This document shows positions 1 to 64,000 of a stretch of DNA of 64,000 nucleotides, piece by piece. The stretch covers positions 447,001 through 511,000 of the forward strand of contig NZ_CP083546.1 of NCBI RefSeq assembly GCF_025144145.1, written 5' to 3'. The first letter of the stretch is position 1, and every line of letters starts with the position of its first letter. The notes under the pieces were generated by a model that was given only the letters and a program-made list of their open reading frames with translations, made no database searches and was not told where the DNA came from. Origin of the DNA: Leisingera sp. M658 (GTDB lineage: Bacteria > Pseudomonadota > Alphaproteobacteria > Rhodobacterales > Rhodobacteraceae). Made by a program: the position numbers and the translations under genes.

Positions 1-30
1 CCCGGAAAAACCGCCAGGCTGACGAATAAC

Positions 31-48
31 GCCGGGCACTGGCCCGGC
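31..48 (-). terminator. Hairpin after nadC
   Basis: GCCGGGC (31-37) and GCCCGGC (42-48) form a perfect 7-bp stem with a 4-base loop, about 28 bases past the nadC stop codon. No strong T-run follows on the minus strand. It is probably the 3' end of the nadABC transcript, by position and structure only. Confidence 0.5.
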
Positions 49-75
49 GGTATGATCCGGCGGTTCGGGGCTGCC

Positions 76-930
76 TTAGAAATCGAGGCCCAGATCCAGG
101 GTGCGCGCCGAATGGGTAAGCGCGCCGGAGGAAATGTAATCAACCCCGGTGGCAGCCACCTCGGCAATGCGGTCGAGACGCATGTTGCCGGAGGCCTCGG
201 TCACCACCTTGCCCTTGGCGATCTCCACGGCTTTGACCAGAGTCGGGGTGTCCATGTTGTCCAGAAGCACAACATCGGCACCGCCGGTGGCGATGACTTC
301 GGTCAGCTGGTCCAGTGTATCGACCTCGATTTCCACCTTCATCATGTGGCTGACGCTGGATTTGGCGGCGTCCAGAACGGCGCGCACCCCGCCAGCTGCG
401 GCGATGTGGTTGTCCTTGATCAGGATGGCATCCGACAGGCCGAACCGGTGGTTGTAGCCGCCGCCGTGCAGCACTGCCTGCTTCTCGGCGATGCGCAGCC
501 CAGGCGTGGTCTTGCGGGTGCAGGTGATGCGGGTGGCGGTGCCTTTGGTTTCGACGGCAAAGGCCGCTGTCAGCGTGGCAATGCCGGTCAGCCGTCCGGC
601 AAAGTTCAGCGCCACACGCTCGCCCGACAGGATAGAGGCGGCTGAGCCGTCGATGGTCATCAGCGTGTCGCCCTTGCGGCATGGGCTGCCGTCGGGCAGG
701 AGTGTTTCCACCTTGAGCCCGGCATCCACCAGGTGAAAGGCGATGCGGGCGATCTGCATGCCGGAGACCACGCCGTCCTCGCGGGCGTTCAGCCGGGCGG
801 TATAGGCGGCGGTGGCCGGGATCACAGCGCGGGTGGTGATGTCGCCGTTCTGGCCCAGGTCTTCCATCAGCGCTGCACGCACCATCGGTTCCAGGATCAA
901 GTCGGGCAGGGTGGCGAATTGGGTGCTCAT
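76..930 (-). CDS. nadC: Nicotinate-nucleotide pyrophosphorylase (quinolinate phosphoribosyltransferase)
   Basis: NadC converts quinolinate and PRPP to nicotinate mononucleotide, CO2 and PPi, the third step of NAD synthesis from aspartate. The 284-residue product is normal for the family. The phosphoribosyltransferase signature CTRKTTPGLR lies near residue 140, followed by HRFGLSDAILIKDNH, with acidic strands such as KVEIEVD and VVLLDNMD that hold PRPP/Mg. The start at 930 was chosen because AAGGAG sits five bases upstream; a longer frame reaching 966 would overlap nadB and has no such site. The gene lies 10 bases after nadB and is last in a nadA-nadB-nadC operon. The call is secure. Confidence 0.96.
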   Translation of the reverse strand: MSTQFATLPDLILEPMVRAALMEDLGQNGDITTRAVIPATAAYTARLNAREDGVVSGMQIARIAFHLVDAGLKVETLLPDGSPCRKGDTLMTIDGSAASILSGERVALNFAGRLTGIATLTAAFAVETKGTATRITCTRKTTPGLRIAEKQAVLHGGGYNHRFGLSDAILIKDNHIAAAGGVRAVLDAAKSSVSHMMKVEIEVDTLDQLTEVIATGGADVVLLDNMDTPTLVKAVEIAKGKVVTEASGNMRLDRIAEVAATGVDYISSGALTHSARTLDLGLDF

Positions 931-940
931 GTCGGCTCCT

Positions 941-2494
941 TCACGGCCGGGGGGCAATCCGGTCACGGATCGCCATGGCCTCGTCCAGGGTGATGCGGGT
1001 GCGATGTGCCTGCGCGGGATCGGCTGTGGGGAAATCGTCGCGGAAATGACCGCCCCGGCTTTCCTCGCGCTGAAGCGCAGCGGCTGTGATCAGCGTGGCG
1101 GTAGCGCACATATTGGCGAAATTCTCGTCCGCGGCCTGCCCGGCTTCGAGCCGGGCAATGGCTGCCAGCGCCTGTTTCAGGCCTTGGGCGGTCCGGCGCA
1201 CGCCGGCATGAGCTGTCATGGTTTCCCGCAGGTGTTTGACTGCTGCGGCGTCCAGGTCCTGCCCGCCCGGCGGGAAGCTAGGGTGGATCTCATCCACATT
1301 TACGGGGGTATCCAGCGACGCGATGTCCTGAACTGCGTTGCGGGCATAGACCAGCGCTTCCAGCAACCCGTTAGAGGCCAGACGATTGGCGCCATGCAGG
1401 CCGGTGGAGGAGGCCTCGCCGCAGACCCAGAGGTCTTTCAGGCTGCTGCGGCCCTGCATGTCGGCCTCGACCCCGCCCATGTGGTAATGTGCGGCGACGG
1501 CAACCGGGATCGGGTTTTGCACCGGGTCGATGCCGGCACGGGCGCAGGTTTCTGCGACCGTGGGGTAACGGGTCAGCACCTCGGCGCCGAGCGCTTCGGT
1601 GGTGTCAAGCATCGGGCGGCGGCCGCCTTGGGTTTCGGCAAAAATCGCCCGTGCAACGATGTCGCGGGGAGCCAGTTCGGCGTCCGGGTGCTCAGCTAGC
1701 ATGAAGCGTTCACCATTCGCGTTGATCAGCACCGCGCCTTCGCCGCGCAGGGCCTCGGTCGCCAGCGGGGCGGGGTCTTCGCCGATGTCGAATGCGGTGG
1801 GGTGGAATTGCACAAACTCCGGGTCGGCAATGCGGGCGCCGGCGCGGGCGGCAAAACCGATCACCTGGCCGCGGATGCGGGGCGGGTTGGTGGTATGGGC
1901 ATAAAGCCCGCCGGAGCCGCCGCCGGCCAGCAGCACGCCGGGGCATTTGATCAGCACCGGGGCAGAAGGCGTATCGGCGCGGGTGATCCAGATGCCGGTG
2001 ACGGTACCGCCTTCGGTTTCCAACCGCACAGCTTGGGTGTTTTCCAGCACCTGCACGGACGGAGCTGCGCGCACGGCGGAAATCAATGTCTGCATGATCT
2101 TGCCGCCGGCCTGGTCGCCCTTGACGCGCACCACGCGGGCGGCGGAATGGGCAGCTTCGCGGCTCATCACATAATTGCCGTCCGCATCGCGGTCAAATGG
2201 CGTGCCGAGGCCGGTCAGGTCGACGATGTGCGCGCGCGCGACCCGTGTGACCATCGCGGCAACCTCTGCGTCAACAGTTCCGGCACCTGCCTGCAGAGTG
2301 TCGGCGGCGTGGGCCTCGGGCGTGTCGTGATTGGCCATGGCCGCTGCAACGCCGCCCTGCGCCCAGGCAGAGCTTGCGCCCTTGCCCAAGGCTTCAGGTG
2401 AGATCACCAGAACCGGCCGCGGTGCCAGCTCAAGCGCGGCATAGAGCGCGCCAAGACCTGCGCCGGCAATAACAATGCGGCCGGTTTCGATCAC
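941..2494 (-). CDS. nadB: L-aspartate oxidase
   Basis: NadB is the FAD enzyme that oxidises L-aspartate to iminoaspartate, which NadA condenses with dihydroxyacetone phosphate. The 517-residue product starts with a Rossmann FAD-binding motif (GAGLGALYAALELA, about residues 10-23) and carries succinate-dehydrogenase-family blocks: SSAWAQGGVAAA, EFVQFHPTAF, and AAHYHMGGVEAD with the catalytic-region histidine. The C-terminal helical domain ends with RTRITLDEAMAIRDRI. It starts three bases after the nadA stop, so the two are probably translationally linked. Length and motif order match the family. Confidence 0.96.
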   Translation of the reverse strand: MIETGRIVIAGAGLGALYAALELAPRPVLVISPEALGKGASSAWAQGGVAAAMANHDTPEAHAADTLQAGAGTVDAEVAAMVTRVARAHIVDLTGLGTPFDRDADGNYVMSREAAHSAARVVRVKGDQAGGKIMQTLISAVRAAPSVQVLENTQAVRLETEGGTVTGIWITRADTPSAPVLIKCPGVLLAGGGSGGLYAHTTNPPRIRGQVIGFAARAGARIADPEFVQFHPTAFDIGEDPAPLATEALRGEGAVLINANGERFMLAEHPDAELAPRDIVARAIFAETQGGRRPMLDTTEALGAEVLTRYPTVAETCARAGIDPVQNPIPVAVAAHYHMGGVEADMQGRSSLKDLWVCGEASSTGLHGANRLASNGLLEALVYARNAVQDIASLDTPVNVDEIHPSFPPGGQDLDAAAVKHLRETMTAHAGVRRTAQGLKQALAAIARLEAGQAADENFANMCATATLITAAALQREESRGGHFRDDFPTADPAQAHRTRITLDEAMAIRDRIAPRP

Positions 2495-2497
2495 AGA

Positions 2498-3550
2498 TCA
2501 GACGCCAAGTTTCTGGCTGAGGTCAATCATCCGCTGCACCGCCACACGGGCCTTTTCGGCCACAACTTCATCGACCACGACCGGCTCGGACATGGTGTGC
2601 AGAGACCAGAGGATCTTCTCCAGCGTGATCTTCTTCATGTAAGGGCACATGTTGCAGGGGCCGACAAAATCCACCTCGGGCAGTTGATCGGCGATGTTCG
2701 AGGCCATCGAACATTCAGTGATCAGCATCGCCTTTTCCGGCTTCTCGTCCGTCACGTATTTAAGAATACCGCTGGTGGAGCCTGAGAAATCGGCCTCGGC
2801 CACCACATCCGGCGGGCATTCCGGGTGGGCGATCAGCCGCGTGCCGGGGTTCCATTCGCGGAAATCGCGAAGATCCTGGGCGGTGTATTGCTCGTGCACG
2901 ATGCAGGAGCCTTCCCACCAGACCACGTTTTTCTGCGGCACCTGTTTGGCGACGTTCTGGGCCAGATACTGGTCCGGTGTCATGATCACCGTGTGGCTGT
3001 CTTGCGCCGCGACGATCTGGGCTGCGTTCGACGAGGTACAGCAGATGTCCGATGCGGCTTTCACCTCAGCCGTGGTGTTCACGTAGGACACGACCGGCGC
3101 GCCGGGGTATTTGGCGCGCATCTGTTCGATGCCCTCGGCGGTGATTGATTCCGCCAGCGAGCAGCCGGCCTCCATGTCGGGAATCAGCACGGTTTTGTCC
3201 GGGCTGAGGATCTTGGAAGTTTCGGCCATAAAATGCACGCCGCACTGGACGATCACATCGGCCTCGACGTTCGCAGCCTCGATCGCCAGCTGCAGGCTGT
3301 CGCCGACGACGTCGGAGACACCGTGATAAATCTCGGGCGTCATGTAGTTATGCGCCAGGATCACCGCGTTGCGCTGCTTTTTCAGCTCAAGAATGGCTGC
3401 AACATAGGGCGCATGGGCGACCCATTCGATGGGGTTCACCACACGGTTCATCCGCGCGTAGATATCCGTCATCTTTTCGGCAAGGGCAGGATTGGGCGCC
3501 AGATCGTACTGGCTGGCGAGTTGATCCCGCATGGATTGCAGGTCGAACAT
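2498..3550 (-). CDS. nadA: Quinolinate synthase A
   Basis: NadA is the oxygen-sensitive [4Fe-4S] enzyme that makes quinolinate from iminoaspartate and dihydroxyacetone phosphate. The 350-residue product has the three conserved cysteine regions that hold the cluster: VQCGVHFMAE (near 103), DICCTSSNAAQIV (near 170-190) and GPCNMCPYMKKITLEK (near 297). The HNYMTPEIY block near 68 is also typical. It is first in the nadABC operon; AGGAC lies seven bases before the ATG. A short inverted motif upstream (3570-3590) may be the control site. Confidence in function is high. Confidence 0.96.
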   Translation of the reverse strand: MFDLQSMRDQLASQYDLAPNPALAEKMTDIYARMNRVVNPIEWVAHAPYVAAILELKKQRNAVILAHNYMTPEIYHGVSDVVGDSLQLAIEAANVEADVIVQCGVHFMAETSKILSPDKTVLIPDMEAGCSLAESITAEGIEQMRAKYPGAPVVSYVNTTAEVKAASDICCTSSNAAQIVAAQDSHTVIMTPDQYLAQNVAKQVPQKNVVWWEGSCIVHEQYTAQDLRDFREWNPGTRLIAHPECPPDVVAEADFSGSTSGILKYVTDEKPEKAMLITECSMASNIADQLPEVDFVGPCNMCPYMKKITLEKILWSLHTMSEPVVVDEVVAEKARVAVQRMIDLSQKLGV

Positions 3551-3569
3551 GGCAAGTCCTCAAAGTTGC

Positions 3570-3590
3570 GTCCAAGGGGACACTTTGGAC
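3570..3590. promoter_or_regulatory. Inverted repeat upstream of nadA; nad/tup divergent intergenic
   Basis: The 289-base gap 3551-3839 separates nadA (minus) from tupB (plus). GTCCAA (3570-3575) and TTGGAC (3585-3590) form a perfect inverted repeat 20-40 bases before the nadA start, with another GGAC between them. The position suits an operator for NAD-dependent repression (NadQ- or NrtR-type control is known for nad operons), but I cannot match it to a known box. Nothing else clear was seen in the gap. Confidence 0.35.
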
Positions 3591-3839
3591 GGGGGTTGTT
3601 TCATGTTCATTTGGCGCACGCAAGCACGCGAGAAGGCTTTTGCAGCCAAAAGCGGTGATTTGGCGCTAACAGGCGGCATCTTCGGGAAGCCGTTACTTCC
3701 CAGATGGGTATCGGGGGCAGAATTTTCCAGCCGGTTTGCCGTTTTTGGCTGTCCCGGCGTCCTCTCCTGTGATTTGGAGCCGCGCAAAGCCATGTTAGAC
3801 CGGGCCGGCAGTTGGCCTTTGGGAGAGTGACCGGACGCG

Positions 3840-4544
3840 ATGAATGATCTGTGGGCAGGACTGAGCCAGGCCTTTTGGCTGCTGGCGACGCTGGACGCGG
3901 ATCTGGTGGAGATCACCCTGCGCTCGCTGCGGGTGACGCTGACCGCGCTGGCGATTGCCTGTGCCATTGCGCTGCCCTTGGCGGCTTTCCTGGCGGTTCG
4001 GCGGTTCCGGCTGCGACGGGCCACAATTGCGGTGCTGAATGCGCTGATGGGGCTGCCGCCGGTGGTGGTGGGGCTGGTGGTCTATGTGTTCCTGTCGCGG
4101 GCCGGGCCGTTTGGTGTCTTTGGCCTGCTGTTCACGCCCACGGCGATGATCATTGCGCAGGTGATCATCGTTGTTCCCTTGGTGGCCTCGGTTGCGCATC
4201 AGTCATTGCGGGAACTGTGGAGCGATTACCACGATCTGCTGATCTCGATGAACGCAACCCAGCTGCAGCGTATTCAGGCGCTGTTGTGGGACGGGCGGCG
4301 GGCGCTGCTGACTGCGGCGCTGGCTGGGTTTGGCCGGGCCATAGGCGAGGTCGGCGCGATCATGGTGGTGGGCGGCAATATCGACCACGCAACGCGGGTA
4401 CTGACCACGGCAATTGCGCTGGAGACCGGCAAGGGCGAATTTGCTATGGCGCTGGGGCTGGGCTTTGTGCTGATCGCGCTGGCGATTGCGGTCAACCTGG
4501 CAATCCACTGGCTGGGCCGGACGGAGAGCGAGGGGCGCTGGTGA
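3840..4544 (+). CDS. tupB: Tungstate ABC transporter permease
   Basis: This is the membrane subunit of a tungstate importer (TupABC). The 234-residue protein has about five hydrophobic segments. It carries the permease coupling motif for the ATPase around residues 155-175 (AALAGFGRAIGEVGAIMVVGGNI), characteristic of the TupB/ModB/CysTW group; the IGEVGAIMVVGGNID form is typical of TupB rather than ModB. GGGAG lies upstream with wide spacing. The stop codon overlaps the tupC start (TGA/ATG at 4542-4546). The assignment to tungstate rests mainly on the TupA-like binding protein downstream. Confidence 0.9.
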   Translation: MNDLWAGLSQAFWLLATLDADLVEITLRSLRVTLTALAIACAIALPLAAFLAVRRFRLRRATIAVLNALMGLPPVVVGLVVYVFLSRAGPFGVFGLLFTPTAMIIAQVIIVVPLVASVAHQSLRELWSDYHDLLISMNATQLQRIQALLWDGRRALLTAALAGFGRAIGEVGAIMVVGGNIDHATRVLTTAIALETGKGEFAMALGLGFVLIALAIAVNLAIHWLGRTESEGRW

Positions 4545-5254
4545 TGCAGATGTTCCCGCTGGTGGCCAAGGGCGCCATGGTGCGCCGCCGCAGCAAGATC
4601 TTGGTCGGGCCGGTGGATCTGACACTGGGCGGGCAGGGCACTTCGATTGTGATCGGCCCCAATGGGGCGGGCAAAACAACGCTGCTGAAGATGCTGCATG
4701 GCATTGTGCGGATGAACGGCGGCAGCCTGGACTGGGCCTGCCCGCTGGAAGAGGCGCAAAAGCATCAGGCTTTTGTTTTCCAGACCCCAGTGATGATGCG
4801 GCGCTCGGTGATCGAGAACATCGCCTATCCGTTGCGGCTGACCGGCATTGCCCGCAAAGAGGCGCGTGCGCGGGCGGCGGATTGGGCCTGCCGGGTGGGG
4901 CTGGGGGCAATCCTGGAGCGCCAAGCGACTATGCTGTCCGGCGGTGAGCGGCAGAAGCTGGCTCTTGCGCGCGCCCTGGTGCGCGAGCCGCAGGTCTTGT
5001 TCCTGGATGAGCCTTGCGCGGCGCTGGATGGCCGCGCCACCCGCGAGATCGAGGATATTCTGGCCCATGCATCGGAAAGCGGCACGCGGCTGGTGATGTC
5101 CACCCACAACATGGGCCAGGCCCGGCGGCTGGCGGATGAGGTGATCTTTGTCCTGCAGGGCCGCATTCATGAATTCAGCCCGGCGAAAGATTTCTTTGCC
5201 GGACCCGAAACCTCTCAGGGACGCGCATTTCTGAACGGAGATATTGTAGAATGA
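4544..5254 (+). CDS. tupC: Tungstate ABC transporter ATP-binding protein
   Basis: This is the cytoplasmic ATPase that powers the TupB channel. The 236-residue protein carries Walker A (GPNGAGKTTLLKM, near residue 38), the Q-loop (FVFQTPVMMRRSVIENI), the ABC signature (LSGGERQKLALARAL), Walker B (VLFLDEPCAALD) and the switch histidine (STHNMGQARRLADE). The start at ATG 4544 overlaps the tupB stop; an in-frame GTG at 4541 is the only close alternative. Its own stop overlaps the tupA start by four bases (ATGA). All motifs are intact. Confidence 0.92.
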   Translation: MQMFPLVAKGAMVRRRSKILVGPVDLTLGGQGTSIVIGPNGAGKTTLLKMLHGIVRMNGGSLDWACPLEEAQKHQAFVFQTPVMMRRSVIENIAYPLRLTGIARKEARARAADWACRVGLGAILERQATMLSGGERQKLALARALVREPQVLFLDEPCAALDGRATREIEDILAHASESGTRLVMSTHNMGQARRLADEVIFVLQGRIHEFSPAKDFFAGPETSQGRAFLNGDIVE

Positions 5255-6054
5255 AACATCTGATTATTGCTGCCGTTGCCTCAATGGCAATGGCCACGGC
5301 AGCGCTGGCGGAAGAGATGAAGATGGCGGTGACCACTTCCTTCCACAATTCCGGTCTGGCCGAGGTCCTGCTGCCGGAGATCAAGAACGATCTTGGTCTG
5401 GACGTGCAGCTTTTGGTTGTTGGCACCGGTCAGGCACTCCGGCTGGGCGAAGCCGGTGACGTGGATGCAATTCTGGTGCATTCGAAGAAAGCCGAAGAGA
5501 CGTTCCTGGCTGGCGGATACGGCACCCACCGCCGCGAGATCATGTATAATGATTTTGTCTTCATTGGGCCAAAGGCGGATCCGGCCGGCGTGTCCGGCGC
5601 AGCGGATGCTGCAAACGCGCTGCAGAAGATTGCCGGGGCAGAGACCGCCTTTGTCAGCCGCGGCGATGACAGCGGCACGCATAAGAAAGAGCTGAGCCTG
5701 TGGGCCTCGGCCGGCCTTGATCCTGAAGGTTTCGGCGACTGGTACCGCGCGGTTGGTGCGGGGATGGGGGCTGCTCTGAATACGGCATCGGGCATGGACG
5801 GTTACATCATGTCCGACCGGGCAAGCTGGCTCAACTTTGGCAACAAAGGCGGCTTGGCGCTGCTGTTTGCGGGTGATCCGGTGCTGTTCAACCAATACGC
5901 CTACATTCCGGTGAACCCGGAAAAACATGGTCACGTGAAGAACAGCCTGGCGGTGCAATTGGAGGCTTGGCTGGTTTCGGACAAAGCGCAAGAGCTGATC
6001 AATGACTATCAGATCAATGGCGAGACGCTGTTTGTGTTCAACGCCAAACAGTAG
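5251..6054 (+). CDS. tupA: Tungstate ABC transporter periplasmic binding protein
   Basis: This is the periplasmic receptor for tungstate. The 267-residue precursor has a signal peptide (MKHLIIAAVASMAMATAALA, cleavage near residue 20). It then has VTTSFHNSGLAEVLLP, which contains the TTS-type oxyanion-binding segment of TupA proteins, and later SRGDDSGTHKKE, another ligand-loop signature. The HSKKAEETFLAGGYGTHRREIMYNDFV stretch is also typical of TupA/WtpA. It is last in the tupBCA operon and is followed by a structured repeat. The cell presumably uses tungsten enzymes such as formate dehydrogenase, but none lies in this window. Confidence 0.92.
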   Translation: MKHLIIAAVASMAMATAALAEEMKMAVTTSFHNSGLAEVLLPEIKNDLGLDVQLLVVGTGQALRLGEAGDVDAILVHSKKAEETFLAGGYGTHRREIMYNDFVFIGPKADPAGVSGAADAANALQKIAGAETAFVSRGDDSGTHKKELSLWASAGLDPEGFGDWYRAVGAGMGAALNTASGMDGYIMSDRASWLNFGNKGGLALLFAGDPVLFNQYAYIPVNPEKHGHVKNSLAVQLEAWLVSDKAQELINDYQINGETLFVFNAKQ

Positions 6055-6114
6055 CGATTTTGATCTGCCCGCTGAGCCTCTGCTGTCTGCGGGGGCTGTT
6101 CCATTGCAGTGGTA

Positions 6115-6302
6115 CTCCCGCCCATTCCGGGTATCAAAGATACCCTGCAAAGGTTGGGCGTGGCAGCCGCGCTGTGCGCGGCAGGGGGCGTTGCAATTGA
6201 ACAAACCGCAGTCGCGGCTGAAGCGGTTGCGCGCCGCGCGCCAGCGCGGTGCGCGGCCCAACTGAGAGGTGCATTTTCAAAATGCGCCGGAACAGGCGGG
6301 AG
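6115..6302. repeat. Dispersed structured element, full two-ended copy
   Basis: The element is bounded by CTCCCGCCC (6115-6123) and GGCGGGAG (6295-6302). Inside are a perfect hairpin GGGTATC-aaa-GATACCC (6129-6145), GGTTGGGCGTGGC (6152-6164), a perfect hairpin GCCGCGC-tgt-GCGCGGC (6166-6182), an opposed partial copy ending in GGCCCAACT, and a hairpin with GCATTTT-c-AAAATGC (6271-6285). The ends and core recur near 23577, 40742 and 52667. It fills the gap between convergent tupA and phnF and probably also acts as a terminator for both. Confidence 0.7.
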
Positions 6303-6311
6303 CCTCTTGCT

Positions 6312-7025
6312 TCAGGCCCCGCCGCCAACAGTCAGGGTGACCCGGTCGCCGGCAAACCAGGTGCGGCCAAACTCGACGGGGCGGTTCCCGGGATCAGTAT
6401 TGATGCCGGTGGTGCGCAGGATCGGGCTGCCTTCGGCTATCTTCAGATGCAGGGCCTGGGTCGCGTTGGCGAGTTTGGCCGTGATCCGGGTTTCGGCGCG
6501 GGTGTAGTCCTCAACACCCTGTTTTTGCAATGCCGCGGTGACTGAGCGCAGGTCTTCCAGCGCGCCCAGCATTCCCGGAAACCGGTCCGCGGGAAAGATG
6601 CTTTGAAACAGGGCAATGGGCTGGCCGTCAGCAAGAGAAAGCCCGTCATAGACATGCACCTGGGCGCCGGGATCCAGCTGCAGCGCATTGGCTTCACGGG
6701 GCGCCGCGCCGCGGGTTTCCAGGGTCAGGATCTGTTTGGCGGGGCTGCGCCCCTCACGCGTCAGGTTCTGGTGAAAGCGCACCCGCTTGCCAATTGGATA
6801 ATCCGCTGGTTTGGCCGCCACGAACACCCCGGCGCCGCGGCGCGGGTGCACCAGGCCCTGTTCCGCCATATCGGCCAGCGCCCGGCGCACAGTGTGGCGG
6901 TTCACCCCGAAACGGGCCGACAGCTGCGCCTCGGCGGGCAGCTTGCCTCCGGTTTCGTAGCGGCCTTGTGCGATGTCATCCGTCAGGGCAATGGCGATGG
7001 ATTTCCAAACGGGGGTGCGGGCCAT
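6312..7025 (-). CDS. phnF: GntR/HutC-family regulator of phosphonate metabolism
   Basis: PhnF is a ligand-binding repressor of phosphonate genes. The 237-residue protein has a winged helix-turn-helix at residues 5-70 (GRYETGGKLPAEAQLSARFGVNRHTVRRALADM) and a UTRA effector domain from about residue 90 to the end. It faces phnGHIJKLN across a 107-base gap that holds TTGTCTA/TAGACAA sites, the expected layout for a local repressor. The C-terminal EFGRTWFAGDRVTLTV is typical of UTRA. The effector is presumably a phosphonate or a pathway phosphate ester; that is inference. Confidence 0.88.
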   Translation of the reverse strand: MARTPVWKSIAIALTDDIAQGRYETGGKLPAEAQLSARFGVNRHTVRRALADMAEQGLVHPRRGAGVFVAAKPADYPIGKRVRFHQNLTREGRSPAKQILTLETRGAAPREANALQLDPGAQVHVYDGLSLADGQPIALFQSIFPADRFPGMLGALEDLRSVTAALQKQGVEDYTRAETRITAKLANATQALHLKIAEGSPILRTTGINTDPGNRPVEFGRTWFAGDRVTLTVGGGA

Positions 7026-7081
7026 GTCATGGAACTTTCACAAGTCTTGGATTGCGCCTGCGGGGGCGACTCAGGTATCAT

Positions 7082-7132
7082 TTGTCTAGTTGTATAGTTT
7101 ATGTAGACAACCTGGCCAAGAGGCTTAGACAA
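7082..7132. promoter_or_regulatory. Candidate PhnF operator region
   Basis: TTGTCTA (7082-7088) and TAGACAA (7104-7110) form a perfect 7-bp inverted repeat, and a third half-site TAGACAA lies at 7126-7132, touching the phnG start codon. Known PhnF sites are built on TCTA/TAGA half-sites, so these fit repression of phnG and probably autoregulation of phnF. The region is AT-richer than its surroundings and must hold both promoters. Confidence 0.65.
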
Positions 7133-7585
7133 ATGAACACGAATTTTTCCGCAGAAGACCGCAAGGGCTGGATGAGCTTGCTGGCCTCTGCTGACGAGGG
7201 CCGGCTCGCTGAGCTGTGGCAAGAATACGGGGCTGATCCGGCTTGCAACTGGCTGCGCGCGCCAGAGGCGGGCGGCGTTATGGTCCGGGGCCGCATGGGC
7301 GGGTCCGGCGCCCCCTTTAACCTGGGTGAGATGACCGTCACCCGCTGTGCGCTGTCATTGGAGGACGGAACGGTTGGTCACGGCTATGTGCAGGGCCGCA
7401 GCAAAGCAAAGGCCGGAATGGCCGCCAAGATTGATGCGTTGATGCAGACCGGCGCGGCCGCGGGCCTGCGTTCCGCAGTGCTGGAACCGCTGGCCGCCGA
7501 ACACAAGGCCCGCAAGACGGCCCGGGCCGCCAAGGCTGCGGCGACCAAGGTTGAGTTTTTCACAATGGTGCGGGGAGAGGACTGA
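7133..7585 (+). CDS. phnG: C-P lyase core subunit PhnG
   Basis: PhnG is a subunit of the PhnGHIJ core complex, which with PhnI transfers the phosphonate onto ribose of ATP. The 150-residue product (MNTNFSAEDRKGWMSLLA...) is of the usual size and contains the VMVRGRMGGSGAPFNLGEMTVTRCAL block near residues 47-72, the best conserved part of PhnG, and GHGYVQGRSKAKA. The start at ATG 7133 follows the operator half-site directly. The start is likely but the Shine-Dalgarno signal is weak. The stop overlaps phnH by one base (TGATG). Confidence 0.93.
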   Translation: MNTNFSAEDRKGWMSLLASADEGRLAELWQEYGADPACNWLRAPEAGGVMVRGRMGGSGAPFNLGEMTVTRCALSLEDGTVGHGYVQGRSKAKAGMAAKIDALMQTGAAAGLRSAVLEPLAAEHKARKTARAAKAAATKVEFFTMVRGED

Positions 7586-8169
7586 TGCCTCAGCAGTCTC
7601 AGAACACGGCCTATGCCGGCGGTTTCAGCAATCCGCCGGTGGTCTCGGCCCAAGCGTTTCGCGCAGCGATGAATGCGATGGCACGTCCCGGCCGGATCGA
7701 AGAGATCACCGGCGCTGCCCCGCCGCACGGGGTCTCGGTTGCCGCAGGCAGCCTGCTGCTGACCCTGTGCGACCCGGAAACCGGTGTCTTTCTGGCCCCG
7801 GACGTGGACAGCGAAGCCTTGCGCGGTTGGCTGGCATTTCACACTGGCGCGCCTATCGTAGCGGCGGAGCAGGCGGATTTTGCCCTTGGCAGCTGGGCAT
7901 CGCTGATGCCGCTTGACCGCTTCCGCATTGGGACGCCGGAGTATCCGGATCGCTCTGCCACCCTGATTGCGGAAGTGCCGGCGTTCGACGCGCCCAATGC
8001 CGTCCTGTCCGGGCCGGGCATCAAGGATACCGCAAAGATGGCGCTGCCCGTTTTGGCGGCCTTTCAAAACAACGCGATGCTTTACCCGCTGGGAGTGGAC
8101 TTCTTTTTTACCTTCGGGACACAGGTGGCTGCGCTGCCCCGGTCCACCCAGATCAGCGCGGAGGCCTGA
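7585..8169 (+). CDS. phnH: C-P lyase core subunit PhnH
   Basis: PhnH is the structural subunit of the C-P lyase core that bridges the PhnG/PhnI/PhnJ assembly. The 194-residue protein starts at the ATG overlapping the phnG stop, with GGGGAGAGG upstream. Recognisable blocks are FSNPPVVSAQAFRAAMNAMARPG near the N-terminus, the LLLTLCDPETGVFLAP strand, and GPGIKD near residue 140. FFFTFGTQVAALPRSTQI at the end is also family-typical. Three bases separate it from phnI. Confidence 0.93.
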   Translation: MPQQSQNTAYAGGFSNPPVVSAQAFRAAMNAMARPGRIEEITGAAPPHGVSVAAGSLLLTLCDPETGVFLAPDVDSEALRGWLAFHTGAPIVAAEQADFALGSWASLMPLDRFRIGTPEYPDRSATLIAEVPAFDAPNAVLSGPGIKDTAKMALPVLAAFQNNAMLYPLGVDFFFTFGTQVAALPRSTQISAEA

Positions 8170-8172
8170 ACG

Positions 8173-9273
8173 ATGTATGTTGCAGTAAAAGGCGGCGAGC
8201 GGGCGATTGACAACGCCCACGCCTGGCTTGCCGAGGAGCGCCGCGGTGATAGGGATGTGGCGGAGCTGTCCCTTGACCAGATCCGCGAACAGCTCAGTCT
8301 GGCGGTGAACCGGGTGATGGCAGAAGGGTCCCTGTACGATCCGGATCTGGCGGCACTGGCGATCAAGCAATCGCGCGGCGACCTAATCGAGGCGATCTTT
8401 TTGATCCGCGCCTACCGCACCACCTTGCCGCGGTTTGGTTATACGCTGCCGGTGGAAACCGGCGGGATGGCCTGCGACCGCCGGATTTCCGCGACTTTCA
8501 AAGATGCACCGGGGGGGCAGGTGCTGGGGCCGACGTTCGACTACACCCATCGCCTGCTGGATTTCAAACTGGCCGCAGATGGTGAGGTGCCCGAAGCACC
8601 GGTTGCAGAGCCGCGCAAGGAAGCGACACCGCATATCAGCGAGTTTCTGCAAGGTGAGGACATTATTGAACGCGAGCCGGTCTCGGATTCGGTGCCGGGC
8701 GACCTGACCCGCGAGCCGATGTCCTTTCCGGCGAACAGGTCTGTGCGGTTGCAGTCGCTGACCCGCGGGGATGAAGGGTTCATCCTTGGGATGGCGTACT
8801 CCACCCAGCGCGGCTATGCGCGCAACCACGCTTTTGTCGGCGAGCTGCGGATCGGCACGGTGCCCGTGGAGATGGAGATCCCCGAACTGGGCTTTGCCAT
8901 TGAGATCGGCGAGGTGGAGCTGACCGAATGCGAAACGGTGAACCAGTTCAAGGGGTCCAAGACGGTGCCGCCGCAGTTCACCCGCGGCTATGGTCTGGTG
9001 TTCGGCCAGTCAGAGCGCAAATCCATCGCCATGGCGCTGGTTGACCGCGCGCTGCGCTGGGAGGAGCTGGGGGAGGACAACCTGGGCGCCGCCGCGCAGG
9101 ACGAGGAATTTGTCCTGAGCCATGCCGACAACATTCAGGCCACCGGTTTTCTGGAGCACATCAAGCTGCCGCACTACGTGGATTTCCAGTCCGAGCTGGA
9201 GCTGGTGCGCAAGCTGCGCCGCGAGGCTGCTGAGCTGGCTGAGACGCTGGCGGAACGGGAGGCCGCGGAATGA
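8173..9273 (+). CDS. phnI: C-P lyase core subunit PhnI (nucleosidase/phosphonate transfer)
   Basis: PhnI, with PhnG and PhnH, displaces adenine from ATP to form ribose 1-phosphonate 5-triphosphate. The 366-residue length is normal. The N-terminus MYVAVKGGERAIDNAHAWLAEERRGD is diagnostic, and YVDFQSELELVRKLRREAA near the C-terminus is also conserved. The stop codon TGA overlaps an ATG at 9270 that opens a 46-codon ORF, so phnJ does not follow directly as it does in many operons. Confidence 0.95.
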   Translation: MYVAVKGGERAIDNAHAWLAEERRGDRDVAELSLDQIREQLSLAVNRVMAEGSLYDPDLAALAIKQSRGDLIEAIFLIRAYRTTLPRFGYTLPVETGGMACDRRISATFKDAPGGQVLGPTFDYTHRLLDFKLAADGEVPEAPVAEPRKEATPHISEFLQGEDIIEREPVSDSVPGDLTREPMSFPANRSVRLQSLTRGDEGFILGMAYSTQRGYARNHAFVGELRIGTVPVEMEIPELGFAIEIGEVELTECETVNQFKGSKTVPPQFTRGYGLVFGQSERKSIAMALVDRALRWEELGEDNLGAAAQDEEFVLSHADNIQATGFLEHIKLPHYVDFQSELELVRKLRREAAELAETLAEREAAE

Positions 9274-9410
9274 CTTACCTACTGTCCTTTCCGGCGCTGC
9301 GGCGCCCAAGAAAATATACAACCCCGAGAAACGCCAGACCAATGGCCAGGCCAGAACAAAAACTCACAGGATCCATGGATACCTCCGTGTGCCGGGAGAG
9401 TGGAAAATGA
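9270..9410 (+). CDS. 46-residue ORF coupled between phnI and phnJ
   Basis: I do not recognise this product. The ATG at 9270 overlaps the phnI stop (ATGA), and its TGA (9408-9410) overlaps the phnJ start (ATGA), so it has the geometry of a translationally coupled gene. The peptide is basic and proline-rich (ALRRPRKYTTPRNARPMARP in its middle) with no membrane segment and one cysteine. An 8-base direct repeat AATGACTT occurs at 9269-9276 and again at 9406-9413, 137 bases apart, which suggests a small insertion at an original phnI/phnJ overlap. It may be a real peptide, or only a translated spacer that keeps ribosomes moving to phnJ. Confidence 0.4.
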   Translation: MTYLLSFPALRRPRKYTTPRNARPMARPEQKLTGSMDTSVCRESGK

Positions 9411-10291
9411 CTTCAAATCAACGGCTGGCGGAAGCTGGCGACTACAACTTTGCATACCTTGACGAACAGACCAAGCGGATGATCCGCCGGGCGATCCTCA
9501 AAGGGCTGGCGGTACCGGGGTACCAGGTGCCTTTTGCCAGCCGTGAGATGCCGATGCCTTATGGCTGGGGCACCGGCGGCGTGCAGGTCACGGCGGCCAC
9601 GCTGACGGCGGACGACACGCTGAAAGTGATCGACCAAGGGGCCGACGACACCACCAACGCGGTGTCGATCCGCAAGTTCTTTGAAAAGACGGCGGGTGTG
9701 GAGACTACCGAGGAGACGGAGAAGGCCAGCATCATCCAGACCCGCCACCGGATCCCCGAAGCGGAACTGACCGAGGATCAGATCCTGGTCTATCAGGTGC
9801 CGATCCCGGAGCCGCTGCGGTTTCTGGAGCCGAGGGAGACTGAGACCCGCAAAATGCATGCCTTGCAGGAATACGGGCTGATGCATGTGAAACTGTATGA
9901 GGACATCAGCCAGCACGGGGCAATTGCCACCGCCTATGCCTATCCGGTGAAGGTGGAAGGGCGCTATGTGATGGATCCCTCGCCGATCCCGAAGTTCGAC
10001 AATCCCAAGATGGAAATGGCGGCGATCCAGCTGTTCGGTGCAGGCCGGGAGCAGCGCATTTACGCGGTGCCGCCTTATACCAAGGTCGTATCCCTCGATT
10101 TTGAGGACTACCCGTTTGAAGCCAGCAAGGCTGATCACGCTTGCGACCTTTGCGGTGCGGAGGACAGCTATTTGGATGAGGTAATCCTGGATGACGCGGG
10201 CAACCGGATGTTTGTCTGTTCCGATACCGATTACTGCCGCTCGCGGCGCGGCGCAGGCCATACCGGCCGCCTGAGTGAGGAGGCAGCGTGA
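9407..10291 (+). CDS. phnJ: Carbon-phosphorus lyase PhnJ (radical SAM enzyme)
   Basis: PhnJ cleaves the C-P bond of 5-phosphoribosyl 1-phosphonate by radical SAM chemistry. The 294-residue protein has the unusual cluster ligands of the family near its C-terminus: CDLC (near residue 246) and, about 22 residues on, CSDTDYC. GYQVPFASREMPMPYGWGTGGVQ near residue 40 and the VYQVPIPEPLR block are strongly conserved. The start at ATG 9407 was chosen for GGGAG upstream and agreement with the family N-terminus (NFAYLDEQTKRMIRRAILK). It overlaps the small ORF before it and phnK after it. Confidence 0.96.
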   Translation: MTSNQRLAEAGDYNFAYLDEQTKRMIRRAILKGLAVPGYQVPFASREMPMPYGWGTGGVQVTAATLTADDTLKVIDQGADDTTNAVSIRKFFEKTAGVETTEETEKASIIQTRHRIPEAELTEDQILVYQVPIPEPLRFLEPRETETRKMHALQEYGLMHVKLYEDISQHGAIATAYAYPVKVEGRYVMDPSPIPKFDNPKMEMAAIQLFGAGREQRIYAVPPYTKVVSLDFEDYPFEASKADHACDLCGAEDSYLDEVILDDAGNRMFVCSDTDYCRSRRGAGHTGRLSEEAA

Positions 10292-11061
10292 TGACACCTT
10301 TGCTGCAAGTGAAGAACGTCGCCAAAATGTATGGCGCGCGGATCGGCTGCACGGATGTGAGCTTTGATCTCTACCCCGGCGAAGTGATGGGGATTGTGGG
10401 CGAAAGCGGCTCAGGTAAATCGACGCTGCTGAACAGCCTGGCGGGTCATCTGGTACCGGACCGGGGAGAGGTGATCTTTGACACCCGCGCCGATGGTCCG
10501 GTGGATACCGTCACCATGTCCGAGCCGGAACGCCGGATGCTGAGCCGCACCGATTGGGCGTTTGTGCATCAGCACGCCCGCGACGGGCTGCGTATGTCTG
10601 TCAGCGCGGGCGGTAACATCGGCGAACGGCTGATGGCAGTCGGGGACCGCCATTATGGCGCGATCCGCGAACGCGCCGCCGATTGGCTGGGCCGGGTGGA
10701 GATTTCCGAAGGCCGCATTGATGACCGTCCGTCGGCCTTTTCCGGTGGCATGCAGCAGCGGCTGCAGATTGCCCGCAATCTGGTGACCGGCCCGCGGCTG
10801 GTGTTCATGGATGAACCGACCGGCGGTCTTGATGTTTCGGTCCAGGCGCGATTGCTGGATCTGTTGCGGGGGTTGGTGCGGGAAATGGGGCTGAGCGCCA
10901 TCATCGTCACCCACGATCTAGCCGTTGTGCGCCTTTTGGCGGACCGGCTGATGGTGATGAAGGACGGCCATGTGGTTGAAACCGGGCTGACCGATCAGGT
11001 GCTGGATGATCCCCAGCATGGCTATACCCAGCTGCTGGTCTCCAGCGTGCTGCAAGTCTGA
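10291..11061 (+). CDS. phnK: C-P lyase-associated ABC ATPase PhnK
   Basis: PhnK is an ABC-type ATPase that docks on the PhnJ face of the C-P lyase core and is needed for phosphonate use in vivo; it is not an importer subunit. The 256-residue protein has Walker A (GESGSGKSTLLNSLAG near residue 40), the signature FSGGMQQRLQIARNL, Walker B (LVFMDEPTGGLD) and the H-switch (IIVTHDLAVV). ATG 10291 overlaps the phnJ stop (TGATG) with GAGGAGG upstream; GTG 10288 is an alternative start. Confidence 0.94.
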   Translation: MTPLLQVKNVAKMYGARIGCTDVSFDLYPGEVMGIVGESGSGKSTLLNSLAGHLVPDRGEVIFDTRADGPVDTVTMSEPERRMLSRTDWAFVHQHARDGLRMSVSAGGNIGERLMAVGDRHYGAIRERAADWLGRVEISEGRIDDRPSAFSGGMQQRLQIARNLVTGPRLVFMDEPTGGLDVSVQARLLDLLRGLVREMGLSAIIVTHDLAVVRLLADRLMVMKDGHVVETGLTDQVLDDPQHGYTQLLVSSVLQV

Positions 11062-11071
11062 GGGCAGGGTG

Positions 11072-11755
11072 ATGATTGAACTGAATAATGTAAGCAAGAG
11101 CTTCACCCTGCACAACCAGGGCAGCGCAGTGATCCCGGTGATGGAAAACGCCACGCTGCGTGTAAAGCCGGGTGAATGCGTTGGCCTGACTGGGGCCTCG
11201 GGGGCGGGGAAGTCCACCCTGATGCGGGTGATCTATGGCAACTATCTGGCAGCGTCCGGCAGTGTGATGGTCGGCGGGGTAGATGTCGCCGAAGCCGCGC
11301 CGCGTGAGATCCTGGCGTTGCGCCGCGAGACCCTGGGATATGTCAGCCAGTTCCTGCGTGTGGTGCCGCGGGTGCCGGCGCTGGATGTAGTGGCTGAGCC
11401 GCTGCTGGCAGTGGGGACGCCGCTGGAGCAGGCGCGAGATACGGCGGCCTCGCTGCTGGCGCAGCTGAACATTCCGAAACGGCTGTGGAGCCTTAGCCCG
11501 ACCACATTTTCGGGCGGGGAGCAGCAGCGGGTGAATATCGCCCGCGGCTTTGCCTACGGTTATCCGGCGCTGCTGCTGGATGAGCCGACCGCGAGCCTTG
11601 ATGCCAGGAACCGCGCCACCGTGCTGGACCTGATTGACCGGGCCAAGGCGCGGGGCGCGGCGATCATCGGTATCTTCCATGATGAGGCGGCGCGTGCGCA
11701 GGTCTGCGACCGGTTCGTGGATGTCTCGAAATTTGCTCCGCAGGCCGCGGCATGA
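11072..11755 (+). CDS. phnL: C-P lyase-associated ABC ATPase PhnL
   Basis: PhnL is the second ABC-type ATPase of the C-P lyase system and works with PhnK. The 227-residue protein has Walker A (GASGAGKSTLMRVIYGNY), a Q-loop (YVSQFLRVVPRV, characteristic of PhnL), the signature FSGGEQQRVNIARG, Walker B (LLLDEPTASLD) and a histidine switch (IIGIFHDE). AGGG lies upstream of ATG 11072. The gap after phnK is only 10 bases, and the stop overlaps phnN by four bases (ATGA). Confidence 0.94.
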   Translation: MIELNNVSKSFTLHNQGSAVIPVMENATLRVKPGECVGLTGASGAGKSTLMRVIYGNYLAASGSVMVGGVDVAEAAPREILALRRETLGYVSQFLRVVPRVPALDVVAEPLLAVGTPLEQARDTAASLLAQLNIPKRLWSLSPTTFSGGEQQRVNIARGFAYGYPALLLDEPTASLDARNRATVLDLIDRAKARGAAIIGIFHDEAARAQVCDRFVDVSKFAPQAAA

Positions 11756-12312
11756 ACGGGGCAGCTGGCAAGGGACCGGTTATTGCTGTGGTCGGCCCTT
11801 CTGGTGCCGGCAAGGACAGCCTGATGTCGGCGCTGGCAGTATCAGGCCCGCAGCTGCGGCTGATGCGCCGGGTTATCACCCGCGCACCCGAGGCGGGCGG
11901 AGAGGATTATCAGGCGGTGACGGAACCTGAGTTTTCGGCGTTGGCAGAAAATGGGGTCTTTGCCCTGCACTGGCAGGCACACGGGCTGCACTATGGCATT
12001 CCACGCGACATTGAAATGCTGCGGGAGGGATCGGACGGCGTGCTGGTGAACCTTTCGCGTGCCGTGCTGCTGAAGGCACAGGAGGTGTTCGGAGATTTCA
12101 TCGTGCTGTCGGTGACTGCTGCGCCGGAGGTTCTGGCAGAGCGTCTGCTGGCACGCGGGCGGGAAGATGCGCAAGAGGTACGGCGCCGTCTGACGCGCGC
12201 GGCCAACCCGCTTCCCGACGGGCTGGCCCGTGTGCATGAGATTGACAACAGCGGTGCGCTGAGCGCGGCGGTGCGGGCCGCGCTGGCCGCCATTCAGCCG
12301 GAAAGGGGGTAG
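11752..12312 (+). CDS. phnN: Ribose 1,5-bisphosphate phosphokinase
   Basis: PhnN phosphorylates ribose 1,5-bisphosphate to PRPP, the last salvage step of the C-P lyase pathway. The 186-residue protein has a P-loop (VGPSGAGKDSLM, near residues 14-25) and the guanylate-kinase-like fold markers RRVITRAPEAGGEDYQAVTEPEF and FALHWQAHGLHYGIP. It is the last gene of phnGHIJKLN. Its final 19 bases overlap, tail to tail, the DUF1045 gene on the other strand, so no separate terminator fits between them. Confidence 0.93.
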   Translation: MNGAAGKGPVIAVVGPSGAGKDSLMSALAVSGPQLRLMRRVITRAPEAGGEDYQAVTEPEFSALAENGVFALHWQAHGLHYGIPRDIEMLREGSDGVLVNLSRAVLLKAQEVFGDFIVLSVTAAPEVLAERLLARGREDAQEVRRRLTRAANPLPDGLARVHEIDNSGALSAAVRAALAAIQPERG

Positions 12313-12977
12313 CGATGGATCAGGTGGAACCGGCCGTCCGCTGCTTCGCCCACCAGCGCCAGATCCCGGATCACGAAGGGGGCTGGCAGCAGCGGGAGGA
12401 GATGCGTGCCGAGCGCGTCTTGCACCGCAGGCAGCTGCGGCTTGGGCAGTTTGCCGGTCAAGGTGATATGAAAGCGGAACTGGTCCAGAACATAAGGGTA
12501 GCCCCAGCGGCTGAGGTTTGCGTCCTGCTCCGGGGGCAGCCCCGCGCCGCGGCGGCGTTCCAGCTCAGCCTCAGACGCAGGCGCGCGGAACAGGTCAAGC
12601 TCTGTCACGCAGGCGGCGGCCAGCGCCTTCAGCGCGGTTTCGTCCCCAGCAGGGCGCAGGGCCAGGAAACGGCCCAACCGGGCCAGCTGCAGACCGTCGA
12701 GCGTGACCGGTTTCTGCGTGGCGGCCAGCGCCGCGCAGGTGTCTTCAAGCGCCGATCGGGTCTGCCCCCCGGCGAGACGCATTGGCGGCTTCAGGGTGGC
12801 GTGCAGCCCGTATTTGCGCGGCACATCGGTGATTGCCGTCACGTCCAGCCCGTGAACCTGCGGGTGGGGCAGATCCAGACCCGCTTCCATGTCCCAGCCC
12901 AGCCAGGCGGCGGCAAAGCGGCTCCAGTCCGCATCAGCGGGCGGGGCGTAATAGATCGCGTATCGCGTGAATGTCAC
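12294..12977 (-). CDS. DUF1045 protein, 2H-phosphoesterase type, phosphonate-linked
   Basis: This 227-residue protein belongs to the DUF1045 family, commonly found in alphaproteobacterial phn operons. Two short motifs fit the 2H phosphoesterase signature (HxT/S-hydrophobic): HATLKPP near residue 58 and HITLTGKLP near residue 172. That fold cleaves 2',3'-cyclic or related cyclic phosphodiesters. The C-P lyase pathway releases 5-phosphoribosyl 1,2-cyclic phosphate, normally opened by PhnP, and no phnP is seen here, so this protein is a candidate replacement (inference). It is divergent from phnM with only 50 bases between. Confidence 0.85.
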   Translation of the reverse strand: MTFTRYAIYYAPPADADWSRFAAAWLGWDMEAGLDLPHPQVHGLDVTAITDVPRKYGLHATLKPPMRLAGGQTRSALEDTCAALAATQKPVTLDGLQLARLGRFLALRPAGDETALKALAAACVTELDLFRAPASEAELERRRGAGLPPEQDANLSRWGYPYVLDQFRFHITLTGKLPKPQLPAVQDALGTHLLPLLPAPFVIRDLALVGEAADGRFHLIHRYPLSG

Positions 12978-13027
12978 ATTGGCCTCCTAAACGTGGCCTT
13001 CCATAGCTTGAAAGATGTGAAGTTCAG

Positions 13028-14170
13028 ATGACAGAAGACTTGATCCTTGCCAATGCAACACTGGTGCTGCCGGGCGAGACCCGGACCGGCAGTGTTAAGA
13101 TCGCGGGTGGTGAAATCACTGATATCGCAGATGGGGCTTCGGTTCCGGCAGGCGCAATTGATTGCGAGGGTGACTGTGTCTGCCCGGGGCTGGTGGAGCT
13201 GCACACCGATAATCTGGAACGCCACATCCAGCCCCGGCCCAAGGTGGACTGGCCGCATGCCAACGCCATCATCGCCCATGATGCGGAACTGGCAGGCACT
13301 GGGATCACCACGGTGTTTGATGCCATGCGCGTGGGGTCGATCAGCCGCAGGGAAAGCCGCTATGGCGCCTATGCCAGGCAGCTGGCCTTCGAACTGCTGG
13401 AACTGCGGGCGGCAGACGCGCTGAAGATCTCGCATTTTCTGCATCTGCGGGCCGAAGTTTGCAGCGATACGCTGCTTGATGAACTGAATGCGTTTGGAGA
13501 TGCGGACCGGGTTGGGCTGGTTTCGCTGATGGACCACACGCCGGGCCAGCGGCAGTTCCGCGATATTACAAAGCTTGAGCAATACGTGAAGGGAAAGCAT
13601 GGGTTTGACGATGCGGCTTTTCAGGCCCATGTCGCGCATCTGAAAGATCTGCGCGATACCTACGGCGACGTGCATGAAGCTGAGGCGGTGAAAGCCGCCA
13701 GGAGGTTCGGTGCGGTGCTGGCCAGTCATGACGACACCACAGCGGATCAAGTGGCTGTATCAGCCCGGCATGGCATCAGCCTGGCGGAATTTCCGACAAC
13801 GATAGAGGCGGCGCAGGCCTGTCATGGTCACGGGATCAAAGTGATGATGGGGGCGCCGAACCTGATCCGCGGCGGCTCGCATTCCGGCAATGTGGCAGCG
13901 CATGAGCTGGCGGAGCTGGAGCTGCTGGACATTCTTTCGTCAGACTATGTCCCCGCGGCATTGCTGATGGCGGCAGTCCAGCTGGGCGAGCTGTGGGGCG
14001 ATATGGCGCGCGGCCTGGGCACGGTAACCCATGCGCCGGCCGATGCTGTTGCGCTGGGTGATCGCGGGCGGTTGGAAACCGGTCAGCGCGCGGATCTGAT
14101 CCGGTTCCGGCTGAAGGCCGGCGCGCCTGTCCTGCGCGGTGTCTGGTCGCGCGGAGAGCGTGTGGCCTGA
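13028..14170 (+). CDS. phnM: Ribose 1-methylphosphonate 5-triphosphate diphosphatase
   Basis: PhnM removes pyrophosphate from the ribose 1-phosphonate 5-triphosphate made by PhnGHI, giving the PhnJ substrate. The 380-residue amidohydrolase-fold protein shows the metal-binding region GLVELHTDNLERHIQPRPKV (a PhnM hallmark) near residue 57, HDDTTADQV around residue 239, and GAPNLIRGGSHSGNVAAHELAE near 275. It is split from phnGHIJKLN by the opposite-strand DUF1045 gene, so it needs its own promoter in the 50-base divergent gap. Length and motifs are complete. Confidence 0.95.
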   Translation: MTEDLILANATLVLPGETRTGSVKIAGGEITDIADGASVPAGAIDCEGDCVCPGLVELHTDNLERHIQPRPKVDWPHANAIIAHDAELAGTGITTVFDAMRVGSISRRESRYGAYARQLAFELLELRAADALKISHFLHLRAEVCSDTLLDELNAFGDADRVGLVSLMDHTPGQRQFRDITKLEQYVKGKHGFDDAAFQAHVAHLKDLRDTYGDVHEAEAVKAARRFGAVLASHDDTTADQVAVSARHGISLAEFPTTIEAAQACHGHGIKVMMGAPNLIRGGSHSGNVAAHELAELELLDILSSDYVPAALLMAAVQLGELWGDMARGLGTVTHAPADAVALGDRGRLETGQRADLIRFRLKAGAPVLRGVWSRGERVA

Positions 14171-14229
14171 GCGGCCCAAAAGCCGGCAGCGGGAGGAGCG
14201 CCCGCCCTCTTGGGGCGGGGGCGTGCGCT

Positions 14230-14250
14230 GCCCGGCCTTCCGGGCCGGGC
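14230..14250. terminator. Hairpin between convergent phnM and methyltransferase
   Basis: GCCCGGC (14230-14236) and GCCGGGC (14244-14250) form a perfect 7-bp stem in the 91-base gap between phnM (plus) and the 14262 gene (minus). There is no T-run. A bidirectional stop is plausible from position. Confidence 0.4.
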
Positions 14251-14261
14251 GGTGACCGGGA

Positions 14262-14741
14262 TCAGCCGGCCCGGTAGAACATATAGCGCCCAGGCTGGAT
14301 GCCATCCGGGCCGTCCAGTTCTTCAAAACCAATCAGCGGCTGGCCGGAGACGATGATGCCGCCGGGTGCCATGACCTGCGCGATGACGGGGGAGAGGGCG
14401 GCGGCCTCGGCGACATCCTTTTCCTTGATCCCGAAGCCGAAGTCATAATGCGCCAAGGCGATTTTGCGCCCCTCGGCTGCCAGCCGTTCCAGCATTGGTT
14501 TTGCCTCGCCTTGCAGGAAATCCTGCTCCGGCGGCACGCAGGAGGGGTGGCATTGCAGCAACCGGTCAATGACCCAGATCCGCCGGCTGGGCAGCGTTTC
14601 ACGCAGGTGATCATAGGTGCGGCCGTTGCCAAGCCCCATGTCCAGCACATCGCCGCCCAGCGGGGTGACCTTATCTGCGGCCCAATTCAGCCCGTCGCGC
14701 TGGGCGGTGAGGCGGCGCAGCATGGAATCAAGACGGCTCAT
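14262..14741 (-). CDS. Class I SAM-dependent methyltransferase
   Basis: This 159-residue protein has the SAM-binding motif I as VLDMGLGNGRTYDHL near residues 31-45 and an acidic end of strand 2 (IWVIDR near 55). ALAHYDFGFG near residue 96 occupies the usual catalytic-strand position, with PGGIIVSGQPL after it. It is short for the fold and lacks an obvious substrate domain. It is the last gene of the seven-gene glycan operon and directly abuts the deacetylase gene. A sugar or glycoside O-methyltransferase role is inferred from context only. Confidence 0.8.
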   Translation of the reverse strand: MSRLDSMLRRLTAQRDGLNWAADKVTPLGGDVLDMGLGNGRTYDHLRETLPSRRIWVIDRLLQCHPSCVPPEQDFLQGEAKPMLERLAAEGRKIALAHYDFGFGIKEKDVAEAAALSPVIAQVMAPGGIIVSGQPLIGFEELDGPDGIQPGRYMFYRAG

Positions 14742-15500
14742 TCAGGACATCCTTTCGTCATAGATCCAGGCCTCTGCCGGGCCATCCAGCAGGCGCCGTG
14801 CAAGAGCGGCGGTAAAATCCCAGACCGCGTGGTCATGCACCAGGTGGTGGGTCAGAAGGCCGTAAGGCTCTGCATTGTCGGCATCCCCCTGTCGGCGGTC
14901 GCGGAGCTGGCGCGCCACTTGCGCAATCAGCTGCTCCGGTGGCAGCAAGCTGCGGGTGCCTTTCCAGTCGATGGGATCCAGGTGGGTGTTCACCCGCAGC
15001 AGGCCGGAGGCGGGTTTGGCGCTTTTGCGCGGTGTAAAAGTGGAAACTGCCGTGAAACCGGTACCCGCCAGCCACGTCAGCATTTCCGGAGAGATCCGGT
15101 TCCAGGGGGGCACGAACATAGGGCGCAGGCTGGTGCCGAATATCCCTTGCAGAGAGATCAGGCCGCGCTCGGCATCGTCCAGCAGTTCCTCCAGCGGGCG
15201 GTGGGCACCGAACTCGGCTTTCTTCTCGCCGGCGGGGGCGTGGTTCTGATGCGCCCAGCCATGCACCACCGGGATCAGTTGCGGGTGATCTGCAACAAAA
15301 CGGCCAAGATCCGGGGTGACGCCGTGCGGGATCACCGCGAGATGCACAGGCAGATCCAGATCCTCAGACAGTGCTGCCAAACGCTCCAACTCGGTTGAAT
15401 GGGACATCGCGTCATCATCCCGCCACCACAAAGGCAGAGTCAATCCTGCCGTCTGCCAGTGCTCCAGTTCCCGGTCCAGCCCGCTCCAATCCGGTGTCAT
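14742..15500 (-). CDS. Polysaccharide deacetylase (NodB-like) family protein
   Basis: This 252-residue protein has the NodB-fold motifs: an acidic motif 1 written WWRDDDAM near residues 24-31, and a histidine motif HGWAHQNH near 79-86. PPWNRISPEMLTWL near 130 matches the arginine/tryptophan motif region. No signal peptide or membrane segment is visible, so it probably acts in the cytoplasm on a small or lipid-linked glycan rather than on a cell-wall polymer. Its start overlaps the upstream glycosyltransferase stop by four bases. Confidence 0.82.
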   Translation of the reverse strand: MTPDWSGLDRELEHWQTAGLTLPLWWRDDDAMSHSTELERLAALSEDLDLPVHLAVIPHGVTPDLGRFVADHPQLIPVVHGWAHQNHAPAGEKKAEFGAHRPLEELLDDAERGLISLQGIFGTSLRPMFVPPWNRISPEMLTWLAGTGFTAVSTFTPRKSAKPASGLLRVNTHLDPIDWKGTRSLLPPEQLIAQVARQLRDRRQGDADNAEPYGLLTHHLVHDHAVWDFTAALARRLLDGPAEAWIYDERMS

Positions 15501-16633
15501 TCGCGCCCTCCCGCAAGTTCTGCGGCAATCTCCACACTCCGGGCGGCGCCGTCAAACCTGAAACCGCCTGCAACCCGCGGCGGTGCGTGCAATACTGCCT
15601 TGACCGCAGCGCATAGCGTCCTGGCTGAGAGATCTGCGGTTTTGACCACTTGGACGCCGTTCAGGGGCGCAAGGCTGGCAGCGCGCAGGCCTTGCTCAGT
15701 TTCATTCCCGGCATCAAACGGGATCAGCACCGCAGGCGTGCCGGCTTGCAGCAGGTCCAGAGCAGTGTTGTAGCCGCACATGCTGACCGAGGCCGCGGCA
15801 TGGGAGAGCATTTGGCGGAAATCCTTGCGCGCTGGTTCCAGAAGGGCGGGGGAGCCTGCCTTGGCAAAATCCGCGATGCGCGCTGCAGCGTCTGATCCGC
15901 CAACCAGCAGCCGCCAAGGCGTGTCCGGCATCAGCTTTGCCGCGTCAAGTGCTGCCTGGTATAGCGGCGTGCCCACGCTGCCGCCGCCAGCACTGACCAG
16001 CACCTCGCCTGATCCTGCCTGTGACGGATGCGGGCCGGCAGCCGGAGGGGCAACGTAACCGGTATAGCGCAGCTTGCCCGCAAGCATTCGGGTGACCGGC
16101 CAGCTGGCCTCGAGCTTTGTTGCTGCGGGGTCGGAGTGGACCAGCACCGCGTCATAGAACCGGGCGATTACGGCATCGGCTTTGTCCGCTTTTTCGGGTT
16201 TGGAGGGCGGAGCGAGAATGTCACGAATAGAGGACAGGATCACCGGCCGCCGGGGCAACGCATGTGCGGCATCAAGCAGCGCCAGGAACTCCTTGCGCAG
16301 CGAGCGGCGGCCAAAGGGGTAAAGTTCGGTAATCAGCACATCAGGCTGCATGTCGTTCAGAGCGGCACAAAGAACGTCTTGGCGCCGGATCATGTAGGCC
16401 GCGTCCGTCAGCCTTCCGTCCTCTGCCAGCAAACGGGTGAAATCCACTCCATCGGAACGCAGCGGTGGCAGCTGGATCAGCCCGATCCCGTCCGTGTCGA
16501 GCTGCGGGGCAGGGAAGCCACCGGAAACCACCTGAACCTGATGGCTGGCAGCGGTGAAAGCGCGGGCCAATGTCAGTGCACGGGCCAGATGGCCGGTGCC
16601 AAGCAGATGGGTGACGGCGATCAGAACCTTCAT
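15497..16633 (-). CDS. GT-B glycosyltransferase, MurG/GT28-like
   Basis: This 378-residue protein begins MKVLIAVTHLLGTGHLARALTLARAF, the glycine-rich N-terminal loop of GT28/COG4671-type enzymes. It carries the C-terminal nucleotide-sugar half: VLVSAGGGSVGTPLY, then MCGYNTALDLLQAGTPAVLIPFDAGNETEQ, which resembles the MurG UDP-sugar site. The start at 16633 was chosen over a longer frame because it overlaps the phosphatase stop (ATGA) and matches the fold start. It is probably cytoplasmic or peripheral; donor and acceptor are unknown. A relative lies at 19550-20776. Confidence 0.82.
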   Translation of the reverse strand: MKVLIAVTHLLGTGHLARALTLARAFTAASHQVQVVSGGFPAPQLDTDGIGLIQLPPLRSDGVDFTRLLAEDGRLTDAAYMIRRQDVLCAALNDMQPDVLITELYPFGRRSLRKEFLALLDAAHALPRRPVILSSIRDILAPPSKPEKADKADAVIARFYDAVLVHSDPAATKLEASWPVTRMLAGKLRYTGYVAPPAAGPHPSQAGSGEVLVSAGGGSVGTPLYQAALDAAKLMPDTPWRLLVGGSDAAARIADFAKAGSPALLEPARKDFRQMLSHAAASVSMCGYNTALDLLQAGTPAVLIPFDAGNETEQGLRAASLAPLNGVQVVKTADLSARTLCAAVKAVLHAPPRVAGGFRFDGAARSVEIAAELAGGRE

Positions 16634-17217
16634 GGCGCGGCCTTGCGGATCAGCCGGACCGGTTCGGGCCAAGGCATAAGGGCGGCGCCGCTGATTTCCA
16701 CCACAAACAGCCGGTTGCGTTTGATGCGGAAGGGGGCGGGGCCATTGAAGTCCCAACCATGTGCACGTGCCAGGATCATCCGCATGATGCCGATGTGGCA
16801 GACCGCCACTGTATCCCGCGTCAGACCGCGCAGCCAGGGTTCAATGCGTGTCCATACCTCGGCAGGGGTTTCTCCGCCGGGCGGGCGGTAGTGCCAGCCC
16901 CAGTTCTCGATATCGCGGAAACCGCTGGCTGGGTCGGCCTTCAGGTCCTGCCCCTGCAACCCCTCCCAGTCGCCCCAGTTCATTTCGGTCAGTTCATGTG
17001 CAGTGCTGGGTGCGCGGCCTGTGATCAGTTCTGCGGTCTCCGCCGCGCGCATCAGCGGGCTGGACCATAGGTCTGCCAGCGGCCAGTCAGCGGGCAGGGC
17101 GTAGCCGCGCAGCTCTTCGCGGGCCTGATCATCCAGCGGGATGTCACTGCGGCCCTGGATGCGGCCGGCGCGGTTCCAGGCAGTGTGGCCATGACGCAAA
17201 AGGGCGAGGCGGATCAT
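16630..17217 (-). CDS. Histidine phosphatase family protein
   Basis: This 195-residue protein has the RHG catalytic motif (LALLRHGHTAWNRAGRIQGRSDIPL, His near residue 9), a second arginine region (LWSSPLMRAAETAELI) and the distal histidine (VAVCHIGIMRMIL near 145). Such enzymes dephosphorylate sugar phosphates or phosphoglycerate derivatives. In the operon it overlaps the genes on both sides by four bases, so it probably removes phosphate from a glycosylated intermediate, as GpgP does in mycobacteria. The comparison is by role, not sequence. Confidence 0.85.
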   Translation of the reverse strand: MIRLALLRHGHTAWNRAGRIQGRSDIPLDDQAREELRGYALPADWPLADLWSSPLMRAAETAELITGRAPSTAHELTEMNWGDWEGLQGQDLKADPASGFRDIENWGWHYRPPGGETPAEVWTRIEPWLRGLTRDTVAVCHIGIMRMILARAHGWDFNGPAPFRIKRNRLFVVEISGAALMPWPEPVRLIRKAAP

Positions 17218-18302
17218 ACGCGGGTCTCCATCAGCGGCAGAACGGTTGCCCAGAACTGCCGGGCAGCGGCGGGTGCAAGGTGGCGGGAAGAAATGAGGTC
17301 ACGTGCATCCTTGCCAGCCTCAACGCGCAGTTCGGGCTTTGCAAGCAAGCCTGTGGTAAAACCTGCAAGAGCCTCGGCCCCCTGATCCGGAGCGGGATAG
17401 CCAGCGGGCAGCAGCACATCCCGCACGCCAGGCCGGTCCTGGGCTGCGATGGGCAGACCATGGGCCTGGGCTTCCAGATAAACCATGCCAAAAGCTTCGT
17501 TCACGCCCGGCCAAAGGAACAGGCTGGCGTTGCCATAGGCGGCTGCCAGCTCCTCGCGGGAAAGCAGGCCGAGGAAGCGCACTTTGTGTCCGTAAGGGGC
17601 CATCAGTGCTTCGACCTCGCTGCGGGCGGGGCCGTCGCCGGCAATGTCCAGCCGCCAATCGCCAGGCAGATGAGACAGCATTTCCGAGATGATTTGGTAA
17701 GAGGCCAGCTTGTCACCCTGACGCATCATGCCAGCCGTCAGCATCGGGCCGTCCAGCGACGAGGCTTCGGGCAGCTGATCCAGCGGCAGGAAGGGGGGCA
17801 GATGGGCCACAGCCTGTGCGCCGCAGCGGTCGCGGTTCAATGCGAAATGGTCCTGCTCGGTGAAGTAGAAGATCACCGCGGCAGCGTCGGCAGCGGCGTG
17901 AGCAGCTATGGCAAATCCGGCCCATCGCCCGGTCAGGCGTTTCTTGGCGCGGGTGGATTCGATCTGCACATAGGGAATGCCACGGGCGCGGGCGACGGCA
18001 GGGCCGATCAGATCTGGCGCCTTGTAATAGTTGTGATAGCTGACCCAGAGGTCCGCGTCGGGCATGCAACGGATCAGTCTTTCAGCCTCAGCCTCGGCCT
18101 GATTGCGCAGGCTGGACTGCAGCGCCGCGTCGCCGGTCTTGTCATAGATCCGCAAGTCTGAAACCAGCTGCACCGCCGCACCGCTGGCGGTGAGCAGCTC
18201 CATCAGGTTGCGGGCAATCTCGCGGTCGCCGGAGGGCACCGGGTGATGCGGCGGCTTCATCGGTGCGTAGAAGGCAACCCGCTTTCCGGCTCCCGGCTGC
18301 AT
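17214..18302 (-). CDS. Glycosyltransferase family 4 protein
   Basis: This 362-residue GT-B retaining-type protein starts with VAFYAPMKPPHHPVPSGDREIARNLMELL, a typical acceptor-domain opening, and ends with the donor-domain EX7E element EAFGMVYLEAQAHGLPIAAQDRPGVRDVL near residues 272-300. GDWRLDIAGDGPARSEVEAL near 215 is the usual Rossmann strand. No transmembrane helix is evident. It overlaps the histidine phosphatase gene by four bases and follows the upstream GT gene by six. Donor sugar unknown. Confidence 0.85.
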   Translation of the reverse strand: MQPGAGKRVAFYAPMKPPHHPVPSGDREIARNLMELLTASGAAVQLVSDLRIYDKTGDAALQSSLRNQAEAEAERLIRCMPDADLWVSYHNYYKAPDLIGPAVARARGIPYVQIESTRAKKRLTGRWAGFAIAAHAAADAAAVIFYFTEQDHFALNRDRCGAQAVAHLPPFLPLDQLPEASSLDGPMLTAGMMRQGDKLASYQIISEMLSHLPGDWRLDIAGDGPARSEVEALMAPYGHKVRFLGLLSREELAAAYGNASLFLWPGVNEAFGMVYLEAQAHGLPIAAQDRPGVRDVLLPAGYPAPDQGAEALAGFTTGLLAKPELRVEAGKDARDLISSRHLAPAAARQFWATVLPLMETRV

Positions 18303-18308
18303 GGCCGG

Positions 18309-19553
18309 TCAGCTTCCTTGCAGCATGGCACGCAACCGCCTGGACAGCTGGGCGATGCCGGGATCCATGCCGAAATCAGTGCGCAGGCGGGCCAGCGCTG
18401 CGCCGGCCATTTCTGCCAGCCGTTGCGGGTGCCGGGCAGCATACAGCAGGGTTTCGGCCAGCGCCTCGGGGCGGTCCTCGCTCAGCAGGCCATGGGTTCC
18501 CTGAGTGATGAACTCCGGGATCGCAGAAACCGGCGTCGACAGGATTGGCAGGGATTGCGAGGCGGCCTCCATCAGCACATTGGGCAGCCCGTCGCGGTCG
18601 CCGTCCGCAGCCACCCGGCTGGGCAGCACAAACAGATCCGAGCGGCGCATCGCCTCAATCACCTCGGGCTGGTCGCAGGCGCCGCGCCAGGTGATGCGGT
18701 TGGCAATGCCCGCATCCTCAGCCATGCCCTGCAGCAATTCGCCCAATCCGCCACCGCCGATATGGGTCCAGTGCCAGTCCAGCCCTGGGGGCAGCAGAGC
18801 CATGGCGGCGATCAGCCGGTCAAAGCCTTTTTTCTCGACCAGACGCCCCACTGACATGAACTGGATCGGATCCTGCGGCTGGCGCAGACTGCGTTCAGGG
18901 GGGGCGGGGAAGCGCGACAAATCCAGCCCGTGGTAAACCAGATCAATCCGGTCGGGCGTATCGGCCATCTGTTGCAGGTGTTTGGCGCCAAAGCCGGTGC
19001 AAGTGGCGCCGAAGGCCGCGCCGTGGTGGGTGGCGGAGAGCTTTTCCTTAAGCTCCCAATCGGGCGAGGTCCAAATGTCCTTGGCGTGGGCCGAAAAGCT
19101 CCAGGGCAGCCCGCGCATGATCGCGGCATAACGCGCAACGGAGGACGGCGTGTGCAGGAAGTGGGCGTAAAGCCCCAGCACTTCCGCGGGCATTTCTGCG
19201 GCCAGCACACAGGCCTGGCCAAAGCGGCGGATGCGGTTGGGTGTCAGATCACGGCGCAGATCGGCGCGCCAGATGCGGTAGGCCTCAGCATAGCCGGGCA
19301 GGTGTTGCGCCATCGTGCGCGCGCGCCAGACCCGCTCCGGCTCATCATGGAGGTATTCGGGAAGGTAGTTCACGCGCGCCTGCAGCTGCGCATGCAGCGG
19401 GTGCCGCTTGATGTCGGTGGGGTGGCGCAGCGACCAGATCTCAAACGCGTGGCCGGCGCCCTCCAGGGCAACCAGTTCCTGTGCAATGAAGGTTTCGGAC
19501 AGCCGCGGCCAGCCCTTGACCACCACCGCAAGGGGCGGACGGGCAAGGGTCAT
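18309..19553 (-). CDS. Glycosyltransferase family 4 protein
   Basis: This 414-residue GT-B protein opens with PPLAVVVKGWPRLSETFIAQELVALEGAGHAFEIWSL, characteristic of exopolysaccharide-type GT4 enzymes that recognise lipid-linked acceptors. The donor domain has FMSVGRLVEKKGFDRLIAAM near 240 and PSRVAADGDRDGLPNVLMEAASQSLPILST near 310, where the first acidic residue of EX7E is Asp. The start overlaps the 19550 gene by four bases. Substrate unknown. Confidence 0.87.
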   Translation of the reverse strand: MTLARPPLAVVVKGWPRLSETFIAQELVALEGAGHAFEIWSLRHPTDIKRHPLHAQLQARVNYLPEYLHDEPERVWRARTMAQHLPGYAEAYRIWRADLRRDLTPNRIRRFGQACVLAAEMPAEVLGLYAHFLHTPSSVARYAAIMRGLPWSFSAHAKDIWTSPDWELKEKLSATHHGAAFGATCTGFGAKHLQQMADTPDRIDLVYHGLDLSRFPAPPERSLRQPQDPIQFMSVGRLVEKKGFDRLIAAMALLPPGLDWHWTHIGGGGLGELLQGMAEDAGIANRITWRGACDQPEVIEAMRRSDLFVLPSRVAADGDRDGLPNVLMEAASQSLPILSTPVSAIPEFITQGTHGLLSEDRPEALAETLLYAARHPQRLAEMAGAALARLRTDFGMDPGIAQLSRRLRAMLQGS

Positions 19554-20776
19554 TCAGCGGCCTCTTTCCGGGTGTCCTGCAGCAGCGCGGCAACCCGGCC
19601 GGTCACGTAGTCGAGCCCGTCCAGCAGCCCCTCAGACCCGGCGGCAGAGGGCGGCGGCTGGGTGGCCAGCGCGCGGATCGCCTTGGCCAGGGATGGGGGT
19701 GTCCAGCCGTCACGGGTTTCGTCCAGCATGGTGGTAAGGCCGATTTCCTCGGCCCGGCTGGCGCGGATCCATTGCTCCAGCCGCGGCGTGGTGCGGGGCA
19801 CGATCACGGCGGGTTTGTCAAAGGACAAGACCTCGCAGAAGGTATTATAGCCGCCCATGCAGACCACCCCTTGGGCGCCGGCAAACAGGGTTTCGATCTG
19901 TGATTCAAAGCCAACTGCGGTAACCCTGCCATTCAGCCGGGCGACACGCTCCTCGAAGTCCTCGCGGGTTTCCCCGGACAGGAAAGGGCCATAGACAAGC
20001 ACGGCGCGCGGGGAAAGCTCCGCGTCGGCTTCATAGGCCGACAGCACCAGGTCCACCATCATCTCGCCATCGCCGCCGCCGCCAGGGGTGACCAGCAGAT
20101 AGGGCTGTTCGGGCGGCTCCCCCACCTGGCCAAGATCGCGGCGCAGGTAGCCGGTCCAATGCATCCGGGCCTGCATCTGCGGGGTGAAGGGCAGCCCCGC
20201 CGTCGGATCGTACACGGACCGCGGCCCGTAGACCCAAATTTCATCATAGAAATCGCGGGTGGCCTCAACCGCGTGCTTGCGCTCCCATTCGGCGGCCAGC
20301 ACCTCGGGCTCGTCCAGCACATCGCGCAGGCCCAGCACCATCTTGCAGCGGCCCCGCGATTTCAGCAGGTCCAGCGCCGGCATCAGCTCACCGCGAAAGC
20401 CGGTGGGTTCCTTGTCGGCCACCAGCACATCAGGGTCGTATTGCTCCACTGTGGAGCGGATCAGCGCAGCGCGCAGATCAGCAGTTTCTTCGATGCTCAT
20501 GCCCATGGTGCGCGAGGCATAAGAGCCGTCGGTACGCTTGATCACACCCGGCAGGCGGACATGATCGACCCGGGTCGGGAAGGAAAACCGCCCCGCAACC
20601 GGTGAACCCGTCAGGATCAGCGCCGAGGCGTCGGGGTTGGCAGAGGTGAGCGCACCTGCCAGCGCACGTGAACGGCGCAGATGCCCCAGTCCGAAAGTGT
20701 CGTGGCTGTAGAACATGATCCGCGGCCCGCGGGCGCCGGTGCCCGCCGCTGCCGGTGTGGTGCTTGCGGTCGTCAT
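19550..20776 (-). CDS. GT-B glycosyltransferase, COG4671-like, first gene of glycan operon
   Basis: This 408-residue protein begins, after a short Ala/Thr-rich tail, with RIMFYSHDTFGLGHLRRSRALAGAL, the signature loop of predicted glycosyltransferases related to MurG. It ends with a UDP-sugar-like site (GVVCMGGYNTFCEVLSFDKPAVIVPRTTPRLEQWIRASR near 300-345). LVTPGGGGDGEMMVDLVLSAYE near 225 is the donor-domain glycine loop. It is paralogous in layout to the 15497 gene, suggesting two similar transfers in one pathway. It is first in the operon, with the promoter presumably in the 395-base gap before it. Confidence 0.85.
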   Translation of the reverse strand: MTTASTTPAAAGTGARGPRIMFYSHDTFGLGHLRRSRALAGALTSANPDASALILTGSPVAGRFSFPTRVDHVRLPGVIKRTDGSYASRTMGMSIEETADLRAALIRSTVEQYDPDVLVADKEPTGFRGELMPALDLLKSRGRCKMVLGLRDVLDEPEVLAAEWERKHAVEATRDFYDEIWVYGPRSVYDPTAGLPFTPQMQARMHWTGYLRRDLGQVGEPPEQPYLLVTPGGGGDGEMMVDLVLSAYEADAELSPRAVLVYGPFLSGETREDFEERVARLNGRVTAVGFESQIETLFAGAQGVVCMGGYNTFCEVLSFDKPAVIVPRTTPRLEQWIRASRAEEIGLTTMLDETRDGWTPPSLAKAIRALATQPPPSAAGSEGLLDGLDYVTGRVAALLQDTRKEAAE

Positions 20777-21171
20777 TGAATTGCCTGATCGGGTTGCCGG
20801 GCGGCGGATGGCTGAAATCCGGGACCGGCGGCGCAGAAACCAGGCCAGCCGGTTTTGCCGCTCGTCCCCGGGCGCGTGCTCGTGTGCTCCGCCATCTTCC
20901 GCCTCAGTTTGCGCGCCCCTGAAGCCGGTTGCGGCGGGGGCACGGTCAGTGTTTGCTTTTGCTGCCGCTCAAGCCCGGAGGGTGTTTGCCAGCCCAGGCT
21001 CTGCAGCAGTCCGCCCAAGGGGCGGGTATATGAATTGGTATAGCCCGGAGCCTGTGTGCATGCAATCATGCGCCTTTGATGCCTGCCGCACAGGAAATTG
21101 CGTCCGCGCCATTTGCGCAACGCTCTGCTGCGTGGTTAATTTGACGCAAGTTTCCAAAAGGATAGGCGGTC
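20777..21171. other. 395-base divergent intergenic region
   Basis: The region lies between the glycan operon (minus) and the mscS-like gene (plus) and must hold both promoters. An AT-rich patch near 21028-21041 (minus-strand TATACCAATTCATATA) is the best -10-like candidate for the glycan operon. A minus-strand 115-codon frame (20773-21120) ends overlapping the first GT start but has no recognisable features. I see no RNA gene or clear operator. Confidence 0.4.
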
Positions 21172-23556
21172 ATGCTGCACGTTTTGTTCCGGGTTCTCAT
21201 TTGCGGCCTGCTGAGTTTTGGCCTGGCCGCTCACGCCGGCGCGCAGGAAAGTGAAGCGAACGGAGCCGATACGTTGTCCCGTGCGATCGAACAGGCGGCG
21301 CAAAGCGGTGTCAGTGTGGTCGTGGTGGACAGCAGCGGCCAGTTGCTGAACGCGCCGCCGGACGAGGAGCAGGAAGCGGACCATCCTGCATCCGACACGA
21401 TGGAGCAGCCCTCGGCGCTGATGAAAGCGCAATCCAGGGTTGCCGCCTTTCGGGCAGAGCTGAACAGCCGGCTTGAAGCGCTGCCCTATTCAATTTTTGA
21501 GATGCAGTACATTCTGCGCCAAACCAGCCCGGACGGCCGCATCATGACCTATGCCGAAGTGCTGGGCTGGAGCGTTTTGTTCCTGCTGATCGGGCGCTGG
21601 CTGTCGACAGAGATTTACGGCAAACGCATCGCCAAGCGTTTTGTGGTCGCCCGGATCCAGGCCAACCCGGAAGGCTATCAGGAAAAGATGCCATTCCTTG
21701 TGTACCGCTTCCTGATGGGAATCGGCGCCACTGTTTTTGCGATGGTTTTCGCGGCTCTTATTTCCTATCTGATCTTCGGCGCTTCGGGCGACCCTTCAAT
21801 CGAATTTACGGCAACGGCTGTCTATACGGCGTTTTTCCTGGCCCGCACGGTGTCCGATCTGTGGCGGATGGTGCTGTCGCCGTTCCTGGCCCAGTACCGG
21901 ATACCGGTGTTCTCAGACCGGGACGCAAAGCGGCTTTACATCTGGGCGTCCCTGCTGGCGACCTATGACATCTCCTCGACGCTGTTTGCCACCTGGGTCG
22001 GCGATTTCGGTCTGAACTATAATGTCTACGCGCTGGTTTACGGAGTTCTGGCGCTGGTGGGGATGCTGGGCAACCTGCTGATGGTGCTGGTCAACGGGCG
22101 TGCCATTTCCAACGCCATCCGCGCCGGCCGCGTGCCGGATAAATGTTCCTTGCTGGTGCGTGTTCTGGCAGTTGCCTGGGCGCCGGTTCTGATGGCTTAC
22201 ATGGCATTTGGCTGGCTTAAGCTGGCCTTTGACCTGGTGCTGGAAAAGGATATTTCGATCCCGTTGATGGCGGGCAGCTATTTTGTTCTGACCACGATCC
22301 TGATTGTCTATGGCGCGATCAACTACTTCATCGAACGCTATTTCAGCCGCACCCGGCGAATGCAGGCTGCTATGGCGGCAACCGGGCCGGAAGCAGCCGC
22401 CACGGAAGCGGAGGGTGTTTCTGAGCAACCGGGTGAAGAGGCTGTTCCGGATGAGGCGGAGACCGATGCGGAAGCCGCAGATGCACTGACTGCAAGACAC
22501 CCGATTGGCACTTACCAGGATCTTGCCCGCAGAGTGGCAGGCATTCTGGCCTTTGTGGTCGGGGCCTATTCACTGGTGATCGTCTGGAACCCGGACGCCC
22601 AATGGACCGAAACCACTGCGGCTGAACGGGTGATCGATGTGACGGTGATCCTATTCATCGGCTATATCGTCTATCACCTGTTCCGGATCTGGATCGACAG
22701 CAAGATCGATGAGGAAACCGGCGATGTTTCGGAGGCTGAGCTGGGTGATGAAGGCGGTGCCGGGGGCGCCAGCCGTCTGGCCACTTTGCTGCCCTTGTTC
22801 CGGGGCACGATCCTGGCGGTTGTGCTGGTCTCGATCGTGCTGATCGTGCTGCTGGAACTGGGTATCAATGTCAGCCCGCTGTTCGCCGGTGCCGGTGTTG
22901 TCGGTCTTGCGGTTGGCTTTGGTTCGCAGACGCTGGTGCGGGATATTTTCTCTGGCGCCTTTTTCTTGATCGATGATGCCTTCCGCAAGGGCGAGTACAT
23001 CGACATCGGCGACGTAAAGGGCACGGTCGAGAAGATCTCGGTGCGGTCTTTCCAGCTGCGCCATCACCTCGGTGCGCTGCACACGATTCCCTTTGGAGAG
23101 ATCAAGGTTCTGACCAATTACTCGCGTGACTGGGTGATGATGAAGCTGCCGATGCGCGTCACCTATGACACTGACGTGGAGAAGGTTCGCAAGCTGATCA
23201 AGAAGCTTGGCCAGAAGCTGATGGATGACCCGGTCGTCGGACATACATTTATCCAGCCGCTGAAGTCCCAGGGTGTGATCGAGATGCAGGATTCAGCGAT
23301 GATCATTCGCGTGAAATTCATGACCAAACCGGGGGATCAGTGGATTGTCCGCAAACGGGTGTACCAGGAGATCCGTGAATTGTTTGCCCGCGAGGGCATC
23401 AGATTTGCCCATCGTGAGGTCACTGTGCGGATGGCGCCGGACCAGGCCGAAGAGATGACGCCAAAACAGAAGGAGGCTGCCGCCGGGGCAGTGCAGGCGG
23501 CGATTGACGAAGATCTTCTGGACGAGATGGGCGGCCCGGGCGGCGATGACCGCTGA
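21172..23556 (+). CDS. Large mechanosensitive channel of the MscS family
   Basis: This 794-residue inner-membrane protein has a signal peptide (cleavage near AHAGAQ, residue 24), a periplasmic N-terminal part, about eight further hydrophobic segments and a C-terminal MscS domain. The pore helix and beta domain read SPLFAGAGVVGLAVGFGSQTLV near 570, then DIFSGAFFLIDDAFRKGEYIDIGDVKGTVEKISVRSFQLRHHLGALHTIPFGEI. An acidic, alanine-rich loop (residues about 395-440) precedes the last helices. It resembles the enlarged MscK/YbdG-type architectures that release solutes on osmotic downshock. It is a single gene followed by repeat elements. Confidence 0.88.
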   Translation: MLHVLFRVLICGLLSFGLAAHAGAQESEANGADTLSRAIEQAAQSGVSVVVVDSSGQLLNAPPDEEQEADHPASDTMEQPSALMKAQSRVAAFRAELNSRLEALPYSIFEMQYILRQTSPDGRIMTYAEVLGWSVLFLLIGRWLSTEIYGKRIAKRFVVARIQANPEGYQEKMPFLVYRFLMGIGATVFAMVFAALISYLIFGASGDPSIEFTATAVYTAFFLARTVSDLWRMVLSPFLAQYRIPVFSDRDAKRLYIWASLLATYDISSTLFATWVGDFGLNYNVYALVYGVLALVGMLGNLLMVLVNGRAISNAIRAGRVPDKCSLLVRVLAVAWAPVLMAYMAFGWLKLAFDLVLEKDISIPLMAGSYFVLTTILIVYGAINYFIERYFSRTRRMQAAMAATGPEAAATEAEGVSEQPGEEAVPDEAETDAEAADALTARHPIGTYQDLARRVAGILAFVVGAYSLVIVWNPDAQWTETTAAERVIDVTVILFIGYIVYHLFRIWIDSKIDEETGDVSEAELGDEGGAGGASRLATLLPLFRGTILAVVLVSIVLIVLLELGINVSPLFAGAGVVGLAVGFGSQTLVRDIFSGAFFLIDDAFRKGEYIDIGDVKGTVEKISVRSFQLRHHLGALHTIPFGEIKVLTNYSRDWVMMKLPMRVTYDTDVEKVRKLIKKLGQKLMDDPVVGHTFIQPLKSQGVIEMQDSAMIIRVKFMTKPGDQWIVRKRVYQEIRELFAREGIRFAHREVTVRMAPDQAEEMTPKQKEAAAGAVQAAIDEDLLDEMGGPGGDDR

Positions 23557-23576
23557 GCAGATACCTGACCGGCGGC

Positions 23577-23650
23577 CTCCCGCCCCCGCGCTGGACCGCT
23601 AGTGCGCTCCGCTTGGGGGTGGGCGTGGCGCCGCGCTGGCGCGCGCCGCT
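23577..23650 (+). repeat. Dispersed structured element, half copy
   Basis: CTCCCGCCC (23577-23585) starts 21 bases after the mscS stop, and GTGGGCGTGGC (23619-23629) leads into an imperfect GC hairpin. It shares ends and core with the elements near 6115, 40742 and 52667, in sense with the preceding gene. No closing GGGCGGGAG end is present. Confidence 0.5.
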
Positions 23651-23657
23651 GCCTCCG

Positions 23658-23683
23658 GCGGGGATATTTCTCCCAGAAAGAAG
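23658..23683 (+). repeat. 3'-end motif GG-TATTT/CAGAAAGAAG, sense to mscS
   Basis: GGGGATATTT (23660-23669) is followed by CTCC and CAGAAAGAAG (23674-23683). The same pattern occurs downstream of three other genes in this window, always in the sense direction. A transcript 3'-end or terminator-like role is inferred. Confidence 0.5.
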
Positions 23684-23700
23684 CCGCCGCTGAGGGAACC

Positions 23701-23732
23701 GGTTTCGTTCTGGTTGAAAATATCCCGGGGTG
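23701..23732 (-). repeat. 3'-end motif, inverted copy, sense to the CoA-transferase
   Basis: Read on the minus strand: CCCGGGATATTTTCAACCAG then AACGAAACC. It faces the copy at 23658 across 17 bases, between convergent genes, and lies 43 bases past the CoA-transferase stop. The two copies together can pair as a long imperfect inverted repeat. Confidence 0.45.
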
Positions 23733-23775
23733 AACTGGCTGCAAGCCAGAAGGGGCAGCGTCGCATTTTCATTGG

Positions 23776-25122
23776 CTATTCCGGCCAGCATGCCGGGGCG
23801 CTGCCGCAATGGGAGGCGGGCTGGCCCCAGCGCATTTTGCTGGTGTCCAGGGCAAGCGGCGCAGCAAGGCGGCGGCCCGGCCCCCAGCCGCTGTTTTCGA
23901 TCTCCTGGGTGAAGTCGCTGTGAGCCGGTTTGGCGACATACGGTCCGTCGGCACATTTCTGCATTCCACCAAGCAGTTCTGCGGTGCGGGCAAGCGATAG
24001 ATGCGCTGCGGGCACTGCCGCCCCTTGGGCAGCAGTTGCCAAGGCCGAGAGCACCGCTGCTGCCATCAAGTAGCCCGTGGCATGGTCCAGCGTTTGTACC
24101 GGTAAAGGCTGCGGATCGTCCGCCTTGGCCTGGACGCGGCCTGTATCGGCGATGCCTGCACTCATCTGCACGAGGCTGTCAAAACCGCGCCGCAGGGCCC
24201 AGGGGCCGGTCCAGCCATAGGCATCCAGAGAGGCTTCAACCGCATTGGGAGCGATCCGGCGGCGGGCGTCCGCGCCGTAGCCCAGACCATCCAGTGCACC
24301 GGGACGGTAGCCATGCACCAGCACATCGGCTTTGGACAGCAACGCCTCAAACCGCTGCCGGTCCGCCGTATTGCGCAGATCCAGGGAGGCCATGCGCTTA
24401 CCCAGCGCAACATCGGTGATGACACCAGGCTCGTCCCAGCCGGGCGGGTCGATACGCAGCACATCTGCGCCAAATCCGGCCAGAGTGCGGGTGGAAACCG
24501 GACCGGCCAAAACCCGCGTGAGGTCCAGCACTCTCAGCCCGGCCAGCGGGCGTTCGGCCGTTGCCTTTGGCCGCTCACGCAGTTGGATAACACGGGGCGA
24601 CCGCCATAGGATCAGCGGTTCCGCCGCCACAGAAAGACCTTGCGGATGCGACAGCCAAGCCGCTCGGCTGCGCATGGCGGCGGCCGCACCGCCTGCGTTT
24701 ACGATTTCGTCTTCGAGATGGCTGGCCTGCCATTGTTTCATGGCAACTGCCACGGCTGCGCGGTCTCCCGCGCAGTCTAGTACTTTCAGGGCAGCTTGCC
24801 GGTGGTGCGGCAGGTTGGTGTGCAGGCGGATCCAGCCATCTGCGGTTTCATAATTGCCGGCCACCGGATCCCACAGGCTGGGAAGCTCCCAGCCCTCGGG
24901 GCGGAAACTGTAGCTGAACCAGAATGAAGCCAGGCGCTGGTCCACCGTGACGTCCGGTGCAACGGGCGCAAGGTTCAGCGCCTTTACCAGCCGCGCCAGT
25001 TCCAACCCAACGGCGGCGACTGAGGCATTGGCAAGTTCTGTCACCGCAAAGGCGCTGCGCCAGTGTCCTGTGCCGGTGAGGCGGTAGCTGCCTGGCGCCG
25101 GCAGGGCAGTGAGCAGGGTCAT
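23776..25122 (-). CDS. CaiB/BaiF-type (class III) CoA-transferase
   Basis: This 448-residue protein carries the CaiB/BaiF core (PLAGLRVLDLTRVLAGPVSTRTLAGFGADVLRIDPP near residues 193-228, KRMASLDLRNTADRQRFEALLSKADVLVHGYRPGAL). It then has VQTLDHATGYLMAAAVLSAL, where the aspartate sits as the catalytic Asp does in formyl-CoA transferase. Unusually, about 190 residues precede the core; they look like a second, diverged half of the fold (SFRPEGWELPSLWDPVAGNYETADGWIRLH). It starts inside the permease gene (ATGA overlap), so it is coupled to an ABC importer. The acid it activates is unknown. Confidence 0.82.
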   Translation of the reverse strand: MTLLTALPAPGSYRLTGTGHWRSAFAVTELANASVAAVGLELARLVKALNLAPVAPDVTVDQRLASFWFSYSFRPEGWELPSLWDPVAGNYETADGWIRLHTNLPHHRQAALKVLDCAGDRAAVAVAMKQWQASHLEDEIVNAGGAAAAMRSRAAWLSHPQGLSVAAEPLILWRSPRVIQLRERPKATAERPLAGLRVLDLTRVLAGPVSTRTLAGFGADVLRIDPPGWDEPGVITDVALGKRMASLDLRNTADRQRFEALLSKADVLVHGYRPGALDGLGYGADARRRIAPNAVEASLDAYGWTGPWALRRGFDSLVQMSAGIADTGRVQAKADDPQPLPVQTLDHATGYLMAAAVLSALATAAQGAAVPAAHLSLARTAELLGGMQKCADGPYVAKPAHSDFTQEIENSGWGPGRRLAAPLALDTSKMRWGQPASHCGSAPACWPE

Positions 25123-26273
25123 TGCTGGTAAGGATCCAGGCTGTCGCGCAACCCGTCACCGAGGAAATTGAATGCCAGAACAATAATCACAATCGGCAGC
25201 ATCGGGATCGCGGTCCAGGGGTAGATTTCGATCGAGGCCAGGTTTTGCGCGTCATTCAGCATCACCCCCCAGCTGACCGCCGGCGCGCGCAGGCCAAGGC
25301 CGAGGAATGACAGCGCGGTCTCGCCCAGGATCATCGCCGGGATTGACAGGGTGGCCGAGGCGATCAGATGCGACATGAAGTTCGGCAGCAGATGTTTGCG
25401 GATGACGCGGCCGGAAGAGGCCCCCATCATTTCGGCAGCGCGCACGTATTCCTCTTCGCGCAGGGACAGGAATTTTGCCCTCACCGATCTTGCAAGCCCC
25501 GGCCAGTCGAGAATGCCAAGGATGATCGAGATGACAAAGAACACCGCAACCGGCGACCAGTTCGAGGGCACCGCGGCAGACAGCGCCAGCCACAAGGGCA
25601 GCTCGGGCAGGGACCGCAGGACTTCGATCACCCGGTTGATCAGCCAGTCGGTCTTGCCGCCGAAATACCCGGCCATTGAGCCAAAGAAGATGCCAAGGAC
25701 GAAGGACACGGAAATGCCGATCAGCCCCACAGTAAGCGACAGCTGCGCGCCATAGGAAACACGGCTGAAGATGTCGCGGCCCAGCCGGTCGGACCCCAGG
25801 ATAAAGATCGTCGCCTCTTCGGTTGCGCAGAACAGGTGGCGGTTGCTTTCGATGATACCGGCCAGTTTATAGGTTTGGCCCTCACAGAAGAATTCAAGCT
25901 TCAGCGGACGCGAGGTGTCGGGGCTGAACTCCCACTGGAAAGTTTCCAGGTTGGCCTCGGAGGTCATTGGATAAACGAAGGGTCCCACGAACGCGCCCTC
26001 GTGGAACAGCTTGATCGATTGCGGCGGGGAATACAGATGCTCTGAAAAGCGCTGGTTTGGTCCGTAGGGCGCAAGGAAGCCGGCGAACGGGATCATGAGG
26101 TAGGCGACCAATAGGAACAGGCCTGAAATCAGTCCCAGCTTGTGGGTCTTGAATTTGCGCCAGACCAGCAGCCAGTTCGGCGCGTCCAGGTCCTTGCGCT
26201 CCAGCTCCAGCAGCGAGGCCTGCGGGTCGAAAGGTTCATCATCGACATAACGTCCATCAGGCAGCCGGGTCAT
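25119..26273 (-). CDS. Peptide-type ABC transporter permease (DppC/OppC family)
   Basis: This 384-residue inner-membrane protein has a first helix near residue 50 (LGLISGLFLLVAYLMIPFAGFLA), then a roughly 100-residue periplasmic insert, then five helices. It carries the EAA-type ATPase-coupling loop EEEYVRAAEMMGASSGRVIRKHLLPN near 280. The large insert (SPPQSIKLFHEGAFVGPFVYPMTSEANLETF...) marks the subgroup related to microcin C/YejE-type permeases rather than plain DppC. It overlaps both neighbours by four bases. Confidence 0.9.
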   Translation of the reverse strand: MTRLPDGRYVDDEPFDPQASLLELERKDLDAPNWLLVWRKFKTHKLGLISGLFLLVAYLMIPFAGFLAPYGPNQRFSEHLYSPPQSIKLFHEGAFVGPFVYPMTSEANLETFQWEFSPDTSRPLKLEFFCEGQTYKLAGIIESNRHLFCATEEATIFILGSDRLGRDIFSRVSYGAQLSLTVGLIGISVSFVLGIFFGSMAGYFGGKTDWLINRVIEVLRSLPELPLWLALSAAVPSNWSPVAVFFVISIILGILDWPGLARSVRAKFLSLREEEYVRAAEMMGASSGRVIRKHLLPNFMSHLIASATLSIPAMILGETALSFLGLGLRAPAVSWGVMLNDAQNLASIEIYPWTAIPMLPIVIIVLAFNFLGDGLRDSLDPYQQ

Positions 26274-27298
26274 GCGCCGCGCCCCTCATACCGGATCCTC
26301 GGGTCAAGCAGCACCAGCAGAACATCTGAAACCATGGTGCCGATCAGCGTAAGCAAAGCAACGAACATCAGCACGAAGCCCGACAGGAACATGTCCTGGG
26401 TTTTAAGCGCCGTCAGCAGGGTCGGCCCGATGGTTTGCAATCCCAGCACCACCGACACCAGCACCGAGCCTGAGATCATTGCCGGCAGCAGGTTGCCGAT
26501 GTCGGCGACAAAGGGGTTGAAGGCGACGCGCAGCGGATACTTGGCCAGCATCCGTGAGGGTTTCATGCCCTTGGCGATGGCAGTTTCCACATATGGCTTG
26601 CCAAGTTCGTCCAGCATGTTGGCGCGCAGGCGCTGCATCATCGCGGACGCTCCGGCAGTGCCGATCACGAAGGTTGGCACGATCAGGTGGACGAGAATGG
26701 ACTTCACTTTGTCCCAGTTCATCGGCATGCCTTCGTATTCGGGGGCCATCAGCCCGCCGATCGGCAGGTCGAACCAGCGGTGGCCATAGTAGAACAGGAT
26801 CAGTGCCAGCAGGAAGTTTGGCGTAGCGAGACCCAGGTAACCGATAAAGGCCGAGGTGTAATCAATCCAGGTGCGGGCCCGCGCGGCAGCCAGCACCCCC
26901 AGCGGCAGCGCCACTGCATAGACAAAAACCACGGCGGACAGGTTTACCAGAACTGTAAGCCACAGGCTGTCGCCGACGATATCGGCAACCGGGCTGTCGA
27001 ACTCGAATGACCAGCCGAAATTTCCCTGGATCATGCCGGAGAACCCGTGCGGGCCGGGCATGAAGCCCATCCAGATCATGTATTGCTGCCACAGCGGTTT
27101 ATCGAGCGCATATTCCTGCCGCAGGAATTCCGCCTTGGCGACGCCTGCGGACTGGCCGGTGGCCTGCAGCTCGGCAATCTGGTTGGACAGATAGTCGCCG
27201 GGCGGCAGGTTGATGATGGCAAAGACCAGCACCGACACCACCAGAAGCGTAAGCAGCATGGTGCCAAAGCGGTAAATGGCGTAACGCAGAATTTCCAT
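26270..27298 (-). CDS. Peptide-type ABC transporter permease (DppB/OppB family)
   Basis: This 342-residue inner-membrane permease starts MEILRYAIYRFGTMLLTLLVVSVLVFAIINLPPGDYL, the diagnostic DppB N-terminal helix. It has about six helices, an EAA loop (YVETAIAKGMKPSRMLAKYPLRVAFNPF near 235) and ends DPRIRYEGRGA as the family does. The start shares one base with the stop of the binding-protein gene. It pairs with the 25119 permease to form the channel. Confidence 0.9.
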   Translation of the reverse strand: MEILRYAIYRFGTMLLTLLVVSVLVFAIINLPPGDYLSNQIAELQATGQSAGVAKAEFLRQEYALDKPLWQQYMIWMGFMPGPHGFSGMIQGNFGWSFEFDSPVADIVGDSLWLTVLVNLSAVVFVYAVALPLGVLAAARARTWIDYTSAFIGYLGLATPNFLLALILFYYGHRWFDLPIGGLMAPEYEGMPMNWDKVKSILVHLIVPTFVIGTAGASAMMQRLRANMLDELGKPYVETAIAKGMKPSRMLAKYPLRVAFNPFVADIGNLLPAMISGSVLVSVVLGLQTIGPTLLTALKTQDMFLSGFVLMFVALLTLIGTMVSDVLLVLLDPRIRYEGRGA

Positions 27299-29211
27299 CA
27301 GCCCTCGCCATCCTCAAAAAAGAACTCATCCGGACGGTAAAGGCCGAAATGGGCACCGGGGTCCCAGGCCCATATTGCCTGTTTGGGCACATTGCGCAGG
27401 CGGTTGCTGACCACGACGGGCTGCGGTGCGGCGGCCACAACCCCGATGGCATAAACCTGATCAGCGTGGATTTGCAGCATGGCGCGCCAGGCGGCGGCAC
27501 GCTCGGCATCTGTGGTGGCCATGTTCCAGTCCTGCATCAGATCCATCAGCTGCTGTGCCGGAGCCATGTCTGGCGGCTCGCCTGCGTCGCCGCCGGTTTG
27601 ATAGAACTGGCCCCACTTCGGCCAGGATAGGAACACCTGGTCTGTTGGCGCCAGATAGGCAGGCGAGGTGTAGACCTGCGGCAAGCCATTGTCCCAGCCG
27701 AACCAGGCAGAAGCCATGGTGCTGCCGGAAAACACCCGGTTGCGCAGGATGTCGCGATCCAGCGGGCGCATCACCAGTTTGACCCCGACATCACGCCAGT
27801 CGTCCGAGATTATCTGCAGTGCATTCTCGACTTCCTGACGCTCACCGGCTGTTTCCACGACCAGCTCCATCAGCCGCCCGTCGTCCAGATAGCGGATGCC
27901 ATAGGCGTCTTTCTTTGTAAGGCCGGCCTCGTCCAGCAGGCGATTGGCCTGCTCCGGGTCGAAATCCGCCCAGGCAGCACGCAGGGCGGGGTCGAAAAAC
28001 TCGCTCTGCTCCAGCACCGTCATGGCGCCGGACTTGGCCAGGTTGAAATAGAGCGCCCGGTTGATGGCCCGGCGGTTGATAGCCAAGGACAGCGCCCGGC
28101 GCACCCGGACATCGCGCAGCACCTCGCGCCAGACCGGATCCTTGGCATTCAGGTTCGGATAGATTGCAATCTGCGAGGCGGCACCGGAGCCCCAGAGATA
28201 AGTCTTGTAGTTTGCGCCGTCTTTCTCGCCTTTGCGCAGGATCGGAATATCCCGGAACCCCAATCCGCGGGCCTGCAGGTCGGCTTCCCCTGCGTTGGAC
28301 TTGGCCGCTACCAGGCCGGCGGTCACGATTTCCATTTCCACGGTGTCGATATAGGGCAGCTGCACACCGCGGCTGTCGATCCGGTGGTAATAGGGGTTGC
28401 GCACAAACTGATGGCGGATCTTCTTGCCTGGCGAGGCGTTGATCCAGGGCTGCAGCGTCGGAAGTTCGTGGTTATCGAACTTGTACATGTTGTCGTATTT
28501 GTTGTGCAGCGCAGCCCAGCTTTTGACGCGGGCATAGTCGACTTCCTCTTCCAGCACTTCCGGGTCGGCGTAATCGGCGTGGAATTGTTTCAAGTATTCC
28601 GCCGGCCGGTAGATGAATGGCGGGCGCGCCTGGGCCAGCATGTGCAGGAAACTGGGGTTCGGGTCGTCCCATTCATAGATGATTGTGGTTTCGTCCGGGA
28701 AGCTTACGCGCGGCAGCTTGCCGTTCACACGCAGGAAATCCGGCGGACCGGCCGGGCTGAGCAGCTTATGGTTGGCGACATCTTCCCACCAGTAGCGGAA
28801 ATCGGCAGAGGTGAAGGGATCGCCGCTGGACCAGCGGTGGCCGCGCCGCAGTTTCAGGGTGTAACGCCGGTTCCCTTCGTTCTCATAGCCCAGCAGAATG
28901 TCAGGCTGCAGCCGGTAGCGTTCGTCATAGCCCGCCAGGCGGGCGTAGCCGTATACCACCATCTGGCGGATATCCTTGGAACGGGTCACCATGGTGTTCA
29001 GCGTGCCGCCCTCGATGCCAAAGTCCCGGCCCTTGGCCGCCAAGTCGACCACAAGCGGCACCTCTGGCAGGCGTTTGGCCACTGGGGGCAGATAGCCCGC
29101 CTTGACTTCGGAACTCCAGAACTTGCTTTCCTGAACCTCGGGGCCGCACAGGGCAGAAAGCGGGGCAAGGCAGAAGGCAGCCGTCAAAAGGGGTTTCAGG
29201 ACATCAAGCAT
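27298..29211 (-). CDS. ABC transporter substrate-binding protein, family 5
   Basis: This 637-residue periplasmic binding protein of the oligopeptide class has a signal peptide (LKPLLTAAFCLAPLSALCG, residues about 5-23). Family-5 motifs include YTLKLRRGHRWSSGDPFTSADFRYWWEDV near residue 120 and RDVRVRRALSLAINRRAINRALYF near 370. It is longer than DppA (about 535), like binding proteins for bulky peptides or antibiotics. The start overlaps the ATPase gene by eight bases. The ligand is unknown; the linked CoA-transferase suggests a carboxylated compound. Confidence 0.9.
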   Translation of the reverse strand: MLDVLKPLLTAAFCLAPLSALCGPEVQESKFWSSEVKAGYLPPVAKRLPEVPLVVDLAAKGRDFGIEGGTLNTMVTRSKDIRQMVVYGYARLAGYDERYRLQPDILLGYENEGNRRYTLKLRRGHRWSSGDPFTSADFRYWWEDVANHKLLSPAGPPDFLRVNGKLPRVSFPDETTIIYEWDDPNPSFLHMLAQARPPFIYRPAEYLKQFHADYADPEVLEEEVDYARVKSWAALHNKYDNMYKFDNHELPTLQPWINASPGKKIRHQFVRNPYYHRIDSRGVQLPYIDTVEMEIVTAGLVAAKSNAGEADLQARGLGFRDIPILRKGEKDGANYKTYLWGSGAASQIAIYPNLNAKDPVWREVLRDVRVRRALSLAINRRAINRALYFNLAKSGAMTVLEQSEFFDPALRAAWADFDPEQANRLLDEAGLTKKDAYGIRYLDDGRLMELVVETAGERQEVENALQIISDDWRDVGVKLVMRPLDRDILRNRVFSGSTMASAWFGWDNGLPQVYTSPAYLAPTDQVFLSWPKWGQFYQTGGDAGEPPDMAPAQQLMDLMQDWNMATTDAERAAAWRAMLQIHADQVYAIGVVAAAPQPVVVSNRLRNVPKQAIWAWDPGAHFGLYRPDEFFFEDGEG

Positions 29212-30985
29212 GGCAGCGCACCTTATGGCCGGGTTCCAGGTGTTTCAGGTTTACCAGTCGCGGGGCATCAGATCCGTTAAAGCGGAATTCCTCGGGCCAG
29301 CAGTCCGGCGCGCCTGCGCCCTGGGCCACCAGTTTCAAGTCGATAGGCCGGTCAATATCGGGTTCCGGCTGGGCTGCGATCAGCGCCTTGGTGTAGGGGT
29401 GCTGAGGATTATAGAACAAGGTTTCCGGCGGTGCCTGCTCGACAATCAACCCGCGCCGCATCACGGCGACCTCATCTGCGATACGGGCGACCACGGCCAA
29501 ATCATGGCTGATGAACAGATACGACAGGTTCTGCCGGTCGCGGATTTCCTCGAGCAGCAGCAGGATCTGTTCTTGCACTGAAACATCCAGCGCCGAGGTC
29601 GGTTCGTCGCAGACGATCAGCGCCGGCTCCAGCATCAGGGCGCGCGCGATCGACAGCCGCTGGCGCTGACCGCCGGAAAACGCGTGCGGGTAGCGTTTCA
29701 GCATGTCCGGGGACAGGCCAACCAGCCGCAGCATGTCCGCCGCCTTGTCCCGGCGTTCGGCGCGGGAACCGATCCGGTGGATTTCCAGCGGCTCCACCAA
29801 AGTGTCCTGAATGCGCATCCGGGGCGACAGCGAGGAGTAAGGATCCTGGAACACCATCTGGGCCTGCCGCTGAAAGGCGGTGCGCGCGGTGCGGTCCATG
29901 CTGTGCACGGTGACCGCCGGCTGGTCAGGATCAGGGCGGAACAGCACCTCGCCGCCAGGATCCGGCAGCTCTGCCCCCAAGGCAATTCGTGCCGCCGTGG
30001 TCTTGCCCGAGCCGCTTTCGCCGACAACTGCCAGGGTTTTTCCGCGGGCCAACCGCAAATCAACCTCGCGGCAGGCGTGGATCAGGGTCGGAGCTTGCCA
30101 GCCCTTGCCGGCTCTTAATGTGTAGGTCTTGGAAACCGACTTCATTTCCATGATCAGGTCATCGCGTGACGGCGGGATGGCGACGACCGCTTCATCCGGG
30201 ATTTCCGGGGCAGCGTTGAACAGGGCCTTAGTGTAGGGGTGGGCAGGGGTGCGCAGCATCGGTTCCGCACGGCCGGATTCCATTACCCGGCCCTTGTGCA
30301 TCACCACCACTTGCTCTGCCATATTGGCGACCACGCCCAGGTCATGCGTGACCAGGATCATCGCCATACCGGTTTCGCGCTGCAGCTCTTTCATCAGCCC
30401 CAGAACCTGGGCCTGTGTGGTCACGTCCAGCGCCGTGGTCGGCTCATCCGCGATCAGCAGGTCCGGTTTGGCCACCATGGCCATGGCGATCATCGCCCGC
30501 TGGCGCATCCCGCCGGACAGTTCGAAGGGATAAGATCTGTAGGTGCGTTCCGGATCGGAGAACCCGACCCGCTCAAAGCATTCAAGGACCTCCTTGCGTG
30601 CCTTGCGTTCGGACTTGCGGCCATGCAGCCACAGCACTTCGGACACCTGATTTCCGATCCGGTGCAGCGGGGAAAGCGAGCGCATCGGCTCCTGAAAAAT
30701 CATCGCGACGGTATTGCCGCGCACGTCGCGCATCTTGCGTTCGTCAAGCGTCGCAAGGTCAAGCTCACTGCCACGGGTGTTCAGCAAAATGCGCCCGGAG
30801 CGCAGCTGCGCCACCTTTGGCAGGATACGCAGCACCGCCCGGCAAGAGACCGTTTTGCCCGAGCCGCTTTCCCCGACCAAGGCGAGTGTTTCGCCTGGCT
30901 GCACAGCAAAGCTCACGTCCTTCACGACGGAGTCGCCCTTGCCAAACCCAATGCTGAGATTTTCAACGGAAAGCAGCGGGCGCAT
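29204..30985 (-). CDS. Fused dual ABC ATPase of peptide importer (DppD-DppF type)
   Basis: This 593-residue protein contains two complete ATPase domains in tandem, as in YejF/GsiA. Domain 1 has [14 protein letters not shown] (near 38), [15 protein letters not shown] and [12 protein letters not shown]. Domain 2 has [16 protein letters not shown] (near 320), [15 protein letters not shown] and [12 protein letters not shown], each with an H-switch. Oligopeptide C-terminal extensions follow both ([32 protein letters not shown]). It is the first gene of the five-gene ABC/CoA-transferase operon. Confidence 0.93.
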
Positions 30986-31420
30986 TCAGAATTGTCCGCC
31001 CGGCTGGTTCAAGGCACTCATGAGATCGTGTTTTCCCCTGTTTTTTGGCTTCACCTTCGCGCGCTGAAGGCTGCTTAGTCAAACCCCATTTGCCCAGATG
31101 CCCGTTGTGCAAGGAAAAATTGATGGGTTTTCCGGTTGCACTGTGCGCGCCGCCCAGTGCCGTCAGCCCGCAATCGCCCTGGATATCCGGTGTTTTCGGT
31201 CCGGTGTCCCAAGGAGGAATAACAGTTTCTCACATTAGCGTGCAGGCACGTGTTTTATGGTGCAATGCAAAATCCCGCCCTCCGGAGGCTGCGGACATGC
31301 TGTGGCCCCGGCGCCACTCGGTCCTTGCCGCAAATGGCTGCAGACAGGATTGCCTTGTTGGCGCCAGCAGTCAGCCCGGCATAGGATGTCAGGGAACGCA
31401 CGCATTCCGAAAGGCCGCAC
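30986..31420. other. 435-base divergent intergenic region
   Basis: The region lies between the peptide ABC operon (minus) and the TetR gene (plus). It must contain promoters for both. I see no convincing hairpin, perfect operator palindrome or RNA gene; short reading frames here have no family features. Confidence 0.4.
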
Positions 31421-32086
31421 ATGGCGCAAAAAACTGTTCTGCACCGGGACGATCCGGAAGCCGAGCCGCTGGTCGGCAACATTAAGGTCACCCGCAACGA
31501 CTGGCTGAATGTCGCGATGGACGTGCTGATCTCGGACGGGGTGGAGCAGGTGAAAGTGCTGGCGCTGGCCGAGCGGATGCAGGTTTCGCGCTCGTCGTTC
31601 TACTGGTATTTCAAATCACGCCAGGACTTGCTGGATGCGCTGCTCAAGACCTGGGAGCAGACCAATACCGCCGGCATGGTCCGCCAGGCCGAGGCGCCGG
31701 CCAAGGCCATTACCGGGGCAGTGCTGAATGTGTTCCAGTGCATCGCCAACCCTGATCTGTTCAACACTGCGCTGGACTTTGCCGTGCGTGACTGGTCGCG
31801 CCGTTCCGGCAAGGTGCGCAGCCTGCTGGACCGCTCGGACCGGCGCCGGGTCGAGGCGCTGACGGCGATGTTTGCCCGCTACGGCTATGCGGACCGGGAA
31901 GCAGTGACCCGGGCCAAGGTGCTGTACTACATGCAGCTCGGCTATGAGATGGCGGATCCGAATGAAAGCCACGCGCACCGGCTGGAGGTGACGCCTGAGT
32001 ACCTAAAGGTCTTTACCGGGCGCGAGCCGTTGTCCGAAGAGATGTCGGACTTTACCGAATTCACCAAACAGCACTGGGACGTCTGA
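31421..32086 (+). CDS. TetR/AcrR-family transcriptional regulator
   Basis: This 221-residue protein has the TetR DNA-binding domain at about residues 25-75: WLNVAMDVLISDGVEQVKVLALAERMQVSRSSFYWYFKSRQDLLDALL, with the recognition helix at VSRSSFYWYF. The remaining helical region would bind an effector I cannot predict. It is divergent from the peptide ABC operon and convergent with the indolepyruvate oxidoreductase gene, so the ABC operon is the more likely target. AAAGG lies upstream of the ATG. Confidence 0.87.
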   Translation: MAQKTVLHRDDPEAEPLVGNIKVTRNDWLNVAMDVLISDGVEQVKVLALAERMQVSRSSFYWYFKSRQDLLDALLKTWEQTNTAGMVRQAEAPAKAITGAVLNVFQCIANPDLFNTALDFAVRDWSRRSGKVRSLLDRSDRRRVEALTAMFARYGYADREAVTRAKVLYYMQLGYEMADPNESHAHRLEVTPEYLKVFTGREPLSEEMSDFTEFTKQHWDV

Positions 32087-32116
32087 GGCACCAGCCGCGG
32101 CCGCGGGCGTGTGGTA

Positions 32117-35100
32117 TTACAGGCTGCGGAGAATATCCTCAGCCTGCGCGCGCGCCTCCTCAGCCGCTTTCAGCCGGACCGGGCCATAGCCGCGGATATC
32201 CATTGGCGCTTTCAGTACCTTCAGGCAGGCCTCATGCGCATCGGCACTGTAACGGCTGGCGATGGTCTTCAGCGCGGCCTCAAACCAGGTCAGCAGATCG
32301 CGGTGCAGGCGGGCTTCCTCGTGGTAGCCGAAGATGTTGAAGGCCGAACCGCGCAACGTTTTGCCCTTGGCCAGCAAGTGCATCGCCGGTCGCAGCCAGG
32401 CCCCAAAGGCCCGTTTTACCGGGCGTCCGCGGGTGTCCTTTTTCCAGTTCAGCAAAGGCGGTGCGAGGTGGTACTTGACACTGAAATCCCCTTCGAACTC
32501 ATCCTCTAGCTGGTGCTGGAAGGCGTCGCTGGTCAGGAGCCGGGCAACTTCATATTCGTCTTTGTAAGCCATCAATTTGAACAGCGCCCGCGCCGCGGCT
32601 GCGGTCAATTCTTCCTGCGCCTTCGCAGGCAATGCGTCGCGGAACCGGTTCAGGGCAGCGGTGTAACGCCCCGCATAAGCCATGTTCTGATAGCCGGTGA
32701 GGAAAGTGGCGCGGCGTTCGATCAGCGCGTCCAGAGTTTCCGTCTTTGCGGGCGTCTCCTCAAAATGGCTGGCGACCAGTTTCGGGTCCTCCGCCATGGC
32801 GCGGCCGATGGCAAAGGCGAGGCGGTTTCTTTCAATGGCAACGCCGTTCAGCTCAATCGCCTGGTCCAGCGCCCCGGCACTGACCGGCACCAGCCCTTGC
32901 TGCCAGGCAAAACCCAGCATCATGACATTTGCCAGCACAGCGTCGCCCAGCATTGTCTCGGCGGCCTCATTGGCGTTGAAACCGGACAGGTTTTGCTCTC
33001 CGACGGCCTCGGCAATGGTTTTCTCGCGCAGGCCTGCCATCAAATCAGCATCGCGGCGCAGCACCAGATCGCCAGTGGGCATTTCCGCCCGGTTCAGCAC
33101 CACCTTGGTGCCTGCGCGGTAATGGGCCGAGGCCTTGGGCGCCGAGCTGACCACCACGTCGCAGCCGATAACCGCATCCGCGCCGCCCTGTTCGATGCGC
33201 ACCTGGTTTAAGGTGCCGGGTTCTTTGGACAGCCGGATGTAGCTGAGGACAGTTCCGAACTTCTGCGCAAAGCCGGTGAAATCCAGCACGCTTGATCCTT
33301 TGCCTTCCAGATGCGCCGCCATGGTGATCAGAGCGCCGACCGTGACAACACCGGTGCCGCCGACTCCGGTGACCAGCAGGTCGAACGGCGTCTTGAGAGC
33401 GGGCAGTTCCGGCGCCGGCAGCTTGGCGGTCAATGCGGCGGCGTCCAGACCAGCGGGCTTCTTCTTCTTCCGGGTGCCCCCTTCGACAGTGACAAAAGAG
33501 GGGCAGAAGCCGTTCAGGCAGGAGAAATCCTTGTTGCAAGTGGACAGGTTGATCTTGCGCTTGCGGCCAAAGGGCGTTTCCTTCGGCTCGACGCTCAGGC
33601 AGTTGGATTCAACCGAACAATCGCCGCACCCCTCACACACCAGGTCGTTGATGAAGGCAAAGCGTTTCGGGTCCTCCATCTTGCCCCGCTTTCGGCGGCG
33701 GCGTTTTTCAGTGGCGCAGGTTTGTTCGTAGATCAGAACAGTGACGCCGGAGATGTCCCGCAATTCCCGCTGTACCGTGTCCAGCGCGCTGCGGTCATGG
33801 AAGGTGGTGCCGGCGGGGAAGTCGCTGCGGACAAACTTGCCGATGTCGTCCGAGACCAATGCAATCCGTTCCACCCCCTCGGCGCGGCAGGTCTGGGCGA
33901 TACCATGCACCGAGACCGGCCCGTCCACCGGCTGGCCTCCCGTCATCGCCACCGCATCATTATACAGGATCTTGTACGTGATATTGGTGCCGGCCGCGAC
34001 TGCCTGGCGGATCGCCAGCGAGCCGGAATGATACCAGGTGCCTTCGCCCAGGTTCTGGAACACATGCTTGTTTCCATTGAACTGCGAGGCCACGGTCCAG
34101 GGCACGCCTTCGCCGCCCATCTGCGCATAGCCGGCTGTATCGCGGTCCATCCAACTGGCCATCACATGGCAGCCGATGCCGGAAAACGCCTTGGATCCTT
34201 CGGGCAGCTTGGTGGAGCTGTTGTGGGGGCAGCCGGAGCAAAAATAGGGCGTGCGGGTGGCGCCAGGCACGTTCAACAGCTTCGGCGGTTCCGCGGTCAG
34301 CGCTGCCGCCTTGGCAGGCAGGTTTTCTTCCGGGAAAAAACTATCGAGCCGCGCGGCAACAATGGGGGCAAGCAGCAGCGGGCTCAGCTCCCCGGTCCAG
34401 GGGATCAGAGGTTCCCCTTGGCTGTCGTATTTGCCGACCATCTTTTCGGGTTTGCTGCCGGGCCAGTCATAGAAGTTTTCCTTGAACTGGCTTTCAATGA
34501 TGCCGCGCTTTTCTTCGACAACCAGTACTTCCTGCTTGCCTTTGACGAACTTCAGCGCGTCGGTGCGGTCCAGCGGCCAGACCATGCCGACTTTGTAAAT
34601 GTCGATTTTCAGGCGGCGGCAGGCGGCCTCATCCAGCCCCAGAAGACGTAGCGCTTCCATCAGATCCAGATGCCCTTTGCCAGTGGAAACAAAGCCAAAA
34701 CGCGCGTCCTTGATGTCGTAAATCCGCTTGTCGATCGGGTTGGCCTCGGCAAAGGCACGAACTGCATCCAGCTTGGCGTGGATACGGGTTTCGATCTCGG
34801 GGGAGGGCAGGTCGGCGCGGCGGATATGCAAGCCGCCCGGGTAATCCGCCAGCTCCGGGTAGATGAATTCGCGGTCCGGCTGCAGGTCCACCGAGCGGGC
34901 GCTTTCCACGGTTTCCGACACCGCCTTGAAGCCGACCCAAGTGCCGGAGTAGCGCGACAGGGCAAAGCCGTATTCGCCGAAAGCCAGATACTCCGATACA
35001 TCTGCGGGGTTCAGCACCGGCATGAACCAGGACATGAATGCCACATCCGACTGATGCGGCATCGAGGAGCTGACACAGCCGTGGTCGTCGCCAGCTACCA

Positions 35101-35539
35101 CCAGCACACCGCCCTTTGCGGAGGAGCCATAGGCGTTGCCATGCTTCAGCGCATCGCCGGAGCGGTCGACGCCCGGCCCCTTGCCGTACCACATGGAAAA
35201 CACACCCTCGACCTCGCAATGCGGGTCCAGCACGGCCTGCTGCGCACCCAGGACCGCTGTTGCGCCAAGGTCCTCGTTCACCGCAGGCATGAACTTGATC
35301 CGGTTTGCCTGCATCCGGTCCTTGGCGCGCCAGAATTCCAAATCGACCGCGCCCAAAGGCGAGCCGCGGTAACCAGAGACAAAGCCCGCGGTATTCAAGC
35401 CGGCCTCCTGATCGCGGCGCGCCTGATCGAGCATAATCCGGGCCAAGGCCTGGGTGCCGGTCAGGAAAACCCGGCCCTGGGTCATTTCGTACCGGTCGTC
35501 CAGCTTGTAGCTGCGGAAATCGTGGCTCAGCTTGGTCAT
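32117..35539 (-). CDS. Indolepyruvate ferredoxin oxidoreductase, fused subunits
   Basis: This 1140-residue enzyme oxidatively decarboxylates aryl/branched 2-oxoacids (such as indolepyruvate) to acyl-CoA, reducing ferredoxin. It joins the IorA-like part (pyrimidine/TPP domains; TPP site around GIGCHVMASWMDRDTAGYAQMGGEG near 465) and the IorB/gamma-like part (LLVTGVGGTGVVTVGALITMAAHLEGK near 730). A cysteine-rich [4Fe-4S] region between them includes CEGCGDCSVESNC, and CSGCPHNSS lies near 435. Fusions of this kind are common in Rhodobacteraceae. The gene stands alone, divergent from an AsnC/Lrp regulator that probably controls it. Confidence 0.93.
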   Translation of the reverse strand: MTKLSHDFRSYKLDDRYEMTQGRVFLTGTQALARIMLDQARRDQEAGLNTAGFVSGYRGSPLGAVDLEFWRAKDRMQANRIKFMPAVNEDLGATAVLGAQQAVLDPHCEVEGVFSMWYGKGPGVDRSGDALKHGNAYGSSAKGGVLVVAGDDHGCVSSSMPHQSDVAFMSWFMPVLNPADVSEYLAFGEYGFALSRYSGTWVGFKAVSETVESARSVDLQPDREFIYPELADYPGGLHIRRADLPSPEIETRIHAKLDAVRAFAEANPIDKRIYDIKDARFGFVSTGKGHLDLMEALRLLGLDEAACRRLKIDIYKVGMVWPLDRTDALKFVKGKQEVLVVEEKRGIIESQFKENFYDWPGSKPEKMVGKYDSQGEPLIPWTGELSPLLLAPIVAARLDSFFPEENLPAKAAALTAEPPKLLNVPGATRTPYFCSGCPHNSSTKLPEGSKAFSGIGCHVMASWMDRDTAGYAQMGGEGVPWTVASQFNGNKHVFQNLGEGTWYHSGSLAIRQAVAAGTNITYKILYNDAVAMTGGQPVDGPVSVHGIAQTCRAEGVERIALVSDDIGKFVRSDFPAGTTFHDRSALDTVQRELRDISGVTVLIYEQTCATEKRRRRKRGKMEDPKRFAFINDLVCEGCGDCSVESNCLSVEPKETPFGRKRKINLSTCNKDFSCLNGFCPSFVTVEGGTRKKKKPAGLDAAALTAKLPAPELPALKTPFDLLVTGVGGTGVVTVGALITMAAHLEGKGSSVLDFTGFAQKFGTVLSYIRLSKEPGTLNQVRIEQGGADAVIGCDVVVSSAPKASAHYRAGTKVVLNRAEMPTGDLVLRRDADLMAGLREKTIAEAVGEQNLSGFNANEAAETMLGDAVLANVMMLGFAWQQGLVPVSAGALDQAIELNGVAIERNRLAFAIGRAMAEDPKLVASHFEETPAKTETLDALIERRATFLTGYQNMAYAGRYTAALNRFRDALPAKAQEELTAAAARALFKLMAYKDEYEVARLLTSDAFQHQLEDEFEGDFSVKYHLAPPLLNWKKDTRGRPVKRAFGAWLRPAMHLLAKGKTLRGSAFNIFGYHEEARLHRDLLTWFEAALKTIASRYSADAHEACLKVLKAPMDIRGYGPVRLKAAEEARAQAEDILRSL

Positions 35540-35556
35540 CTCGGGGAGTCCTTGCG

Positions 35557-35574
35557 CGGAAAAGGTGCTTTCCG
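35557..35574. promoter_or_regulatory. Inverted repeat in ior/lrp divergent promoter
   Basis: CGGAAA (35557-35562) and TTTCCG (35569-35574) form a perfect inverted repeat 18 bases before the oxidoreductase start, and a further GGAAAAG overlaps its end. AsnC/Lrp proteins bind imperfect AT-rich palindromes between divergent genes, so this is a candidate site. The AT-rich stretch 35600-35645 is the other candidate. Confidence 0.35.
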
Positions 35575-35684
35575 GAAAAGTAATCCACAGTGTCTGAAAA
35601 GATTTGCCCGAGTTGCTGTTTTTGCGGGAATTTATGGTTTAATTGACCGGACGGCAGTTAGTTGGTGAAGAAAGTGACCGGAAT

Positions 35685-36143
35685 ATGAAACTTGACGACC
35701 GCGATTCCCGTATCCTCACCTTGCTGCAGGAAGACTCCCGCATCTCCAACGCCGATCTGGCTGAGGCCGTGGGCATGTCGCCGTCGGCCCTGTGGCGCCG
35801 GGTGCGGGCGTTGGAGGAGGCGGGCATTATCGAACGTTACGGTGCGGTGGTGAATGCACCGGCAATGGGGCTGGGGTTCCAGGCTATCGTGCATGTGCAT
35901 TTAACCCGCCACGACCCGGACAAACTGGTGGAATTCATTCGCGCGGTGGAGAGCAGCCCGCTGGTTCAGGAATGTTACGCAACAACTGGGCAGTCCGACT
36001 ATCACCTGCGGGTTCTGGCTCCGGATCTGGATGCCTATAACCGGTTTCTGGAGGATTTCCTGTTCCGCCTGCCAGCAGTTGCCAGCGCCCAGACCAATGT
36101 GGTGCTGCGCACGATCAAACGGGACAGGCCGGTCGTGCCTTAG
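35685..36143 (+). CDS. Lrp/AsnC-family transcriptional regulator
   Basis: This 152-residue protein has an N-terminal helix-turn-helix (DDRDSRILTLLQEDSRISNADLAEAVGMSPSALWRRVRALEEAGII) and a C-terminal RAM ligand domain (VHVHLTRHDPDKLVEFIRAVESSPLVQECYATTGQSDYHLRVLAPDL). The GQSDYHLRV turn is where amino acids bind in this family. The start at 35685 matches the family N-terminus (MKLDDRDSRIL). It is divergent from the indolepyruvate oxidoreductase gene, so it probably senses an amino acid and controls that gene (inference). Confidence 0.9.
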   Translation: MKLDDRDSRILTLLQEDSRISNADLAEAVGMSPSALWRRVRALEEAGIIERYGAVVNAPAMGLGFQAIVHVHLTRHDPDKLVEFIRAVESSPLVQECYATTGQSDYHLRVLAPDLDAYNRFLEDFLFRLPAVASAQTNVVLRTIKRDRPVVP

Positions 36144-36199
36144 AAAATTCGCTTGCGGCGGGTGTACTAGCGCAAAGTCGAAGGCGGGGCTGTCATCCA

Positions 36200-36247
36200 G
36201 CTTCTTCTTTGCAAAAATACTCCGGGGGTCTGGGGGCTGGCCCCCAG
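36200..36247 (-). repeat. Hairpin plus 3'-end motif after DUF3307 gene
   Basis: On the minus strand, 14 bases past the DUF3307 stop, CTGGGGGC and GCCCCCAG (36230-36247) pair in a near-perfect 8-bp stem. Then come CCCCCGGAGTATTTTTGC and AAAGAAGAAG (to 36201). This is the same hairpin/TATTT/AGAAG order as at 57944-58006. It probably ends the DUF3307 transcript. Confidence 0.55.
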
Positions 36248-36260
36248 CTTGCGGGTGCGG

Positions 36261-36653
36261 TTACATCGCCGCGTATTTCACCCAGGCCCAGGCCATGGCG
36301 ATATAAGTCAGCTGGTGCAGTGCCTGATCTGATCCCATGGCCTGCCAGAACATCGCTTGCTGGGGGTTCAGCTTTTTGCGCTCAGAAAACCGAGCCTTGC
36401 CGAAGTCGATGTGAAAATGCACGACCCATTCCAGCGCCGCCAGCACCAGGATGAACGGCACAGGGGCGCTGAACAACGCGTAGACAATGGCCGAGCCGAT
36501 CACGTGGACACCCGCATGCTGGGCACGCCCCGCATGGACATAGGCGCAGCGGCCGGACAGCATCTTGGGGGTTTGCAGAAAGAAGTCGGCAAACAGGTGC
36601 TTGACCTGCAACGCGCAGAGCAGCAGCAGAACGGATCCGACATATTCCGGCAA
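36261..36653 (-). CDS. DUF3307 membrane protein, TTG start
   Basis: This 130-residue protein matches the DUF3307 pattern: LLLLCALQVKHLFADFFLQT near the N-terminus, HAGVHVIGSAIVYALF, then WVVHFHIDFGKARFSERK, with hydrophobic segments that suggest three or four membrane helices. The histidine/aspartate residues spread through the helices are conserved in this uncharacterised family. I place the start at TTG 36653 because AGGTCAAT-type spacing follows GGAGGT eight bases upstream; the frame is open further but without family similarity. Function unknown. Confidence 0.75.
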   Translation of the reverse strand: MPEYVGSVLLLLCALQVKHLFADFFLQTPKMLSGRCAYVHAGRAQHAGVHVIGSAIVYALFSAPVPFILVLAALEWVVHFHIDFGKARFSERKKLNPQQAMFWQAMGSDQALHQLTYIAMAWAWVKYAAM

Positions 36654-36670
36654 ACCTATTGACCTCCAGC

Positions 36671-39600
36671 ATGGATACCTCGCTGGAACCTTACGGATTT
36701 TTCGCCGTCTGGCAAATGCCGCGCCGGCAGGGTGCCGCAACGGGACAAGGCGGTGTTCTGCCCATTGCCTGTTCCTGCCAAACCGCGCTACCCATAAGGC
36801 AGACCACATCCGAAGCCGCCATTTATGGAGCTTTCCCCATCGAACGCTCTTTGTTCCGTTTCATCTGGAAGTACTCGAAACGCGACCAGCTGGTGCTGCT
36901 GCTGGTCACGGCCTGCCTATTCCCGCTTCTTTACCTGACGCTGGAGCTGCCGAAACGGATCATCAATGATGCAATCGGTGCTGAGACCTCCACCATAACC
37001 CTGATGGGGCAAAGCTTTGATCAGCTGACCTTCCTGTGGATTCTGTGCGGCGGCTTTCTGTTGGCGGTGCTGTGCCACGGCCTGCTGAAAATGCGCATCA
37101 ACACCATGAAGGGGGTGCTGGCCGAGCGGATGCTGCGCCGCTTCCGTTATCAGCTGATCGCCCGGGTGCTGCGCTTTCCGCAACCTTACTTTGAACGGGT
37201 CAGCCAGGGCGAGCTAGTGTCGATGGTCACCTCCGAATCCGAGCCGATGGGCGGGCTGATGGGGGATGCGGTCAGCCAGCCGGTGCTGCAAGCCGGGCAG
37301 ATGCTGACCATCCTGTTTTTCCTGTTCCTGCAGAATTTCTGGTTCGGAATGGCAGCCATCGCGCTCATCCCGCTGCAAGGCTGGCTGATCCCGATGCTGC
37401 AACGGCAGATCAACCTGCTGAACAAAAAACGCATCAAACAGGTGCGGGCGCTGGCCACTGAGATCGGCGAAAGCGCCGCGGGCGCCGCGACGCTGCGGAT
37501 CAATGGCGGCTGGCGGTACCGGATGGCGATCATCACGGCGCGGCTGGGGCGGCTGTATGACATCCGCTTCGAGATCTACCAGAAAAAATTCTTCATGAAG
37601 TTTCTCAACAACTTCATCACTCAGCTGACGCCGTTTTTCTTTTATGCCGTCGGCGGCTTTCTGGTGCTGCAGGGCAAGGTCTCATTGGGCGCATTGGTGG
37701 CGGCGCTGGCAGCCTACAAGGATCTGGCATCGCCCTGGAAAGAATTACTGACCTATTACAACCAGACCCAGGACATGGGATTGCGCTGGGAGGTGATCCT
37801 GGAGCGCTTTGCGCCGCAGGGCATGGTGGATGAAAAACTGCTGGCCGGCGAGCCGGAGGAGCTGGAGCGCCTGCGCGGCGATGTGGTCCTGGATACGGTC
37901 AATGTGCGTGACACGGATGGTAATCCGGTGCTGGAGGAGCTGAGCGCAACCTTCCCCGCAGGGCAGGTCATCGGTATTGCGGCCCCCTCCGAAGAAGACC
38001 GCCGGGCCCTGGCGGAACTGCTGACGCGGGAAATTCTGCCCGCAACAGGGACGGTGACGGTGGCCGGGCAGAACCTCAGCGGGATGCACCAGGCAACGGT
38101 GGCAGCGCGGATCGGCTATGCCACCTCGCGGCCGGTTCTGTTTCAGGGATCTTTTGGCGACAACGTGATGATGCCAATGCGGCTGCGCCCGTTGGGCGCG
38201 GCCCACAACTTGCAGCAGCTGGAAATAGCCAAACGCGCTGGCAACAGCCCGGATCCCTTTGATGCGCCCTGGCTTGATCCCAAACTGGCTGGTTTCTCCA
38301 GCGAGGCGGAACTGCGGAGCTGGTGGCTGCAGCTGGTTGAGGGGATCGGATCCGATACCGCCCTGTTCCGCCGGGGTATCGAACAGTGTTTCGAGGCACC
38401 TGCCCACCCGGATCTGGCAGAGCGGCTGGTCGGATTGCGCCCTTCGGTGCGCAAGGCGATTCTGGACGCCGGTCTGGGTGTGCACGTGCATTTTCTGGAA
38501 CCAGAAGCATACAACCCGGCGCTGCCGGTTGCGGAAAACCTGCTGTTTGCAGCCTCGCAGCAAGCCATGACCGGCGAGGTCTTGCATGGGCATGCGGAAT
38601 TTCTCGACCAGCTCAAGCAGCTGGGGCTGGACGAAGGGCTGGTGGCGCTGACCCGTGATGTGGTGGAGATGCTGCGGCAGATTTTTGGTATGGATGGCAC
38701 TGGCCACCCGCTGTTCCGCAAGCTGGGCCTGGATGTGGGCGCCTATGAAACAGCGCTGTCGCTGGCCGACCGGCCCGGAACCGTCAATGCGGCGGCGCTC
38801 AGCCGCGAGGAGCTGGCGCAGCTGCTGATCGTGCCTTTCACCATTTCGGCGGAACAGATCGGCCCGGCCTTTGAGGAGGAAATGAAAGAGCGGATCCTAG
38901 GCTTCCGCCGCAGCCACGGGCAAAGCCTGCTAAAGGCTTTGGGCGCCGGCTTTGTGCCGTTTGCAGAAGAGGCCATCGCCCCCACGCTGACGGTTCTGGA
39001 GAACGCTCTGTTCGGCAAAATATCGGATGCTGCCGGGGCCAAGGGCGATGAGGTTCGTAAACTGGTCTCGGAACTGATGGTGCGCGAAGGCTTGCGCGAC
39101 CAGGTGGTGGAGCTGATCTTTGACATGCCGATTGCGGTGGGCGGGCAGGGGCTGGCCGCCAGTTTTGCCGAACCGCTGGCCTTTTGCCGGGCCACAATCA
39201 AGAAACCGGATATCCTGATCCTCGATTCCGCAATGGCAAGCTATGATCTGGAAACCCGCGTCGCGGTGCATAAGAACCTGCGAAAACTTTTGCCCGGCAC
39301 CACGCTGATCTATCTTGCCCCCAGCTTTCAGAGCCCGGATGTGTTTGACGTCTTCTTTGAACTGCGCCAGGGCCGACTGGTCAGCGACGAGGCGCAGGCC
39401 GCGGCAGCGGGCGACGGGGCGGCCAGCCAGGACCTGGCCCGCAAGCTGAGGGCACTGGAGCAGACTGAACTGTTCTCCGGATTGAACCGCCGCCAGCTTC
39501 GTCTTCTGGCCTTTGGCGCCCGCTGGTATGATGCCAAGGCGGGCGAGGTGGTGTTCCTTAAAGATGATGAAGCGTCGGACGGGGCATATATGATCCTTGA

Positions 39601-39847
39601 AGGCGAGGCAGAGCTTTACTTGCCGCAGCCGGGCGGCGAGGACCGGCTGATTACCACAGTCGGCCCCGGGCGGCTGGTGGGGGAATTGGGTCTGATCCGC
39701 CATGAAGCCCGGGCGCTGAGCATGATCGCGGCGACGGACCTCAGCTGCCTGCGGATCGGCGAGGAAGAATTTCTGGCAGTGGTTGAAAATGACGCCTCCA
39801 CGGCATTCAAGCTATTGCAGGTGGTGGCGGGCTACGTCTCCAATTGA
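36671..39847 (+). CDS. ABC-exporter-like membrane protein with degenerate ATPase and cNMP-binding domain
   Basis: This protein has about 1058 residues. A type-1 exporter membrane domain (RSLFRFIWKYSKRDQLVLLLV onward, about residues 55-330) is followed by an ATPase-like region in which Walker A is lost (IGIAAPSEEDRRALAELL in place of GxxGxGK[ST]). There is a roughly 400-residue insertion, the signature is weak (VGGQGLAASFAEPLAFCRA) and Walker B reads ILILDSAMASYD with Ser for Glu. A C-terminal cyclic-nucleotide-binding domain (GEVVFLKDDEASDGAYMILEGEAELYL ... GRLVGELGLIRHEARALSMIA) closes it. The start is uncertain: ATG 36671 and 36716 lack ribosome sites, while homology appears to begin near 36839, where GGAG precedes an ATC codon. 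Confidence 0.8.
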   Translation: MDTSLEPYGFFAVWQMPRRQGAATGQGGVLPIACSCQTALPIRQTTSEAAIYGAFPIERSLFRFIWKYSKRDQLVLLLVTACLFPLLYLTLELPKRIINDAIGAETSTITLMGQSFDQLTFLWILCGGFLLAVLCHGLLKMRINTMKGVLAERMLRRFRYQLIARVLRFPQPYFERVSQGELVSMVTSESEPMGGLMGDAVSQPVLQAGQMLTILFFLFLQNFWFGMAAIALIPLQGWLIPMLQRQINLLNKKRIKQVRALATEIGESAAGAATLRINGGWRYRMAIITARLGRLYDIRFEIYQKKFFMKFLNNFITQLTPFFFYAVGGFLVLQGKVSLGALVAALAAYKDLASPWKELLTYYNQTQDMGLRWEVILERFAPQGMVDEKLLAGEPEELERLRGDVVLDTVNVRDTDGNPVLEELSATFPAGQVIGIAAPSEEDRRALAELLTREILPATGTVTVAGQNLSGMHQATVAARIGYATSRPVLFQGSFGDNVMMPMRLRPLGAAHNLQQLEIAKRAGNSPDPFDAPWLDPKLAGFSSEAELRSWWLQLVEGIGSDTALFRRGIEQCFEAPAHPDLAERLVGLRPSVRKAILDAGLGVHVHFLEPEAYNPALPVAENLLFAASQQAMTGEVLHGHAEFLDQLKQLGLDEGLVALTRDVVEMLRQIFGMDGTGHPLFRKLGLDVGAYETALSLADRPGTVNAAALSREELAQLLIVPFTISAEQIGPAFEEEMKERILGFRRSHGQSLLKALGAGFVPFAEEAIAPTLTVLENALFGKISDAAGAKGDEVRKLVSELMVREGLRDQVVELIFDMPIAVGGQGLAASFAEPLAFCRATIKKPDILILDSAMASYDLETRVAVHKNLRKLLPGTTLIYLAPSFQSPDVFDVFFELRQGRLVSDEAQAAAAGDGAASQDLARKLRALEQTELFSGLNRRQLRLLAFGARWYDAKAGEVVFLKDDEASDGAYMILEGEAELYLPQPGGEDRLITTVGPGRLVGELGLIRHEARALSMIAATDLSCLRIGEEEFLAVVENDASTAFKLLQVVAGYVSN

Positions 39848-39875
39848 TCCAGGAATTGAGACAGGGAACCAGAAC

Positions 39876-40724
39876 ATGAAACTGCTGCGGTACCGCGCGG
39901 GCGGCGAAGTACGGCCGGGTCTTCTGGACAGCAGAGGCGCAGTCCGGGATCTATCGGCGCATGTGCCGGACATCACCGGTGCGGTGCTGGGGGACGAAAC
40001 CTTGGGCCGGCTGGCAGCGCTGGACCCGGCGGAACTGCCGCTGGCGAAAGGGCATCCGGAGCTGGCGCCTTGTGCCGGGCAGACGGGGAAGTTCCTTGGC
40101 ATCGGCCTCAACTACACCGATCACGCCGAGGAGATGGGCATGGCGCTGCCAGAGCATCCGATCCTGTTCCTCAAGGCGACCTCTTCCATTTGCGGACCGG
40201 ACGATGACGTGATCCTGCCGCGCGGCTCAGTGGCGGCGGATTGGGAAGTCGAGCTGGGCGTGGTGATCGGCACCGCAGCCAAATATGTCTCCGAAGACGA
40301 CGCGTTGAACCATGTGGCAGGGTATTGCGTGGTCAACGATGTGTCCGAGCGCGACTATCAGACCAAGCTGACCGGCCAATGGACCAAGGGCAAGAGCTGT
40401 GACACCTTCGGGCCGATCGGCCCCTGGCTGGTGACGCGGGACGAGGTGCCGGACCCGCAGAACCTGTGGCTGACCTGTGATGTGAACGGCGCGCGGCGGC
40501 AGACTGGAACCACGGCCACGATGGTGTTCACCGTGGCACAGATCATCTCGCATCTAAGCCAGCTGATGACCTTGCATCCGGGCGATGTGATCGCCACCGG
40601 CACCCCGCCGGGCGTCGGCATGGGGTGCAAACCGCAACCGGTCTATCTGCAGCCCGGCGACGTGATGCGGCTGGAGATCGAAGGATTGGGAGTGCAGACC
40701 CAAACGGTCCGGTCTGACGTTTAA
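39876..40724 (+). CDS. Fumarylacetoacetate hydrolase family protein
   Basis: This 282-residue enzyme has the FAH C-terminal fold with the metal triad region GLNYTDHAEEM ... EHPILFLKATSSICGP ... DWEVELGVVIGTAAKYV near residues 85-140. NDVSERDYQTKLTGQWTKGKSCDTFGPIGPWLV and GDVIATGTPPGVGMG follow. This form resembles 2,4-diketo-3-deoxy-sugar acid hydrolases and 2-hydroxyhepta-2,4-diene-dioate isomerases. A sugar-acid dehydratase and a dehydrogenase lie 0.6-3 kb away, which favours a 2,4-diketo-3-deoxyaldonate role. The start at 39876 fits the family N-terminus. Confidence 0.87.
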   Translation: MKLLRYRAGGEVRPGLLDSRGAVRDLSAHVPDITGAVLGDETLGRLAALDPAELPLAKGHPELAPCAGQTGKFLGIGLNYTDHAEEMGMALPEHPILFLKATSSICGPDDDVILPRGSVAADWEVELGVVIGTAAKYVSEDDALNHVAGYCVVNDVSERDYQTKLTGQWTKGKSCDTFGPIGPWLVTRDEVPDPQNLWLTCDVNGARRQTGTTATMVFTVAQIISHLSQLMTLHPGDVIATGTPPGVGMGCKPQPVYLQPGDVMRLEIEGLGVQTQTVRSDV

Positions 40725-40741
40725 CGGCCCGCAGGCGGGGT

Positions 40742-40813
40742 CTCCCGCCCGTTCCGGCGCATTCGCAGAATGCGCCTTCCCGGTTGGGCGTGGCGCTGCG
40801 CCATGCGCAGCGC
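40742..40813 (+). repeat. Dispersed structured element, half copy
   Basis: CTCCCGCCC (40742-40750), a perfect 9-bp hairpin GGCGCATTC-gca-GAATGCGCC (40756-40776), GGTTGGGCGTGGC (40782-40794), then a perfect 9-bp hairpin GCGCTGCGC-cat-GCGCAGCGC (40793-40813). It starts 18 bases after the FAH-family stop. Stem sequences differ from the other copies while the pairing is kept. Confidence 0.65.
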
Positions 40814-40881
40814 GGGCCTGAATTCTGGGGCCCTAAAGCAGAACATGCCGAAGCTGCCTGGCTGCACGCGGCCGCGAGCGT

Positions 40882-41214
40882 TCACGCGCCGCTGCAAAAC
40901 TGCTTGTACAGCAAGGCTATCAATTCTTGTGTGTTGCCGTCGGTCAGGGAATAGAAAACCGTCTTGCCTTCCCGCCGCGTGGCAACCAGATCATCTTCAC
41001 GCAGCCGGGCGAGCATTTGGCTGACTGCGGCCTGGCGCATATTTAACAGGGCTTCCAGCTCACCCACGGATTTCTCGCCGGTGCCAAGATGGCATAGGAT
41101 CATCAGCCGCCCTTCATGGGCAAGCGTTTTGAGGAAAGCAGCCGCTGCTGCGGCGCGTTCCTGCATGTCGACTGGCGTTTCCGGGTCGATGAGGTCGTTG
41201 TTCTGGGCAGGCAA
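40882..41214 (-). CDS. sqrR: ArsR-family thiol-sensing repressor, SqrR/BigR-like
   Basis: This 110-residue winged-helix repressor (FLKTLAHEGRLMILCHLGTGEKSVGELEALLNMRQAAVSQMLARLREDDLV) lacks ArsR/SmtB metal-binding residues. It has just two cysteines: C41 in MILCHL and C107 in KQFCSGA, the positions of the persulfide-forming pair in SqrR of Rhodobacter capsulatus. It should therefore sense reactive sulfur or oxidants and derepress sulfide-detoxification genes. None of those lies next to it. The start is TTG 41214, which sits inside one arm of a perfect inverted repeat; the C41/C107 numbering supports this start. Confidence 0.82.
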   Translation of the reverse strand: MPAQNNDLIDPETPVDMQERAAAAAAFLKTLAHEGRLMILCHLGTGEKSVGELEALLNMRQAAVSQMLARLREDDLVATRREGKTVFYSLTDGNTQELIALLYKQFCSGA

Positions 41215-41251
41215 TATGCGGCATCCTGGCTGGTCGTCTGCCGCATATTGC
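41211..41251. promoter_or_regulatory. Perfect 13-bp inverted repeat over the sqrR-like start codon
   Basis: GCAATATGCGGCA (41211-41223) and TGCCGCATATTGC (41239-41251) are exact reverse complements separated by 15 bases. The first arm contains the TTG start codon of the ArsR-family gene (41212-41214), so the repeat could be an autoregulatory operator or an mRNA hairpin hiding the start. It does not match the ATTC-N8-GAAT pattern I recall for SqrR. Confidence 0.6.
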
Positions 41252-41289
41252 CTCTATTCTCCGGGCCAAGTCACCCAGGAATTACGGCC

Positions 41290-42522
41290 TCAGTCCACGA
41301 TCGGCGGAGAGCCACTGGCAAAGGCGTTGCCATTGGCGTAATCACAAGGCGCTTCTTGCATATTGAGGTGCAAGTCAGTTCCGGTGAACGGATGGGCACG
41401 GGCAAGGTCTTCGTCCACTTCGATGCCCAGGCCCGGTGCCTCCGGCGGGGTGATAAATCCGTTCTCTACCCGGATAGATCCCTTGATCAGCTGATCGTGA
41501 AAGGGGGTTTCGATGGTTTCCAGCAGCAGAATGTTCGGGATCGAGGCTGCCAGGTGGATGTTGGCCGCCCATTCCACCGGTCCGGCATAAAGATGCGGCG
41601 CCATTTGTGCGTTGAACACTTCGGCAATGGCCGCGACCTTTTTCATTTCCCAGATCCCGCCGGCGCGGCCCAGGGCGGGCTGCAGAATCTCGGCGGCACC
41701 AGCCCGCAGCACTGCAGCGAATTCTGCCTTTGTGGTCAGTCGTTCACCGGTGGCCACAGGAATGCGCAGATTGCGGGCAACGCGGGCCATGTCTTCGATA
41801 TTGTCAGGCGGCGTCGGCTCCTCAAACCAGAGCGGGGAATAGGGTTCTATTGCCTGGCCCAGGCGGATGGCGCCGGCGGTGCTGAACTGGCCATGGGTGC
41901 CGAACAGCAAGTCTGCCTTATCGCCCACGGCATCGCGGATCGCCTTGCAGAACGCCACCGACATCGAGATGTCCGACATTGCAGGCATATGCCCGCCGCG
42001 CATTGTATACGGGCCTGCGGGGTCGAATTTCACCGCCGTGTAGCCTTCGCGCGTCTTTTGTGCCGCGGCCTCGGCGGCCATTTCAGGCGAGGTCCAGAAC
42101 TCCGTGATGTCCTGATGCGGCAGCGGGTAGAGATAGGTATAGGCGCGGATACGGTCATTCATCCGCCCGCCAAGCAAAGCATGAACTGGCCGCCCGCGGT
42201 CTTTGCCCAGGATGTCCCAGCAGGCGATTTCCAGGCCCGAGAAGGCCCCCATCACTGTGAGGTCCGGACGCTGGGTGAAACCCGAGGAATAGGCGCGGCG
42301 GAACATCAGTTCGATGTTTTCCGGGTTTTCGCCCTCCATGTGGCGCGCGAATACGTCGCGGATCACATGGGTCATCGCATCGGGGCCCACTGATGACGCG
42401 TAGCATTCCCCCCAGCCGGTGATGCCGGTGTCCGTGGTGACTTTCACCAGAATCCAATAACGCCCGCCCCAGCCAGGGGCAGGCGGGGCGGTTACGATGA
42501 TATCCAGATCTTGAAGTTTCAT
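41290..42522 (-). CDS. Enolase-superfamily sugar-acid dehydratase (mandelate racemase/muconate lactonizing group)
   Basis: This 410-residue enzyme has an N-terminal capping domain (ILVKVTTDTGITGWGECYA) and a TIM-barrel with the KxD motif AVKFDPAGP near 168. The metal ligands run through DLLFGTHGQFS, LWFEEPTPPDN and ATGERLTTK, with a late histidine in QMAPHLYAGPVEWAAN. The KxD and HGQF features suit acid-sugar dehydratases (galactonate/gluconate type) rather than mandelate racemase. With the FAH-family and dehydrogenase genes it may form a sugar-acid degradation set. The exact substrate cannot be told. Confidence 0.85.
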   Translation of the reverse strand: MKLQDLDIIVTAPPAPGWGGRYWILVKVTTDTGITGWGECYASSVGPDAMTHVIRDVFARHMEGENPENIELMFRRAYSSGFTQRPDLTVMGAFSGLEIACWDILGKDRGRPVHALLGGRMNDRIRAYTYLYPLPHQDITEFWTSPEMAAEAAAQKTREGYTAVKFDPAGPYTMRGGHMPAMSDISMSVAFCKAIRDAVGDKADLLFGTHGQFSTAGAIRLGQAIEPYSPLWFEEPTPPDNIEDMARVARNLRIPVATGERLTTKAEFAAVLRAGAAEILQPALGRAGGIWEMKKVAAIAEVFNAQMAPHLYAGPVEWAANIHLAASIPNILLLETIETPFHDQLIKGSIRVENGFITPPEAPGLGIEVDEDLARAHPFTGTDLHLNMQEAPCDYANGNAFASGSPPIVD

Positions 42523-42525
42523 AGT

Positions 42526-42894
42526 TTAGGTCTCCGAAGCCTCGGCAAAGGCTGCTAATTCCTTGTCGATCTCATCAATTGCGGCCCCTGTGCTGAAAAA
42601 CGCCAAGTCAGGGGCCTCTGCATCGTCCATAAAAACCTCGATCTCGATCTGCACCCGCGACCCGTCAAAGGCGCCGTCAATCCGCCAGCGGCGGGTTTCG
42701 TTCAACGCCATGTGCTGGATCGCGCCGGTAACGGAAGCGGTGAAATCCGCAGGCAGGCCGAAACGGGGATTATTGGCCAGCCGGGTCAGGAAAGGGCCGA
42801 CACTGCCTGCATCAAAGTTCATCGATGCCTCAGACGTGATCGGCGGCGGCTTGGGGGCCTCGGGTTTGAAGAGGTCGGTCAAAAATTTCAGCAC
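42526..42894 (-). CDS. Conserved-looking hypothetical protein
   Basis: I do not recognise this 122-residue protein. It has a hydrophobic/proline-rich start (MLKFLTDLFKPEAPKPPP) without a clear signal peptide. A mixed alpha/beta body follows (RRWRIDGAFDGSRVQIEIEVFMDDAEAPDLAFFSTGAAIDEIDKELAAF). It lies three bases before the enolase-superfamily gene on the same strand and downstream of the alcohol dehydrogenase gene, so it is probably co-transcribed with them. Codon use matches its neighbours, which supports it being real. Confidence 0.6.
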   Translation of the reverse strand: MLKFLTDLFKPEAPKPPPITSEASMNFDAGSVGPFLTRLANNPRFGLPADFTASVTGAIQHMALNETRRWRIDGAFDGSRVQIEIEVFMDDAEAPDLAFFSTGAAIDEIDKELAAFAEASET

Positions 42895-42918
42895 GCCCTG
42901 CGCTCCGCCTTGAAAGTG

Positions 42919-44007
42919 TCAGCCGAAGACAATCACATTGCGTTTGGCTGAACCAGTCTTGGTGTCGGCAATCGCCTCGTTTATCTGTTCCAAGGACCAG
43001 CGGCCCGAGATCAGCTCGTCCAGTTTCAACCTGCCCTGCTGGTAGAGATCCACCATCCAGGGGATATCGCGCTGGATCACCACATCGCCCATTTTGGAGC
43101 CGATCAGCCCCTGGCCCATGGCTGCCAGAACCACCGGCTCATAAGCAGCCTTGGCGCCTGAATGCGGCATCCCGATCAGCACCGCCTTGCCGCCGCGCGC
43201 CAGGTAGCGGGGGGCCTGGTCATAGGCCGGGATGGCGCCAACGGTGATCAGCACCGCATCAGCGCCGCGGCCGCCAAGCGCCTTGTATGCGGCTTTCCAT
43301 GGCTTTTCTTCGGTGGCGAGCACCCCGTGGGTGGCGCCGAATTCCTTGGCGATCTCCAGTTTCCCGGGGCTCATGTCGACCGCTACAATGCGGCGGGCGC
43401 CGGCGATGCGGGCGCCCTGTATAGCGTTGAGGCCGACGCCGCCCGCGCCGATCACCACCACATCCTGGCCCGCACGCAGCTGCGCCGCATTGACCACCGC
43501 GCCCACACCGGTGATCACCCCGCAGGAAACCAGCGCCGCGGCATCCTTACCCATGTCTTCCGGGATTTTCACGATCTGGCGCTGGTCCACCACAACCTTC
43601 TCGGCAAAGGCGCCGCAAGCCATGGCCTGATCCAGCGGTTTGCCGTCCGCGGTTTTCAGCGGGCCGCGCACGGTATCATGCGGCGTTTCGCAGATCACCG
43701 GCCTGCCGCCAGCACAGGAGGGGCAGGAACCGCAGCTGCGGATCAAGGTGACAACCACGGATTCACCTTTGGCAAAACCTTGGACACCAGTGCCGACTGT
43801 GGTGACCACCCCGGCGGCCTCATGCCCGTAAACTGCGGGCAGATGCCCGCCCCAGGCGCCCTCGGCATAAGAAATGTCGCTGTGGCAGATGGCAACCGCG
43901 TCCAGCGTGACCTCAACCTCGCCCATTTCAGGCGGCGCCAGCTGCACCTCCTCGATCACCAGCGGAGCGCCGAATTCATGGCAGACGGCGGCTTTGATGG
44001 TTTGCAT
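42919..44007 (-). CDS. Zinc-dependent alcohol dehydrogenase (class III-like MDR)
   Basis: This 362-residue NAD(P)-dependent medium-chain dehydrogenase has the catalytic zinc ligands Cys in VAICHSDISYAEG (near 41) and His-Glu in YGHEAAG (near 62). Structural zinc cysteines lie in SCGSCPSCAGGRPVIC (near 92-108) and the Rossmann loop is VVVIGAGGVGLNAIQGARIAGARRIVAVD. The enzyme oxidises a primary or secondary alcohol; the class III-like lineage also includes hydroxymethyl-thiol oxidisers. It is first of a minus-strand set with the hypothetical and the dehydratase genes. Confidence 0.88.
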   Translation of the reverse strand: MQTIKAAVCHEFGAPLVIEEVQLAPPEMGEVEVTLDAVAICHSDISYAEGAWGGHLPAVYGHEAAGVVTTVGTGVQGFAKGESVVVTLIRSCGSCPSCAGGRPVICETPHDTVRGPLKTADGKPLDQAMACGAFAEKVVVDQRQIVKIPEDMGKDAAALVSCGVITGVGAVVNAAQLRAGQDVVVIGAGGVGLNAIQGARIAGARRIVAVDMSPGKLEIAKEFGATHGVLATEEKPWKAAYKALGGRGADAVLITVGAIPAYDQAPRYLARGGKAVLIGMPHSGAKAAYEPVVLAAMGQGLIGSKMGDVVIQRDIPWMVDLYQQGRLKLDELISGRWSLEQINEAIADTKTGSAKRNVIVFG

Positions 44008-44077
44008 GTTCTTTCTCCCCGTTTTCAGGCAGCGTGGCGCGGTGGGCGCCCCGCAAGCAAGCTGGAATGCGGCAGCG

Positions 44078-44094
44078 GCGCCGCTGAGCGGCGC
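44078..44094 (-). terminator. Hairpin between MFS and dehydrogenase genes
   Basis: GCGCCGC (44078-44084) and GCGGCGC (44088-44094) pair perfectly around a 3-base loop, two bases after the MFS stop codon on the minus strand. The T-run is on the other strand, so termination of the MFS transcript here would be weak. Confidence 0.4.
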
Positions 44095-44096
44095 TT

Positions 44097-45347
44097 TTAC
44101 GCGACGGAAGTCTTGCTGCGCAGGAACACTACGCAGCCGATCGCCATCATCATCAGCGCCAGCAGGAACGGCGCGCCAGGCAGGTAGAGGCCGGCGCCTT
44201 CACCGGTGAAGCGGGCAAATACCGCCGTCATCATCAGCGGTGACAGGATCATCGCCAGCGCATTGACGGCGGTCACTACGCCTTGCAGTTCACCCTGCTG
44301 ATTGTCCTCAACTGCCTGTGCCATCATCCCTTGCAGCGCGGGCTGGACAACTGCTCCCAGGGCCGAGACCGGGATCAGCAGCAATGCAAGGGTGCCGCTG
44401 GAAATAAACGCGAGAATGCCAAAGGCGATAAAGTCAAACAGCTGCCCCCAGATCACCGTCCGCCGCTCGCCGAACCAGATCACTGTATAGCGCAGCAGCC
44501 AGCCCTGCACCAAAGCCATCGAGATACCGTAGACCGCCAGCGACAGGCCGATCACCTGCGGCTGCCAGCCGAAACGTTCCAGCGTGAAATAGGCCCAGAT
44601 CGCAGGGTAGACATAGATCGCAACAGAATAGAGGAAATAGACCCACAACAGCGGCTTGATGCCCGGTATGCGCCCGACTGCGCGGAAGGCGCCAAACGGG
44701 TTGGCGCGGCGCCAATCAAAGGGACGGCGGTTCTTGTCCTGCACCGTTTCGCCCATCACAAACCAGCCGAAAGCGAAATTCACCAGCACCAGAACCGCGG
44801 CGGCATAAAACGGCGCCCGCGTGCCCAATTCGCCCAGCAGCCCGCCCATCAGCGGCCCCAGCACAAATCCGGCACCAAAGGCCGCACCCAGCAGGCCGAA
44901 ATTGGCGGCCTTCTTTTCCGGCGGCGAAATGTCGGCGATATAGGCGCCCGCTGTCGAATGCGTCGCGGCGGTGATCCCGCCCAGAATGCGGCCCAGAAGC
45001 AGCAGCCACATAGTGCCGGCAAGGGCCATGATCAGATAGTCCAGCGCCATCACAAACAGCGACACCAGCAGCACCGGCCTGCGCCCCACCGCGTCGGACA
45101 GGCTGCCGAGGACCGGACTGAACAGGAACTGCATCACTGCAAAGACAGTGCTGAGCACACCGCCCCAAACTGCTGCCTGCGCCAGCGAGCCGCCCTGCAC
45201 CCCGGTGATCAGGCCGGGCATTACCGGCATGATCAGCCCGATGCCCATGGCATCAATCATCACGGTCGCCAGGACAAAGACGAGGGATAGGCGGCTATGG
45301 CGTTCAGCCCTGCCGCCCTCGTCCGTTTTTGCCGGCAGCACAGGCAA
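44097..45347 (-). CDS. MFS drug/metabolite exporter, TetA-like
   Basis: This 416-residue, 12-helix major facilitator protein opens with LVFVLATVMIDAMGIGLIMPVMPGLI, the TetA/MdtG-type first helix. It has the loop 2-3 motif SPVLGSLSDAVGRRPVLLVSL and motif C-like GAAFGAGFVLGPLMGGLLGELG. These are the marks of TCR/Tet-group H+ antiporters. The substrate is unknown and need not be tetracycline. It lies between the dehydrogenase gene and the pca genes on the same strand. Confidence 0.87.
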   Translation of the reverse strand: MPVLPAKTDEGGRAERHSRLSLVFVLATVMIDAMGIGLIMPVMPGLITGVQGGSLAQAAVWGGVLSTVFAVMQFLFSPVLGSLSDAVGRRPVLLVSLFVMALDYLIMALAGTMWLLLLGRILGGITAATHSTAGAYIADISPPEKKAANFGLLGAAFGAGFVLGPLMGGLLGELGTRAPFYAAAVLVLVNFAFGWFVMGETVQDKNRRPFDWRRANPFGAFRAVGRIPGIKPLLWVYFLYSVAIYVYPAIWAYFTLERFGWQPQVIGLSLAVYGISMALVQGWLLRYTVIWFGERRTVIWGQLFDFIAFGILAFISSGTLALLLIPVSALGAVVQPALQGMMAQAVEDNQQGELQGVVTAVNALAMILSPLMMTAVFARFTGEGAGLYLPGAPFLLALMMMAIGCVVFLRSKTSVA

Positions 45348-45368
45348 TTCTGCTCTCCTTAGCGGCTT

Positions 45369-46706
45369 CTATTCGCCGCCCAGTTCTTCTGTCTTCTTGG
45401 CAAATTGCAAGGCTTCCCACGGGGCCCGGCCCATCTGCTGTGCCGGATCAAACAGGGCTGCCGCGTCCAGATCCGGGTACGCCAGCGCCACCAGCTCCTG
45501 CAGCGGGGTTCGTGTGGACTGCGCTTCCTGGCACAGCATCTTGACCGCCGCCTGCGCATCTGGCCGCGGCATCTTTGCGGCGAGGGCAAAACTCAACGCC
45601 TCGGCGTGGATCATGCCCAGCCCGTCCGACAACGCGGATGCCATGGCCGCCGCATTCGGCGCGAGGCCGGCGCAGAGCGCCCTTCCGGTCTTTGCCGCGC
45701 TGGCTGCACCCAGTACAATCTGGGGCAGGCACATCCATTCGGTGAACCAGGCCGCCCCGTCACGCTGATGCTGCTGGATTGAAGCGCCCTGCAGGACGGA
45801 AAGCAGACCGCTGCCCTGCCGCGCCAGCGCCGCCAGAACCGAAGGCGCCACCGGGTTCTGTTTCTGCGGCATGGTTGAGGACGCGCCGGCACCACCCAGC
45901 GAAATCTCCCCGATACCGCTTTGCACCAGCGCGGTGCCGTCCTCTCCCAGCTTGCCGAATGCCAGCGTCACGCGCGCCAGCCAGTCCGCAATCCGCAGGA
46001 CCGGGGTGCGGTTGGTATGCCAGCTGTGTCCGGGATCGCCCAGCCCCAGCCCATTGGCCATGGCCGCACGTACCTCATCTGCTTTCGGTCCCAATGCAGA
46101 TGAGGTTCCCGCAGCGCCCGACAAGGACACCAGCAGGCAGGAGCGGCGCAAGCCAGGCAGTTCCTCCAGCAACCCCAGCAGCGGCGCACCCCAGCCCGCC
46201 GCCACCGCACCGAAGCTGGTCGGGGTGGCGTGCTGGCCGTAGGTGCGGGCGGCCATCGGCAGCTCTGCATGTGTTTTGGACAATGTGCCAAGCGTTTTTA
46301 CTGCTGCGGTCAAATCCGTTTCTATCAGCGCCAGCACCTGGCGCAGCCGCAGCATCAGCGCGCTGTCCATGATGTCTTGCGAGGTGGCGCCCCAATGCAC
46401 GTACTGCGCGTGCTCTGGCGCTTTCATTTCTTCCCGGAAGGCCGCGACCAGCCCTGGCACCGGTACGCCGTTCTGCCCTGTGGGCCGCTTCAAAACACCG
46501 GGATCAATGGCGATTTCCACCACGGCCCGGCTGATTGCGGCGGCGCTCTCCTGCGGGATAACCCCGGCCGCGCCCTGCGCCTTGGCCAGCGCGCCTTCTA
46601 CCAGCAGCATGGCGCGCACTTCGGCACTGTCGGAGAACAGGCGGCCGGCATCGCCGCTGCCAAAGAGATCACCGTAAACCTGGCTGTCAAAGACGGAACC
46701 TGCCAT
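45369..46706 (-). CDS. pcaB: 3-carboxy-cis,cis-muconate cycloisomerase
   Basis: PcaB lactonises 3-carboxy-cis,cis-muconate in the protocatechuate branch of the beta-ketoadipate pathway. The 445-residue protein belongs to the fumarase/aspartase superfamily: the signature loop is GGAGASSTMPQKQNPVAPSVL near residue 275, with VHWGATSQDIMDSALMLRLRQVL near 100 and RTYGQHATPTSFG near 155. The neighbouring pcaD supports the pathway. Its start shares one base with the stop of the hydrolase gene. The other pca genes (pcaC, pcaGH) are not here. Confidence 0.92.
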   Translation of the reverse strand: MAGSVFDSQVYGDLFGSGDAGRLFSDSAEVRAMLLVEGALAKAQGAAGVIPQESAAAISRAVVEIAIDPGVLKRPTGQNGVPVPGLVAAFREEMKAPEHAQYVHWGATSQDIMDSALMLRLRQVLALIETDLTAAVKTLGTLSKTHAELPMAARTYGQHATPTSFGAVAAGWGAPLLGLLEELPGLRRSCLLVSLSGAAGTSSALGPKADEVRAAMANGLGLGDPGHSWHTNRTPVLRIADWLARVTLAFGKLGEDGTALVQSGIGEISLGGAGASSTMPQKQNPVAPSVLAALARQGSGLLSVLQGASIQQHQRDGAAWFTEWMCLPQIVLGAASAAKTGRALCAGLAPNAAAMASALSDGLGMIHAEALSFALAAKMPRPDAQAAVKMLCQEAQSTRTPLQELVALAYPDLDAAALFDPAQQMGRAPWEALQFAKKTEELGGE

Positions 46707-47416
46707 CAGAAGTCCTTTGCGATGCGCCCGATCAGATCGGCGAGCCCGTCGGGGTCCGCAAAGAAGGGCGAATGGGATGTTTGCATGTCGTAGACTCGCT
46801 GCGGTGGCAGCTGCGCTGCCATTTGCGTCTGGTATTCCGGCGGGATCACCCGATCGCCTAAGCAGCGGATATAGGCCTTGGGCACGCCTTCGAACCGTTC
46901 AGACAGCTGGACCGCTGTGTCCTGCGGTGGGATCGGTTGCAAGCAGAGGTTCTTCAGAGCAAAGCGAACAGTTTCCACCGGGCAATCGTGATAGAATAGG
47001 TCCGGCGCGGTATCGGGCAGGAACTTGTAGCCTGTGCCGGCCGGGTTCTTGGCAGTTGCACCCAGCAGCGTCTGCCGGGGTCCAGCCTTGCGCATATCGA
47101 TCAGGGACATGCCGCTGACAGGGATGTAGGCGCAAAGATAGATCAATCCGCGCAGGTTTTCAGGTGCTGCCTCAGCCGCGGCGGAAATGGGAAAACCGCC
47201 CCAGGAATGCCCCAGCACGAGGGTGTCCGGAGTGGAGGCTGATGCGATGGCTTCAGCCGTTTCTGCCAAAGTGACGCTTGCCGGATCCCGGCCGTCGCCA
47301 TGGCCGGGCAGGGTGATCGCACGGGCGCTGTGGCCGGTCGCTTCCAGCGCCGGGATCACATCGCGCCAGCACCAGGCGCCATGGCAGGATCCATGGATCA
47401 GAAGAACCTCAGCCAA
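46706..47416 (-). CDS. Alpha/beta hydrolase (HNL/methylesterase-like)
   Basis: This 236-residue protein starts MAEVLLIHGSCHGAWCWRDVIPALEATGHSARAITLPGHGD, typical of plant-type hydroxynitrile lyase/methylesterase relatives. Its nucleophile elbow is GHSWGG (Ser near 79). The catalytic acid is probably in RCLGDRVIPPEYQ and the histidine in MQTSHSPFFADP. It overlaps pcaD by eight bases and pcaB by one, so it is embedded in a pca operon. It could cleave an ester feeding protocatechuate or an enol-lactone intermediate; that is inference. Confidence 0.85.
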   Translation of the reverse strand: MAEVLLIHGSCHGAWCWRDVIPALEATGHSARAITLPGHGDGRDPASVTLAETAEAIASASTPDTLVLGHSWGGFPISAAAEAAPENLRGLIYLCAYIPVSGMSLIDMRKAGPRQTLLGATAKNPAGTGYKFLPDTAPDLFYHDCPVETVRFALKNLCLQPIPPQDTAVQLSERFEGVPKAYIRCLGDRVIPPEYQTQMAAQLPPQRVYDMQTSHSPFFADPDGLADLIGRIAKDF

Positions 47417-48212
47417 TGTGCCCGGTCTCCTGCAGAAAAGCGGTCAGGCGCGCTGCGTAATCTTCAGGTTGCTCGACGCAAGGTATATGGCCGGCACGGC
47501 GGATCAGGTGGAACCGGCTGCCGGGGATCAGATCGACCGTCTCGCGCACCAAATCGGGCGGTGTGGCGCCGTCCTCCGATCCCGCGATGCCCAGGCAGGG
47601 AAGCCGCAGACCGCTGGTCGGCGTATAGAAATCAGTGCCCGCAATTGCCGCGCAGCAGCCGGCATAGCCATCGCGGGACTGTTGAACCAGCATGTTGTGC
47701 CAAAGCTGCAGTTGAGGCGACGCGCGATAGCCGCGGGAAAACCAGCGCTCCATCACGGCATCGGCCAGTGCCCCGATACCCCGCGCTTGCACCATCTGCA
47801 CGCGGTTCTTCCACATCTCGGCGGTGCCGATCTTGGCCGCAGTGTTCGACAGCACCAGCGCCCGGATCTGGTCCAGCCGCTTCACTGCCAGCCCTTGTGC
47901 AATCATGCCGCCGATTGACAGCCCTACGAAAACACAATCGCGCACCTCCAGAAAATCCAGCAACCGCTCTGCATCGCGCACCAGCGCGCCCATCGAATAG
48001 GGGGCTGGCGGGCAGGACGACAGCCCGTGGCCGCGCTTGTCATAACGGATAACGCGCAGGCCCGCAGGCAGCAGGTCTACTACCGCATCCCAGACCCTGA
48101 GGTCCGTGCCCAGCGAATTGGCAAAGACGATGGGCGCGCCATCCGCGTCGCCGTCAATGCGGTAGTGAAGCTGGACATCGCCCAGGTCTGCGATCTGCAT
48201 GAAATGCCTCAT
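47409..48212 (-). CDS. pcaD: 3-oxoadipate enol-lactonase
   Basis: PcaD hydrolyses beta-ketoadipate enol-lactone to beta-ketoadipate. The 267-residue alpha/beta hydrolase shows VFANSLGTDLRVWDAVVDLL (typical of PcaD), VIRYDKRGHGLSS, the nucleophile elbow VGLSIGGMIAQGLAVKR, and a final RRAGHIPCVEQPEDYA with the catalytic histidine. The start is ATG 48212 (GGCGGAA upstream); ATG 48200 is possible. It is first of a three-gene set with the hydrolase and pcaB, downstream of a run of hairpins. Confidence 0.9.
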   Translation of the reverse strand: MRHFMQIADLGDVQLHYRIDGDADGAPIVFANSLGTDLRVWDAVVDLLPAGLRVIRYDKRGHGLSSCPPAPYSMGALVRDAERLLDFLEVRDCVFVGLSIGGMIAQGLAVKRLDQIRALVLSNTAAKIGTAEMWKNRVQMVQARGIGALADAVMERWFSRGYRASPQLQLWHNMLVQQSRDGYAGCCAAIAGTDFYTPTSGLRLPCLGIAGSEDGATPPDLVRETVDLIPGSRFHLIRRAGHIPCVEQPEDYAARLTAFLQETGHIG

Positions 48213-48260
48213 TGTTGTTCCGCCGCAATCTACCTGCGCCGGGGCGGTGAGGTAAACCAG

Positions 48261-48327
48261 CCGCCTGCCACAGGCGGTGGAATTTTCTTGAGGAAGAAAA
48301 TTGGCCGGAAAAATCTGATTTTTCCGG
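48261..48327 (-). terminator. Three consecutive perfect hairpins after the EEP gene
   Basis: Between the EEP-family stop (48334) and pcaD start lie CCGGAAAAAT-ctg-ATTTTTCCGG (48305-48327), AATTTTCTT-gagg-AAGAAAATT (48281-48302) and CCGCCTG-cca-CAGGCGG (48261-48277). All stems are exact. The first is seven bases past the stop and can act as terminator; the others could be leader structures for pcaD. Confidence 0.65.
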
Positions 48328-48333
48328 TGCTCC

Positions 48334-49530
48334 TCAGCTGTGCAGCTCCATATGGGCCATGATCTGCCCATGGTCTGATGCCAGCTTGTTATAGGGCGCC
48401 TCCGGGTGGCTGCCGTCGGTCAGATGATCGTTGAAGACACTGTAGTACTGCATCTCCCCCAGCGCGCCGCTCCAGGCAGGGTCGAAATGGCGCGACATGT
48501 AGATCTGGTCGATGCTCTCATGCACGCCGCCAAAAGCGGTGGTGTAGACCACGTCACGCAAGCTCTTCTTCAGGAACATTTTCTCAGCCGATCGCAACCG
48601 CACCCGGTCGATGGCTTCGTGGATCTGCCTGTCTTCTTCTTCGCTGTAGCGGTCACCGCCGTGCCGGGCATCATGGCGCAGCATCCAGGCGTAGTTCTTG
48701 AATGGTGCCTCGCCCGAAATGATTTCACTGCTGACCGCGTGTTCGCCGTCATTGAAATCCCCCAGCACCATCACCGGGCGGCCCTGTTCCAACTCGTCCA
48801 GCACCGCACGGCGCAGCACCCAGGCTTCTCCCATCCGCCGTAATGCCGCACGCAAGGAGCCCAGGGCACGGCCCGCGGCGTCATATGCTGTCAGCACGGA
48901 TTCCGGGGCGTAATCCGCCCCTTGCGGTGTGATGTATTCACCCAGCTTCGATTTCAGATGGCAGTTGAAGACGGTGATGACCAGATCGCCAACCGGCACG
49001 CGCACTTTCAGAATCGGGCGCGACAGGCGGCGCAGGGTATAGAACCCAGCGTCGTCATCTTCGCCCAGGCAAGCCATCGGAATGTCCAGCGGTTGCGCCA
49101 GCTCCTGGATCACCTCTGCGTCGCCTTCAAATCCGAACCGCGAAAGGACCGCAAGACCTGGGCGCCGCTTTCCAGGCTCGCCCGTGTCATTAACATTCGG
49201 AGCGAATGCCAGCGCAGCCTCAGCATAAGACCCATAGGCCAGCTTCTGAAAAATCGCCTTGCGGTGATAGCGCTTGGAGGGGTCGGGGATGCTGGCTGCA
49301 TTCGCCTCGGCCCCGCGCCGGTCCGCTTCGGTAATCACCTGGCGCAGCGGTGCCTCTTCAAAGATCTCTTGAAACCCAACGATATCCGCATTCAGCGTCA
49401 GTAGCTGGTCGGCCATCCAATCTGCTTTCCAAGCGTATTCCTCGGGCGTGTAGCTTTGAAAACGGTAGTATTCCCGCTCCGGTCCGATCAGATTTTTGAC
49501 ATTGAACGAGGCGATGGTGAAACGTGTCAT
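48334..49530 (-). CDS. Endonuclease/exonuclease/phosphatase (EEP) family protein
   Basis: This 398-residue protein has the EEP catalytic pattern: TIASFNVKNL (Asn), DIVGFQEIFEE (metal-binding Glu), FNCHLKSKL (His), VMVLGDFNDGEHA (Asp-Asn) and a C-terminal SDHGQIMAHM (Asp-His). There is no signal peptide, so it acts in the cytoplasm. Members cleave nucleic acids, phospholipids or inositol phosphates; the sequence does not tell which. It is a single gene, followed by three strong hairpins. Confidence 0.85.
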   Translation of the reverse strand: MTRFTIASFNVKNLIGPEREYYRFQSYTPEEYAWKADWMADQLLTLNADIVGFQEIFEEAPLRQVITEADRRGAEANAASIPDPSKRYHRKAIFQKLAYGSYAEAALAFAPNVNDTGEPGKRRPGLAVLSRFGFEGDAEVIQELAQPLDIPMACLGEDDDAGFYTLRRLSRPILKVRVPVGDLVITVFNCHLKSKLGEYITPQGADYAPESVLTAYDAAGRALGSLRAALRRMGEAWVLRRAVLDELEQGRPVMVLGDFNDGEHAVSSEIISGEAPFKNYAWMLRHDARHGGDRYSEEEDRQIHEAIDRVRLRSAEKMFLKKSLRDVVYTTAFGGVHESIDQIYMSRHFDPAWSGALGEMQYYSVFNDHLTDGSHPEAPYNKLASDHGQIMAHMELHS

Positions 49531-49575
49531 GAACGGCCCCCTTGGCTGCCGGACGGATTCCCGTGCGGTCAGAGT

Positions 49576-50553
49576 TCAAGCATAACGCGACAGCGCCTCC
49601 TGGAACAGCGCTGCATCCACATTGCCGCCAGTGGCGACTGCAATCACGGCTTCGCCGCCGATCTTGTCAGGGTGGAACAGGGCCGCCGCCAGCGATGCAG
49701 CCCCACCGGGTTCCAGAACGATTTTCAGCCGCAAAAAGGCCTGCGCCATCGCCCGCATCGCTTCCTCTTCGGTAATGACCAGGCCCGGCCCGCACAAGCG
49801 GCTGAGGATGGGAAAGGTGATCTCACCCGGCTGCGGTGTCAGGATTGCGTCGCAAATAGAACCGGACGGGCTGGGGTTCTGCCGGATTTCACCAGCGGCC
49901 AGCGAGCGGGTCACATCGTCGAACCCTTCCGGTTCCACCGGGCGCACCCGCAGGTCCGGTGCGCGCGCCTCAAGTGCCAGAGCGATCCCCGACGACAATC
50001 CGCCGCCGCCGCAGTTGACCAGAATCTCTGCCCTGGCGACGCCTTCGTCAGCGGCCTGTTCCGCAATCTCCAGCCCGCAGGTGCCCTGACCGGCAATCAC
50101 CAGCGGTTCGTCATAGGGTTTTATCAGCGTCAGCCCGCGCTCCCCAGCTTGCCGGGCGCCAACGGCTTCGCGGCTTTCCCCGCCGGCGCGGTCGTACAAA
50201 ACAACCTCGGCGCCCAGATCACGGGTGTTCTGGATCTTCAGCCGAGGCGCATCGGCGGGCATCACGATAACAGCAGGCGTTTTGTGCGCTTTGGCTGCTG
50301 CGGCCACGCCTTGCGCATGATTGCCGCTGGAATAGGCAAGCACACCCCGTGCGCGGGCCTCTTCCGGCAGCGCCGAGACCGCCGACCAGCCGCCACGGAA
50401 CTTGAAGGATCCGGTGTGCTGCAGGCATTCGGCCTTCACAAACAGACGCCGTCCGGAGATTTCGTCCAAGAAGGGCGAAGACAGCAGTGGAGTGACGCGG
50501 GCATGGCCTTTCAGCCGCGCTGCCGCAGCTTCGATCATGGCGATTGAGGTCAT
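49576..50553 (-). CDS. PLP-dependent threonine/serine dehydratase
   Basis: This 325-residue fold-type II enzyme has the PLP lysine in HTGSFKFRGGWSAVSAL near residue 52, the serine/asparagine loop SSGNHAQGVAAAAK near 80, and the phosphate-binding glycine loop VNCGGGGLSSGIALAL near 180. It deaminates L-threonine or L-serine to 2-oxoacids; no C-terminal ACT domain is present, so it is of the catabolic or racemase-like short type. It overlaps the upstream hydrolase gene by four bases. Confidence 0.88.
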   Translation of the reverse strand: MTSIAMIEAAAARLKGHARVTPLLSSPFLDEISGRRLFVKAECLQHTGSFKFRGGWSAVSALPEEARARGVLAYSSGNHAQGVAAAAKAHKTPAVIVMPADAPRLKIQNTRDLGAEVVLYDRAGGESREAVGARQAGERGLTLIKPYDEPLVIAGQGTCGLEIAEQAADEGVARAEILVNCGGGGLSSGIALALEARAPDLRVRPVEPEGFDDVTRSLAAGEIRQNPSPSGSICDAILTPQPGEITFPILSRLCGPGLVITEEEAMRAMAQAFLRLKIVLEPGGAASLAAALFHPDKIGGEAVIAVATGGNVDAALFQEALSRYA

Positions 50554-51380
50554 TTGATCTGGTCCAATAGGGAATGGATGAGGGCAAGCGCCTCTGGCTC
50601 GTCCAGAAAGGGCACATGGCCGCGGTTTGGAACTTCCACGGCTTGCAGCGCGGGCAGGCGATGCTGCATTTCCGCATAGGTTCCGGCGCTCAAAATGTCC
50701 GAATTTGCGCCGCGGATGATCCCGCAGGGCAGGCCGTCCAGGGTCATAAAAAGAGGCCAGAGATCCGGGGGAGGCCCCGCCTCCGCTTGCGCCAGCAGCG
50801 CGTCCCGCAGGCGCGGATCATAACGCAGGCTGAGCCCGCCGGCGCCTTCGTCATAGAATGCTTCGGCCTCCTCGCGCCAGCGTGCAGCCGGGACACCGGG
50901 AAAGGCCGGCGCCATCAGTGCAGCAAGCGCTTCTGCAGCCTGTGCATGTGTCTTTGCAGCCGGGCGCCGGCCAACGTAGTCCATGATCCGGGCAATGCCA
51001 TCTGCAGGGATCTCTGGGCCGACATCATTCAGGATCACCGCTGCAAGCCGGTCTTTGGCGATGGCGGCCAGTGTCATCGCCACCAATCCGCCGCGCGAGG
51101 TGCCCAGAATGGCAGCGCGGCCCAATTCCAAATGATCCAGCAGCTCCAGCACATCCTGCGCCTCGCGCAGAACATTGTAGGTCATAAAGTCCGGATCATG
51201 ATCCGACTGCCCCCGTCCGCGGGCGTCCAGGGTGATCATCCGGCAGCCTGAGGCATGAGGCGCAAAATAGCGAAAATCGCGGCTGTCCCGGGTCAGGCCC
51301 GCCAAGCACAGCAGCGGCACACCCTCTCCGGCATCGGAGTAATGCAGCTGCAACCCGTCTGAGGTTTCAAAAAACGGCAT
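50550..51380 (-). CDS. Alpha/beta hydrolase
   Basis: This 276-residue protein begins MPFFETSDGLQLHYSDAGEGVPLLCLAGLTRDSRDF and has TLDARGRGQSDHDPD, a nucleophile elbow GTSRGG (Ser near 105) and a late histidine in VPNRGHVPFLDEPEAL. Together these form a standard Ser-Asp-His hydrolase. The start is at 51380; the open frame extends further upstream, but that part overlaps the HAD gene and has no fold similarity. It is coupled to the dehydratase gene by an ATGA overlap. Substrate unknown. Confidence 0.85.
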   Translation of the reverse strand: MPFFETSDGLQLHYSDAGEGVPLLCLAGLTRDSRDFRYFAPHASGCRMITLDARGRGQSDHDPDFMTYNVLREAQDVLELLDHLELGRAAILGTSRGGLVAMTLAAIAKDRLAAVILNDVGPEIPADGIARIMDYVGRRPAAKTHAQAAEALAALMAPAFPGVPAARWREEAEAFYDEGAGGLSLRYDPRLRDALLAQAEAGPPPDLWPLFMTLDGLPCGIIRGANSDILSAGTYAEMQHRLPALQAVEVPNRGHVPFLDEPEALALIHSLLDQIK

Positions 51381-51390
51381 GTGTGAACGA

Positions 51391-52077
51391 TTATCCCTTG
51401 GCCAGATCGGGAATTGTGGTGAGGTTCGGCAGGATATGCGCCGGCTTCCAGGGCAGCCTGTCAACAGGCTCGCCCGCCCGGTTGACCCAGGCGGTGACAA
51501 ACCCGTAGCCCGATGCCCCCGCCGCGTCCCAGCCGTTGGAGGAGACAAACAGCACCTCCTCGCGGGCGCAATTGAACCGGGCGCCAACCAGATCGTAGAC
51601 GCGGGCGTCGGGCTTGAAGATGCCGACGCTCTCCACCGACAGCACATCATCCAGCACATCGCCCAGCCCCGCGGATTGCACCGCGCCGTCCAGCATGGCA
51701 GGGGATCCATTGGACAGGATTGCGGTGTTCATGCCGGCGGACTTCAGCGTGTTCAGCATTGCGGGCACTTCCGGATAGGCCTGCAGCTGCCAGTAAAGAT
51801 CCAGCAGCCGCTGGCGCAACGCGGCATCTGCTGCCAGCCCGGCCGCCTCCATCGCCCAATCAAGGCCGTCCTGCGTTACATCCCAGAAATCGGCATGGGC
51901 ATTGGTGATCGCCCGCAGCCAGGTGTATTGCAGCTGCTTCAGCCGCCAGTTGCTGGCCAGCTCTGCCCAGCTGTCCTGCAGATGCGGAAATTCCGGCTCG
52001 CTGGCGGCCTGCCGCGCCGCAGCGGCCACATCGAACAAGGTGCCGTAGGCGTCGAAGATACAAGTTGTAATTGGCAT
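51391..52077 (-). CDS. (S)-2-haloacid dehalogenase type II (HAD superfamily)
   Basis: This 228-residue protein has HAD motif I as CIFDAYGTLFDVAA (nucleophile Asp near residue 8), motif II in AILSNGSPAMLDGAV, the lysine in VGIFKPDARVYDL and motif IV in LFVSSNGWDAAGASGYGFVTAWVNR. The DAYGTLFDV/SNGWDAAGA pattern identifies the L-2-haloacid dehalogenase group, which hydrolyses L-2-haloalkanoates; in marine bacteria this removes natural haloacids. AAGGGAG precedes ATG 52077. It heads a three-gene set with the hydrolase and dehydratase. Confidence 0.88.
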   Translation of the reverse strand: MPITTCIFDAYGTLFDVAAAARQAASEPEFPHLQDSWAELASNWRLKQLQYTWLRAITNAHADFWDVTQDGLDWAMEAAGLAADAALRQRLLDLYWQLQAYPEVPAMLNTLKSAGMNTAILSNGSPAMLDGAVQSAGLGDVLDDVLSVESVGIFKPDARVYDLVGARFNCAREEVLFVSSNGWDAAGASGYGFVTAWVNRAGEPVDRLPWKPAHILPNLTTIPDLAKG

Positions 52078-52213
52078 GGGGCGCTCCCTTTGCCGGAGCG
52101 TTGCACGAAGCCCCGGGCGGGCAAAGCGGGAAATTGTATCCATACGGGTTTACATCACATTCGCGGACGCTAGGCTGCGCCCCTTTATCAACCCGCAACC
52201 GATTGGAGGTCAT

Positions 52214-52642
52214 ATGACCGGGGTAAAGAACGGCGACACCGTGCGCATCCATTACACAGGCAAGCTGACGGATGGCACCGTTTTCGACAGTTCCGAGGGC
52301 CGTGATCCGCTGGAATTCACCGTCGGTGCGGGGCATGTGATCGCGGGCATGGATGCAGGGCTTGAAGGCATGTCCGTGGGAGAGAGCAAGACGCTGGATA
52401 TCCCCTGCGCCGAAGGATACGGCCCGATCAATCCCGCCGCGCGCCAGGAGATCCCCCGCGAGGGCATCCCCGAGGATATCCCGCTGGAACTGGGTACTCA
52501 GCTGCAGATGCAAAGCCCGGACGGCCAAGTGCTGCCGGTGACCGTGGTCGAGGTCGGCGACGAGACAGTCACCCTGGATGCCAACCATTTCCTGGCGGGC
52601 AAAGATCTGGTTTTCGATATCGCGCTGGTCTCGGTATCCTGA
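52214..52642 (+). CDS. FKBP-type peptidyl-prolyl isomerase, SlyD-like
   Basis: This 142-residue folding catalyst starts at ATG 52214 after GGAGGT. The FKBP part reads GDTVRIHYTGKLTDGTVFDSSEGRDPLEFTVGAGHVIAGMDAGLEGMSVGESKTLDIPCAEGYGP. It is followed by an insert-in-flap-like chaperone segment (ELGTQLQMQSPDGQVLPVTVVEVGDETVTLDANHFLAGKDLVFDI), the NHPLAGK-type motif of SlyD. The C-terminal His-rich tail of E. coli SlyD is absent. It is cytoplasmic and stands alone. Confidence 0.9.
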   Translation: MTGVKNGDTVRIHYTGKLTDGTVFDSSEGRDPLEFTVGAGHVIAGMDAGLEGMSVGESKTLDIPCAEGYGPINPAARQEIPREGIPEDIPLELGTQLQMQSPDGQVLPVTVVEVGDETVTLDANHFLAGKDLVFDIALVSVS

Positions 52643-52666
52643 TGTTCGGTCTGCGGGCAGGCGGCA

Positions 52667-52794
52667 CTCCCGCGCCCGCAGGTCTTCCGGCTGTGCCGGA
52701 AAACGCTTGGCGGCCTTGGGCGTGGCACTGCGCCAGGCGCAGTGCCACGCCCAACGGAAGCGGGCTTTGCCAAAAGCCCGGCGACGGGCGGGAG
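52667..52794. repeat. Dispersed structured element, full symmetric copy
   Basis: CTCCCGCGCCC (52667-52677) opens and GGGCGGGAG (52786-52794) closes a symmetric element. Inside are TTCCGGC-tgt-GCCGGAA (52685-52701), a perfect 18-bp central stem TTGGGCGTGGCACTGCGC (52716-52733) with its complement (52737-52754), and CGGGCTTT-gcca-AAAGCCCG (52761-52780). It starts 25 bases after the FKBP stop codon. This is the best preserved copy in the window. Confidence 0.75.
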
Positions 52795-52861
52795 TGCGCC
52801 GGATAAGAGGCAGGCGAACGCACTGCAAAGCTTCGGCGTCCTGAAACCACTGCTGGATAAG

Positions 52862-52888
52862 AAAAAAGGCGCCTCCAGGGGCGCCTTT
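52862..52888 (-). terminator. Rho-independent terminator of fabI
   Basis: AAAGGCGCC (52865-52873) and GGCGCCTTT (52880-52888) pair perfectly around a 6-base loop, followed on the minus strand by six T residues. It lies 25 bases past the fabI stop and is a textbook intrinsic terminator for the fabA-fabB-fabI direction. Confidence 0.85.
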
Positions 52889-52913
52889 CCAGATGTCAGC
52901 GGTTTCTACCTGC

Positions 52914-53705
52914 TTACAGATAATCCTGCTGCGGCATTCCCAGCACGTGGAAACCGCCATCGACCCGGATGATTTCACCGGTCGTGCAAGAGCCTGCATC
53001 AGACGCAAGGTATACTGCGGTGCCGCCGACCGCCTCCAGCGTGGCGTTGTCGCGCATTGGCGCATTCTGGGCTGTATGCTTGAAGGTCTTGCGCGCGCCG
53101 CCTATGGCAGCACCGGCCAGTGTCTTCATCGGGCCGGGCGAAATTGCATTCACCCGGATGCCCTCGGGGCCCAGGTCGTTGGCCAAGTAGCGGGTCGCGG
53201 ATTCCAGCGCTGCCTTAGCCACGCCCATTACATTGTAGTTCGGCACCACCTGGTTTGATCCCTGATAGGTCAGCGTCAGCAGGGTGCCGCCGTTTTCCTT
53301 CATCAGCGGATGCGCACGGCGTGCCACTTCGATGAAGGAATAGGCAGAGATATCCAGCGAGTTCTTAAAATTCGCCCGGCTGGTGTCCAAGAACCGTCCG
53401 GTCAGCTCGGATTTGTCCGAATAGGCAATTGCATGGACCACGAAATCAATCGACGGCCAGCGGCTGCCAAGCTGTTCGAACGCCGTATCAAGCGAGGCGT
53501 CGTCGGTCACATCCACGTCGACCATAAAGTCCGAGCCGACGCTCTGTGCCAGCGGCTCCAGCCGCTTGCCAAAGGCTTCGCCCTGATAGGTGAAGGCCAG
53601 CTCGGCACCGGCTTCGGCCATGGCCTTGGCAATGCCCCAGGCGATGGAGCGGTCATTGGCAACGCCCATAATCAGGCCGCGTTTGCCGGTCAGCAGTCCC
53701 GCCAT
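52914..53705 (-). CDS. fabI: Enoyl-[acyl-carrier-protein] reductase (NADH)
   Basis: FabI reduces trans-2-enoyl-ACP in the last step of each fatty-acid elongation cycle and is the triclosan target. The 263-residue SDR-like protein has the divergent FabI cofactor start (GKRGLIMGVANDRSIAWGIAKAM) and the Tyr-x6-Lys pair in NYNVMGVAKAALE near 155-165. DLGPEGIRVNAISPGPMKTLA follows. ATG 53705 is preferred; GTG 53711 is also possible. It follows fabB directly, and the gene set ends at the strong hairpin 52862-52888. Confidence 0.95.
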   Translation of the reverse strand: MAGLLTGKRGLIMGVANDRSIAWGIAKAMAEAGAELAFTYQGEAFGKRLEPLAQSVGSDFMVDVDVTDDASLDTAFEQLGSRWPSIDFVVHAIAYSDKSELTGRFLDTSRANFKNSLDISAYSFIEVARRAHPLMKENGGTLLTLTYQGSNQVVPNYNVMGVAKAALESATRYLANDLGPEGIRVNAISPGPMKTLAGAAIGGARKTFKHTAQNAPMRDNATLEAVGGTAVYLASDAGSCTTGEIIRVDGGFHVLGMPQQDYL

Positions 53706-53711
53706 CGTCAC

Positions 53712-54941
53712 TTATCCCTTGTATTTGCTCAGAACCATCGAGCCATTGGTGCCGCCAAAGCCGAAGCTGTTGGTCATCACCGAATCGAGGCCGGCGTTTT
53801 CCACCAGTGCGGTGGCAATCTCGCCCGGCTGAATGCCTTCGGCGAGGGTATCAACATTGATCGACGGCGTGATGAAATCATTGTCCAGCATCAGCAGGCA
53901 GAAGATCGCCTCTAGCGCGCCGGCAGCGCCCTGGGCGTGGCCGGTCATCGACTTGGTCGAGGAAATCGGCGGCACCTCGCCTTCGCCGAATACACGGCGC
54001 GCGGCCTCGACTTCGCCGACGTCGCCGACCGGGGTCGAGGTGCCATGTGCGTTGATATAGTCCACCTTGCGGCCTTCAGGCAGGGTCGACAGCGCCAGCC
54101 GCATTGCCCGCTCGCCGCCTTCACCAGAGGGCGCCACCATGTCGTGGCCGTCGGAGGTGGCGGCAAAGCCGGTCACTTCGGCGTAAATTCTGGCACCGCG
54201 GGCCAGCGCGTGGTCGAGGTCTTCCAGCACAACAATGCCGCCGCCGCCGGAGATCACGAACCCGTCGCGGTCCTGGTCAAAGGCCCGGCTGGCCGCGGTG
54301 GGGTCGTCGTTCTTCTTCGAAGACATTGCGCCCATAGCGTCGAACAAGCAGCTAAGGGTCCAGTCCAGCTCCTCGCCGCCGCCGGCAAACATCACGTCCT
54401 GTTTGCCCATCATGATCTGTTCAGCCGCGTTGCCGATGCAATGCAGCGAGGTCGAGCAGGCCGAGGTGATCGAATAGTTGACGCCCTTGATCTTGAACGC
54501 CGTCGCCAGGTTGGCGGAAATGGTCGAGGACATGCACTTTGGCACGGCAAAAGGGCCGATGCGTTTGGTGGCGCCTGTTTTGGCGACCACCTGGTGCGCT
54601 GCCAGCATGGCCGAGGTCGACGGGCCGCCGGAGCCTGCCACCAGGCCGGTGCGCTCATTCACAACCTGATCTTCCGAGAGACCTGCATCAGCAATTGCCT
54701 GGCTCATCGCGATATGGGCGTAAGCCGCACCTGGCCCCATGAACCGCAGGGTGCGCTTGTCCACATGCTGGGCAGTGTCGATTTTCAGCGTGCCGGCCAC
54801 CTGGCTGCGAAAGCCGTGCTCAGCCATTTCGGGGCTGGCTTCGATGCCGGATTTACCGGCTTTCAGCGCGGCGGTGACCTCTTCAGCATTGTTCCCGATG
54901 GAGGAGACAATCCCCAAACCGGTGACGACGACGCGACGCAT
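53712..54941 (-). CDS. fabB: 3-oxoacyl-[acyl-carrier-protein] synthase I
   Basis: FabB condenses malonyl-ACP with cis-3-decenoyl and longer acyl-ACPs, committing carbon to unsaturated fatty acids. The 409-residue protein starts MRRVVVTGLGIVSSIGNNAEEV, has the nucleophile cysteine in TSACSTSLHCIGNA near 163, and the two histidines in NAHGTSTPVGDVGE near 298 and KSMTGHAQGAAGALEA near 333. Linkage to fabA marks it as FabB rather than FabF. AAGGAG-like GGAGT precedes the ATG. Confidence 0.95.
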   Translation of the reverse strand: MRRVVVTGLGIVSSIGNNAEEVTAALKAGKSGIEASPEMAEHGFRSQVAGTLKIDTAQHVDKRTLRFMGPGAAYAHIAMSQAIADAGLSEDQVVNERTGLVAGSGGPSTSAMLAAHQVVAKTGATKRIGPFAVPKCMSSTISANLATAFKIKGVNYSITSACSTSLHCIGNAAEQIMMGKQDVMFAGGGEELDWTLSCLFDAMGAMSSKKNDDPTAASRAFDQDRDGFVISGGGGIVVLEDLDHALARGARIYAEVTGFAATSDGHDMVAPSGEGGERAMRLALSTLPEGRKVDYINAHGTSTPVGDVGEVEAARRVFGEGEVPPISSTKSMTGHAQGAAGALEAIFCLLMLDNDFITPSINVDTLAEGIQPGEIATALVENAGLDSVMTNSFGFGGTNGSMVLSKYKG

Positions 54942-54977
54942 AGGCGTACTCCTTGGATTCGATCAAACGGATAGAGG

Positions 54978-55487
54978 TCAGCTTTCGTCTGCCAGCCCGA
55001 CCTTCATGTCCTTGACTTGATAGATTTCTTCACCATCCGCCAGTACACGGCCATTGGCAACGCCAAGCTTAAGCTTGCGGTCAATGACACGGGTGAAATC
55101 CACGAAATAGGTGAGCATTTTACGGTCGGGTTTGACCATGCCTTTCAGCTTGACCTCGCCGACGCCCATGGCCATGCCCTTGCCGGTCATGCCGCGCCAG
55201 CCCAGATTAAAGCCGGTCAGCTGCCACAGCCCGTCCAGGCCCAGGCAGCCGGGCATGATCGGGTTGCCTGGGAAATGGCAGTCGAAGAACCACAGGTCCG
55301 GGGTGATGTCGAATTCCGCAACAACATGGCCTTTGCCGAACTCGCCGCCATCCGCACTGATGTCTGTAATGCGGTCCATCATCAGCATCGGCGGTGCCGG
55401 CAGCTGGGCGTTGCCCGGCCCAAACAGCTCGCCCCGCGCGCATTTCAGCAATTCGTCCTTGTCAAAGCTGCTCGGGTAATCGGCCAT
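54978..55487 (-). CDS. fabA: 3-hydroxydecanoyl-[acyl-carrier-protein] dehydratase/isomerase
   Basis: FabA dehydrates 3-hydroxydecanoyl-ACP and isomerises the product to cis-3-decenoyl-ACP, the branch point to unsaturated lipids. The 169-residue length matches the family. The catalytic His lies in [25 protein letters not shown] near 70, with the Asp in the same block, and [10 protein letters not shown] near 34 is conserved. The start at 55487 follows AGGAG; the longer frame to 55565 lacks similarity. It is first of fabA-fabB-fabI and divergent from irr. Confidence 0.95.
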
Positions 55488-55633
55488 TCGGGCGTATCTC
55501 CTGCCTAGGGTCTGGTCTATAAGTATATCTGGCTTCGTGTAACACCCGGCCAAAGGGTCCTGCAAGGGGACCCCGCGTCACTTCCTGCGCTGAATGTGCC
55601 ACACGCACACAAGAAACACCTGCCTAGCTGCGA

Positions 55634-55676
55634 ATGAATTTCATTTGAAAAACCCTGGGTGTTGCACCTATATATA
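55634..55676 (+). promoter_or_regulatory. Promoter of irr with palindrome
   Basis: TTGAAA (55645-55650) and TATATA (55669-55674 or 55671-55676), 18-20 bases apart, form a sigma-70-like promoter 30 bases before the irr start. The palindrome ATGAATTTCAT (55634-55644) abuts the -35 and could be an iron-control site, although it is not a clear Irr/ICE or Fur box. Confidence 0.55.
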
Positions 55677-55705
55677 CGGTCAGCAACGCGATGCAGGATC
55701 TGCTC

Positions 55706-56122
55706 ATGACGCCAAACAGCGAAGACACAGCCACCCGCTGGCTGACAGAGGCCGGGCTAAGACCCACCCGGCAGCGGGTGGCGCTTGCCGAATTGCTGGT
55801 CGGCGACGGCAAACACCGCCATATCACCGCCGAAAGCCTGTTCGAGTCGGCCAAGAAGAAAGGCGCCGCCGTATCGCTGGCCACCGTCTATAATACTCTG
55901 CGCGCCTTTTGCGACGCCGGCGTGCTGCAAGAGATCCCGCTGGACGGCTCCAAAAGCTATTTCGACACCAACACCCACGATCATCCGCATTTCTTCTGGG
56001 AGGATGAAGGCCGCGTCAGCGACGCGCCCGCACAGGAACTGGTGATTCACAAACTGCCGGAAGCCCCCGAGGGGATGGAGATCGCCTCAGTCGATGTGGT
56101 GATCCGCCTGCGCAAGGTCTGA
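55706..56122 (+). CDS. irr: Iron response regulator Irr (Fur superfamily)
   Basis: Irr represses iron-use genes when heme is scarce in Rhizobiales and Rhodobacterales. The 138-residue protein has the Fur winged helix (WLTEAGLRPTRQRVALAELL; ITAESLFESAKKKGAAVSLATVYNTLRAF) and the histidine motif DTNTHDHPHFFWEDEGRVSDAPAQELVI that marks Irr rather than Fur. ATG 55706 has AGGA upstream; ATG 55691 is the alternative. It is divergent from fabA. The stop lies inside the tail of the convergent LysR gene (36-base overlap). Confidence 0.93.
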   Translation: MTPNSEDTATRWLTEAGLRPTRQRVALAELLVGDGKHRHITAESLFESAKKKGAAVSLATVYNTLRAFCDAGVLQEIPLDGSKSYFDTNTHDHPHFFWEDEGRVSDAPAQELVIHKLPEAPEGMEIASVDVVIRLRKV

Positions 56123-57040
56123 CCTGCCGGCACTGAGCTCTGACCTGCGGGCACTGAGCACTGTGCGCAGAATGTCACGCGCCTTAAAGGCCGGCGAAGC
56201 GTCCGGCAATTGCCTATGCGCCGCCAGAATCACCGGCTCCTCTGCGGCTTGGTCTGTGATCCGAACAGCGCACAATGGCTTGCCATCATAACTCATCCCG
56301 CCGGGCGGCAGGCTGTAGCTGATGCCGACACCTTCGCCATTGGCGGCCAGGCTGCGCAGCAATTCCAGCGAATCCGCCCGGTGGGCAATCCGCGGCACCA
56401 GTCCCTGCGACTTGAACAGTCCCAGCATGTGCTGCACAGATAAGCCTTCCTGTGACAGCACCAGCGGATGCAGCACCACCTCTGCCAGGGTAAGGCCGCT
56501 GCGCGTTGCCAGCGGATGTTCAGGCGGCACCAGCGCGTGGGGTGAAAACCGGTCCAGTTCCGCCCGGCTGAACCCGGCATCCAAACCCAGGTCATAGGTG
56601 ATAGCCAGATCCGCTTCGCCTTCGGTCAGCGCATGGATCAAAGGGTCGAACCCGCAGGCACGGTGGCGGACATCCACCTCTGGCAGCGCTTGGCGCAGGG
56701 CCTTCAGCGCCGGTGCCAGCAGGAACGGCGCAAGGTCCGAGAAACAGGCCAGCATTAGCCCTCTTTGCCCGGCACCTGAGCCTTTCGGGTCTTCCAGCCG
56801 CCGGGCATGATCCAGCAGTTCCTGCGCATGTGCCGCGAAATCCCGGCCCTGCGGTGTCAATGCCAGCGCCGCCCCGCGGCGGCGCAGGAACAGAGAATAA
56901 CCAAGGTGGTCTTCGATCCGGCTGAGGGCTGCAGACAGGGCAGGCTGGCTTACATGCACCGCCTCGGCCGCTGCGGACAGGCTGCCATGCTGCACCACGG
57001 CGCAGATGTATTCATAATGGCGCAACGTAAGGTATAACAT
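56087..57040 (-). CDS. LysR-family transcriptional regulator
   Basis: This 317-residue protein has the LysR winged helix-turn-helix (LRHYEYICAVVQHGSLSAAAEAVHVSQPALSAALSRIEDHLGYSLFLRR) followed by a two-lobed effector domain (GLMLACFSDLAPFLLAPALKAL...; HPLVLSQEGLSVQHML). It is divergent from the PhyH-type dioxygenase, which is the likely target. The C-terminal tail SARRSELSAGRSDLAQ comes from a 21-base tandem duplication that overlaps the irr stop, so the end of this protein may differ from relatives. Confidence 0.88.
   Translation of the reverse strand: MLYLTLRHYEYICAVVQHGSLSAAAEAVHVSQPALSAALSRIEDHLGYSLFLRRRGAALALTPQGRDFAAHAQELLDHARRLEDPKGSGAGQRGLMLACFSDLAPFLLAPALKALRQALPEVDVRHRACGFDPLIHALTEGEADLAITYDLGLDAGFSRAELDRFSPHALVPPEHPLATRSGLTLAEVVLHPLVLSQEGLSVQHMLGLFKSQGLVPRIAHRADSLELLRSLAANGEGVGISYSLPPGGMSYDGKPLCAVRITDQAAEEPVILAAHRQLPDASPAFKARDILRTVLSARRSELSAGRSDLAQADHHID
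56118..56159. repeat. 21-bp tandem duplication at irr/lysR overlap
   Basis: Two adjacent 21-base units (56118-56138, 56139-56159) reading TCTGACCTGCCGGCACTGAGC differ at one base (C/G at unit position 11). The first unit contains the irr stop codon TGA (56120-56122). On the minus strand they encode a 7-residue repeat in the LysR tail. Confidence 0.85.
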
Positions 57041-57139
57041 GAAGTTAAGTGTATAATAGAAAGATATGATTTGAAACTAAGCCCTTTGACCGGCAGGAAT
57101 GACGCATCAGAATTGCATCATTCAGCAGCGGAGGCCGCT

Positions 57140-57937
57140 ATGGTCCACCCCCTTATCACCCCTGAACACATCGAACAGTTTCAGCGCGACGGCGTTGTCC
57201 TTATCCGCGGGTTGTTTGCCGAACAGGTTGAGCTGCTGCGCGCCGGGGTGGCCGCCAATATGGAAAACCCGGGTCCATATGCGTCGAATAACGAAAAGGC
57301 CGGCCAGACCGGACGCTTCTTTGACGACTACTGCAACTGGACCCGGATCCCCGAATTCCAGCAGGCGATCAAGCAATCCCCGGCTGCAGAAGTCGCCGCT
57401 GACCTGATGAAATCCACTTCGGTGCAAATGTTCCACGATCATGTTCTGGTCAAGGAACCGGGCACATCAATGCCGACCCCGTGGCATCAGGACGGGCCAT
57501 ACTATTTTGTCGAGGGGCAGCAGACCATCAGTTTCTGGTCGCCGCTGGATGAGGTGAAGGAAGCCGCATTGCGCTGTGTGGCAGGCTCCCACAAATGGGA
57601 AAAGGAAGTGCTGCCGACCCGTTGGGTCTCTGAGGAGGATTTCTTTGCGGACGAAGGGCAGTATATGGCTGTTCCTGATCCTGATGCCGAAGGTATGACC
57701 GTGGTGGAATACTCGATGCAGCCGGGTGATGCGATCGCCTTTAACTATAAGACGCTGCACGGATCCCGTGGCAACACCTCAACTGCGCGCCGCCGTGCGT
57801 TTTCGCTGCGGCTGGTGGGCGATGATACACGCTACGTCGAGCGCCCCGGCCCCACATCGCCGCCATTCCCGGGGCATGGAATGCAGCCCGGCCAGCGGCT
57901 GCGCGAGGATTGGTTTCCGGTCCTGCTGCAGCGGTAG
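57140..57937 (+). CDS. Phytanoyl-CoA dioxygenase (PhyH) family protein
   Basis: This 265-residue Fe(II)/2-oxoglutarate oxygenase has the facial triad His-x-Asp in PTPWHQDGPYYF near residue 117, with the distal His in YKTLHGSRGNTS near 210. A 2-oxoglutarate-binding arginine follows in RRRAFSLRLVGDD. The start at 57140 follows GGAGG with five-base spacing; a frame from 57071 lacks such a site. The substrate is unknown; the family hydroxylates fatty-acyl, small-molecule or quaternary-amine substrates. It is divergent from the LysR gene and followed by a G-rich terminator-like hairpin. Confidence 0.86.
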   Translation: MVHPLITPEHIEQFQRDGVVLIRGLFAEQVELLRAGVAANMENPGPYASNNEKAGQTGRFFDDYCNWTRIPEFQQAIKQSPAAEVAADLMKSTSVQMFHDHVLVKEPGTSMPTPWHQDGPYYFVEGQQTISFWSPLDEVKEAALRCVAGSHKWEKEVLPTRWVSEEDFFADEGQYMAVPDPDAEGMTVVEYSMQPGDAIAFNYKTLHGSRGNTSTARRRAFSLRLVGDDTRYVERPGPTSPPFPGHGMQPGQRLREDWFPVLLQR

Positions 57938-57943
57938 CAGGGG

Positions 57944-57960
57944 AGGGGGCTTTGCCCCCT
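57944..57960 (+). terminator. Hairpin after PhyH gene
   Basis: AGGGGGC-ttt-GCCCCCT forms a perfect 7-bp stem seven bases past the PhyH stop. No T-run follows directly, but the TATTT/AGAAAGAAG-type motif lies 20 bases downstream. Confidence 0.55.
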
Positions 57961-57979
57961 CAGGCCAGGCGGCCTTCAC

Positions 57980-58006
57980 CCCCAGGGTACTTTAACCAGA
58001 AAGAAG
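57980..58006 (+). repeat. 3'-end motif after PhyH gene
   Basis: CCCCAGGGTACTTTAA then CCAGAAAGAAG (57996-58006). Same layout and sense orientation as the copies at 23658, 23701 (minus) and 36200 (minus). It ends 28 bases before the convergent radical SAM gene. Confidence 0.5.
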
Positions 58007-58033
58007 CAGAAGCGGGCAGCCTTGGCCGCGCGC

Positions 58034-59074
58034 TTATTTTTTCAGATCACGGCGGATGCCCATGTTTTCGGCGTTGGAAAACGAACAGGTTTTGCAGATG
58101 CCGAACTGTTTGAGAAAACCGCGCTTGCGGGCGCGGGCGGCCTTATCCGAACGGTAGGCGGCAAGGAAGCCGTCCTGCTCGACATTGGGCAGCTGGATCA
58201 CCTGGTCATAGTCGATACAGCACAGGCCCAGATCGCCGTTCCAGAACACCACCGACTGAAACAGCGGCACCGTGCACATCGCATGGCTGGTGTGGCGCGG
58301 GTGGCGGCGCAGCTCTTTCTGACGCGGCAGGAAATGCGCAAATTCGCGTTTCTGATCGTCAGAGGTGTAGGAGCCGATCGAGAATGTCTTGAACCGCACC
58401 CGGTCAAAACCGGCGTTGCGCGCCCAGGCTTCCATTTCGTCCATCTGCGGTTCGGAATAGCTGGTCAGCAGTGTCTGCAGCACTGTGACCGGGGTCTTGA
58501 AGCCCAGGTCCTTTTTGATGTTCAGGAATTCTTCAATGCTGGCCTTGACCTTATCGAAGTCGGAATTGACCCGGTAAGTTTCCTGCGCCTGCTTTGAAAA
58601 GCCGTCCATGCACAGATTTACGCGGGCAAGTCCCGAGCGGATCAGCCGTTCGCTCATGTCCGGAGTGAGGCGGGTGGCATTGGTCGACAGATAGGTGTCA
58701 TGGCCGTTTTCATGGGCGTAGGCGATGAAATCGGGCAGGTCTTTGTGCAGGGTCGGCTCACCCGAGAAGCTGAAATAGATCGCGGGCTTTTCCCGCTGGT
58801 CCTTGAAATCGTCGATGATCTTGCGGAACACGTTCGGCTTCATCATGCCGCGTTTGCGCTGCATGGCAAAGGTGACCGGGCACACCGGGCAGCGCAGGTT
58901 GCAGCTGTTGGTGGCGTCGATGATGATGATCTTTGGCGGCCGCCGGAAATACGCCAGCGGCAGCAGCCGGGCCAGCATATGCAGAGCCCGTTCATGCAGT
59001 GCCGGCGGTTTGGCGGGCAGGTCCGGCTGCGCTGTTTCCGGCTTCAGGTCCGGAACGGGGGCTAGATCTTTCAT
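58034..59074 (-). CDS. Radical SAM/SPASM domain protein
   Basis: This 346-residue enzyme has the radical SAM cluster motif CNLRCPVC (CxxxCxxC, near residue 58), the GEPTLHKDL glycine/acid block near 105, and C-terminal SPASM-like cysteines (MCTVPLFQSVVFWNGDLGLCCIDYD near 270-292, then GICKTCSFSNAE near 328). Such proteins modify peptides, sugars or lipids using S-adenosylmethionine. The N-terminal 45 residues are proline-rich, then a short basic helix. No precursor peptide gene is visible next to it, so the substrate is unknown. Confidence 0.87.
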   Translation of the reverse strand: MKDLAPVPDLKPETAQPDLPAKPPALHERALHMLARLLPLAYFRRPPKIIIIDATNSCNLRCPVCPVTFAMQRKRGMMKPNVFRKIIDDFKDQREKPAIYFSFSGEPTLHKDLPDFIAYAHENGHDTYLSTNATRLTPDMSERLIRSGLARVNLCMDGFSKQAQETYRVNSDFDKVKASIEEFLNIKKDLGFKTPVTVLQTLLTSYSEPQMDEMEAWARNAGFDRVRFKTFSIGSYTSDDQKREFAHFLPRQKELRRHPRHTSHAMCTVPLFQSVVFWNGDLGLCCIDYDQVIQLPNVEQDGFLAAYRSDKAARARKRGFLKQFGICKTCSFSNAENMGIRRDLKK

Positions 59075-59700
59075 GCGTTGGCCTCAATATGCTGCGTACG
59101 GGATCCACCTTAAGGGCCGGGAGAGGCGAGGCAAGCCTTTGCGGGGTCACATTGCGTGAGCATTATGTGAGCGGCCAAACAGCAAAGCTGCAACTGGCCT
59201 GTTCGGAGAAGAAGCCCGCAGACAGCCAGTAAAAGCTGCATTGTGTGTGGAAACGGAAATTCAAAACAGCGGTCACCGCCGGGTTTGGGCGGAATCGCTG
59301 CCTTCAATTGGTGTCAGCTGTGCGCCGCAAAGGGCAGCAATATGCTGAATGCCAAGCGACGACTGGCGGCTGCAGGCCCGGCAATGTGGCCATACCCCGG
59401 CAGAAGAGGCATCTGCGACCCGATCCAAGACAGCGTCCGGGAGCCGATCCCAGGGCCTGCCACGGACATCGTCCAGCCGCATCAGCGAAACAAGAAAAAC
59501 GCGGCAGGCGCCTGCCACGAGGGTCTGCGCGCCGAAGGAAGGACAATGCCGCGCACAGCCCCCTGCCTGCGGCTGAATACGCTGATGCAGGATCCGGGCC
59601 CGGAAAGGCATCGGAGCCTGCGCCGGAACTTGCGGATTGATCTTGAGCCTCGGGATCTGGGCCTCCGGCGGGGTTGGCTGGAGCGGCAGCCTTCCGGCGG
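59075..59700. other. 626-base region with no confident gene
   Basis: This is the stretch between the radical SAM gene and tonB, both on the minus strand. Composition is ordinary and frames are open on both strands. The only frame worth noting is 59273-59611 (minus). The part nearest the radical SAM gene (59075-59272) must hold its promoter; I find no clear hairpin at the tonB end. Confidence 0.4.
59273..59611 (-). CDS. Possible hypothetical protein downstream of tonB
   Basis: I do not recognise this 112-residue frame. It starts 89 bases after the tonB stop on the same strand. The product is cysteine-rich (GGCARHCPSF, VWPHCRACSRQSS, AALCGA) and could be a metal-binding remnant. The spaced cysteines hint at a small iron/sulfur or zinc protein of the uptake locus, perhaps decayed. 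Codon use is only moderately convincing and no ribosome site is clear. Confidence 0.25.
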   Translation of the reverse strand: MPFRARILHQRIQPQAGGCARHCPSFGAQTLVAGACRVFLVSLMRLDDVRGRPWDRLPDAVLDRVADASSAGVWPHCRACSRQSSLGIQHIAALCGAQLTPIEGSDSAQTRR

Positions 59701-60531
59701 TTACTTCGAGAAACTCATAGGCAGGTTGAAGCTGATTTGATTGATCTGCAGCTTTTTCGGCGCCGATGGGAACTTGCCGGCCCGGGCGACGGCCTGCAGG
59801 GCCGCCTGATCAAAGGCTGCGACGCCCGATGACCTGGCAATCCGGTGGCTCAGCAGCTGGCCCGACCGGGAGACGGTAAGGCGCACCACAACCTGGCCTT
59901 TGCCGCTGGCGCCGGCGGGGTAGCGTTTGCGCCGTTCCACACGGGCGCGGATCTTGGCGCCCCAGATACTGCGCAGCTTGGCCCGCCGTCCGGACTCTGC
60001 TGTTGCCGCCTGTGCCCCGCCTGATTGCCCGGCCTGAGCGCCGCCGCCCGATCCGGCGGACCGCTGTTCGGCCTGGCCGGCCGAGGCCTGTTCGGATTTA
60101 CGGGCCTGCTGCGGTTGCGGCTTGGGCGCGGGTTTTTGCTGCGGTTCCGGCTTTGGCTCTGGTTTCTGCGGCTTTGGCGGTGACGGTGGCGCAGTGTCGA
60201 TTTGCAGATTATCCGCCCTTGCCGGCGCGGGTATTGCAATCTGTGCTGCGGCCCGCGGCGCCTGGTCAAGTGCCAGTTGCGGCAGGGAAGGGACGTTGGC
60301 CGGCGGCAACGGGTCAACAGTTTGGGCCGCGATCTGCGGGGAAGTCTGCGGCGGCTTCTCCCAGGCCTCGGCCATTTCCGCTACAGCTTCAGGCGCCGCC
60401 TGGATTGACACCATCGCCGTGCCGCCCGCGCCGTTGGATTGCGCACCGGAACCAGGCACGCGGGCAAACAGCGCCACATGGATCAACACGGCAATGCCTG
60501 CAAAAACGGTGAATTCAGCGGCACGTTTCAT
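59701..60531 (-). CDS. tonB: TonB energy-transducing protein
   Basis: TonB links the ExbB/ExbD motor to outer-membrane receptors. The 276-residue protein has one N-terminal membrane anchor (FTVFAGIAVLIHVALFARV), a proline/lysine-rich periplasmic spacer (SPPKPQKPEPKPEPQQKPAP and on, residues about 115-140) and the C-terminal TonB domain. That domain reads RRKRYPAGASGKGQVVVRLTVSRSGQLLSHRIARSSGVAAFDQAALQAVARAGKFPSAP, including the conserved YP. Its start overlaps the exbD stop by four bases. It is last of the operon. Confidence 0.92.
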   Translation of the reverse strand: MKRAAEFTVFAGIAVLIHVALFARVPGSGAQSNGAGGTAMVSIQAAPEAVAEMAEAWEKPPQTSPQIAAQTVDPLPPANVPSLPQLALDQAPRAAAQIAIPAPARADNLQIDTAPPSPPKPQKPEPKPEPQQKPAPKPQPQQARKSEQASAGQAEQRSAGSGGGAQAGQSGGAQAATAESGRRAKLRSIWGAKIRARVERRKRYPAGASGKGQVVVRLTVSRSGQLLSHRIARSSGVAAFDQAALQAVARAGKFPSAPKKLQINQISFNLPMSFSK

Positions 60532-60911
60532 GGCTGGCGGACCACCAGTTCGGCCTGGCTGAAGCCTGCTGCCGCCAGCTGGCGCAGGAGGCGGGCCAGG
60601 GCTTTTGCCTCCAGCCGGGCGTCGGCGCGCAATTGCAGAACCGGGGTGCCGCCGCTGACCGCAGCCAGCCGCGTGAGGGCTTCGCCGCCTTCGGCCCCAT
60701 CGAAATGCATCCGGCCTTCGGCATTGATGTACAGCACAGGCCCGGCTCCGGGGTCTGCCTCAATTGCTGCGTCCGGCGGCGCTACCTCAAACGGGTCAGG
60801 TTGCGCCAGGCGGGAGGTCATCAGGAAAAAGATCAGCAGCAGGAACACCACATTGATCATCGGTACGATGGATTCAGTCCGCGGACGGCGGGGCGCCTCT
60901 GTCAGGTCCAT
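60528..60911 (-). CDS. exbD: ExbD-type biopolymer transporter (second copy)
   Basis: This 127-residue motor subunit has one membrane helix (SIVPMINVVFLLLIFFLMTSRL). The catalytic-type aspartate usually present at the helix start (PLIDVVF/PMIDVVF) is Asn here (PMINVVF), which would abolish proton-carrying if the position is homologous. A periplasmic domain follows. The start at 60911 has AAGGAG upstream. It lies 10 bases after the other exbD gene. Confidence 0.88.
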   Translation of the reverse strand: MDLTEAPRRPRTESIVPMINVVFLLLIFFLMTSRLAQPDPFEVAPPDAAIEADPGAGPVLYINAEGRMHFDGAEGGEALTRLAAVSGGTPVLQLRADARLEAKALARLLRQLAAAGFSQAELVVRQP

Positions 60912-60921
60912 GCGCGGCTCC

Positions 60922-61299
60922 TTATTCAACCAGCACAAAATTGCTGTAGCCTGCCTGCCGCAGCAGCCCGGTCACATCGGTGATACGCTGCAAGTCGGCG
61001 CCGTCGCGGCCGCGCAGGATCAGCATATCGGTGGGTTTTTCCATCAGCGGTGCCAGTGCCTGGGTCAAGTTGCTGTCTGCCACCGGCACGCCATTCACAT
61101 CCAGATTTCCCGCACCGATTCCGACCAGCCGCGGCGGCCCCGAGTAGCTGCCGCCCTGGGCCGCCAGCGGCAGCTGCAGCACCGCATCGGTGCCAAAGCG
61201 CGACGCCAGCATGAAGAACACCAGAAGCAGAAACACCACGTCGATCATGGGCGTCAGGCTTGGCTTGCGCCGCGGTTTCAGGGTTTCGGTGAACTCCAT
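60922..61299 (-). CDS. exbD: ExbD-type biopolymer transporter (first copy)
   Basis: This 125-residue motor subunit has the helix PSLTPMIDVVFLLLVFFMLASRF and retains the essential membrane aspartate (MIDVVF). The periplasmic part (LIL RGRDGADLQRITDVTGLLRQAGYSNFVLV) is standard. It follows the ExbB gene by four bases. With the Asn variant next door it could form a mixed ExbD dimer with one proton-active subunit. Confidence 0.9.
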   Translation of the reverse strand: MEFTETLKPRRKPSLTPMIDVVFLLLVFFMLASRFGTDAVLQLPLAAQGGSYSGPPRLVGIGAGNLDVNGVPVADSNLTQALAPLMEKPTDMLILRGRDGADLQRITDVTGLLRQAGYSNFVLVE

Positions 61300-61303
61300 G
61301 GCT

Positions 61304-62209
61304 CTATTCGGCCGCCAGTTTCAGCGGCTGCGGATCATGGGCGATAAAGATACGGGCGGCACTGTCCTCAAGGTCGCGGCGGATGCGGGTGATCACCGCT
61401 TCAAACCAGGTCAGCGCGGCAGAGGCTGGGATCGCCACTGCCATGCCTGCGGCAGTGGTCAGCAACGCCTCCCAGATGCCGCCTGCCAGCAGCGCAGGAT
61501 CAGCCTTGGAGCCGGCCGCTTGCAACGCCTGGAAGGCGGCAATCATGCCCAGAACGGTGCCCAGCAGGCCCAGAAGCGGGGCGATGGTGGCAATCAGCTC
61601 CAGCGCGCCAAGACCGGTGGCCGCGCTGGCGAGATGCAGTTTGGCCACCCTGGCGGTTTCCTCGCGGGCGCGGTCCTCGGGCAGGGCAGCGGCGGCGGTC
61701 AGCGCGGCGCTGACGACTTTGGAGCGCACCCCGATCCGGTTTTTGACGATCGCTTGGGCCGCGGTGCGGTCCCCGCGTTCAAAGGCTTGCACGGCCAGTC
61801 CTGCCTTGCCGCGCGACCAGGCGCCGATCAGCGCCAGGCGCCAGATCTTCCACAGAATCAGGGCCATTGTAATCACCGACAAGACGGCGATCGCCCAGAT
61901 TGAAGGGCCGCCATCGCGCAGGAATTTCAAGGCCTTGGATGAAGCGTCATGTGCCACCTGTGCCAGTTCATCCTGGCTGGCGGGCGGGACTGACGGGGAC
62001 ACCGGGCCGGCCTCGGCTGCTGTCACCGGTTTCCCGCTTCCCTCCGGCACTTCAGGCCCCGGCGCGCTGGCTGGAAGTTGAGGCACAGAGGCCCCGGGCG
62101 CGTCCAATGCAATCTCCGGCACCGGCGCGGCAGGGGTTTCCTGGGCTGCCGCCCAGGCCGCGGTCAGCATCAAAAATGCCGCCAGCGCTGCAGGGATACG
62201 AATGGTCAT
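61304..62209 (-). CDS. exbB: ExbB/TolQ/MotA-type proton channel
   Basis: This 301-residue inner-membrane motor protein has a signal-like N-terminus (PAALAAFLMLTAAWAAAQ), a proline-rich periplasmic extension (to about residue 95) and three membrane helices. The MotA/TolQ/ExbB domain includes ATGLGALELIATIAPLLGLLGTVLGMIAAFQAL and GGIWEALLTTAAGMAVAIPA. The start overlaps the binding-protein stop (ATGA) with GGAG upstream. It is complete and standard. Confidence 0.9.
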   Translation of the reverse strand: MTIRIPAALAAFLMLTAAWAAAQETPAAPVPEIALDAPGASVPQLPASAPGPEVPEGSGKPVTAAEAGPVSPSVPPASQDELAQVAHDASSKALKFLRDGGPSIWAIAVLSVITMALILWKIWRLALIGAWSRGKAGLAVQAFERGDRTAAQAIVKNRIGVRSKVVSAALTAAAALPEDRAREETARVAKLHLASAATGLGALELIATIAPLLGLLGTVLGMIAAFQALQAAGSKADPALLAGGIWEALLTTAAGMAVAIPASAALTWFEAVITRIRRDLEDSAARIFIAHDPQPLKLAAE

Positions 62210-63111
62210 GTCTGGCTCCAATATGCTGCGATGTAACTGGTTTTAGGATTTGTCTGCTCTGCCTTGAGCGCTGCGCGCAGGTGCTGGGCTTCGGCCTTAT
62301 CACAGGCAAACCAAAGGGAATACCCAAGGTACCGCCCCCGCTCCGCCAGTGCGCGCTCCGCCAGCAGGACGCGGCCATTGGCGGCCTCGGGCACTTGGAA
62401 CCCCAACGCCTCCAGCAAGGGGCTGCGGATGCCGCGGCTGGTATAGGCTGTGGTCTGGCCCGCCCAGCACAGGGGCGCGCTGGCGCCGTCCCATTCGGGA
62501 TGTTCCTCGCGGATGGCGGATACCCGGCTCTCGATCCGGGTGATGGCGGTCTTGGTGCGTCCGGAGGTTCCTGTGGTGGCGCCAAGCGTGTGCAGCACCT
62601 CCTGCCAGGGCGTGCCATAGGAGCCGAACTCAGCCCGTGGGGCGATGGCCGGCGCAATGCGCGACAAAAATGCGTCGTCGCGCCAGGTCATATCGGACCA
62701 CCGGCCAACGATGAGCTCCGGCTCCAGCGCCGTGATCTTCTCGAAATTGATTTCGCCTTGATACACCGCCGGGCGGGCGTCTTCCAGCGCATCATGGCCC
62801 CAAGGCCACACGCCGGAGCAGTCCTTGCCATGCCATTTGCGCAAGGCGATTGGGGGCTGGCCCAAGGCCAGCAGAAAATTATGCCCGAAAAAGCTGACAG
62901 AGACGATGCGTTCGGGTTTGGCAGGCACGGTGGCCAAGCTGGACTGGTGTTGTATTTCTACCGGAAACGTATCCGTTGCGGCGGGCAGAGCGGTGGCCAG
63001 CAGCATGGCCGCCGTTTGTACCGTCATTCCAATTGTCCGGTGCAGCAGGCCACAGCAAATCGGCTGCGCGGGATTGGCACCCGGAGGTTTCAGCCACAGC
63101 CTCAGCGTCAC
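62206..63111 (-). CDS. Periplasmic metal-chelate binding protein (FepB-like)
   Basis: This 301-residue protein has a signal-like segment (MTVQTAAMLLATALPAA, residues 29-45) and the helical-backbone binding fold: VPAKPERIVSVSFFGHNFLLALGQPPIAL, EKITALEPELIVG, SRIAPAIAP, and a C-lobe with YTSRGIRSPLLEALGFQVPEAANG. After that the last 60 residues (RGRYLGYSLWFACDK...) do not look like the usual fold end, so truncation or replacement is possible. The GTG start at 63111 has GGAGAG upstream; ATG 63027 is the alternative. It heads the exbB-exbD-exbD-tonB set. Confidence 0.78.
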   Translation of the reverse strand: MTLRLWLKPPGANPAQPICCGLLHRTIGMTVQTAAMLLATALPAATDTFPVEIQHQSSLATVPAKPERIVSVSFFGHNFLLALGQPPIALRKWHGKDCSGVWPWGHDALEDARPAVYQGEINFEKITALEPELIVGRWSDMTWRDDAFLSRIAPAIAPRAEFGSYGTPWQEVLHTLGATTGTSGRTKTAITRIESRVSAIREEHPEWDGASAPLCWAGQTTAYTSRGIRSPLLEALGFQVPEAANGRVLLAERALAERGRYLGYSLWFACDKAEAQHLRAALKAEQTNPKTSYIAAYWSQT

Positions 63112-63296
63112 AACATCTCTCCAGCCGGCTGCCTCAGGAGGTTCTGAAGGCCATGTTCTTTGGGGGTGGCTGGACTGACGGCGGAAAAATAATCCGCCAG
63201 CGTCTTGCTGAACTTGCGCCCGTATGGCGCGCGGGAATCCATAAGAAACCCTAGTTGTTTTGTCAAGAATATTTCGCGTGCCAGCAGGCAGGGCAC

Positions 63297-63492
63297 GGTT
63301 TCAAGCTGGTGTTCGAGGAATGCCAACACGGTTTTGCGATTGGCCTTATCCACCGGCTGTGCCGCCGCGACTTTGCTGGCACGGTCAATGGCTGCAAAGA
63401 GATGGAGCTTTCAGCCGCTTCGCAACCGTCTTCGGGGTGATGCCAAGCTTCCGGTTCAGCTCCGCGATCGAAGCCTGCGTATCTTGGGGCAT
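63297..63492 (-). pseudogene. IS481-family transposase remnant
   Basis: A helix-turn-helix piece (DTQASIAELNRKLGITPKTVAKR, from ATG 63492) is followed, one frame shifted, by KLHLFAAIDRASKVAAAQ (from 63410) and FLEHQLETVP, the start of the IS481 DDE catalytic core. The middle of the transposase and everything after the first catalytic region are missing, so it is a decayed fragment with an internal deletion. No terminal repeats are left. It sits in the 530-base gap 63112-63641, which otherwise shows only a terminator-like hairpin. Confidence 0.8.
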
Positions 63493-63610
63493 TGCAGCGC
63501 AACACCCCGCCGGGTGACAGGGTGCGGCGCGGCCATCACGACGTCTGTCCCATAGTGTTTCCGTCCACTCCTACGCAAGGATCACACCATCAAACTGCGG
63601 GATCAAATGG

Positions 63611-63633
63611 CCGGGGCGCGCTGGGCGCCCCGG
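63611..63633 (-). terminator. Hairpin after OFA-type MFS gene
   Basis: CCGGGGCGC (63611-63619) and GCGCCCCGG (63625-63633) pair perfectly around a 5-base loop, eight bases past the MFS stop on the minus strand. The following T-run is weak (ATTTG). Confidence 0.55.
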
Positions 63634-63641
63634 TTGCGGTT

Positions 63642-64000
63642 TTATTCGCCGGGTACGGCCTGAAGCTCCGGCTCATCATGGTGGTGATGCTCTTTGACCG
63701 GGCGCATCAGCAGGTTGGCAAAGAAGGCCACCGCCAGCAGCGCTGCCATGCAATACATGGTGGTATTGTAGAGGCCGGGGGTCGGATCCAGAGTGCCTGC
63801 CGGGGCGATCTCCATCAGTTTGGCGATGGTCACGGTTTTGGCCGCAACCAGCTGATCCAGCTGCGCCACGGGGGCGCCGAACTTGGCCGCAAAGGCAGCC
63901 GGGTCGACTTTGGCTGCCAGATCCTGAACCGCGCTGGTCACCGACATCTGCCGCAGCGAGGTGATGGCCAGCGGCCCAAGAACCCCTGCTGTCGACCAGG
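63642..64000 (-). CDS. MFS transporter, oxalate/formate antiporter (OFA) group, C-terminal part
   Basis: This is the last 119 residues of a gene that continues beyond the window. The stretch upstream of the first in-window ATG is in frame and reads WSTAGVLGPLAITSLRQ, the late-helix motif of OFA-family antiporters. It is followed by a loop, one last membrane helix (MYCMAALLAVAFFANLLM) and a histidine-rich tail (VKEHHHHDEPE). The ATG at 63947 is internal, not a start. OFA members exchange small organic acids; the exact substrate cannot be told. Confidence 0.8.
   Translation of the reverse strand, partial: WSTAGVLGPLAITSLRQMSVTSAVQDLAAKVDPAAFAAKFGAPVAQLDQLVAAKTVTIAKLMEIAPAGTLDPTPGLYNTTMYCMAALLAVAFFANLLMRPVKEHHHHDEPELQAVPGE

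Follow-up and report, generated by a model that had tools for sequence, protein, structure and literature searches.

The four intergenic sites that an earlier note picked out in a 64,000-nt stretch of the Leisingera sp. M658 genome (the window) are members of one dispersed repeat family, which occurs in part of the Rhodobacteraceae, beyond this one genome, and whose units join two hairpins to short recurring linkers. Functionally, we posit that these repeats could be structured mRNA 3′-end elements at gene boundaries, mostly convergent, in Rhodobacteraceae, a reading drawn from sequence comparisons that we hold at a rough probability of 40% and that several of the observations below count against.

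An intergenic repeat family of Rhodobacteraceae

Structurally, the repeat unit spans ~80 nt and consists of CTCCCGC, a variable hairpin (hp1), TTGGGC(GTGGC) and a second hairpin (hp2). This basic unit is asymmetric; a symmetric copy is two units facing head to head, as at sites 1 and 4 of the window, with one unit each at sites 2 and 3, in agreement with the symmetric copies reported before. A covariance model, R1, built from an alignment of 40 units (A1), recovered six units in the window at E < 1e-6 (6115+, 6222−, 23577+, 40742+, 52673+ and 52716−), all at the four sites, with the next-best window matches at E ≥ 0.2; short motifs taken singly did not exceed chance in this GC-rich window. The units and their flanking genes, the latter being predictions of our own codon-usage gene finder and not an annotation, are as follows.

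5251..6054, plus strand: gene upstream of site 1, co-oriented with the left unit (codon-usage gene finder)
6115..6193, plus strand: site 1 left unit, CTCCCGCCC, hp1 GGGTATC-AAA-GATACCC, GGTTGGGCGTGGC, hp2 GCCGCGC-TGT-GCGCGGC (from sequence; R1 53.7 bits)
6222..6302, minus strand: site 1 right unit, inverted, with variant core TTGGGCCGCGC (R1 51 bits)
6312..7025, minus strand: convergent gene beyond site 1 (codon-usage gene finder)
21172..23556, plus strand: gene upstream of site 2 (codon-usage gene finder)
23577..23658, plus strand: site 2, single divergent unit with core GGTGGGCGTGGC (R1 31.1 bits)
23776..25122, minus strand: convergent gene beyond site 2 (codon-usage gene finder)
39876..40724, plus strand: gene upstream of site 3 (codon-usage gene finder)
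40742..40822, plus strand: site 3, single unit (R1 75.9 bits)
40882..41214, minus strand: convergent gene beyond site 3 (codon-usage gene finder)
52214..52642, plus strand: gene upstream of site 4 (codon-usage gene finder)
52667..52726, plus strand: site 4 left unit, B type, CTCCCGCGCCCGCAGG-hairpin-TTGGCGGCCTTGGGCGTGGC (from sequence; R1 match 52673-52754, 44.7 bits)
52716..52754, no strand: central palindrome shared by the site 4 units, with 19-nt arms that are 100% complementary
52716..52794, minus strand: site 4 right unit, A type, minus-strand reading CTCCCGCCCGTCGCC-hp1-GCTTCCGTTGGGCGTGGC-hp2 (R1 80.3 bits)
52914..53705, minus strand: convergent gene beyond site 4 (codon-usage gene finder)

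By these gene calls every one of the four sites is flanked by a convergent gene pair, and each starts, as had been noted, downstream of a plus-strand stop codon, at 60 nt (site 1), 20 nt (site 2), 17 nt (site 3) and ~24 nt (site 4). The earlier note gave the four sites a common core and common ends; its coordinates hold, and the shared motifs do so only in part, the core of site 2 (23577) being GGTGGGCGTGGC rather than TTGGGCGTGGC, and site 4 starting with CTCCCGCGC and carrying GGGCGGGAG at its right end only. Similarly, the named stems exist and pair, as inverted repeats at site 4 and at site 3 (hp1 40756-40764/40768-40776 and hp2 40793-40801/40805-40813, 100%), except that hp1 of site 2, the weakest window copy and one with GGTGGGC instead of GTTGGGC, is imperfect. 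The outer ends of site 1 are inverted copies of each other (6115-6130/6287-6302).

Two unit types were distinguished. A-type units have an insert of ~33-39 nt, often with covarying outer trinucleotides, which among 219 distinct units (a count that took in 27 non-Rhodobacteraceae loci, probably chance matches) formed the pairing sets CTG/CAG (23), CCG/CGG (17), CCC/GGG (8) and CGG/CCG (5), more rarely CAA/TTG (4), CAG/CTG (3) and CCA/TGG (3), and, without full pairing, CCG/CCG (53), CCC/GCG (14) and CTG/CCG (5). B-type units read CTCCCGCGCCC..GGCGGCC TTGGGC, have inserts mostly longer than those of the A type, and stand opposite an A unit in the full copies seen. Among 29 units re-found by the covariance model, CTCCCGC stood at the start in 25 and C/T-TGGGC at the expected place in 27, a linker conservation that is partly built in by training on units with both exact linkers; the bases directly 3′ of TTGGGC were variable. 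Adjoining CTCCCGC on its upstream side is a purine-rich, T-poor tract of ~10 nt, with similar composition in our genome (G 0.45, A 0.25, T 0.08) and in other genera (G 0.42, A 0.23, T 0.09). Pairing with CTCCCGC does not account for this tract, a hairpin between the two being found in 11 of 57 units, equal to shuffles (0.19).

Genomically, the 4.89-Mb genome holds 33 copies of the exact pattern CTCCCGC-N10..40-TGGGCGTGGC, and 0 of a reversed control. The covariance-model search that the earlier note had proposed did turn up further copies, with at least 130 R1 matches in the same genome at E ≤ 0.1; R1 counts per genome are lower bounds, drawn from at most 150 candidates per genome here, 23 in the order sample and 33 in the class sample. 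On chromosome C1, 117 of these matches (≥30 bits) resolve into ~95 sites, 22 of which hold at least two units, arranged as +− in 21 cases, so symmetric copies are a minority. All 21 R1 matches with E < 0.002 in 464 kb sampled were intergenic, where 86% of the sequence is coding, and in 400 kb of a genome from another genus (G200) 10 of 11 matches with E < 0.01 were intergenic, the eleventh and weakest overlapping a predicted gene.

Taxonomically, the exact pattern recovered copies in all 21 genomes of a genus sample (6 to 35 each) and matched 49 of 295 genomes of a family sample, some of these probably by chance. R1 found matches in at least 49 of 196 genomes of an order sample, all 49 in Rhodobacteraceae, and, in a class sample of 142 genomes, at least in our own genome and one other (G210, Rhodobacteraceae), next to four genomes of other families with weak matches (E 1.9e-5 to 9.4e-4) that we take as probable chance. 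Named hosts among the matches listed are Leisingera, Phaeobacter, Tritonibacter, Epibacterium, Ruegeria, Shimia, Tropicimonas and Rhodovulum. The set of named loci numbers at least 118, of which 27 lie outside Rhodobacteraceae and are probably chance matches; these were left out of the cleaned wobble, folding, T-run and terminator tests described below, and of the purine-tract composition given above; the other-genera set for wobble, folding, T-runs and the purine tract leaves out another 25 Leisingera-like loci as well.

Stem covariation and strand asymmetry

The earlier note had argued that pairing is kept while stem sequence changes, and that an absence of covariation in larger alignments would speak against it. 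Covariation is strong in the 40 units of A1, where 80.0% of cells are paired versus 65.2% in shuffles (which leave relatedness among copies in place), with 122 double-changed cells versus 43.9 in shuffles and at most 55 when the partner is slid by 1-3 columns. Changes fall on both sides in 15 of the 18 stem pairs. In 22 of the 40 rows the outer helix has no pairing at its middle position, and this counts against the 3′-end reading. Orthologous sites likewise differ by compensated letters: site 1 carries GGGTATC/GATACCC in two genomes (G000, G308) and GGGCATT/AATGCCC in another (G299), and a further site has GCGC/GCGC (L044) versus GCAC/GTGC in Leisingera SS27 (L201). The stems thus covary also at single orthologous sites, where pairing was kept while letters changed in place. 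These comparisons support selection acting on the structure of the element; the earlier note's selection on RNA or DNA structure is the best reading of them, and wobble and folding narrow it, for hp1, to one strand.

With regard to wobble, A·C on the CTCCCGC strand is G·U on its complement, so an A·C excess points to the complement strand. In A units, hp1 mismatches read on the CTCCCGC strand were A·C and G·T at 10:2 in our genome and 25:10 in other genera, whereas random transitions would give an A·C share of 0.53 (pooled p = 0.001). A first, uncleaned set of 220 units that kept the 27 non-Rhodobacteraceae loci gave 71 A·C versus 26 G·T in hp1, with shuffles at ~50 versus 49; these wobble counts are not fully independent of one another. 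Between orthologous hp1 stems (12 units, 10 sites), single changes comprised 20 A·C and 0 G·T, only single-change classes being used since double changes are inflated by loop register shifts; one exception outside this pattern, a site 1 ortholog (G298) with G·T on the CTCCCGC strand, was seen by eye. B units alone gave 3:2 in our genome and 1:2 in other genera. For hp2 the asymmetry is mixed, with 21 A·C and 23 G·T in the uncleaned set (10:5 for stems scoring ≥6), 11:2 in the cleaned count that gave the hp1 ratios above, and 4:1 (own) and 15:7 (other genera) in later cleaned sets, and this gives less weight to an mRNA 3′-end explanation.

Folding points the same way for hp1: for all 30 own A units, and for 99 of 105 A units of the other set, the complement of the hp1 insert folds better (p = 1e-7 and 5e-15 versus shuffles). 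With the whole unit plus 30 nt, the complement folds better in 19 of 30 and 68 of 105, and the whole unit folds stably on both strands. For four single-unit stretches of the window, the complement had lower energy in one, higher in two and equal in one, and a lower z-score in all four. The whole-unit folding, the uncleaned hp2 counts and the B-unit wobble counts weigh against the 3′-end reading.

From a mutational perspective, the usual leading-strand C-to-T pressure would act in the direction opposite to the A·C excess, and transcription-linked mutation could contribute to the wobble asymmetry. The constrained form of hp1 is, judging from wobble and folding, probably RNA or another single strand, with the order 5′-hp2-..GCCCAA-hp1-GCGGGAG-3′.

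Gene context, residence and candidate roles

The gene upstream of CTCCCGC is co-oriented with it at 28 of 31 own sites, 17 of 19 in G200, 9 of 10 in a further genome (G232) and 69 of 95 named-loci units, and 20 of the 28 own distances from CTCCCGC to the co-oriented stop fall within 8-62 nt. Convergent gene pairs flank 22 of 31 own sites, 9 of 19 in G200, 7 of 10 in G232 and 52 of the 95 named units, which include Leisingera orthologs and, the 27 non-Rhodobacteraceae loci being kept in these counts, chance matches. The baseline for our genome, which takes in the element-holding junctions, is 38 convergent among 221 sampled junctions ≥60 nt (p = 2.5e-9 for the own set). Of the 33 own loci with the exact pattern, 31 entered these counts; L042 had no called gene on one side, and window site 2 (L037) lies outside this stricter pattern and so is absent.

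In convergent pairs, the complement strand of a unit would be the 3′UTR of the neighbouring gene. A unit would then be transcribed as 5′-hp2-..GCCCAA-hp1-GCGGGAG-3′ in the 3′UTR of the gene running towards its neighbour's stop, and its two GC-rich hairpins with the GCCCAA linker would form a stable tail, typically ending 8-60 nt before the neighbour's coding region. Such a tail could fix or protect the mRNA 3′ end as a barrier to 3′-5′ exonucleases after Rho-dependent or other termination, and would thereby keep antisense transcript across the neighbour in check; where units stand head to head, both genes would be served. In this the element would resemble REP stem-loops, which are described as impeding 3′-5′ decay (PMC5082802).

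The other-strand gene stands at a tightly kept distance from CTCCCGC, which counts against this 3′-end reading and would fit a role on that gene's own mRNA; sites with no convergent neighbour (8 of 19 in G200) also count against it. Read in the former way, the repeat would be a sense-strand 3′UTR element of the gene upstream of CTCCCGC, acting on translation exit or mRNA stability in the manner of E. coli REPs, an alternative in keeping with the close co-oriented stop distances and with the stability of the whole unit on both strands; we regard it as unlikely because the wobble and hp1 folding asymmetries favour the other strand and convergent neighbours are enriched.

With respect to termination, the exonuclease-barrier form of the 3′-end reading can be set beside one in which the elements replace canonical intrinsic terminators. 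At site 1, 9 of 12 element-free orthologs carry a hairpin followed by at least four T just past the stop (the other 3 being weaker), and in six element-bearing genomes this terminator hairpin is missing or decayed, both by eye. At site 4 a terminator is kept whether the element is present or absent (by eye), and across 63 single-unit convergent sites intrinsic terminators numbered 11 in the complement direction and 15 in the same direction, against a control of 24 of 78 per direction, which is not significant, so that replacement is very improbable. A first directional count (same 25/90, complement 9/90), from four sets that were not de-duplicated, was set aside, its effect being gone in the cleaner test. 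The site 1 orthologs that lack the element (L276, L279, L281 and others) show, by eye, a canonical intrinsic terminator where relatives bear the repeat. Four consecutive A in the 12 nt preceding CTCCCGC, a T-run on the complement, were seen in 5 of 56 units of our genome and in 7 of 123 of the other-genera set. The lack of a T-tract and of significant terminator depletion both count against the 3′-end reading too.

At the level of DNA, the repeat might instead be a site between convergent genes for a nucleoid protein, gyrase or fork/transcription conflict. Convergent regions collect supercoils, which would suit such a role, and the better unit lies on the leading strand at 71 of 95 own sites (p = 0.03 versus a 64% leading coding share). 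The bias was not seen in G200 (9 of 21 units), so replichore orientation was rejected as a general rule, and the stem strand asymmetry argues for a transcribed or single-stranded form; together these make a DNA-level site improbable. The octamer GGGNAGGG is confined to the plus strand in the nine C1 samples that reach to 1.75 Mb, and in the eleven from 1.945 Mb onwards it sits mostly on the minus strand, a polarity that would put the origin close to position 0 and the terminus at about 1.85 Mb.

Evolutionarily, several deep branches of a 21-genome tree carry the element at sites 1, 3 and 4, and one eight-genome clade is without it at sites 1 and 3; at site 4 it is absent from the six readable genomes of that clade, two of these six holding ~1 kb of other DNA there. 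Intergenic stretches of 0.6-1.2 kb with other DNA and no unit found were seen in L277 (G303, site 1) and in L342, L343 and L344 (G311, G310 and G307, site 4). In three related genomes (loci L334, L327 and L332) the central palindrome of site 4 has gone, completely from G308 and G297 and in part from G298, with the outer arms left in place; site 3 in G297 has lost its CTCCCGC end. In L329 (G295, site 4) the right-unit hp1 and GGGCGGGAG end are tandemly duplicated. Sites are retained across the genus while intergenic flanks have strongly diverged, a pattern that long residence with losses fits better than frequent movement, gains also being possible; at filled versus empty sites the flanks are too diverged for target duplications to be judged.

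This record bears on the idea of a non-autonomous mobile repeat, REP- or MITE-like and moved by an unknown enzyme, that settles downstream of stop codons and whose pairing is kept by transposition or quasi-palindrome repair and not by host use. Dispersed copies with shared ends, head-to-head pairs, the patchy range (at least 49 of 196 order-sample genomes) and presence/absence differences at orthologous sites are all what mobility would produce. We nevertheless find it doubtful, given that a search for Y1 transposase/RAYT (PF01797) gave 0 matches in our genome and was positive in 5 of 14 control genomes, that sites persist across the genus despite their diverged flanks, that stems are almost wholly different between copies, unlike recent copies of a single source, and that strand-specific wobble intermediates are not expected from palindrome repair.

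Returning to the 3′-end reading, we tentatively suggest a broader one, that the family may be a new family-wide class of cis-acting RNA, with about a hundred paralogous boundary elements per Leisingera genome, whose stem sequences would evolve freely under a pairing constraint on the strand opposing the adjacent gene and which would mark convergent transcript ends. If true, the repeat would spread as a functional module and then diverge by compensatory change, so that a single genome would offer dozens of separate natural experiments on how RNA structure evolves. Intergenic repeats are usually classed as selfish palindromes; here the stems vary while pairing and the linkers CTCCCGC and TTGGGC persist, with the wobbles that are tolerated pointing to one strand, making the long-standing question of host RNA use of REP-like repeats testable in cultivated marine bacteria. 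The question also touches on how convergent transcripts are brought to an end in GC-rich alphaproteobacteria.

Comparison with known repeat systems

The earlier note knew of no named family with this layout, and both searches made since are consistent with that: Rfam release 15 gave no window match at gathering score, the best sub-threshold match at site 4 being Scr6106 (33.2 bits versus 52.5 required), and no description of the repeat family was found in the literature searched, which under-covers subscription journals. Integron attC sites have the core GTTRRRY, which GTTGGGC fits; the likeness was set aside because the cores face the wrong way.

Among alphaproteobacterial repeats, the Caulobacter CIR elements are ~110-bp intergenic repeats with two predicted arms joined by a linker (PMC2229807), a layout that the Leisingera family resembles. 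CIR elements carry GANTC (same source), whereas the Leisingera family has it in 2 of 57 units, with ~3 expected, and a CcrM/GANTC link was therefore rejected. E. coli REPs, many of which lie near stop codons according to the RepRanger paper (PMC12306157), and the BIMEs that they form share with our family an extragenic position, many copies and inverted unit pairs; unlike them, the Leisingera family has no conserved palindrome, no RAYT/Y1 match and strand-specific covariation, and by the tests made it is REP/BIME-like in lifestyle and not a member of a REP family.

Closest in habit is Br-REP1 of Bradyrhizobium, described in PMC5082802 as an intergenic repeat of three stem-loops at ~200 sites, patchy among relatives and found in the overlapping 3′UTRs of a convergent gene pair. 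Br-REP1 is defined there by a conserved stem, CCGGAATCTCGAGATTCCGG, which had 0 occurrences in the window and all loci examined, whereas the Leisingera family varies in stem sequence. Alphaproteobacterial, intergenic, patchy in range and found at convergent 3′ ends, Br-REP1 is the nearest described relative in lifestyle.
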